Assembly (NCBI GenBank): GCA_001795385.1
Contig: MGOU01000022.1
Location: forward strand, 1 to 33,565
Reading direction: 5' to 3'
From: Clostridiales bacterium GWD2_32_19
GTDB lineage: Bacteria > Bacillota > Clostridia > Lachnospirales > UBA12420
Length of the DNA: 33,565 nt
The notes beneath the pieces were generated by a model that worked only from the letters and a program-made list of their open reading frames with translations, had not been told where the DNA came from and made no database searches. The translations under genes and the position numbers were made by a program. Within the stretch, counting starts at the first letter, position 1. Each line of letters starts with the position of its first letter. Shown here piece after piece: positions 1-33,565 of the stretch.

Positions 1-2
1 TA

Positions 3-1551
<1,549 letters not shown>

Positions 1552-1577
1552 GTGACTAATGTCTAAATAAAAACTTA

Positions 1578-1620
1578 AGTGAGGGTTCCCCTTTTGCCAA
1601 AGAGGGGTAGAGGGATTCTG
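1578..1620. repeat. Short GC-rich hairpin repeat between atpA and atpG
   Basis: A GC-rich block inside an otherwise AT-rich gap. Positions 1588-1607 fold into an 8-bp stem (CCCCTTTT / AAGAGGGG, one G-T pair) with a GCCA loop. Its style, CCCC and GGGG arms with a trailing AGGG, resembles the elements at 26665-26705, 27024-27096 and 31288-31307. It is probably one member of a dispersed non-coding repeat family; I see no ORF in it. Confidence 0.55.
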
Positions 1621-1668
1621 TTTTCTTAATCCCTAATCCAAAATAACTAACACCGGAGGTGTTTAATC

Positions 1669-2529
1669 TTGGCTTCGATGAGAGATATAAAAGGAAGAAT
1701 AAAAAGTATAAAAAGCACTAAACAAATTACAAAAGCGATGATGCTAGTTTCTTCGGTAAAACTTCAGAAGGAAAGAGCAAAGTTTGAAAAAAACAAATCT
1801 TATGTGGCGAAAATGAAAGATGTTATAGTTTCGATAGCTGAAAGTAGTAAAAGTATCGAAAGTGTATATTTGAAAAATCCTACAAAAATAAAGAAAATTG
1901 CATATATAGTTATAACTTCGGATAGAGGATTATGCGGGGGATATAACCAAAATGTATTTAAAGAAATTATGAAGGTAAGAAACAAAGATAAGGAAGAAAC
2001 TTATTTTGCAATAGGTAGGAAAGTAAAAATGTTTCTGTCAAGGCAGAATATGCATATTGAAAAGTCATATTCTGGAATATCAGAAGGACCTCAGTATAGC
2101 GATGCAAAAGGCATAGGCGAGATTGCAATAAAGATGTATAAAGAGGGAGAATTTGACGAATTAAAGTTGATTTATACTTCTTTTCATTCTATTATAAATC
2201 AAGAGGTTGTCACATATGACTTACTTCCTATAAAAATAGAAAAACTTGAAAAAGTAGAAGAAAAATACAAATCAGAACTCTATTTCGAGCCTTCTAATGA
2301 TGTAGTATTTGACTATCTTATTCCAAAATATATTTATAGCATCTTATATGGCTCAATGATTGAATCCTCTGTATGTGAAGAAGCTTCACGTATGACAGCT
2401 ATGGATAATGCCACAGAAAATGCTAATGAGATTATTGATGGTCTTACATTGAAATTCAATAGAGTGCGTCAAGCAGCTATTACAAAGGAACTAACAGAAA
2501 TAGTAAGCGGTGCAAATGCATTACAGTAA
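1669..2529 (+). CDS. atpG: F1Fo ATP synthase subunit gamma
   Basis: Central rotating stalk of F1, coupling Fo rotation to catalysis in the alpha/beta ring. The N-terminus MASMRDIKGRIKSIKSTKQI and the C-terminal segment MTAMDNATENANEII with the following long helix are both family hallmarks. At 286 aa it is full length. The start is TTG at 1669, eight nt after GGAGGT (1655-1660). The alternative ATG at 1678 would remove only three residues and is too far from that site. It is second in the atp operon, 28 nt before atpD. Confidence 0.97.
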   Translation: MASMRDIKGRIKSIKSTKQITKAMMLVSSVKLQKERAKFEKNKSYVAKMKDVIVSIAESSKSIESVYLKNPTKIKKIAYIVITSDRGLCGGYNQNVFKEIMKVRNKDKEETYFAIGRKVKMFLSRQNMHIEKSYSGISEGPQYSDAKGIGEIAIKMYKEGEFDELKLIYTSFHSIINQEVVTYDLLPIKIEKLEKVEEKYKSELYFEPSNDVVFDYLIPKYIYSILYGSMIESSVCEEASRMTAMDNATENANEIIDGLTLKFNRVRQAAITKELTEIVSGANALQ

Positions 2530-2557
2530 AATAGTATGAAAGAAAGGAGTGAAATGA

Positions 2558-3958
<1,401 letters not shown>

Positions 3959-3976
3959 TATAAAGCGGGTGAAAAT

Positions 3977-4384
3977 ATGAGTGATAAGAAATTAAGATTA
4001 CAAATATCAACTCCAGATAGAGATTTTTATGATGATGATGTCGATATGGTAGTAGTAAAAAGTGTCACGGGGGAAATGGGTATACTACCACATCACTTGG
4101 CACTTGCGACTATACTCGACATAGGAAGTCTAAAAATAAAGAGTGGAAATGTGGATAAGCTTGCAATTCTAAATGGTGGCTTTATGGAAATAAAAAACAA
4201 TACAGTTAGCATACTAACTGACAGTGCAGAATGGCCTGAAGAAATCGATATTGAAAGAGCGAAACAAGCCAAAGAAAGAGCAGAGGAAAGACTACGAGCA
4301 AGAGATGCTGATATAGATTTCGATCGTGCGGAGTTTGCACTTAAGAAGGCAATTAATAGAATAAAAAATTTAGAGAATAGATAA
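3977..4384 (+). CDS. atpC: F1Fo ATP synthase subunit epsilon
   Basis: Regulatory subunit of the central stalk. An N-terminal beta-sandwich (about residues 1-85, including VKSVTGEMGILPHHLALAT) is followed by a charged C-terminal helical hairpin that can inhibit ATP hydrolysis. At 135 aa it has the normal length. It is the last gene of the atp operon, and its stop codon is overlapped by the terminator hairpin. Confidence 0.96.
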   Translation: MSDKKLRLQISTPDRDFYDDDVDMVVVKSVTGEMGILPHHLALATILDIGSLKIKSGNVDKLAILNGGFMEIKNNTVSILTDSAEWPEEIDIERAKQAKERAEERLRARDADIDFDRAEFALKKAINRIKNLENR

Positions 4385-4406
4385 TAAATTTATTCTCTTT
4401 TTTTTA
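4372..4406 (+). terminator. Terminator of the atp operon
   Basis: Arms AGAGAATA (4372-4379) and TATTCTCT (4391-4398) pair around an 11-nt loop and run into a nine-T tract. The hairpin begins in the last codons of atpC, a compact arrangement typical of Rho-independent termination. Confidence 0.8.
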
Positions 4407-4430
4407 TTTACTAGGAAAGTGCTCCGATTT

Positions 4431-4501
4431 TGTCATTGCGAGGAACGAAGCAATCCCTCTTTTGCTTATAAAACGAGATTGCTTCGTACCTCGCAATGAC
4501 A
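4431..4501. repeat. Long palindromic intergenic repeat (TCATTGCGAGG type)
   Basis: The left arm 4431-4455 and right arm 4477-4501 are 25-nt inverted complements with one mismatch, separated by 21 nt. The core TCATTGCGAGGAACGAAGC belongs to a palindrome that I recall as dispersed in many unrelated bacterial genomes. The DNA is much richer in GC than its surroundings and sits between the atp terminator and the recN promoter, a typical neutral landing place. Whether it is mobile or merely a transcribed hairpin cannot be told from one copy. Confidence 0.8.
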
Positions 4502-4568
4502 GTAGAGGGTAGTGATTCGATGGCGACAAACGTGCGATAGCACATTTTTTATTCAAATACAGCATATG

Positions 4569-4597
4569 TTGCATTTTTTTTGTAATTATGATATTAT
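4569..4597 (+). promoter_or_regulatory. Probable SigA promoter for recN
   Basis: TTGCAT (4569-4574), a 17-nt spacer and TATTAT (4592-4597), with a TG extension one base before the -10. It lies 89 nt before the recN start. No obvious LexA-type inverted GAAC/GTTC box is seen, so SOS control is not supported here. Confidence 0.5.
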
Positions 4598-4685
4598 TTA
4601 TAAAAGGGAAGTATGAGATTTTGAGGATTTCCATTTATACTTGTTTATTAAGAAAGTGGAAAAGAAAGATAGAGGTGTGAATATA

Positions 4686-6371
4686 ATGCTTAGTTACATT
4701 AACATAAAAAATATGGGACTTATAGAGGAGTTGTCGCTTGAGTTAAATGACGGGCTTAATATACTTACTGGTGAGACAGGAGTTGGTAAGTCTATAATAA
4801 TTAACTCTATTAACTTTGGCCTTGGTGGTCGTGTGAATAAAGACTTAATACGGCAGGGATGTGAATTTGGGTATGTGGAGCTAATGTTTCAAGTTAAAGA
4901 AAGCATGGCTAGTGAAATAGAAACTTTGTTTAATATAAAAATTGAAAACAATGAACTTCTAGTGTCTAGAAAAATAATAGATAGTGGTAAAAATATATGC
5001 AAGGTAAATGGTGAAACTACAACAACTAGCATGCTACAAAGTATGACAGATTATCTAATTGATATACATGGACAACATGAGCATCAATCGCTAATGAATG
5101 CTAAAAAGCATATAAATATATTGGATCAGTTTTGCGAAAGAGATCTTATAGGATTAAAAGAGATATTGGGGAAACATTGTGAAAAATATAATGTGATAAA
5201 AAAGCAACTAAATTTATTAATAGGAAACGATACAGATAGGGAAAGAAAAATAGATTTGATAAAATATCAAATAGATGAGATAAGTGCTGCAAAATTACTA
5301 GAAAATGAAGAGGAAGAGTTAAATGAAAAAAGAAAGATACTCGGAAGCTCAGAAAAACTGATGAATGGTATAGGAAAGGTGTATAAAATATTATATGACG
5401 AGCCTTCAATTATTGATCAAACAGGCAAGTGTGTTTCAGAACTTGAGTATCTGGGATCTATAGATGAGACAATAAAAGAATATCATACAATGTTAAAAGA
5501 AGCATATATACAGATGGAAGAGGTAGCAAGTAGTGTTAGGGAATATTCTGAGAATATAGAACATAGCCCAGAGAGTATCAATAAAGTTGAACGAAGACTT
5601 GATATAATATATAGTTTGAAAAGAAAATATGGATCAAGTATAGCTGAAATACTCTCATATAGTGATGAGATACAAGCCGAACTTGATTTTATAGCTGGTA
5701 GTGAAGAAAATATTGCAAAACTAAAGCAAGAGCAAATTAAAATAGAAGAAGAAATACAAGATTTATGTGAGCAAATATCATGTATAAGGAAACAAAGCGC
5801 AACGAATATAAAAGAAAAAATAGAACAAATATTAAATGATTTGGAAATGAAAAATGTAAGATTTGAGCCTGATTTTAAGAGAAAACAAAATTTTGATAAA
5901 AACGGATATGATGAAGTGGAATTTTTGTTTTCGGCAAACAAGGGTGAGAAAGTAAAACAGCTAGACAAGATAGCTTCAGGTGGAGAAATGTCAAGAGTAA
6001 TGCTCGCGATAAAAACAGTGCTTGCAGATACGGATAATATAGAAACCCTAATATTTGACGAGATAGATACTGGGATAAGTGGATACACAGCACAAAAAGT
6101 AGCTGAAAAGATGGCATTACTATCTAAAAAACACCAACTAATATGTATAACTCACTTACCACAAATAGCTGCAATGGCAGATTATCACTACAATATAAAC
6201 AAAAATAGTGAAAATGATAAAACTGTTACGAATGTAAAACTATTGAATGAAAATGATATAATTAACGAATTAGCGAGATTAATCACAGGTGCAGAAACGA
6301 CAGAAATCACAATAAAACATGCAGAAGAAATGAAGGAACAAGCGAGTAGGGTTAAGCAGAGTTTAAACTAA
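4686..6371 (+). CDS. recN: DNA repair protein RecN (SMC-like ATPase)
   Basis: SMC-family protein that acts early at double-strand breaks. The Walker A motif GETGVGKS is at residues 29-36 (Val where Ala is usual). Two long coiled-coil segments fill about residues 150-370. The signature ASGGEMSRVMLAIK and Walker B LIFDEIDTGISG follow, then the D-loop histidine region ICITHLPQIAAMADYH. The frame is open upstream to a TTG at 4641, but the ATG at 4686 has AGAGGTG eight nt before it and gives the standard N-terminus MLSYINIKNMGLIEEL, so the true length is about 561 aa. The dGTPase gene follows 19 nt later, probably in one transcript. Confidence 0.96.
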   Translation: MLSYINIKNMGLIEELSLELNDGLNILTGETGVGKSIIINSINFGLGGRVNKDLIRQGCEFGYVELMFQVKESMASEIETLFNIKIENNELLVSRKIIDSGKNICKVNGETTTTSMLQSMTDYLIDIHGQHEHQSLMNAKKHINILDQFCERDLIGLKEILGKHCEKYNVIKKQLNLLIGNDTDRERKIDLIKYQIDEISAAKLLENEEEELNEKRKILGSSEKLMNGIGKVYKILYDEPSIIDQTGKCVSELEYLGSIDETIKEYHTMLKEAYIQMEEVASSVREYSENIEHSPESINKVERRLDIIYSLKRKYGSSIAEILSYSDEIQAELDFIAGSEENIAKLKQEQIKIEEEIQDLCEQISCIRKQSATNIKEKIEQILNDLEMKNVRFEPDFKRKQNFDKNGYDEVEFLFSANKGEKVKQLDKIASGGEMSRVMLAIKTVLADTDNIETLIFDEIDTGISGYTAQKVAEKMALLSKKHQLICITHLPQIAAMADYHYNINKNSENDKTVTNVKLLNENDIINELARLITGAETTEITIKHAEEMKEQASRVKQSLN

Positions 6372-6390
6372 TTAAAATGGAGGTGTAGTG

Positions 6391-7401
6391 ATGAACATCA
6401 GAGAAATGCAAGAGCAAAATGAGTTTAAAACATTGAGTCAGTATGCAACACATAGTGTAAAAAGCCAAGGCAGGAAAAATGAACTAGAAAAGTGTACTAT
6501 GAGAACTGATTTTCAAAGAGATAGGGATAGGATAATACATAGCAAAGCTTTTCGGAGGCTTATGTATAAAACACAAGTGTTTTTAATGCCGGAAGGTGAT
6601 CATTATAGGAATAGGTTGCTTCACACTATGGAAGTAAAGCAAATAGCTTGTGGGATAGCTACTGCATTAAGACTAAATGTAGATTTAACAGAAGCTATTG
6701 CACTTGGGCATGATTTGGGACACACACCATTTGGACATAGCGGAGAACATGTTCTTTCTCAACTTTGTAGTTTTGGTTTCGAGCATAATGAGCAAAGCAT
6801 AAGGGTTGTAGAAGTATTAGAAAACGACGGTGAAGGCTTAAATCTTATGTATGAGGTACTAGATGGAATACTTAATCACCAAACTAGAGGGGAACCGTCA
6901 ACGCTTGAAGGTAAAGTAGTCCAGATATCTGATAAAATAGCCTATATAAATCATGATATTGAAGATGCTATAAGGGCGAATATAATAAAAGAAGAAGAAT
7001 TGCCTAAAGAATATATACAGCTAATAGGGCAAGATAAACGGGAAAGAATACATAGAATGATTGCAGATATAGTAACAAATAGCTATGAAAGGTCTGATAT
7101 TATTATAGGTCATGATATGAAGGATACTATTTATAAAGTTAGGGAGTTTATGTTTAAAAAGGTATACATAGGTTCGAAGGCAAAAGTAGAAGAGAAAAAG
7201 GCTAAAAACTTGATAGAAAGTTTATTTAATTATTATATGGAAGATAATAGCGAGGTAGAGGAACATTTTGAGTTGATTTTAAGTAAACATGAAATGACTA
7301 AAGAACGAATGGTTTGCGACTACATAGCCGGAATGACCGATAGATTTGCGGTTAGGAAATTCAATGAATATTTTGTGCCAAAATCATGGGATGTATATTA
7401 G
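6391..7401 (+). CDS. dgt: dGTPase-like HD-domain triphosphohydrolase
   Basis: HD-superfamily metal-dependent phosphohydrolase. Family members cleave dNTPs to the nucleoside and triphosphate, trimming dNTP pools. The motifs appear in order: RDRDRIIHSKAFRRL, the first metal His in HYRNRLLHTMEV, the HD pair in ALGHDLGHTPFGHSGE, and the distal Asp in KIAYINHDIEDAI. At 336 aa it is of the short Gram-positive type rather than the long E. coli form. I prefer the ATG at 6391 (7 nt from GGAGG) over the GTG at 6388. It probably shares a transcript with recN, and both act in DNA maintenance. The substrate preference cannot be read from the sequence. Confidence 0.9.
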   Translation: MNIREMQEQNEFKTLSQYATHSVKSQGRKNELEKCTMRTDFQRDRDRIIHSKAFRRLMYKTQVFLMPEGDHYRNRLLHTMEVKQIACGIATALRLNVDLTEAIALGHDLGHTPFGHSGEHVLSQLCSFGFEHNEQSIRVVEVLENDGEGLNLMYEVLDGILNHQTRGEPSTLEGKVVQISDKIAYINHDIEDAIRANIIKEEELPKEYIQLIGQDKRERIHRMIADIVTNSYERSDIIIGHDMKDTIYKVREFMFKKVYIGSKAKVEEKKAKNLIESLFNYYMEDNSEVEEHFELILSKHEMTKERMVCDYIAGMTDRFAVRKFNEYFVPKSWDVY

Positions 7402-7418
7402 TTCATAATTTACAATTA

Positions 7419-7455
7419 AAATAGGAGCCTCTTTCAACGAAAGAGGCTCCTATTT
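7419..7455. terminator. Bidirectional terminator between convergent genes
   Basis: Perfect 16-bp arms (7419-7434 and 7440-7455) close a 5-nt CAACG loop. A-rich and T-rich ends on both sides allow termination of dgt on the plus strand and run-in from the minus-strand gene at 7463-8083. Confidence 0.85.
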
Positions 7456-7462
7456 GTAAAAA

Positions 7463-8083
7463 TCAGAAATTATTTAAACGTTCTTCCTTTATTTTAATGT
7501 TTCTATGTACATGAGGTTTTTTGTCAAATCCCCACATAGTAATAGAATAGTCAAGTCCTTCAATCTCCACACAAACTCCAAAGCTAAAGCTTAATGATAC
7601 TATAAGTAGGTCATGATGAAGTTCGGTATCTAAAACATCAAGTATTTTGGGAAAAAGACTCCAAAACTTGCTTAAAGGCATCTTAACTGCTCCAATTTCG
7701 CTATCATAGTCATGAAAAATAGCGACTTCTCTATTCATCATATCAACCATTTTAGGTTTTAATGATTTAAGCTTTTCTATAACTTCATCATATGTATCAA
7801 TAAACTCAGAAAGTTCATGATGGGAAAATATATATTTATAAGCTTTATGCTTAAACTTTTTTGTAAGAATAACATCTATAAAATCATTTGAAGATAGAGG
7901 AACACCTAAATATGTTCCGAAATGCTCTACAAAATCTCTTGCAGTTTCTATTTGTACAACACTAGTTCTAATGGTATTTAATCTTTTGTTTAAATCAGTA
8001 TTTTTAGAGATTACTGCTAAAAGTTCATCAGTTTGTTCATCAACGGTCTTTGGCATAGTATATTTTTTGAATAATGAAAACAT
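7463..8083 (-). CDS. Uncharacterised 206-aa protein
   Basis: I do not recognise this protein. It is a single complete ORF with a clear AAAGGAG site on the minus strand (about 8093-8099) and a terminator directly after it. No signal peptide, membrane helix or cysteine cluster is visible. The first two thirds look mainly helical and charged (residues 10-125). The last third is more hydrophobic, with a probable beta segment LLIVSLSFSFGVCVEIEGL and a basic tail with PHVHRNIKIKEERLNNF. It is the only sizeable minus-strand gene in the window, facing dgt and divergent from the methyltransferase gene. Codon use looks like its neighbours. It is likely cytoplasmic; I assign no function. Confidence 0.8.
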   Translation of the reverse strand: MFSLFKKYTMPKTVDEQTDELLAVISKNTDLNKRLNTIRTSVVQIETARDFVEHFGTYLGVPLSSNDFIDVILTKKFKHKAYKYIFSHHELSEFIDTYDEVIEKLKSLKPKMVDMMNREVAIFHDYDSEIGAVKMPLSKFWSLFPKILDVLDTELHHDLLIVSLSFSFGVCVEIEGLDYSITMWGFDKKPHVHRNIKIKEERLNNF

Positions 8084-8362
8084 TTAGAACATCTCCTTTA
8101 CTTAGTTTATAATATATAGCTGACAATTTACAGCTAATGTAAGATTAAAATTAGTATACCAATTATATAGGAAAAAAAATAAAATTACAATACAAATTGT
8201 GTAAAAAATTGAAATTTATTTAAATTTCTAGACTAGTAAAATCAAAAAAATATGGTATAATAAAAAAGTACAAATAACAGATGACAAATAACAAAGTACA
8301 AAGTAAAAAGAACAAAGAAGAGATAATAAATGAAAGATAAATAAATAGAATGGAGTGATTTT
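8084..8362. other. Divergent intergenic region, 279 nt
   Basis: Very AT-rich spacer between two divergent genes. It holds the minus-strand ribosome binding site near 8093-8099, a 6-bp inverted repeat TAGCTG/CAGCTA (8117-8122 and 8131-8136), the extended -10 box near 8253-8261, and a T-poor leader with a repeated ACAAATAACA at 8270-8279 and 8284-8293. No ORF is supported. Confidence 0.6.
8253..8261 (+). promoter_or_regulatory. Extended -10 promoter for the methyltransferase gene
   Basis: TGGTATAAT is a perfect extended -10 element. No good -35 hexamer stands 16-18 nt upstream, which extended -10 promoters can tolerate. It would give a leader of roughly 95 nt. Confidence 0.5.
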
Positions 8363-9523
8363 GTGGATAAAATAGAACTAATAGCTACATGTAATTTTGG
8401 TGTTGAATCTGTACTTAAAGAAGAAATAATAAATTTGGGATATGATATACGTAAAGTAGAAGATGGTAGAATAACATTTATGACTGATGTAAGAGGCATA
8501 GCAATGGCCAATATATGGCTTAGAACAGCTGAAAGAATTCATCTGAAGATGGGTGAATTTAGGGCAACTTCTTTTGAAGAACTTTTTCAAAATATAAAAA
8601 AAATAGAATGGGAAAAATGGATAAAAAAGAGCTCTATTTTTCCAGTAAAAAAGGCGGTTTCTATAAAGTCAAGACTACATAGTACGCCTGATGTACAGGC
8701 AATAACAAAAAAGGCAATAGTAGAAAGACTAAAACTTATATATAAAGTTGAATGGCTAGAAGAGACAGGAGAGGAATATCCAATCTATGTTTTTATAAAT
8801 AAAAATGATGTGACAGTTACAATAGATACATCCGGAGATTCTTTATATAAAAGGGGCTATAAAGAAAGACAGTCAGAAGCTTCTATAAAAGAGACTCTTG
8901 CGTCTCTCATGGTTATGCTAACTCCTTGGAGGGCTGAAAGGGAATTAATTGACCCATTTTGTGGAGCCGGAACTATACTTATAGAAGCTGCAATGATAGG
9001 TCTTAATATAGCACCGGGACTCAACAGGAAATTTCCTTTTGAAAATTGGGAACAAATAGATAAGGAAGACTTAAAATTAATAAAAAAGCAAGCTTTTAAT
9101 GGAATAAAAAATACTCTTGACTTTAAACTTCAAGGATATGATATAGATGAAGATGTGCTTAAAATAGCTAGAGAAAATGCAGAAAACGCGGGAGTGTCAG
9201 ACTATATACATTTTCAAAAGAGGGATATGAGAGAAATAAGTAGCAACAAAAAGTATGGTTTCATAATAACAAATCCACCTTACGGTGAGAGAATGGAAGA
9301 TATACCAACGGTAGAAGCATTATATAAAGACATGGGCAAGGCATTTAAAAAACTAGATACATGGTCTTTTTATATAATAACCTCATACGAAGAATTTGAA
9401 AAAAAATTTGGAAAACGTGCGGACAAGAAGAGAAAGCTGTATAATGGTATGATTAAGACAAACTTATATAAATTTAGAGGACCAAAGCCACCGAGGAAGA
9501 CGGATAAAGATAAAAACATGTAG
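8363..9523 (+). CDS. THUMP-domain class I RNA methyltransferase (RlmL/YpsC family)
   Basis: SAM-dependent RNA methyltransferase. The N-terminal part (about residues 40-155) has the THUMP RNA-binding layout. The catalytic part has the SAM motif DPFCGAGT at 197-204, the acidic GYDIDEDVL at about 258-266 and the N6-type catalytic NPPY at 304-307. NPPY points to base-amino methylation, and E. coli RlmL makes m2G2445 in 23S rRNA. At 386 aa it matches single-domain Gram-positive relatives (B. subtilis YpsC) and lacks the second RlmK-like domain of E. coli RlmL. The start is GTG at 8363, seven nt from GGAG. Its stop codon touches the inverted repeat at 9523-9570. Confidence 0.88.
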   Translation: MDKIELIATCNFGVESVLKEEIINLGYDIRKVEDGRITFMTDVRGIAMANIWLRTAERIHLKMGEFRATSFEELFQNIKKIEWEKWIKKSSIFPVKKAVSIKSRLHSTPDVQAITKKAIVERLKLIYKVEWLEETGEEYPIYVFINKNDVTVTIDTSGDSLYKRGYKERQSEASIKETLASLMVMLTPWRAERELIDPFCGAGTILIEAAMIGLNIAPGLNRKFPFENWEQIDKEDLKLIKKQAFNGIKNTLDFKLQGYDIDEDVLKIARENAENAGVSDYIHFQKRDMREISSNKKYGFIITNPPYGERMEDIPTVEALYKDMGKAFKKLDTWSFYIITSYEEFEKKFGKRADKKRKLYNGMIKTNLYKFRGPKPPRKTDKDKNM

Positions 9524-9570
9524 ATAAAACAAAAAAAATGCAGATTTCTCTGCATTTTTTTTGTTTTATC
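9523..9570. terminator. Perfect 22-bp bidirectional terminator
   Basis: The arms 9523-9544 and 9549-9570 are exact inverted complements of 22 nt with a 4-nt TTTC loop, and each contains a run of eight A or T. It starts on the last base of the methyltransferase stop codon, and its right arm contains the stop of the small minus-strand gene. One element thus ends both convergent transcripts. Confidence 0.9.
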
Positions 9571-9715
9571 TACAATCTTGTGTTCCTTGGTCTGCATTAG
9601 TTCTTGTTGAATCTGTAGCACCTGCTGCGCCTTTTGCATTTTTTCCTGAATTTGTCTTATTTGCTCCTGCTGCATTTTGTGTTGAATCCTGTGCGTTATT
9701 TTTGTTTTTAGCCAT
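9566..9715 (-). CDS. Small hydrophilic 49-aa protein, possibly spore-associated
   Basis: A complete 49-codon gene. It has an AAAGGAG-type site upstream of ATG (9713-9715) and a stop at 9566-9568. The product begins MAKNKNNAQDSTQN, is built almost wholly of Ala, Asn, Gly, Thr, Lys, Gln, Ser and Asp, and ends in DCR with a single cysteine. It has no membrane segment and no hydrophobic core, so it should be disordered. The composition recalls gamma-type small acid-soluble spore proteins and other tiny Asn/Gln-rich spore-associated proteins, but I see no diagnostic motif. A weak SigG-like promoter lies upstream. The real start/stop/terminator arrangement argues against a chance ORF. Confidence 0.7.
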   Translation of the reverse strand: MAKNKNNAQDSTQNAAGANKTNSGKNAKGAAGATDSTRTNADQGTQDCR

Positions 9716-9762
9716 ATTTTTAAAGTCTCCTTTCAAAATAAAGTGATTATATTAATCATTAA

Positions 9763-9791
9763 TATTATGAGCATAAAAATTAATATTATCC
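9763..9791 (-). promoter_or_regulatory. Possible forespore-type promoter for the small gene
   Basis: On the minus strand, CATAATA (9763-9769) matches the SigG/SigF-type -10 CATWHTA. It is preceded 17 nt earlier by AGGATA, a partial match to the TGHATR -35 (9787-9792 region). The DNA is AT-rich, so a chance match is quite possible. Confidence 0.25.
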
Positions 9792-9843
9792 TTTGTATTA
9801 AATGGAATTATAGATTTTTTTTAAAGAATAAAGCTTAAAAAAG

Positions 9844-9885
9844 TTGACATACTAATATTTATCTGGTAACATAAATATTGGTAAC
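9844..9885 (+). promoter_or_regulatory. pyk promoter with possible operator
   Basis: TTGACA (9844-9849), a 17-nt spacer and TAACAT (9867-9872) with a TG extension: a strong SigA promoter 62 nt before pyk. The inverted repeat AATATTTA (9854-9861) / TAAATATT (9872-9879) brackets the -10, and TGGTAAC is repeated directly at 9864-9870 and 9879-9885. Both could bind a regulator; none is identified. Confidence 0.75.
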
Positions 9886-9933
9886 AAACAATTTGAAATT
9901 AAATTTCATTTATTATATTGGAGGTAAGAACTT

Positions 9934-11346
9934 ATGAAAAAAACTAAAATAGTATGTACAATAGGGCCGGCTACGGAAAGCAAGGAAATGCTAGTTCAAT
10001 TAATTAAAGCAGGTATGAATGTTGTAAGACTCAATATGTCTCATGGGACACATGAACAACACGGAGAAAAGGTAGAAAAGGTAAAAGAGGTTAGGGAAAA
10101 ATTAAAGGTTCCTATCGCTATATTATTAGATACAAAAGGTCCTGAGATAAGGACTCATATGATGCAAGACGGAAGTGTAATACTAAAAACGGGACAAAAG
10201 ATGATAATTTCTATGGATGAGGTACTAGGAACAAATGAGAAAATATCAGTTACTTATAAAAACATGGCAAAAGATGTGAATATAGGAGATAAAATACTTA
10301 TTGATGATGGTTTAATAGAAATGGTAGTATTAGAAAAAAGGGATGATGAAATAGTAGTAGAAGTTAAAAATGATGCTGTATTGCTTGATAGAAAGAGTAT
10401 AAACATGCCAGCAACAAAGCTTCACTTTAATTTTATAAGCGAACAAGATAAATCAGATATAGAATGGGGTTTGACACAAGGTATTGACTTTATAGCAGCA
10501 TCATTTATAAGAAGGCCAAGTGATGTTTTGGAATTAAAACAATTATTGAAAGATAATAGAGCAGGACATGTAAAAATAATATCAAAGATAGAATGTCAAG
10601 AAGGTGTTCAAAAATTTGAAGAAATACTTGCACTATCTGATGGTATAATGGTAGCAAGAGGAGATTTGGGTGTTGAAGTTGATATGGAAGAGCTTCCTTC
10701 AATTCAAAAAATGTTAATTAGAAGATGTAATGAGGTTGGGAAACCAGTTATAACAGCTACTCAGATGCTAGAATCGATGAAATCAAATCCCAGACCTACA
10801 AGAGCAGAAGTAACTGATGTAGCAAATGCAATATATGATGGCACAAGTGCTATCATGTTATCTGCTGAAAGTGCATCTGGAAAGTATCCAATCGAAGCAG
10901 TAGAGGCAATGACAAGGATTGCACTAAAAACAGAAAGTTTACTTGAATATAATGAAAACTTCATTGATGTAAGTGATTCTGGATCAATTACAGAAGCTAT
11001 AAGTAGTGCAGCAGCTGATATGGCAGAAATACTAGGAGCTCATGCGATAATTGCTATGACTAAAACTGGAAGTACTGCTAATAAAGTATCTAAATATAGA
11101 AATAGATGTTCGCTTGTAGCTGTTACAGATGTTGAGTCAACATACAGACAATTAGCATTAACATGGGGTGCTATTCCTGCATTGTCGGACACAAAAGTAA
11201 CAACTGATGAAATGATGAATGAAGGAATTATAAAAGCTTTAGAGACGGGAGTAGTAGAAATAGGTGCTAAGGTTGTTATTACAAGTGGTATAGTACCTCA
11301 TGTCTCAGGAGCAACAAACATGATTAAAGTGCATGTAATAGAATAG
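9934..11346 (+). CDS. pyk: Pyruvate kinase
   Basis: Last step of glycolysis, phosphoenolpyruvate + ADP to pyruvate + ATP, in the cytoplasm. The motifs appear in order: N-terminal KIVCTIGPAT, substrate loop RLNMSHGTHEQH, LDTKGPEIRT, catalytic KIECQEGVQ, metal site MVARGDLGVEV, and ATQMLESM with PTRAEVTDVANAIYDGTSA. The Glu in TKGPEIRT is the form associated with K+-dependent enzymes. The C-terminal allosteric domain ends at residue 470, without the extra PEP-utilising domain found in many Bacillus enzymes. It stands alone, with its own promoter and terminator. The ATG at 9934 follows GGAGGT. Confidence 0.97.
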   Translation: MKKTKIVCTIGPATESKEMLVQLIKAGMNVVRLNMSHGTHEQHGEKVEKVKEVREKLKVPIAILLDTKGPEIRTHMMQDGSVILKTGQKMIISMDEVLGTNEKISVTYKNMAKDVNIGDKILIDDGLIEMVVLEKRDDEIVVEVKNDAVLLDRKSINMPATKLHFNFISEQDKSDIEWGLTQGIDFIAASFIRRPSDVLELKQLLKDNRAGHVKIISKIECQEGVQKFEEILALSDGIMVARGDLGVEVDMEELPSIQKMLIRRCNEVGKPVITATQMLESMKSNPRPTRAEVTDVANAIYDGTSAIMLSAESASGKYPIEAVEAMTRIALKTESLLEYNENFIDVSDSGSITEAISSAAADMAEILGAHAIIAMTKTGSTANKVSKYRNRCSLVAVTDVESTYRQLALTWGAIPALSDTKVTTDEMMNEGIIKALETGVVEIGAKVVITSGIVPHVSGATNMIKVHVIE

Positions 11347-11375
11347 TAGGGACTTGAATATTAAGATAACATTGT

Positions 11376-11405
11376 AAGGAGTGTAATTTATTACGCTTCT
11401 TTTTT
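11376..11405 (+). terminator. Terminator of pyk
   Basis: An 11-bp stem with two G-T pairs (11376-11386 / 11391-11401), a TTTA loop, and a T-run to 11405. Confidence 0.75.
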
Positions 11406-11409
11406 GCTA

Positions 11410-11438
11410 TTGCTAAAATATAAATAATATGGTAATAT
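11410..11438 (+). promoter_or_regulatory. Probable promoter of the RNase E/G gene
   Basis: TTGCTA (11410-11415), a 17-nt spacer and TAATAT (11433-11438), preceded by TGG as an extended -10. The leader is about 50 nt and contains the palindrome AGATATCT (11468-11475). Confidence 0.5.
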
Positions 11439-11491
11439 ACAAGGTATAAAAGTATGTTACTGGTATCAGATATCTATTTTGGGGGTTTCGT

Positions 11492-12682
11492 ATGCAAAAG
11501 ATTATTGTGAATGTGAATAAAAATGAAACACAAATTGCAATTATTGAAGATGATAAATTAGTTGAATTATATGTTGAAAATCCTGATGAAATGATAGCAG
11601 GTAATATATATACTGGCATAATAAAAAACAAACTCAAAAGTATGGAGTCTTTTTTTATAGACATAGGTCAGCAAAAAAATGGTTTTTTAGTAATTGAAAA
11701 AGATATAAAATTAAAAAACAAATCAGGTGATACAATTTTAGTACAAGTAAAAAAAGAGGAAACTGATGAAAAGGGAGCATATCTAACACAAGATATATCT
11801 ATAAATGGTAAGTATATAGTACTGCTACCACAAGGCAAGGAAGTTATGTTTTCGAAGAAAATAGTGTCTGAATCTAAAAAGAATGAGCTGTTAAAATTAA
11901 TTAATAAAATAAATAGTAGAAAATTTGGAGTCATAGTTCGCAAAGATACACTGGGTACGGGAACTGAACAGATAGAGAAAGAATATTATTCGCTAGTCGA
12001 AAAGTGGGATAAAATTTATTCAAATTATCAATACATGAAACCTCCTAAAATGATATATAAACAAGATATAGAAGAGTTTATATTTAACAATATGGTGAAT
12101 CGTGAAACTATGAAAATAATAATAAATGATGAAAAGGTTTACAATGGTATATTAAAGTATGCGAGTATATACGATAAAGATTTTGTGAAAAAAGTAGAGT
12201 TATATGAGGATGATAGACTTGATATGTTTGATTTATATAAAGTAAATGCTCAGATAGAAAGGGCATTAGGAAATAGGGTATGGCTAAAAAGTGGTGCGGA
12301 ACTTGTATTTGATAAAACAGAGGCAATGACGGTAATAGATGTTGATACTAGTAAGTTTGTAGGGAAAAAGGATAAGGAGCAGACGATATATAAGACTAAT
12401 ATTGAGGCCGCTCTTGAGATAGCAAGGCAAATAAGGATTAGAAATGTATCGGGCATAATAATAGTTGATTTTATCAATATGAAAAGCGAAAGCGATAAAG
12501 AAGAAATACTGAAAATATTGAAAGAGGAAACAAACAAAGATAGAACGAAAACTGTTATTGTTGGAATTACAAAACTTGGTCTCGTAGAGATAACGAGGCA
12601 AAAAACAAGAAAGAGTTTAGATGAAATATATAAACATGATTGCCCTAAATGTAGGGGAAAGGGAAAAGTGTTAAAGAGATAA
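11492..12682 (+). CDS. rng: Ribonuclease E/G family endoribonuclease
   Basis: Single-strand-specific endoribonuclease of mRNA decay and rRNA processing. The N-terminus has the RNase-H-like/S1 layout (YTGIIKNKLKSMESFFIDIG). The catalytic DNase-I-like part has IDVDTSKF (D283 and D285) and IIIVDFINM (D326), 43 residues apart as in E. coli RNase E D303/D346. The Zn-link CPKC is at the very C-terminus. At 396 aa it ends just after the Zn-link, without the C-terminal domains of longer members. The usual Asn of the metal site (E. coli N305) is Asp285 here. The ribosome binding site (GGGGGT) is weak. Clostridial species often have this gene although B. subtilis lacks it. Confidence 0.9.
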   Translation: MQKIIVNVNKNETQIAIIEDDKLVELYVENPDEMIAGNIYTGIIKNKLKSMESFFIDIGQQKNGFLVIEKDIKLKNKSGDTILVQVKKEETDEKGAYLTQDISINGKYIVLLPQGKEVMFSKKIVSESKKNELLKLINKINSRKFGVIVRKDTLGTGTEQIEKEYYSLVEKWDKIYSNYQYMKPPKMIYKQDIEEFIFNNMVNRETMKIIINDEKVYNGILKYASIYDKDFVKKVELYEDDRLDMFDLYKVNAQIERALGNRVWLKSGAELVFDKTEAMTVIDVDTSKFVGKKDKEQTIYKTNIEAALEIARQIRIRNVSGIIIVDFINMKSESDKEEILKILKEETNKDRTKTVIVGITKLGLVEITRQKTRKSLDEIYKHDCPKCRGKGKVLKR

Positions 12683-12733
12683 ATAAATTTAAATGCATTA
12701 CCAAAATATGACAATAATTTCACGAATAATGAG

Positions 12734-12744
12734 TATAATATAAT
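12734..12744 (+). promoter_or_regulatory. Overlapping TATAAT boxes before an unknown gene
   Basis: Two overlapping TATAAT hexamers (12734-12739 and 12739-12744) lie about 40 nt before the gene at 12782. The best -35 candidate, ATGACA at 12708-12713, is 20 nt away and therefore poorly spaced. Confidence 0.35.
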
Positions 12745-12781
12745 TAAAAATAAAATATTATATTATACGAGGAGTGATACT

Positions 12782-13426
12782 GTGGGAAAGATTTTGGACG
12801 GAATAAGTGACTTGATAAAAGGTAATGAAACAGAGGAAGTAGTTAAGCCAGTTAGTTTTGGGGTAGAAGAAAAATATGATAGTTTTACATCATTTATGGA
12901 CGAGCATGAAAAAGAGGTTACAGCGGTTGAAACTAGTAATTTGCATGAAATAGTTACATTCAATAAGCTTATACATATACATGAATTAATGAGACTTAAA
13001 GATGAACAAGAAAAGTTGAAACAGGATGACGCATTTAATCATACAATGGGAAAAGGTGTCACTCAGGCTATATGGGATATACATTTTAAGAATGATGAAA
13101 GTTTAAGGAAACTTCAAGTTAAAGAAAAATCAATTAATAAACTCATGGACAATCAAAACGGTAACAACAGTGAAGTTAAAGATGCAGGTGTAGAGGTTGA
13201 TAGAGCTTTTGCAGCTGTTTTATCTAAGATAGATCCAGAAGTTACAAGAGTCTGTTTGGAGAGTCGAGGTGATATCAGTAGACCTGATAGCCCTAGACCT
13301 GTTGACATTTTAGCAGAAATAGTTAGTTGTATTTCTTTGAAAGGGCATGAGCAATTTATAGAAGAGGTATTAGTATTAATAAGAAAGTATGAGCAAAAAA
13401 AACAAATTGAACTATTAGATATATAA
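12782..13426 (+). CDS. Uncharacterised 214-aa cytoplasmic protein
   Basis: I do not recognise this protein. It starts with GTG at 12782, seven nt after GAGGAG, and is followed by its own terminator. The N-terminal 45 residues are acidic and low in complexity. Residues 48-135 are predicted helical and very charged, with HIHELM, DEQEKLKQDD and an Asn-rich stretch DNQNGNNSE. The C-terminal part (145-214) looks like a compact helical domain with SRPDSPRPVDILAEIV and the tail IRKYEQKKQIELLDI. There is no signal peptide, membrane span or cysteine motif. It sits as a monocistronic unit between the RNase and ftsK genes; no function is implied by that. Confidence 0.8.
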   Translation: MGKILDGISDLIKGNETEEVVKPVSFGVEEKYDSFTSFMDEHEKEVTAVETSNLHEIVTFNKLIHIHELMRLKDEQEKLKQDDAFNHTMGKGVTQAIWDIHFKNDESLRKLQVKEKSINKLMDNQNGNNSEVKDAGVEVDRAFAAVLSKIDPEVTRVCLESRGDISRPDSPRPVDILAEIVSCISLKGHEQFIEEVLVLIRKYEQKKQIELLDI

Positions 13427-13447
13427 GGTAAAAAGATAAAGAAAAAG

Positions 13448-13480
13448 ATTCAAGTTGAAAATAAAACTTGAATTTTTTTT
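13448..13480 (+). terminator. Terminator of the 214-aa gene
   Basis: ATTCAAGTT (13448-13456) pairs with AACTTGAAT (13465-13473) and is followed by a T-tract to 13480. Confidence 0.8.
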
Positions 13481-13496
13481 GTTTATAAGGTAAAAT
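13468..13496 (+). promoter_or_regulatory. Possible ftsK promoter overlapping the terminator
   Basis: TTGAAT (13468-13473), 17 nt, then TAAAAT (13491-13496). The -35 lies within the right arm of the upstream terminator, so the gap serves both purposes if this is real. Confidence 0.4.
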
Positions 13497-13526
13497 AAGG
13501 TTAGTGGCAGAGGAGTGTTGATAAAA

Positions 13527-15854
13527 ATGGCTAGGAAGAAAACTAAAAAGCAAATGACACAAGTTAAAATGATACAAATAGAGATAGTAGGAATAGCTAT
13601 AGTAGCACTCGCAATACTTACTGCGATTAGTTTATATTATACTCAAAACGGATACATGATAGAGTTTTTGAGAAATAGTCTTTTGTATGTATTCGGAACC
13701 GCGGCTTATATTGTACCGATTGCTTTGGTAGTTTATGTTGTTATGGTTGTTAAGGATCACGAGACAGAGGTAGATTATTTTAAAATAATACCTATTATTT
13801 TCTTTGTAATAATGATCACTGCATTTATATATGCAGAAAAAGTACAAATAGGTGATATAGCTACAGGTAATTCTGTTTTTGCAAGTCTGGAAGAAGGGTT
13901 GCTAGGTAAATCTTTTGGAAGCCTTTTAGTAAGTATATTTGGAGTTTTTGGTACATATGTAATATTGGTTCTTTTAGTCGCAGTATATTTTGTTAATATA
14001 ACAAAGAAATCTATTATAAAAATAATTAGAAGCTTTGTAAAATCAGGATATACAGGCACGAAAGGGATTGCACAAAATGTTGCAAGCAAAATAAAGGAAA
14101 AGCAAATTTCGATAATGGAGGCAAATGAGCAGATAGAAAAAAATGAGTTTCTGTATGGAAAAGCAAACCCAACCGACAAAAAGAAAATTCACGATATTAT
14201 AATAGAGAAAGAAAATGAAGATGATAAAAAGGACATAGCTACTAATTGTGAAGACGAAGATATCAAAATATTTGGAGTCGATAGCAGTGGAGAGATAGCT
14301 ATGACGCCGGTAGAATCAGATGGAAAGGATGATTTAAAGATAGGTTTGTATGAAAAGTCAGTAAAAGAAGTAAAACCAAAGGTCATAAAACCAGTAGAAA
14401 CAGGAATTACGGATGGAGAACATATATTAAAACCAGAAAAGATGCCATATAAGTTTCCTAACATATCATTTTTAAACAGAAATCCTAATACGGGAAGTAA
14501 TGATTCACGAAAAGAAGTCTTAGAGAATGCAGATAAACTAGAGTTGACTCTTGGTAGTTTCGGAGTAAAAGCTAAAGTTATACAAGTAAATAAAGGGCCA
14601 ACTGTTACAAGATATGAGCTCCAACCGAGTGTTGGGGTTAAGGTGAGCAAAATAGTAAACTTGGCAGATGATATAGCATTAAATTTGGCTGCAGTGGGTG
14701 TAAGAATAGAGGCACCCATACCTGGCAAAGCTGCTATTGGTATTGAGATACCAAATAAGGTTACGAATTCGGTATATTTAAGAGAGGTAATTGACACTGA
14801 TGTATTTAAACAATCCGAGTCAAAAGTGTCAGTAGGACTAGGTAAAGATATAACTGGTAAAGAGGTAGTAATTGACCTTGCTAAAATGCCACATTTATTA
14901 ATTGCAGGATCAACAGGTTCTGGTAAAAGTGTATGTATAAACTCGATAATAGCGAGCTTGCTCTATAAATCTAATCCAAATGAAGTGAAGCTTCTTATGA
15001 TAGACCCCAAGGTGGTTGAACTTAAAATGTATAACGGTATACCGCATCTACTTATACCAGTAGTAACGGATCCGAAAAAAGCAGCAAGTGCTTTAAATTG
15101 GGCTGTTGCAGAGATGCTAAATAGATATAATACTTTTGCGGAAAACAATGTACGGGATATAAAAGGTTATAATAAGATGCTTAAGGAGAAAAAAGAGGAT
15201 TTCGTAATGCCCCAAATTATCATTATAATTGATGAGCTTGCAGACCTTATGATGGCTACCCCAAAAGATGTTGAAGATGCTATTTGCAGGTTGGCACAGA
15301 TGGCACGCGCCGCAGGAATGCACCTAATTATAGCAACGCAAAGACCTTCTGTTGATGTAATTACAGGTGTTATAAAGGCGAATATACCATCAAGAATAGC
15401 ATTTGCTGTATCATCAAATGTTGATTCTAGAACTATCCTTGACATGGCAGGAGCTGAGAAATTATTAGGTAAGGGAGATATGTTATATCACCCAGTAGGT
15501 GAGGGTAAGCCTAAACGTATACAGGGAGCTTTTATTTCAGATAAGGAAATTGAAAAAATAGTTGATTTTATAAAGAAGGATGGAGTTATAGAATATAAAA
15601 AAGAAATAATAGAAGAGATAACAAATAGAAACATAGCTGGGGATAATAATGAAGATGGTGAAGATGATGAATTAATAGATGAAGCTATAGAGTTGGTAAT
15701 GGATAAAGAAAAAGCATCAATATCTATGTTTCAAAGAGCCTTCAAAATAGGATACAATAGAGCTGCAAGATTGATGGACCAACTAGAAGCAAAAGGTGTA
15801 GTAAGTTCTGAAGAAGGGACGAAGCCGAGAAGAGTATTAAGTCTGAGAGAATGA
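13527..15854 (+). CDS. ftsK: DNA translocase FtsK/SpoIIIE
   Basis: Septal DNA pump that clears chromosome ends during division or moves DNA into the forespore. Four hydrophobic helices occupy roughly residues 15-165. A charged linker follows, then the alpha domain and the RecA-like motor with Walker A GSTGSGKS at about 461-468 and Walker B IIIIIDELADLM. Near the end is the gamma winged helix (FQRAFKIGYNRAARLMDQLE) that reads DNA polarity sequences. Frame-compatible starts exist at GTG 13515 and TTG 13518, but both crowd the AGAGGAG site. ATG 13527 gives MARKKTKKQ and about 775 aa. FtsK and SpoIIIE cannot be told apart from one paralogue. It heads a run with folD. Confidence 0.95.
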   Translation: MARKKTKKQMTQVKMIQIEIVGIAIVALAILTAISLYYTQNGYMIEFLRNSLLYVFGTAAYIVPIALVVYVVMVVKDHETEVDYFKIIPIIFFVIMITAFIYAEKVQIGDIATGNSVFASLEEGLLGKSFGSLLVSIFGVFGTYVILVLLVAVYFVNITKKSIIKIIRSFVKSGYTGTKGIAQNVASKIKEKQISIMEANEQIEKNEFLYGKANPTDKKKIHDIIIEKENEDDKKDIATNCEDEDIKIFGVDSSGEIAMTPVESDGKDDLKIGLYEKSVKEVKPKVIKPVETGITDGEHILKPEKMPYKFPNISFLNRNPNTGSNDSRKEVLENADKLELTLGSFGVKAKVIQVNKGPTVTRYELQPSVGVKVSKIVNLADDIALNLAAVGVRIEAPIPGKAAIGIEIPNKVTNSVYLREVIDTDVFKQSESKVSVGLGKDITGKEVVIDLAKMPHLLIAGSTGSGKSVCINSIIASLLYKSNPNEVKLLMIDPKVVELKMYNGIPHLLIPVVTDPKKAASALNWAVAEMLNRYNTFAENNVRDIKGYNKMLKEKKEDFVMPQIIIIIDELADLMMATPKDVEDAICRLAQMARAAGMHLIIATQRPSVDVITGVIKANIPSRIAFAVSSNVDSRTILDMAGAEKLLGKGDMLYHPVGEGKPKRIQGAFISDKEIEKIVDFIKKDGVIEYKKEIIEEITNRNIAGDNNEDGEDDELIDEAIELVMDKEKASISMFQRAFKIGYNRAARLMDQLEAKGVVSSEEGTKPRRVLSLRE

Positions 15855-15869
15855 TAAGGAGAAGATATA

Positions 15870-16724
15870 ATGATATTAATTGATGGCAAGTTACTTGCAA
15901 GTGAGATAAAAGAAAAGTTAAAAGTAGAGGTAAGTGAATTAAAGCAAAAAAATATACATCCAAAGCTAGCTGTTATACTAGTAGGAGACGACTTTGCATC
16001 TAAAAAGTATGTAAATAATAAAAAAATTGCATGTGAATATGTTGGTATAGAGCAAGAACTGATTGAATTAGGTTCGGACATTATAGAAGAAGAGTTGATC
16101 AAGGTTATTGAAAAATTAAATAACGATGAAAGCGTACACGGAATATTAGTTCAATTACCATTACCTAAACATATTGATTCATATAAAATAATTAGTATAA
16201 TAAATCCAAATAAGGATGTGGATGGTTTTCATCCTGAAAATGTAGGAAAACTAAGTATTGGATGTGAAGGTCTTATTTCTTGTACACCCAATGGAATAAT
16301 GAGATTACTTGAGAAGTATAACATAGATGTTTGGGGTAAGAATTGCGTGGTTATAGGAAAGAGTAACATTGTAGGCAAACCGATTACTATGTTACTCCTC
16401 AAAGAAAACGCAACTGTGACGGTGTGTCATATTGAAACGAGAGATATTTCTAGTATAACAAGACAGGCAGATGTAATTATAGTTGCGGCAGGTAAACTTG
16501 GACTTATTACATCAGATATGATAAAACCGGGTGTTGTGATTATTGATGTGGGTATAAATAGGAATGAAGATAATGAAATATGTGGAGATGTAGACTTTGA
16601 TGGCTGTAAAAACAAGGCCTCGTATCTAACACCTGTACCTGGTGGGGTAGGACCGATGACTATAGCGATGCTAATGGAAAATTGCGTAAAGGTGGCGAAA
16701 AACATAAGCCTCTATCATGAGTGA
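15870..16724 (+). CDS. folD: Bifunctional methylene-THF dehydrogenase/cyclohydrolase
   Basis: Interconverts 5,10-methylene-, methenyl- and 10-formyl-tetrahydrofolate, supplying one-carbon units for purines and formyl-Met-tRNA. The motifs are SKKYVNNKKIACEYVGI with the catalytic Lys, VQLPLPKHID, PNKDVDGFHPENVGKL, the cofactor-site GKSNIVGKPITMLLL, and the C-terminal PVPGGVGPMTIAMLMEN. At 284 aa it is standard. It lies 15 nt after ftsK with its own AAGGAG. The nearby def gene makes functional sense, since def removes the formyl group that this pathway supplies. Confidence 0.97.
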   Translation: MILIDGKLLASEIKEKLKVEVSELKQKNIHPKLAVILVGDDFASKKYVNNKKIACEYVGIEQELIELGSDIIEEELIKVIEKLNNDESVHGILVQLPLPKHIDSYKIISIINPNKDVDGFHPENVGKLSIGCEGLISCTPNGIMRLLEKYNIDVWGKNCVVIGKSNIVGKPITMLLLKENATVTVCHIETRDISSITRQADVIIVAAGKLGLITSDMIKPGVVIIDVGINRNEDNEICGDVDFDGCKNKASYLTPVPGGVGPMTIAMLMENCVKVAKNISLYHE

Positions 16725-16748
16725 TACATAAAAAAGGAGAAGAAACGC

Positions 16749-17384
16749 ATGACTAAAAGAGATTATACACATGGGGAAGAAATAGCTAATTTTATTACAC
16801 ATTATGTTGGGACAGGGCTTGCAGTTGCAGCACTTGTCTTGCTTGTTGTGCAAGCAGTAACTAAAGGTGGAACGCTACATATTATAAGTTATACTATATT
16901 CGGGGCAGCACTTATATTTTCATATTCTATGTCTGGTACATATCACTTAGTTCCTAAGGGTTGTACAGCAAAAAAGGTAATGAAAATACTAGATCATTCG
17001 GCAATATATGTCCTTATTGCAGGTTCATATACACCTTATTTGCTTACTGTTCTAAAGGGTAATGAAGCCTGGATTTTATTTGGGGTCCAGTGGATACTTG
17101 TAGTGATTGGAGTATTAATGGAGATAAAAATTTCAGGTAAATACATGTACTTAACAACTGGAGTATACCTTGCAATGGGATGGATGGTAGTATCGGTATT
17201 TGGAAAGCTACAAGAGTCACTAAACTCGACATCACTATGGCTACTAATTGCAGGAGGAATAGCGTATACAGTAGGAACGATATTTTATGTGATGAAGAAA
17301 GTAAGGTATATGCATATGGTATGGCATTTGTTTGTACTAGCCGGAAGTATACTGATATTTCTATCAGTGTATTTGTCGGTGTAA
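16749..17384 (+). CDS. Hemolysin III-like membrane protein (PAQR superfamily)
   Basis: About seven predicted membrane helices fill 211 aa. The N-terminal motif GEEIANFITHYVG, the SGTYHL segment, DHSAIYVLIAGSYTP and the terminal HMVWHLFVLAGS supply the conserved His/Asp residues thought to bind Zn in this family. Despite the name, bacterial members are not proven toxins; a membrane homeostasis or ceramidase-like hydrolase role is suggested for the superfamily. It lies 24 nt after folD, in the same transcript. Confidence 0.88.
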   Translation: MTKRDYTHGEEIANFITHYVGTGLAVAALVLLVVQAVTKGGTLHIISYTIFGAALIFSYSMSGTYHLVPKGCTAKKVMKILDHSAIYVLIAGSYTPYLLTVLKGNEAWILFGVQWILVVIGVLMEIKISGKYMYLTTGVYLAMGWMVVSVFGKLQESLNSTSLWLLIAGGIAYTVGTIFYVMKKVRYMHMVWHLFVLAGSILIFLSVYLSV

Positions 17385-17439
17385 GGTAAAGATAATAGAG
17401 TGATAATGAATGAAAGGTCATATTATGGGGGGTAGTACT

Positions 17440-17970
17440 GTGCTAGAGATAAAAACAATAGGTGATGAAGTGCTAAAGCAAAAGGCAAAAAAGGTAGCGA
17501 AGAAAGATATAGCTTCGAGGATGGATTTTATAAATGAAATGAAGGAGATAATGCATAAAAACGGGAAAGCTGTAGGAATAGCAGCTCCTCAGGTGGGTAT
17601 ATCTGAACAGATAATTGTTATAGAAATAAAAGATACGCCAACATATTTAAATACTAAACCATTACCACTTACAATTATGATAAACCCTAGAGTAACACCA
17701 CTTACAAAAGAAAAAGCAGATGGATATGAAGGGTGTTCAAGCGCAATTGCAATAATGGGAATTGTTCCGAGATATAAAAAGATTTTAGTCGAGTACATAG
17801 ATGAAAAGGGAAAAAACCATAAACTAGAGCTTGAGGATTTTCAAGCAAGAGTAGTGCAACATGAAGTTGATCACTTAAAAGGGATAATGTTTTTCGAAAG
17901 AGTAAAAGATACAAAGACATTTATAACTAGGGAAAATCATAGAAAATATGTTTTAAAGATAGAGGAATAG
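17440..17970 (+). CDS. def: Peptide deformylase
   Basis: Removes the N-formyl group from nascent proteins with a Cys/His/His-bound metal. Motif 1 is VGIAAPQVG, motif 2 EGCSS (commonly EGCLS) and motif 3 QHEVDHLKG. All three metal ligands and the catalytic Glu are present. The frame is open to an ATG at 17410. However, GGGGGG at 17427-17432 is placed for the GTG at 17440, which gives the family-like start (V/M)LEIKTIGDEVL and about 176 aa; the longer start cannot be excluded. It lies between the hemolysin-III-like gene and rimO on one strand. Confidence 0.93.
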   Translation: MLEIKTIGDEVLKQKAKKVAKKDIASRMDFINEMKEIMHKNGKAVGIAAPQVGISEQIIVIEIKDTPTYLNTKPLPLTIMINPRVTPLTKEKADGYEGCSSAIAIMGIVPRYKKILVEYIDEKGKNHKLELEDFQARVVQHEVDHLKGIMFFERVKDTKTFITRENHRKYVLKIEE

Positions 17971-18024
17971 AAAGTGTCAAAAGTTTTATGAAAAAATGAA
18001 AACCTCAAAGAAAGGATGCATAAT

Positions 18025-19365
18025 ATGAAAACTAGAGTTGCGTTTGTATCACTTGGTTGTGATAAGAATTTAGTAGATAGTGAGGTAATGCTTGGGCTTA
18101 TTAATGAGGCTGGGTATGAGATAATACAAGATGAGCAAGAAGCGGATGTATTAGTAATTAATACATGTGCTTTTATTCATGATGCAAAACAAGAGAGCAT
18201 TGAAAATATACTGGAGCTTGCCGAATACAAAAAAACAGGAAATTGCAAGGCTCTTATAGTTGCGGGGTGCCTTGGGCAAAGATATCATAATGAAATACTT
18301 ACAGAAATGCCTGAGATTGATGCTATAGTAGGTACATTAGCTTATGATAAAATAGTACAAGTTATACAAAAAACATTAAGCGGGGATAAAGTAGTTTGTT
18401 TAGAAGATATAAATAAAAAAGAAATAGAAGGGGCGCCTAGAATAATTACTACAGTAGGCCATTATGAATTTCTGAAAATTGCAGAGGGATGCTATAATCA
18501 TTGTACATATTGTATAATACCAAAACTGCGTGGAAGCTTTAGAAGCAAAAGCATGGACAGTCTTGTAGGTGAAGCCGAGATACTCGTAAAGAACGGTGTG
18601 AAAGAGCTTATAATTGTTGCTCAAGATGTGACTAGTTATGGTGTGGATTTCAATGGAGAGTATGAATTGCCACAACTTTTAAGGAGACTTTGTAAAATTG
18701 AGGATTTAAAGTGGATTAGATTACTTTACTGCTATCCAGAGAGGATTTCTGATGAACTTATAAATACAATTAAAACAGAAGATAAAATTTGCAAATACAT
18801 AGATATGCCACTTCAACACATAAATGATGAGATACTTAAGAAAATGGGTAGAAATACAACTAAGGATAAAATAGTTAAGCTTATAACAAAGATTAGATTA
18901 GAAATACCAGATATAACACTCAGAACAACTTTCATAGTAGGTTTTCCAGGTGAATCAAAGCAAAATATAAAAGAACTTCGTGAATTTATAGAAGAAACAC
19001 AATTTGACAGATTGGGGATATTCACTTATTCAGAAGAAGAGGATACGCCAGCTGCCTTGTTGAAACCTAAAGTTAGCACAAAAGAAAAAGAAAGAAGAAA
19101 AACTGAGCTTATGCAAGTACAAGAAAATATTGTAGAAAGAAAAGCTACAGGGTTGGTAGGAAAAGTTCTTGAGGTCGTAATAGAAGGAAAACTGCAAGAT
19201 GAAGATGTATACATGGGAAGGACTTATAGAGATACACCTGATGTTGATGGACTTGTATTTTTAAATTCGGACAAGGAGTTAATGGTAGGAGAATTTGTAC
19301 AGGTGAGGATAACCGAGTCGAGTGGATATGACTTGGTCGGGGAGATAAATTTCAATACCAAATAA
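18025..19365 (+). CDS. rimO: Ribosomal protein S12 methylthiotransferase RimO
   Basis: Radical-SAM enzyme that adds a methylthio group to an Asp of ribosomal protein S12. The N-terminal UPF0004 domain supplies three cluster cysteines (SLGCDKN, NTCAFI, AGCLGQ). The radical SAM motif CYNHCTYC lies around residues 155-162. A C-terminal TRAM domain follows (VGKVLEVVIEGK onward). The SLGC(D/P)KN signature and YMGRTYRDTPDVDG indicate RimO rather than MiaB. ATG 18016 abuts the AAAGG, while ATG 18025 is nine nt away and gives MKTRVAFVSLGC, so 446 aa is preferred. pgsA follows after 15 nt. Confidence 0.95.
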   Translation: MKTRVAFVSLGCDKNLVDSEVMLGLINEAGYEIIQDEQEADVLVINTCAFIHDAKQESIENILELAEYKKTGNCKALIVAGCLGQRYHNEILTEMPEIDAIVGTLAYDKIVQVIQKTLSGDKVVCLEDINKKEIEGAPRIITTVGHYEFLKIAEGCYNHCTYCIIPKLRGSFRSKSMDSLVGEAEILVKNGVKELIIVAQDVTSYGVDFNGEYELPQLLRRLCKIEDLKWIRLLYCYPERISDELINTIKTEDKICKYIDMPLQHINDEILKKMGRNTTKDKIVKLITKIRLEIPDITLRTTFIVGFPGESKQNIKELREFIEETQFDRLGIFTYSEEEDTPAALLKPKVSTKEKERRKTELMQVQENIVERKATGLVGKVLEVVIEGKLQDEDVYMGRTYRDTPDVDGLVFLNSDKELMVGEFVQVRITESSGYDLVGEINFNTK

Positions 19366-19380
19366 CAGGAGGTTTTACAT

Positions 19381-19902
19381 ATGAACTTAGCTAATAAAGT
19401 AACATTACTACGAATCTTAATGATACCATTCTTTTTGTTTTTTATGTATAGTGACACGCAGTATGGAAATTATATTGGGCTTGGTATATTTACAGTAGCA
19501 TCGCTAACAGATATGCTAGATGGATATATAGCTAGAAAATATAATATGATAACTAATCTAGGAAAGTTTTTAGATCCTTTGGCAGATAAGATATTGGTAA
19601 TATCTGCGATGATTGTTTTTGTAGAGAAAGGTATGCTTGCTTCATGGGTTGTGATAGTGATAATATTTAGAGAGTTTGCTATATCTGGTTTTAGGACGAT
19701 TGCAGCTGCTGAAAATATCGTAATAGCAGCAAGTAATTGGGGAAAGTGGAAAACAGTAACTCAAATGGCTATGATAATTACCTTGTTCTTTGATTTTGGA
19801 AATTTAAACTATATAAAGGATATACTTATATACATGGCAGTAGTGATGACACTAGTCTCAGGGCTTGATTATGTCAAGAAAAACATACATGTAATAAAAT
19901 AA
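19381..19902 (+). CDS. pgsA: CDP-diacylglycerol-glycerol-3-phosphate phosphatidyltransferase
   Basis: Integral membrane enzyme making phosphatidylglycerol-phosphate from CDP-diacylglycerol and glycerol-3-phosphate. The CDP-alcohol phosphotransferase signature DG-x2-AR-x8-G-x3-D-x3-D is complete (DGYIARKYN, then GKFLDPLAD). The N-terminus NLANKVTLLRILMIPFF is typical, and about five hydrophobic helices span 173 aa. It is the last gene of the ftsK-pgsA run. The rimO-pgsA adjacency is common in Bacillota. Confidence 0.95.
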   Translation: MNLANKVTLLRILMIPFFLFFMYSDTQYGNYIGLGIFTVASLTDMLDGYIARKYNMITNLGKFLDPLADKILVISAMIVFVEKGMLASWVVIVIIFREFAISGFRTIAAAENIVIAASNWGKWKTVTQMAMIITLFFDFGNLNYIKDILIYMAVVMTLVSGLDYVKKNIHVIK

Positions 19903-19931
19903 AAATTTAATAATAAATAATTTAAAATACA

Positions 19932-19968
19932 AAAAAACAACTATTTTTTAAAAAAATAGTTGTTTTTT
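19932..19968 (+). terminator. Terminator after pgsA
   Basis: Perfect 18-nt arms 19932-19949 and 19951-19968, with a core ACAACTA/TAGTTGT flanked by A and T tracts. It can act in both directions. It separates the housekeeping run from the flagellar operon. Confidence 0.85.
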
Positions 19969-19989
19969 AAAAAAATATTTTAAAAACTG

Positions 19990-20018
19990 TTGAGTAAACA
20001 GATATTTAATGTTAAAAT
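19990..20018 (+). promoter_or_regulatory. SigA-type promoter of the flagellar cluster
   Basis: TTGAGT (19990-19995), a 17-nt spacer and TAAAAT (20013-20018). It lies 70 nt before fliL. No SigD-like TAAA-N15-GCCGATAA is visible, consistent with an early/housekeeping class. Confidence 0.6.
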
Positions 20019-20087
20019 ATAATCTAGGATTACTATGCGCTTTTTTATGTGCAAAGGACAATTAGAATAGAGAGAGGGGAATACGTA

Positions 20088-20603
20088 ATGGAAGAAAATC
20101 AAAAGCCAAATAAATTAGGACCAGTTATAATGGGAGTCATTATTTTATTATTAGTGGTTGTAATCGGTACACAATTTTATTTAATAATGCAAATGTCAAA
20201 CACGGGTACAGGTAAAGTAGTAGAAGACAGTAAAGATAAAGGTAAAAAAGCTTTGATAGCTATAGAAGATGTGGAACCAGTTAGTGTGGTGGAAAAGAAG
20301 GTATATACGTTAGCTCCAGATTCTATTGGACAGCAATATAGACTTCGAGTTACGATACATTTAGGAGTAAATTCGAAATCATCTGAATATAAAGAAAAAG
20401 CTATATTGATTGAAGAGAAAAAACCTATAGTAGGTGATATTATAGATACAGTGATAAGAGGAAAAAATTATGAAAATTATCAACAACCAAACTTTTGGAC
20501 TGATTTGAAGAAAGAATTATTAGAAAAAATAAATGAAAAATTTGATACTGATATAATGGTGGATGTATTTTTTGAGGATGTCTATATTGAACTAATATCG
20601 TAA
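20088..20603 (+). CDS. fliL: Flagellar basal body-associated protein FliL
   Basis: Single-pass membrane protein around the stator-rotor interface. One N-terminal helix (GPVIMGVIILLLVVVIGTQF) is followed by a variable linker and the periplasmic-side FliL domain with YRLRVTIHL and the long helix before FDTDIMVDVFFEDVYIE. The frame is open upstream to GTG 20049, but AGAGGGGA before ATG 20088 fixes the start, giving 171 aa. Sequence is weakly conserved in the family; position directly before fliM supports the call. Confidence 0.88.
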   Translation: MEENQKPNKLGPVIMGVIILLLVVVIGTQFYLIMQMSNTGTGKVVEDSKDKGKKALIAIEDVEPVSVVEKKVYTLAPDSIGQQYRLRVTIHLGVNSKSSEYKEKAILIEEKKPIVGDIIDTVIRGKNYENYQQPNFWTDLKKELLEKINEKFDTDIMVDVFFEDVYIELIS

Positions 20604-20608
20604 TAAAT

Positions 20609-20690
20609 GTGGTTAGTGGCACATGTCGAGAGGGTAGTAAAAAAGGTATTTTACTAGCCATTATCCACCAGCCACTATCCACTATCCACT
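20609..20690. repeat. Inverted and tandem short repeat in the fliL-fliM gap
   Basis: GTGGTTAGTGGC (20609-20620) is the inverted complement, with one mismatch, of GCCACTATCCAC (20671-20682). The right side also repeats a 7-nt unit, ACTATCC, ending at 20690. The left arm shares GGTTAGTGGCA with the leader of ftsK near 13499-13509. It is a non-coding repeat of a dispersed family, inserted within the flagellar operon just before the fliM ribosome site. Confidence 0.6.
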
Positions 20691-20711
20691 AAAACAAGAA
20701 GGTGATTATAC

Positions 20712-21698
20712 ATGTCTGATGTTTTATCACAGAATGAGATAGACGACTTACTGAACGCCTTAAACTCTGGTGACTTTGATATTAATCAAGCTAGCGCGGC
20801 TAAGGGCGAAAAGAAGATAAAAAAATATGATTTCGCGAGACCGTCAAAGTTCTCAAAGGAGCATTTGAAAACGCTAGAAATAATACATGAAAATTATGCT
20901 AGAAGTGTGTCAAGTTACTTTTCAAGTTATTTAAGGACCCCTACACACGTAGAAGTAATAAACTCTGAAGCGCTAACATATAGAGAATTTACAAACTCGC
21001 TTTCAAACCCAATAATACTTGGGATAATAGACTTTAAGCCACTAAAAGGCTCGATACTTATGAAAATATCATCAAAAGTTGGATTCACTATACTTGATAG
21101 AGTTCTAGGTGGGCCAGGTACAGTACTTAAAACAAATAGAGACTTTACTCAAATAGAAAAAATTTTACTTACAAAGATAATGGATAAATTAGTAAAGATG
21201 ATGGGCGAGCATTGGACAAATATTCATGCTGTACAACCAAAATTAGAGCAATTAGAAACGAACATGCAATTTGCTGAAATGATAGAGCCAAATGAGATGG
21301 TAGCGCTAATTACTTTAAATATAAAGGTTGGAGATGTAGAGGGAATGATAAATATCTGTGTTCCTTATCTAGTAATAGAACCACTTATGGAGTTTTTGAA
21401 TACAAAATATTGGTACACAAATCATAAAAATGTTCAAGTAGAAGATTATAAAAGTTATATGGAAGGGAAAATTCAAATCTCACAAATACCAATTCGAGTA
21501 ATACTCGGTAAAACTCAAATTATAGTAAAGGATTTCATAGAATTGCAAGAAGGCGATGTAATAAGGTTAGATTCTTATACAAGCTCAGACTTGAATGTGT
21601 ATGTGGGGAATTTATTAAAATTTAAAGGAAAACCCGGTATAAGTAAGAAAAAGAATGGATTAAAAATTACTAAGATTGTTAGGGAGGAGGAAGAATAA
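20712..21698 (+). CDS. fliM: Flagellar motor switch protein FliM
   Basis: C-ring protein that receives CheY-P and changes motor rotation. The N-terminal CheY-binding motif LSQNEIDDLL is at residues 5-14. The middle CheC-like domain contains PTHVEVINSEALTYREF and the GGPG loop. The C-terminal SpoA domain contains VILGKTQIIVKDFIELQEGDVI. At 328 aa it is typical. The stop TAA shares its last base with the ATG of fliY, so the two are translationally coupled. Confidence 0.97.
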   Translation: MSDVLSQNEIDDLLNALNSGDFDINQASAAKGEKKIKKYDFARPSKFSKEHLKTLEIIHENYARSVSSYFSSYLRTPTHVEVINSEALTYREFTNSLSNPIILGIIDFKPLKGSILMKISSKVGFTILDRVLGGPGTVLKTNRDFTQIEKILLTKIMDKLVKMMGEHWTNIHAVQPKLEQLETNMQFAEMIEPNEMVALITLNIKVGDVEGMINICVPYLVIEPLMEFLNTKYWYTNHKNVQVEDYKSYMEGKIQISQIPIRVILGKTQIIVKDFIELQEGDVIRLDSYTSSDLNVYVGNLLKFKGKPGISKKKNGLKITKIVREEEE

Positions 21699-22774
21699 TG
21701 GCAGATATGCTTTCGCAAGATGAAATAGATGCTTTGCTAGGTGGGGACTCTAATAAAAGTGCAAGTCAAGCAAGCCTTAGTAATAAAGATAAAGATGAAG
21801 TTGTAAAATTGCTAGATAAAGCTATGGGAAAGGCTTCAGAAGTGTTATCTAACTTAATTAATAAGCATGTTACTTTAAAATATGATTCGATAGATGATGA
21901 AAGTGCAATTTCAAGTATATTAGAAGACCAAGCGCAACTAGCGACTAAGATAGAATATAAACAGGGAATAAAAGGAGAAAGTATTTTACTTTTAAAAATG
22001 GATGATGCAAAAGTTATTGCTGGTTTGATGATGGGAACAGAAGCAATTAACGATGAAGAATTTTCAGATTTGCATCTCAGTGCGATAACAGAAGCAATCA
22101 GTCAAATGATAGGGGCACAGGTAACAATAATTTCGTCAATTTTAGGTGGGAAAATAGATGTAAATTCTCCCAAAACAGAGAAAGTGAGTAGCACTTTAGA
22201 ATTAGAAAAAATGATTGATATGAGTGATGAAATTATTTTAATAAATTACTATTTCTTGGTTGATGATCTAATTACAAGTGAAATAAGATTGATAGTAACT
22301 GAAACTCTTGCTGAAAGTATCCTATCAAAAATTAAAAATACTGAAGTAGAAAAGAATCAAAACCAAAATCAAAATAAAGATAATACAGCGAACATAAATA
22401 CTAATACTAATACTGCTACTGAACAAGATAAAAGAGCAACAACCAGTGTTGCTAGTGAAAAAAGTAATGTGAATGTAAAGCCTGTTCAATTTTCAGACAT
22501 GCATTCTTCTATAATGCAGAAACAGAAAGAAAATATTGAGCTTATAATGGATGTACCACTTGAAGTAACTGTTGAGCTAGGAAGAACCCATAAATCTATA
22601 AAGGATATTTTAGAGTTTGCGCCTGGAACAATTATTGAGTTAGATAAAATTGCTGGGGATCCTATTGATATATTAGTAAATGGTAAATTTGTTGCAAAAG
22701 GTGAAGTAATTGTAATTGACGAAAATTTTGGAATAAGAATTACAGAAATTATTGATGTCAAAGAAAGAATATGA
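21698..22774 (+). CDS. fliY: Flagellar switch protein FliY (CheC-like + FliN domains)
   Basis: C-ring protein of the Gram-positive type. It has an N-terminal CheY-P-binding motif (LSQDEIDALL, residues 5-14), a CheC-like domain (about 30-212), a flexible Asn/Thr-rich linker (about 215-262) and a FliN/SpoA domain (280-355). In B. subtilis FliY the CheC-like part dephosphorylates CheY-P through two ExxN-type sites. Here the first site aligns to DEVVKLLD (residues 33-40), with Lys and Asp in place of Glu and Asn. The second is SAITEAIS (128-135), keeping Glu132 but with Ser135 for Asn. Catalysis may thus be lost while the structural role stays. It overlaps fliM by one base. Confidence 0.93.
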   Translation: MADMLSQDEIDALLGGDSNKSASQASLSNKDKDEVVKLLDKAMGKASEVLSNLINKHVTLKYDSIDDESAISSILEDQAQLATKIEYKQGIKGESILLLKMDDAKVIAGLMMGTEAINDEEFSDLHLSAITEAISQMIGAQVTIISSILGGKIDVNSPKTEKVSSTLELEKMIDMSDEIILINYYFLVDDLITSEIRLIVTETLAESILSKIKNTEVEKNQNQNQNKDNTANINTNTNTATEQDKRATTSVASEKSNVNVKPVQFSDMHSSIMQKQKENIELIMDVPLEVTVELGRTHKSIKDILEFAPGTIIELDKIAGDPIDILVNGKFVAKGEVIVIDENFGIRITEIIDVKERI

Positions 22775-22780
22775 TATAAT
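22752..22780 (+). promoter_or_regulatory. Internal promoter for cheY
   Basis: TTGATG (22752-22757), 17 nt, then TATAAT (22775-22780) with a TG extension. It overlaps the last codons of fliY. The downstream words TGATATAATTAA recur exactly before cheA. Confidence 0.6.
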
Positions 22781-22822
22781 TAACGAAAACAAATTAAAAT
22801 GTCACCAAAGGGGGAAGTAGAT

Positions 22823-23191
22823 ATGGAAGGTAAAAATATTTTAGTTGTTGATGATGCTGCATTTATGCGAATGATGGTTAAGGATATTCTAACAAAAAAT
22901 GGTTATTATGTTGTTGCAGAGGCAGAAAATGGATTAAAGGCAGTGGAGAGGTATAAAGAAAGTACACCAGACTTAGTAATAATGGATATTACAATGCCAG
23001 AAATGGATGGTATAGAAGCGGTAAAACAAATTAAACAAATTAATAGTGCTGCTAAGATTATAATGTGCTCGGCAATGGGACAACAAGGAATGGTTATTGA
23101 ATCAATACAGGCAGGGGCGAGAGATTTTGTAGTAAAGCCTTTTCAAGCTGAAAGAATTCTTGAAGCCGTTAAAAAAGTTTTAGGTTTATAA
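22823..23191 (+). CDS. cheY: Chemotaxis response regulator CheY
   Basis: Single receiver domain carrying the signal from CheA to FliM/FliY. The acidic pair is D10/D11, the phospho-acceptor D55 in IMDITMP, the switch Ser S83 in MCSAMG and the conserved Lys K105 in VVKPF. The frame extends upstream to ATG 22799, but AAGGGGGA (22808-22815) serves the ATG at 22823, giving 122 aa. Its place between fliY and fliO matches B. subtilis. Confidence 0.96.
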   Translation: MEGKNILVVDDAAFMRMMVKDILTKNGYYVVAEAENGLKAVERYKESTPDLVIMDITMPEMDGIEAVKQIKQINSAAKIIMCSAMGQQGMVIESIQAGARDFVVKPFQAERILEAVKKVLGL

Positions 23192-23208
23192 TAAAGGGTG
23201 GATGTTAA

Positions 23209-23553
23209 ATGAAAAATTTAGAAATAATGACTTCCGTAATTAGCATAGCATTTATACTTGCATTAGTTATGGGACTAGCATATATTACGACAAGATATAT
23301 AGGAATGAGTAGTGGGAAACGATTTAGAAATAGCAATATAAAGCTCATCGAAGTGATGTCTATTGGATACCAAAAATATTTATATATTGTTAAAGTAACG
23401 GATAAGTTTATGGTGTTGTCTGTTACGAAAGATGATGTAAAATTATTAGATACAGTAGATGGAGAAAAGTTAATTATTAATAAAGATGAAGGACTTATTG
23501 GAAAAGATTTTAAAAATATACTTGATAAAATAATTAATAGGCAAAAAAAGTAG
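23209..23553 (+). CDS. fliO: Flagellar biosynthesis protein FliO/FliZ
   Basis: Small assembly factor of the flagellar export gate, needed to stabilise FliP. One membrane helix (about residues 8-28, IAFILALVMGLAYITTRYIG) is followed by a small cytoplasmic domain with IKLIEVMSIGYQKYLYIVKV, the characteristic core. At 114 aa it is short, as in other clostridia. Position immediately before fliP supports the call. Confidence 0.87.
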   Translation: MKNLEIMTSVISIAFILALVMGLAYITTRYIGMSSGKRFRNSNIKLIEVMSIGYQKYLYIVKVTDKFMVLSVTKDDVKLLDTVDGEKLIINKDEGLIGKDFKNILDKIINRQKK

Positions 23554-23608
23554 TTATACTGCCACTCGGTTGAGTCAAGACATTAAAAGTAATAATGGAG
23601 TGAAAATT

Positions 23609-24379
23609 ATGAAAATGAAAAATAAAGTAAGTAGTGTGTTAATTATAACATTTATTATGTCTATAATTTCTGTTTTTTATTATTCTGTATATGCGAATAA
23701 TACAATAATACCAGAAGTTAATATGACATTTGGTGCGGCTGATAGTCCAGTTGAAGTTACTAATAGTATGAAAATACTATTTTTGCTTACTATTATTTCA
23801 CTAGCTCCATCTATTCTTATAATGATGACCTCATTTACAAGAATATTAATAGTTCTACATTTTTTGAGATCAGCACTTGGAACTCAACAAACGCCTCCAA
23901 ATCAAATTATAATTGGACTTGCATTGTTTTTAACATTATTTATAATGAATCCGGTGCTAACTGATATTAATGAAAATGCTATAAAACCATTTAATGAAGG
24001 TAAAATAACTCAGGAAAAGGCTGTAGAAGTGGGAATGAAACCACTTAAAAACTTTATGTTGAAGCAGACATATGAAAAGGATTTAGCACTATTCATGAAT
24101 ATTTCGAAGACTGCTAAAGTTGAATCACCTGAAATGCTTCCTGCTACAGTTATTATTCCAGCATTTATAATTAGTGAACTTAAAAAAGGGTTTATGATTG
24201 GTTTTATAATATATATTCCATTTTTAGTTATAGACATGATAGTTTCATCCACTCTTATGGCAATGGGTATGATGATGTTACCGCCAGTTATGATTTCGCT
24301 GCCATTTAAGTTACTACTTTTTGTAATGGTTGACGGATGGAATTTAATTGTAGGACAGATTGTCCAGAGTTTTAGATAG
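23609..24379 (+). CDS. fliP: Flagellar export gate protein FliP
   Basis: Main pore subunit of the type III export gate. It has an N-terminal cleavable signal (about residues 1-31, ending near YANN). The FliP helices follow, with PSILIMMTSFTRILIVLHFLR and QTPPNQIIIGLALFLTLF, then a soluble loop and the C-terminal pair of helices with MGMMMLPPVMISLPFKLLLF. The upstream TTG at 23570 lacks a ribosome site; ATG 23609 lies eight nt after GGAG and gives 256 aa. Confidence 0.97.
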   Translation: MKMKNKVSSVLIITFIMSIISVFYYSVYANNTIIPEVNMTFGAADSPVEVTNSMKILFLLTIISLAPSILIMMTSFTRILIVLHFLRSALGTQQTPPNQIIIGLALFLTLFIMNPVLTDINENAIKPFNEGKITQEKAVEVGMKPLKNFMLKQTYEKDLALFMNISKTAKVESPEMLPATVIIPAFIISELKKGFMIGFIIYIPFLVIDMIVSSTLMAMGMMMLPPVMISLPFKLLLFVMVDGWNLIVGQIVQSFR

Positions 24380-24390
24380 GAGGGGAAATC

Positions 24391-24660
24391 ATGAATGAAG
24401 GTGCAATTATTGATGTAGCAAAAAATGCCTTATGGATTACAGTAATGGTATCTTCGCCTGTTTTACTTGTTGGACTATTTGTTGGACTAATTGTAAGTAT
24501 ATTTCAAGCAGTTACATCTATACAAGAGCCAACACTCGCCTTTGTTCCTAAGATAATTGCAATATTTGTAGCGATTGGTGTATTTGGTCCATGGATGATG
24601 ACTGTAATGATTGAATACATAATAAATCTATATAGTAGTATGAATAGTTTTTTATATTAA
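24391..24660 (+). CDS. fliQ: Flagellar export gate protein FliQ
   Basis: Two-helix membrane subunit of the FliP5Q4R1 gate. Residues 15-40 and 50-75 are the helices. The conserved QAVTSIQEPTLAFVPKI sits in the turn. At 89 aa it is standard. AGGAGGGG lies close after the fliP stop. Confidence 0.96.
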   Translation: MNEGAIIDVAKNALWITVMVSSPVLLVGLFVGLIVSIFQAVTSIQEPTLAFVPKIIAIFVAIGVFGPWMMTVMIEYIINLYSSMNSFLY

Positions 24661-24681
24661 GTAGATTGACGTGGTGATTGT

Positions 24682-25467
24682 ATGGGATTTATGACACAAA
24701 ATATTTATATGAATATGGAAATTATATTTTTAGTAATGCTTAGGATTGTAGCCTTTTTTGTAAGCGCCCCATTCTTTAGTGGTCAATATGTAAATAACTA
24801 TATTAAGGTAGGACTTTCATTTATAATTGCCAATGTTGTTGTATCAACTGGATTGGTGAAAACTGTTAGTTATTCAAATAATATTTTTGGTTACTTTGGT
24901 ATTGGGATAAAAGAAGTAGCAGTAGGATTAATACTTGGATATACAGCTACAATAATCTTAAATGTAATAGTTATGGTAGGTGAGATGGTAGATTTTCAAA
25001 TTGGTTTTTCAATGGCAAGTGTTATGGATCCGTTAAGTGGAACCCAAATGCCTATAACAGGTAACTTGTATTATTTTTCTATAATAGCAATAATGCTTAT
25101 AACAAATATGCATTATGAACTTATAAAGGCTATCGTATACAGTTATAATATTGTAGGACTTGGAGTTTTTCATTTGACACAGGCGCTGTTTGATACACAT
25201 ATGGAAATAATTACAGATATGTTTGTTACAGCAATAAAGATGGCGAGTCCGATAATAGGGATAATGCTTATTATAAATATTGGACTTGGTATACTTGTTA
25301 GAACATTACCACAAATGAATATGTTTGTTGTTGGATTGCCAATAAAAATATATATATCGTTATATGTTATGATTCTTATAACACCATTTACGATTATGAG
25401 TTTTTCATATATATTCGATAAGATAGATGTAAGTCTTATCAAAATGTTAAAAGGGATGAGCCCATGA
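24682..25467 (+). CDS. fliR: Flagellar export gate protein FliR
   Basis: Single-copy gate subunit that caps the FliP ring. It has about six hydrophobic helices, the conserved early Arg in LRIVAFFVSAPFF, GYTATIILNVIVMVGEMVDFQIGF with the following MASVMDP, and the C-terminal RTLPQMNMFVVGLPIKI. The length is 261 aa. Its stop overlaps the flhB start in ATGA. Confidence 0.96.
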   Translation: MGFMTQNIYMNMEIIFLVMLRIVAFFVSAPFFSGQYVNNYIKVGLSFIIANVVVSTGLVKTVSYSNNIFGYFGIGIKEVAVGLILGYTATIILNVIVMVGEMVDFQIGFSMASVMDPLSGTQMPITGNLYYFSIIAIMLITNMHYELIKAIVYSYNIVGLGVFHLTQALFDTHMEIITDMFVTAIKMASPIIGIMLIINIGLGILVRTLPQMNMFVVGLPIKIYISLYVMILITPFTIMSFSYIFDKIDVSLIKMLKGMSP

Positions 25468-26588
25468 TGAATGAAAATATAACAAAAAATATATTAATAA
25501 AATTAAATTTGCAATTTTTTGCTGAAGGTGCTGGCGGAGAAAAAACGGAACTTCCTACAGAAAAGAAGAAAAAGGAAACGATGAAGGAAGGCCAGTTTGC
25601 CAAGAGCATGGAAATCAATACAGCTATGCTTATAATATTTAGCTTCTTTAGTTTGAAAATATTTATTCCATATATGTACGATAAGATTGTAGATTTGTTT
25701 AATCATACATTTTCGTTATTATCAAAAACAGATGAGATATTTAGCATATCGTATATGTCAAGTTTTTTAACAGACATGTTTGCTAGAACATTAATAGCAG
25801 TACTTCCCATTACAGTTGTTTGTTTAATTGTAGGTGTAATTGCAAATGTAGTTCAAATAGGATGGCATCCTACATTAAAACCAATACAACCAAAATTAAG
25901 CAGAATAAATCCTCTTGAAGGGTTTAAAAGGATTTTTTCTATGAGATCAGTAATGGAACTGATGAAATCACTTTTGAAACTAGTGCTGATATGTGCCATA
26001 CTATATGTATCAATAAGTAGTGAGATAAAAATATTGCCAGCATATATGAATATGAGTATAGTTCAAAGTACATTGCATGTTGGTAATGTCGTTATAGATA
26101 CAGCGCTTAAGATAGGTATATTATTTGTAGTATTAGCAATAATTGATTACTCATACCAGAGATTTGAGCATATGAAAAAAATAAAAATGAGTAAATATGA
26201 AGTGAGAAAAGAGTATGAACAAGAAGAAGGTAAGCCAGAAATAAAACAAAAGATAAAACAAAGAATGAGACAAATATCGATGAGAAGAATGATGAATGAT
26301 GTTCCAAAAGCTGATGTAATTATTACAAACCCTACTCATTATGCGATTGCTGTAAAGTATGACCAAAAGAAGGATGCAGTACCGAGAGTAGTGGCAAAAG
26401 GAACAGATTTCTTGGCTAAGAGAATAAAAGAAGTAGCTATTGAAAATAAAGTAGAAATAGTAGAAAACAAACCACTTGCAAGAACATTGTATGCAACTGT
26501 TGAGATAGGTGAAGAAATACCAGAAGAATTATTCGGAGCAGTAGCAGAAATCCTAGCATTCGTATATAAACTTAAAAACAAAGTGTGA
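25464..26588 (+). CDS. flhB: Flagellar export substrate-specificity switch FlhB
   Basis: Export apparatus protein that switches from rod-hook to filament substrates. N-terminal LNLQFFAEGAGGEKTELPTEKK is followed by four membrane helices (to about residue 220) and the cytoplasmic domain with the self-cleaving NPTH (TNPTHYAIAVKYD). The length is 374 aa. Start codons overlap at 25464 and 25467; the first forms the ATGA overlap with fliR. In most relatives flhA follows directly, but here a repeat-flanked DUF3795 gene intervenes. Confidence 0.97.
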   Translation: MMNENITKNILIKLNLQFFAEGAGGEKTELPTEKKKKETMKEGQFAKSMEINTAMLIIFSFFSLKIFIPYMYDKIVDLFNHTFSLLSKTDEIFSISYMSSFLTDMFARTLIAVLPITVVCLIVGVIANVVQIGWHPTLKPIQPKLSRINPLEGFKRIFSMRSVMELMKSLLKLVLICAILYVSISSEIKILPAYMNMSIVQSTLHVGNVVIDTALKIGILFVVLAIIDYSYQRFEHMKKIKMSKYEVRKEYEQEEGKPEIKQKIKQRMRQISMRRMMNDVPKADVIITNPTHYAIAVKYDQKKDAVPRVVAKGTDFLAKRIKEVAIENKVEIVENKPLARTLYATVEIGEEIPEELFGAVAEILAFVYKLKNKV

Positions 26589-26664
26589 AGAAGTGGCTAG
26601 TGAAAAGATTTTAAAAAGGAACACACCCGCTAGACTGTCATTGTGACATACTAAGAGTTTGTTT

Positions 26665-26705
26665 CCCTCTCCCTTTGTTGTAGGGAGGGGGTAGGGTGAG
26701 GGTAG
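26665..26705. repeat. GC-rich hairpin repeat, left copy beside the DUF3795 gene
   Basis: CCCTCTCCCT pairs with AGGGAGGGGG (one G-T pair) around TTGTTGT, followed by a GGGTGAGGGTAG tail. The reverse complement of 27051-27096 matches it closely, including a shared 13-nt run CTCCCTTTGTTGT and the tail TAGGGT-AGGGTAGT with few differences. It lies in the 161-nt gap after flhB, which otherwise holds a small TGTCA/TGACA palindrome (26636-26648) and the next ribosome site. Confidence 0.75.
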
Positions 26706-26749
26706 TAAAATATCAGAATAATGTGAAACTAAAATAGAGGTGAGAACAA

Positions 26750-27013
26750 ATGATAGAATCAAGATGTGGACTTAAGTGTAATACCTGTGAATGGAAGGGT
26801 CCCATGGGTTGCAAAGGTTGTATGGAATCAAATGGGGATATGGCATGGGGAACGTGTAAGCTTGCAAAGTGCTGCATGGACAAAAAGCATAATCATTGTG
26901 GCAAGTGTGGAAAGTTTCCATGTGATGAGTTAAACGAATTTGCATATGACAAAGAGCATGGCAATAATGGAGAAAGGCTTGAGACTTTGAAAACTTGGAT
27001 AAAAGAGGAATAA
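26750..27013 (+). CDS. Small cysteine-rich DUF3795-type protein
   Basis: An 87-aa protein with 11 cysteines at residues 6, 10, 13, 21, 24, 36, 41, 42, 50, 53 and 58. They are arranged CGLKCNTC, GCKGC, CKLAKCC and CGKCGKFPC, a layout typical of DUF3795 proteins, which probably bind zinc or an iron-sulfur cluster. No biochemical role is established for the family. It has an AGAGGTG site and is co-directional with the operon. It splits flhB from flhA and is bracketed by two inverted copies of one repeat, so it looks like a later insertion. A flagellar role is not implied. Confidence 0.85.
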   Translation: MIESRCGLKCNTCEWKGPMGCKGCMESNGDMAWGTCKLAKCCMDKKHNHCGKCGKFPCDELNEFAYDKEHGNNGERLETLKTWIKEE

Positions 27014-27023
27014 ATTATAAATA

Positions 27024-27096
27024 AGGGAGAGGGTTAGATACGCGAAAGCGACTACCCTAACCCTAACCCTCTCCCGACAACAAAGGGAGAGAGGGG
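27024..27096. repeat. GC-rich structured repeat, right (inverted) copy beside the DUF3795 gene
   Basis: GGGAGAGGGTTAG (27025-27037) is the exact inverted complement of CTAACCCTCTCCC (27063-27075), enclosing a mini-hairpin CGC-GAAA-GCG (27041-27050) with a GNRA-type loop. CTCTCCC (27069-27075) can instead pair with GGGAGAG (27085-27091), giving two mutually exclusive folds. The outer part is the inverted homologue of 26665-26705. The element ends about 10 nt before the flhA ribosome site. Confidence 0.75.
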
Positions 27097-27120
27097 ACAC
27101 AAGAGAGGTAGGTGGAAATA

Positions 27121-29178
27121 GTGAAATCAGGGGATATGGCACTTGGATTTGTTGTAATATTAGTTGTTTTGTTATTTCTAATACCTCTTCCACCATTTTT
27201 ATTAGACTTCCTTTTAACAATAAATATTGGACTTGCACTTATTATACTCTTAAATGCATTGTTTTCAAAAGAATCTTTAGATATGTATTTATTTCCTACA
27301 ATATTATTACTTACAACATTGTTTAGACTAGGTCTAACACTCGCTTCTACAAGGTTAATACTGGGTGAAGGTGAAGCGGGACAGGTTATTGCAACTTTTG
27401 GTTCGTTTGTTGCAGGTGGTAATATTGTCGTAGGTAGTATACTATTTATAATAATAGTTATAATTCAATTTTTAGTTATTACAAAGGGTGCAGAAAGAGT
27501 AGCGGAAGTATCTGCAAGATTTACACTGGATGCAATGCCTGGTAAACAGATGGCGATAGATGCTGACTTGAACTCTGGCGTAATAGATGATAAACAAGCA
27601 AAAGAAAGAAGAGATAAAATACAAGAAGAAGCTTCATTTTATGGATCAATGGATGGAGCAAGTAAGTTCGTAAAAAACGATGCTATAGTTAGTATAATAG
27701 TAATATTTGTAAATATAATAGGTGGCTTAATACTTGGTATGACAGGTGTAACGGGTGGTAAGCCGTTAGACTTTGCTGATGCAATACAAAAGTATACCAT
27801 ACTTACAATAGGTGACGGACTTGTGGCGCAGTTACCAGCACTTTTAATATCAGTAGCCACAGCGATACTTGTAACTAAAGCAGCAAAAGAGACAGACATG
27901 AGCGCAACATTACTGAAGCAATTATTTAGCGTGCCTAAAGTATTATATCTTACAGGTGGGGTTTTAATATTTTTAGGAGTATTTACACCACTACCATGGT
28001 ATTCAATGGTTCCATCTGGTGTTTTGTGTATTTTAGGAGCAAATGCTATGAATAAAAACTTGAAGAGAAAGTCTATAGAGACAGAAATATCTTCAGAAGA
28101 TGTAGAAGTAGAAGAAATAAGAAAACCAGAAAATGTCATATCGTTATTACAAGTTGACCCAATAGAGCTAGAGTTTGGGTATGGTATAATACCACTTGCT
28201 GATACAAATCAAGGTGGGGATTTACTAGATAGGGTAGTTATGATAAGAAGACAGATTGCTCTTGAACTAGGCACAATAGTACCGATAATAAGACTTAGAG
28301 ACAATATACAATTAAATCCTAATCAATATATAATAAAGATAAAGGGAATTGAGGTAGTCAAAGGTGATATTATGTTTGATCACTATATGGCTATGAATCC
28401 AGGATATGTTGAGGAGGAGATTGATGGAATAGAAACAATGGAGCCAGCTTTTGGACTACCAGCTTTGTGGATTACAGAAAAACAAAGAGAAAAAGCAGAG
28501 TCTTTTGGATATACAGTAGTTGATCCTCCATCAATAATAGCAACACATCTTACAGAAGTTATCAAATCACACTTACATGAATTACTTACAAGACAGGATG
28601 TTCAGACACTTATAACTAAAGTAAAGGAAGAAAATGATGTTTTAGTTGATGAATTAGTACCTAAGCTTATGAATATAGGAGAAATACAAAAAGTGCTTGC
28701 AAATCTCCTTCGTGAGGGTATATCGATAAGAGATTTAGTATCTATATTTGAAACACTAGCAGATTATGCTCACAATATAAAGGACACAGATGTTTTAACT
28801 GAGTATGTAAGGCAGTCACTTAGAAGGGCGATATCTAGAAAGTGTTTTCAGCAAGGTCAAACTAATAATGTATTAACACTTGATCCAGAGCTTGAGCAAC
28901 AAATAATGGATTCAGTACAACAATCAGATCATGGAGCATATATTGCTCTTAATCCTAGGATAAGTACTCAGATAATAGAGAAGATAAATGTAGAGGTATC
29001 AAGATTGAACTTTACGAGTGCGCAACCCATAATACTGACTTCACCAATAGTAAGACTATATTTTAAGAAAATTATAGAAGAAGAATTGCCTAATATTATA
29101 GTATTATCATTTAATGAGGTGGACACCTCTACAGTCGAGATACAACCAGTGGGGATGGTGAGCATAAATGAAGATTAA
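27121..29178 (+). CDS. flhA: Flagellar export gate protein FlhA
   Basis: Largest export subunit: about eight membrane helices (residues 8-310) and a cytoplasmic ring domain that docks chaperone-substrate pairs. The FHIPEP family loop is clear (AIDADLNSGVIDDKQAKERR followed by DGASKFVKNDA). The frame is open from GTG 27112, but GTG 27121 fits the usual start (V/M)KSGDMALGF and lies five nt after AGGTGG; length is about 686 aa. The ribosome site lies immediately after the inserted repeat, so that element may influence its translation. The end overlaps flhF by 11 nt. Confidence 0.96.
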   Translation: MKSGDMALGFVVILVVLLFLIPLPPFLLDFLLTINIGLALIILLNALFSKESLDMYLFPTILLLTTLFRLGLTLASTRLILGEGEAGQVIATFGSFVAGGNIVVGSILFIIIVIIQFLVITKGAERVAEVSARFTLDAMPGKQMAIDADLNSGVIDDKQAKERRDKIQEEASFYGSMDGASKFVKNDAIVSIIVIFVNIIGGLILGMTGVTGGKPLDFADAIQKYTILTIGDGLVAQLPALLISVATAILVTKAAKETDMSATLLKQLFSVPKVLYLTGGVLIFLGVFTPLPWYSMVPSGVLCILGANAMNKNLKRKSIETEISSEDVEVEEIRKPENVISLLQVDPIELEFGYGIIPLADTNQGGDLLDRVVMIRRQIALELGTIVPIIRLRDNIQLNPNQYIIKIKGIEVVKGDIMFDHYMAMNPGYVEEEIDGIETMEPAFGLPALWITEKQREKAESFGYTVVDPPSIIATHLTEVIKSHLHELLTRQDVQTLITKVKEENDVLVDELVPKLMNIGEIQKVLANLLREGISIRDLVSIFETLADYAHNIKDTDVLTEYVRQSLRRAISRKCFQQGQTNNVLTLDPELEQQIMDSVQQSDHGAYIALNPRISTQIIEKINVEVSRLNFTSAQPIILTSPIVRLYFKKIIEEELPNIIVLSFNEVDTSTVEIQPVGMVSINED

Positions 29179-30349
29179 AAAATACGAAGGAAAAACTAAA
29201 AAAGATGTTTTAGATAAAATAAGAGAAGAGTTGGGAAATGAAGTTTTTATACTTAGTGAAAAGATAATACAACCCAAAGGAATATTTAAGTTCTTATTTA
29301 AGCCAACAGTAGAAGTAACAGTTACATTAGATGAAACCATAGGTAAACCTCAAAATAACTCTAACAGTATTATTGAAGAGAAGATGACTAAATTTGAAGA
29401 ACATAATAAGTTTAAAGAAATTGAGTTAGGAAAACAAAGTGAGACAATTAAAAGTCTAGAAAATAAGCTTGATAATTTAGAGAACCTAATAAAAACAATG
29501 ACAGATAAAATTGTTAGTCAAGCTAAGGTAAAAGAAGATGATGATAAAAAGTACAAGAATAATATATTACAACTATTTTATGATAATTTAATAAAGAATG
29601 AGGTAGACAAAGATCTAGCGGAAGAAATATTAAAAGACCTAGATGACATAGATGAAAAAAACAATGTAAATGATTTAGTAAGAATAGTATACACTAGAAT
29701 AACAGACTTTCTAGGAAAGCCAGAAGAATTAAAAACGGACAAGGAAGATGGAAAACCAAAGGTAGTCGCTTTTATAGGTCCAACAGGAGTAGGAAAAACA
29801 ACAACAATAGCAAAAGTAATAGCAAAATTTATACTAGATAATAAGAAAAATGTAGGACTTATAACAGCTGATACATACAGGATAGCAGCAGTAGAACAGT
29901 TAAAAACATATGCAGAAATATTAGGAGCATCTATAGAAGTAATATACTCGCCAGATGAACTAGTTAAAAAAATAGAAAATTATAAAGACAAAGAGTTGAT
30001 TTTCTTAGATACAGCGGGACGTTCTCATAAGAATGAAGAGCAGTTTAAGGAAATTGAAGAGCTAGTAAAAATACTTGATAAAAAGGAAGTATTTCTTGTA
30101 CTTAGTTTAGCTACTAAATATAGGGATACTATTGATATAATAGATAAATACTCAGAAATAATTAGTGATTACAAAATAATATTCACTAAAATGGATGAGA
30201 CGCTTGGTTTGGGTAACATACTAAATGTAAAAATGTATACAAAAAAACCTTTATCATATATTACATTTGGACAAGATGTACCCGACGACATAGAATTAAT
30301 GAATACAGAAAAAATTGCAAAACTACTTTTAGGGAGTTATGAAAAATGA
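29168..30349 (+). CDS. flhF: Flagellar placement GTPase FlhF
   Basis: SRP-type GTPase that sets where flagella are built. It has an N-terminal basic region, a coiled-coil-rich middle (about 65-120), then the N and G domains. P-loop GPTGVGKTTT begins at 204, DTYRIAAVEQL is at 235-245, DTAGRSHKN at 281-289 and TKMDE at 340-344. At 393 aa it is normal. It overlaps flhA at its start and flhG (ATGA) at its end, so the three are coupled. Confidence 0.96.
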   Translation: MKIKKYEGKTKKDVLDKIREELGNEVFILSEKIIQPKGIFKFLFKPTVEVTVTLDETIGKPQNNSNSIIEEKMTKFEEHNKFKEIELGKQSETIKSLENKLDNLENLIKTMTDKIVSQAKVKEDDDKKYKNNILQLFYDNLIKNEVDKDLAEEILKDLDDIDEKNNVNDLVRIVYTRITDFLGKPEELKTDKEDGKPKVVAFIGPTGVGKTTTIAKVIAKFILDNKKNVGLITADTYRIAAVEQLKTYAEILGASIEVIYSPDELVKKIENYKDKELIFLDTAGRSHKNEEQFKEIEELVKILDKKEVFLVLSLATKYRDTIDIIDKYSEIISDYKIIFTKMDETLGLGNILNVKMYTKKPLSYITFGQDVPDDIELMNTEKIAKLLLGSYEK

Positions 30350-31239
30350 AAGACCAAGCTCAAAATTTGAGGGATATTATTAAAAAGAAAAACAAGGAGC
30401 CAAAGCGTACATGCTCAGCAAAGGTAATAGCAATCACAAGTGGTAAAGGTGGTGTTGGCAAAACTAATGTTGCTCTAAACTTAGCAATTGATTTTATAAA
30501 TAGAGGCAAAAAGACGCTGATACTTGATGCTGATCTAGGGTTAGCAAATATAGAAGTATTACTTGGTATTGTGCCCAAATATAATTTATCTGATGTTATA
30601 TATGGAAAGAAAATAATAACAGATATAATAACTATCGGGCCAAATGAAGTAAAATTCATTTCTGGTGGTTCTGGTATAAGGGAACTTACAAGTCTTACAG
30701 AGACGCAAATAAAAACATTTGCACAAAATTTAAATTTATTAGATAAGATGGTAGACATAATAATAATTGATACAGGTGCAGGCATTTCAGACACAGTAAT
30801 GACATTTCTAGGTTTTGCAGATGAGGTACTTTTAGTTACCACACCAGAACCAACAGCAATAACAGATGCGTATGCACTACTAAAAGTATTCTCTGATAAG
30901 ATAAAAAAAGGAGACATAAATGTAAAACTTGTTATAAATAAGGTTAAGGATGAAAATGAAGGACAAAAAATATTTGAAAAGATCAAAAAGGTTGCTGATA
31001 AATTTTTAAATATAAAAGTCGAAGATTTGGGGTATTTGCCGAATGATGAGTGTCTAGAAAAATCAGTAAGGTCTCAAGAAGCTGTAATTATAAAATATCC
31101 TAAAAGTGAAATAACAATAGCATTAAAAAAATTAGCAGAAAAAATATTAAACATAAAAACAGACAAAAGCAACGCAAAAGGACTAAAAATGTTTATTGAA
31201 TTAGTAAAAAATAAAATAAATATAATAAAAGATTTGTAA
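30346..31239 (+). CDS. flhG: Flagellar number regulator FlhG (MinD-like ATPase)
   Basis: Deviant Walker A ATPase that limits flagellar number and activates FlhF. N-terminal DQAQNLR (residues 3-9) is the FlhF-activating helix motif. KGGVGKT is at 34-40, followed by DADLGLANIEVLLG and IIDTGAGISD. The C-terminus (KMFIELVKNKINIIKDL) could form an amphipathic membrane helix as in MinD. The length is 297 aa, also called YlxH. It overlaps flhF by four bases. A 126-nt gap with a promoter-like sequence and a hairpin follows. Confidence 0.95.
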   Translation: MKDQAQNLRDIIKKKNKEPKRTCSAKVIAITSGKGGVGKTNVALNLAIDFINRGKKTLILDADLGLANIEVLLGIVPKYNLSDVIYGKKIITDIITIGPNEVKFISGGSGIRELTSLTETQIKTFAQNLNLLDKMVDIIIIDTGAGISDTVMTFLGFADEVLLVTTPEPTAITDAYALLKVFSDKIKKGDINVKLVINKVKDENEGQKIFEKIKKVADKFLNIKVEDLGYLPNDECLEKSVRSQEAVIIKYPKSEITIALKKLAEKILNIKTDKSNAKGLKMFIELVKNKINIIKDL

Positions 31240-31261
31240 TTTTGAAAAAATTTGATATAAT
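31233..31261 (+). promoter_or_regulatory. Probable internal promoter for cheA
   Basis: TTTGTA (31233-31238; or TTGTAA with 16-nt spacing) precedes TATAAT (31256-31261) with a TG extension. The block TGATATAATTAA is identical to that before cheY. It lies at the end of flhG, about 100 nt before cheA. Confidence 0.5.
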
Positions 31262-31287
31262 TAAATGAAAATATGTTATAAAAAGTT

Positions 31288-31307
31288 CTCCCCCTAAAGT
31301 AGGGGAG
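31288..31307. repeat. GC-rich hairpin repeat in the flhG-cheA gap
   Basis: CTCCCC (31288-31293) pairs with GGGGAG (31302-31307), extended by TA/TA after a bulged C. It is followed by GGACCC and lacks a T-run, so it is not a classical terminator. It resembles the hairpin repeats in the atpA-atpG and flhB-flhA gaps. Confidence 0.5.
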
Positions 31308-31365
31308 GGACCCAAAGAAGTAGTATACACTTTTTATATTAACATACTAAAACGGGGGTGGAAGC

Positions 31366-33381
31366 ATGGATGTAACTCAATACTTGCAAATATTTATTGA
31401 AGAAAGCAGAGAGCATTTACAGAATTTAAATGATAATTTGCTTCAATTAGAAAATGATCCTGAAAACATGAAAATTTTAAATGAAATTTTCAGAGCTGCG
31501 CATACATTAAAAGGCATGTCAGGAACAATGGGTTATAATAATATGCAAAAGCTAACACATACAATGGAAAGTGTTTTAGCAGAAATAAGAACTGGGAATG
31601 TTAGTGTGAGTTCGAAGTTAGTTGATGTATTATTTAAGTCTGTTGATGCACTAGAAAACTACCTTAATGAGATTACTGAGACAGGTAAAGAAGGAATAAA
31701 AGAACATATAAGTTTAATTTCTGACCTGAACTCTCTACTTGAATCAAATAATAAACAATCTAAAATAGAAGTAAAGGAGAAATCAATAATAACAAAAGCC
31801 AGTATAGCGTTAGATTTCTCTGAAAATGAATATATAAATGAAATGTTAAACCAAGGCAAAAAGGCATATGTAATAGATATACAAATCGCTGATAGTTGCA
31901 TGTTAAAGGGAGCTAGAGCATATCTAATAATTAAAAGCATGCAAGATTTTGCTGAAATATACAAATCAAATCCTACGCTAAAAGATATAGAAGAAGAAAA
32001 TTTTGATTTCAATTTATCTTTCATTGTTATTTCTTTAGATGAGAGAAGAGTATTTGAAGAAGAGTTAAATTCTATTGCAGAGGTGAACAGTGTGGAAGTA
32101 AAAGATTATATTCCAAATAATAAACAAGAGGATATTAAAAACACAGTAAGAAAAGAAGAAATTGTTAAAGAAGACATTCAAGATGAAAAAGTAGAAGAAA
32201 AAGTAGAAGAAAAAAATCTGGAAGATAAAAAACAACAATCAAGTAAAACAGTTAGAGTTGATATATCAAGGCTAGATAATCTGATGAATTTAGTGAGTGA
32301 GTTAATAATTGTAAAAACAAGGTTAGAAGAAGAGGTAAAGACGAGTGAAAGTAATGAAGCATTAGAATATCTAGAGAGAGTTACAACAAACTTGCATGAT
32401 GCAGTTATGAAAGTGCGAATGGTCCCAGTTGAGAGAGTATTTAATAGATTTCCTAGAATGATAAGAGATTTAGCACAAAACTTAAATAAAACTATAGTTT
32501 TAAAGATGAATGGTGAGGATACTGAACTCGACAGAACAGTTATTGATGAAATTGGAGACCCTCTTATTCATTTACTAAGAAATGCTGCTGACCATGGACT
32601 TGAGGTTCCTGAAGAAAGAGCAAAAGCAGGAAAAGCAAAGCAAGGCGTTATAAATTTAAGAGCATATCAAGATGGAAATAATGTTGTTATTGAAGTTGAA
32701 GATGATGGAAAAGGTATTAATTATGAGAAAGTAAGAAGAAAAGCAGTAGAAGTTGGAGCTGTTAGTGCAGAGTCATCGGGTAATTTGTCAGAAAATGAGT
32801 TGTTACAATTTATATTTACTCCAAGTTTTAGTACTGCAGATCAAATAACAAATGTTTCGGGACGCGGAGTTGGACTTGATGTTGTTAAAACTAAAATAGA
32901 AGCATTGGGTGGAAATGTAGAAGTAAAATCTGAGCTAGGAAAAGGAACTAAGTTTATAGTTAGACTTCCCCTTACACTTGCTATTATTCAAGCGCTTATG
33001 GTAAAAATAGGTCAAGAAAGATATGCTATACCGCTCAATATAATACAAACAATAGAAGATATACAGGAAGAGGATATAAAACATATCCAAAAGAAAGAAA
33101 CAATACTGCTAAGAGATAAAGTTATCCCTATTGTAAGACTTGGCAGAGAGTTAGGTGTATCAGAAGAAAAAAGTATAAAAGAAGACAGCACAGTTACAAT
33201 TGTAATTACTAAAAAGGGCGAAAGAGAAATAGGATTTGTTATAGATTCATTAATAGGGGAACAAGAAATAGTTATAAAATCATTAGGAAAATATTTAGCA
33301 TCTATAAAAATGATTGCAGGTGCAACGATACTTGGAAATGGCGAAGTAGCATTGATACTTGATATAAACATGTTGGTATAA
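31366..33381 (+). CDS. cheA: Chemotaxis histidine kinase CheA
   Basis: Receptor-coupled kinase that phosphorylates CheY. P1 carries the phospho-acceptor His46 in AAHTLKGMSG. P2 (about 165-247) is the CheY-docking region. An acidic/Lys repeat linker (about 260-300, with KVEEKVEEK) follows. P3 dimerises (RVDISRLDNLMNLVSELI). P4 binds ATP (N-box HLLRNAADHG from 402, G1 DDGKG at 446-450, G2 GRGVG at 499-503). P5 is the CheW-like coupling domain (about 535-671). The start ATG follows GGGGGTGG. In B. subtilis cheB precedes cheA; here cheA comes straight after flhG. Confidence 0.97.
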   Translation: MDVTQYLQIFIEESREHLQNLNDNLLQLENDPENMKILNEIFRAAHTLKGMSGTMGYNNMQKLTHTMESVLAEIRTGNVSVSSKLVDVLFKSVDALENYLNEITETGKEGIKEHISLISDLNSLLESNNKQSKIEVKEKSIITKASIALDFSENEYINEMLNQGKKAYVIDIQIADSCMLKGARAYLIIKSMQDFAEIYKSNPTLKDIEEENFDFNLSFIVISLDERRVFEEELNSIAEVNSVEVKDYIPNNKQEDIKNTVRKEEIVKEDIQDEKVEEKVEEKNLEDKKQQSSKTVRVDISRLDNLMNLVSELIIVKTRLEEEVKTSESNEALEYLERVTTNLHDAVMKVRMVPVERVFNRFPRMIRDLAQNLNKTIVLKMNGEDTELDRTVIDEIGDPLIHLLRNAADHGLEVPEERAKAGKAKQGVINLRAYQDGNNVVIEVEDDGKGINYEKVRRKAVEVGAVSAESSGNLSENELLQFIFTPSFSTADQITNVSGRGVGLDVVKTKIEALGGNVEVKSELGKGTKFIVRLPLTLAIIQALMVKIGQERYAIPLNIIQTIEDIQEEDIKHIQKKETILLRDKVIPIVRLGRELGVSEEKSIKEDSTVTIVITKKGEREIGFVIDSLIGEQEIVIKSLGKYLASIKMIAGATILGNGEVALILDINMLV

Positions 33382-33437
33382 AAGATATCAGATAGTACTG
33401 ATGTGGTGTGTTACTACTTACGTACCACAATATCACA

Positions 33438-33453
33438 TAGTGCGATTGCACTA
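33438..33453 (+). other. Small hairpin before cheW
   Basis: TAGTGC-GATT-GCACTA forms a 6-bp stem within the 89-nt cheA-cheW gap (33382-33470). It ends six nt before the GGAGGTG site, so it could tune cheW translation. GTGC-GATA-GCAC at 4532-4543 is similar. Nothing else is evident in the gap. Confidence 0.4.
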
Positions 33454-33470
33454 AAAGCGGAGGTGTTTTT

Positions 33471-33565
33471 ATGAACAATCAAAAAGATTTAAATTCTAGT
33501 GAAGTTAAGCAATATATAACATTTGATTTAGAAGAAGAGGAGTATGGAATTAATATAGAAGAAAT
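33471..33565 (+). CDS. cheW: Chemotaxis coupling protein CheW (cut by window end)
   Basis: Only the first 31 codons are present. After a short polar start the segment KQYITFDLEEEEYGINIEE matches the first beta strands of CheW, which links receptors to CheA. The ATG at 33471 follows GGAGGTG. Place after cheA supports the call; a CheV-type protein cannot be excluded without the rest. Confidence 0.82.
   Translation, partial: MNNQKDLNSSEVKQYITFDLEEEEYGINIEE

Follow-up and report, generated by a model that had tools for sequence, protein, structure and literature searches.

The closest described counterpart of the repeats considered here is TM_ECO, an intrastrand-triplex motif of Escherichia coli and other Proteobacteria with the published pattern CCCTCNCCC N3-6 GGGNGAGGG N3 GGGNGAGGG, in which up to one stem mismatch is allowed (Holder et al. 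2015, PMC4666352). TM_ECO copies are intergenic, have no tie to transposases, are linked to variable loci, and sometimes occur as inverted pairs. TM loci are reported to differ by rearrangement between E. coli strains and to be prone to it (PMC4666352). The published list of genomes that carry the motif is proteobacterial. A second point of comparison is provided by REPs and REPINs, short palindromic extragenic repeats that often form inverted pairs, and by REPtrons, in which such repeats flank a cognate RAYT transposase gene (PMC3116915, PMC3733652). Here, we describe a pair of TM-type repeats on either side of a small gene in the flagellar operon of Clostridiales bacterium GWD2_32_19, compare the locus with these systems, and discuss how it may have arisen.

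The window, i.e., the whole stretch of DNA that was analysed, comprises 33,565 nt of one contig. Repeat copies were scored with a family model, R1, trained on 13 copies from the genus (both window copies and 11 from elsewhere). The junction between flhB and flhA contains the following features:

25464..26588, plus strand: flhB (PF01312, E 4e-127)
26664..26706, plus strand: left repeat, a full TM-type copy (model R1, 68.5 bits; DNA fold z -2.6)
26750..27013, plus strand: DUF3795 gene, encoding 87 aa with 11 Cys (PF12675, E 4e-9)
27025..27037, plus strand: incomplete third copy of the repeat, GGGAGAGGGTTAG (100% complementary to 27063-27075 over 13 nt)
27051..27094, minus strand: right repeat, a full TM-type copy, inverted (model R1, 62 bits; DNA fold z -2.4)
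27121..29178, plus strand: flhA (PF00771, E 2e-265)

The order along the junction is full copy (+), gene, partial copy (+), 13 nt, full copy (-), with a gene-bearing span of 344 nt between the two full copies. The left copy (26664-26706) consists of a hairpin, CCCTCTCCC/GGGAGGGGG, followed by a tail, TAGGGTGAGGGTAGT, that is directed at the DUF3795 gene. The right copy (27051-27094) also directs its tail at the gene, and it ends ~10 nt 5' of the ribosome-binding region of flhA. An earlier note on this DNA had described the flanks as inverted relatives of one repeat with matching G-rich tails, enclosing a single 11-cysteine DUF3795 gene on the operon strand. This description is borne out: the 26-nt arms at 26667-26692 and 27066-27091 show 92% complementarity, each of the tails, AGGGTGAGGGTAGT and AGGGTTAGGGTAGT, is directed at the gene, and all three genes match their Pfam families. 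The identical run that the note reported is also real, but it is 15 nt long (26667-26681), not 13. Absent from that account is the partial copy at 27025-27037, which corresponds to the 3' arm of the hairpin and the start of the tail, in the orientation of the left copy. It and the right copy lie 13 nt apart and make up an inward-facing, truncated pair. The start codon of flhA is probably the GTG at 27121 rather than the GTG at 27112, because 27121 aligns with the ATG of the sister species G002. The spacing between flhB and flhA is 523 nt in the GWD2_32_19 genome, as opposed to 199 nt in G002.

Judged by their sequence, the flanking repeats are TM_ECO-like copies of a widespread purine-motif intrastrand-triplex repeat. 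Their formula, CCCTCTCCC-loop-GGGAGAGGG-(TTA)-GGGTGAGGG, has the core elements of TM_ECO (CCCTCNCCC, GGGNGAGGG and GGGNGAGGG) in the same order, and model R1 recovers, at E 5.8e-10 and 3.3e-7, the hrpB-mrcB pair of E. coli K-12, which shares the (+)(-) polarity of the window pair. Homologous sequence, a hairpin, and dispersed intergenic copies, found at variable loci without transposase association, are all shared with TM_ECO, as is the occasional inverted pair, which in K-12 is mostly inward-facing (PMC4666352). There are also differences. The first loop is 9 nt long in the window copies, compared to the published 3-6 nt, and the G-stem has one mismatch in the left copy and one or more in the right. 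We therefore consider the window copies to be variants of the motif rather than strict members. By contrast, the strict pattern fits at least six copies from the other sister species, G001, and both E. coli controls exactly. Folding covered the hairpin of the window copies, which are putative triplex formers by their sequence. The pair itself also differs from TM_ECO pairs, with 344 nt and a gene between its copies instead of about 11-27 nt. With copies in G001 that fit the published pattern exactly, the locus extends a repeat known mainly from Proteobacteria to this clostridial lineage, a placement to which gene content and the two named relatives of the DUF3795 gene also point.

The flanks are genuinely repetitive, since the 16-mer CCCTCTCCCTTTGTTG has 14 sites in the genome with up to two mismatches, compared to three for a reversed control. 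Pattern and profile searches together yield ~15 copies in the 1.97-Mb genome, some with tails and others as bare hairpins. Nearly all of them are solitary, the flhB-flhA pair being the exception. The repeat is present in both other genomes of the genus and is far commoner in G001, where its loops are shorter; at E<=1, model R1 has 19 matches in the GWD2_32_19 genome, 15 in G002, and 70 in G001, with fewer of these being solid. One copy occupies an equivalent position in the GWD2_32_19 genome and G001 (L065, L075), and some insertions of the repeat are therefore old. In G001, the copies at L185, L196, L197, L198, and L202 are also alike outside the triplex core, with approximately TTGTAAAAACTTATATGAAGTT on the 5' side and TTACAGGC or similar on the 3' side, which suggests that G001 has a longer mobile unit. 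GC-rich hairpins of this kind could affect mRNA stability.

The enclosed gene belongs to the DUF3795 family, with a profile score of 37.2 bits against a curated cut-off of 22.6. In an alignment of 11 relatives, one of them a partial sequence, all 11 cysteines of the subfamily are kept in the full-length proteins, and their conservation suggests a metal- or thiol-based role. We found no relative with a solved structure and no NCBIfam family for the protein; its predicted structure has a mean pLDDT of 39, too low to be informative. The closest relatives, 55-58% identical, come from other families of the order. The window gene is free-standing and lies inside a flagellar operon, whereas its relatives, by inspection, are usually found near genes for WYL-type regulators and pyridoxamine-oxidase-like proteins, or are fused to other domains. 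A ribosome-binding-like sequence, GAGGTGA, is positioned 6 nt 5' of the gene. No terminator-like site was found, and promoter-like matches are at background level only. The shared strand, the good ribosome-binding-like sequence, and the lack of a terminator-like site make it likely that the gene is cotranscribed with flhB and flhA, and the co-expression with the export gate that the note expected is plausible. Foreign codon usage was considered and set aside: GC3 is high (0.38), but the amino-acid-corrected z of 1.98 falls inside the range seen for the other genes of the window.

Outside the genus, flhB and flhA are neighbors. Of the 27 loci compared in other families, 25 have flhA close behind flhB and no intervening gene; the stretch fetched for the remaining two contains no flhB. 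The end of flhB is -4 to 73 nt from the start of the FlhA match at these 25 loci, except at two, with 98 and 161 nt, where the match starts well inside flhA. None of the 25 has room for a gene. Neither sister species has an ortholog of the DUF3795 gene, the only DUF3795 protein of G002 being a different one, of 143 aa, that is encoded elsewhere in its genome. Together, the empty outgroup junctions and the lack of a sister ortholog indicate that the gene is a gain on the GWD2_32_19 lineage, in agreement with the earlier note, which took adjacency of flhB and flhA to be normal and the gene to be an addition. Thus, a conserved operon junction can admit a small, unrelated gene.

The same junction differs again in each of the two sister species. 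Of the window unit, the hairpins alone have counterparts in their genomes, and the DUF3795 gene has none. G002, whose FlhA is 94% identical, has an inverted pair of a different hairpin repeat, GGGGTCGGTTCCTT..AGGAACTGTCCCC, with no gene inside. This pair belongs to the GGGGACGGTTCC-type family and has the polarity of the ends of a Y1-transposase element found elsewhere in G002 (L094). In G001 (FlhA 88% identical), two ATPase/nuclease-like genes are located 5' of flhA, with no flhB in the upstream 4 kb. These two consecutive, related genes (L081:840-3830, G001:C10) are AAA-ATPase-like/PD-(D/E)XK-like, with weak Pfam matches, and lie directly 5' of flhA. A search of close relatives for an empty site, as the note had proposed, accordingly yields no clean one in the genus, since the sister junctions carry other insertions. 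The genus sample consists of two sister genomes, and all three assemblies are fragmented and 91-98% complete. By this comparison, the flhB-flhA junction is permissive in the genus, i.e., prone to insertion. It provides a natural case of a repeat-bearing junction whose gene content has changed between species of one genus, as the claim of TM instability predicts.

Genes between inverted repeats are known in the genus from another setting. Several of its Y1-transposase genes are enclosed by inverted repeats of their own, from the GGGGACGGTTCC and GGGTCAGG families, much as RAYT genes are in REPtrons. A 193-aa Y1 transposase (PF01797) is found between inverted GGGGACGGTTCCTT..AGGAACTGTCCCC hairpins at L047 (G000:C8) and L094 (G002:C18); the flanks of these loci appear to be orthologous between the species, which suggests vertical inheritance, and at L047 the upstream repeat and its flank are duplicated downstream. 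Y1 transposases of ~290-320 aa with inverted GGGTCAGG..CCTGACCC ends occur in all three species (L045, L046, L050, L051, L087-L093). An AT-rich unit, GGGAAGATAATACTGATAAAATATATTGAATATAAAGGG.TAGTGTAGTATTTAGTA, is also recurrent (L015, L017, L028, L031), with one copy on the 5' side of a broken Y1-transposase gene (L050/L031).

Our preferred reading, with a probability of roughly 0.68, is that the repeats were inserted separately at a permissive junction, which also recruited a single conserved DUF3795 gene, and that no mobile cassette is bounded by them. TM-like repeats are dispersed in the intergenic DNA of the genus, and the junction would have collected two full copies and a partial one. A free-standing DUF3795 gene would have entered on the GWD2_32_19 lineage and been kept as a same-strand, in-frame-independent member of the operon. 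Most likely, the repeats came separately from the gene, or one pre-existing pair was split; the layout might fit entry of the gene beside or into an existing inward pair, and any order of events drawn from three genomes is tentative. The note's second suggestion, a gene caught between independent repeat insertions, is the better fit of the two it offered. Its first, arrival on a repeat-bounded mobile segment, would make the DUF3795 gene the cargo of a non-autonomous element with inverted-repeat ends, on which a Y1 (IS200/RAYT-like) transposase would act in trans. The layout of the Y1 loci, with a different gene inside, shows that a gene within an inverted pair is a known mobile arrangement in the genus, and a GGGGACGGTTCC-type pair, although without a gene, is present at the G002 junction itself. 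However, the TM-type repeat is not visible on the flanks of any of the 24 Y1-transposase matches in the three genus genomes (a copy may have been missed, given assemblies that are 91-98% complete). Unlike in REPtrons, the repeat has no RAYT neighbor, and the gene that it encloses does not encode a transposase. The search of the genome that the note had suggested recovers dispersed hairpins but no second copy of the 526-bp repeat-gene-repeat unit, which is single copy in the genus. The TM-type repeat was not found near the DUF3795 relatives examined, and no target duplication was identified. The note had also reckoned that a repeat scattered singly would speak against a cassette, and this is largely the distribution observed.

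Proximity of the two copies adds little to the case for a cassette. In simulations, the probability that any two of 15 intergenic copies lie within 430 bp of one another was 0.14, and 0.04 for an inward-facing pair; the simulation weights all intergenic positions equally, and a permissive junction would raise both values. The window pair is therefore only mildly unusual as a pair, although ~0.04 for the inward arrangement is small enough for a linked event to keep some probability. Moreover, most close pairs of the related repeat in G001 face tails-outward, opposite to the window pair, and the only other close inward pair examined, on G001 contig C97, has a further repeat pair inside it instead of a gene. 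Among the related outward-facing pairs, those at L187, L188, and L189 have the form ACTCACCCC.AACCCCTCTCTAAAAGAGAGGGG .. CCCCTCTCTTTTAGAGAGGGG.TGGGGGTGAGT, span ~115 bp, and are REPIN-like. With a single-copy unit, no associated transposase found, and a close pair not rare by chance, a mobile cassette is not supported, and we regard it as very doubtful.

Another reading involves recombination. A DNA segment with the DUF3795 gene next to a TM-type repeat may have recombined homologously into a TM pair that already existed at the flhB-flhA junction, so that the gene ended up with a full (+) copy on one side and a truncated (+) copy on the other. We consider this reading unlikely. The gene does lie between same-direction pieces of the repeat (full at 26664-26706, partial at 27025-27037), with the inverted full copy 13 nt further on; this resembles the E. 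coli inward pair, whose copies are 11 nt apart, with one partner truncated, and TM loci are reported to be rearrangement-prone (PMC4666352). Simple recombination, however, would have kept intact the 5' arm that the right-hand (+) copy lacks, the shared stretch is short, and there is no known donor locus. A broader version, in which triplex-type repeats act as docking sites for the capture of single genes and the flhB-flhA TM pair recombined with a TM-linked DUF3795 gene, is quite unlikely; if true, it would mean that a cysteine-rich, possibly redox- or metal-responsive protein was placed under flagellar export-gate expression. Lastly, the gene could be an ancestral member of the operon that was lost elsewhere, with the repeats inserted around it later. 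With a patchy presence in 60 of the order's 299 good genomes, the DUF3795 subfamily is old in the group. No outgroup junction holds a DUF3795 gene, however, and neither flhA nor flhB is next to any of the 29 relatives for which the surroundings were inspected, making an ancestral gene highly improbable.

Two further repeat families seemed by eye to have left remnants in the left flank (26603-26664), but these were rejected as non-significant (78 and 59 of 1000 shuffles). Elsewhere in the window, the 214-aa product of positions 12782-13426 on the plus strand matches nothing in Pfam at E 0.01, and a minus-strand gene at 7463-8083, amid plus-strand genes, matches YxiF (PF24715, E 4e-13).
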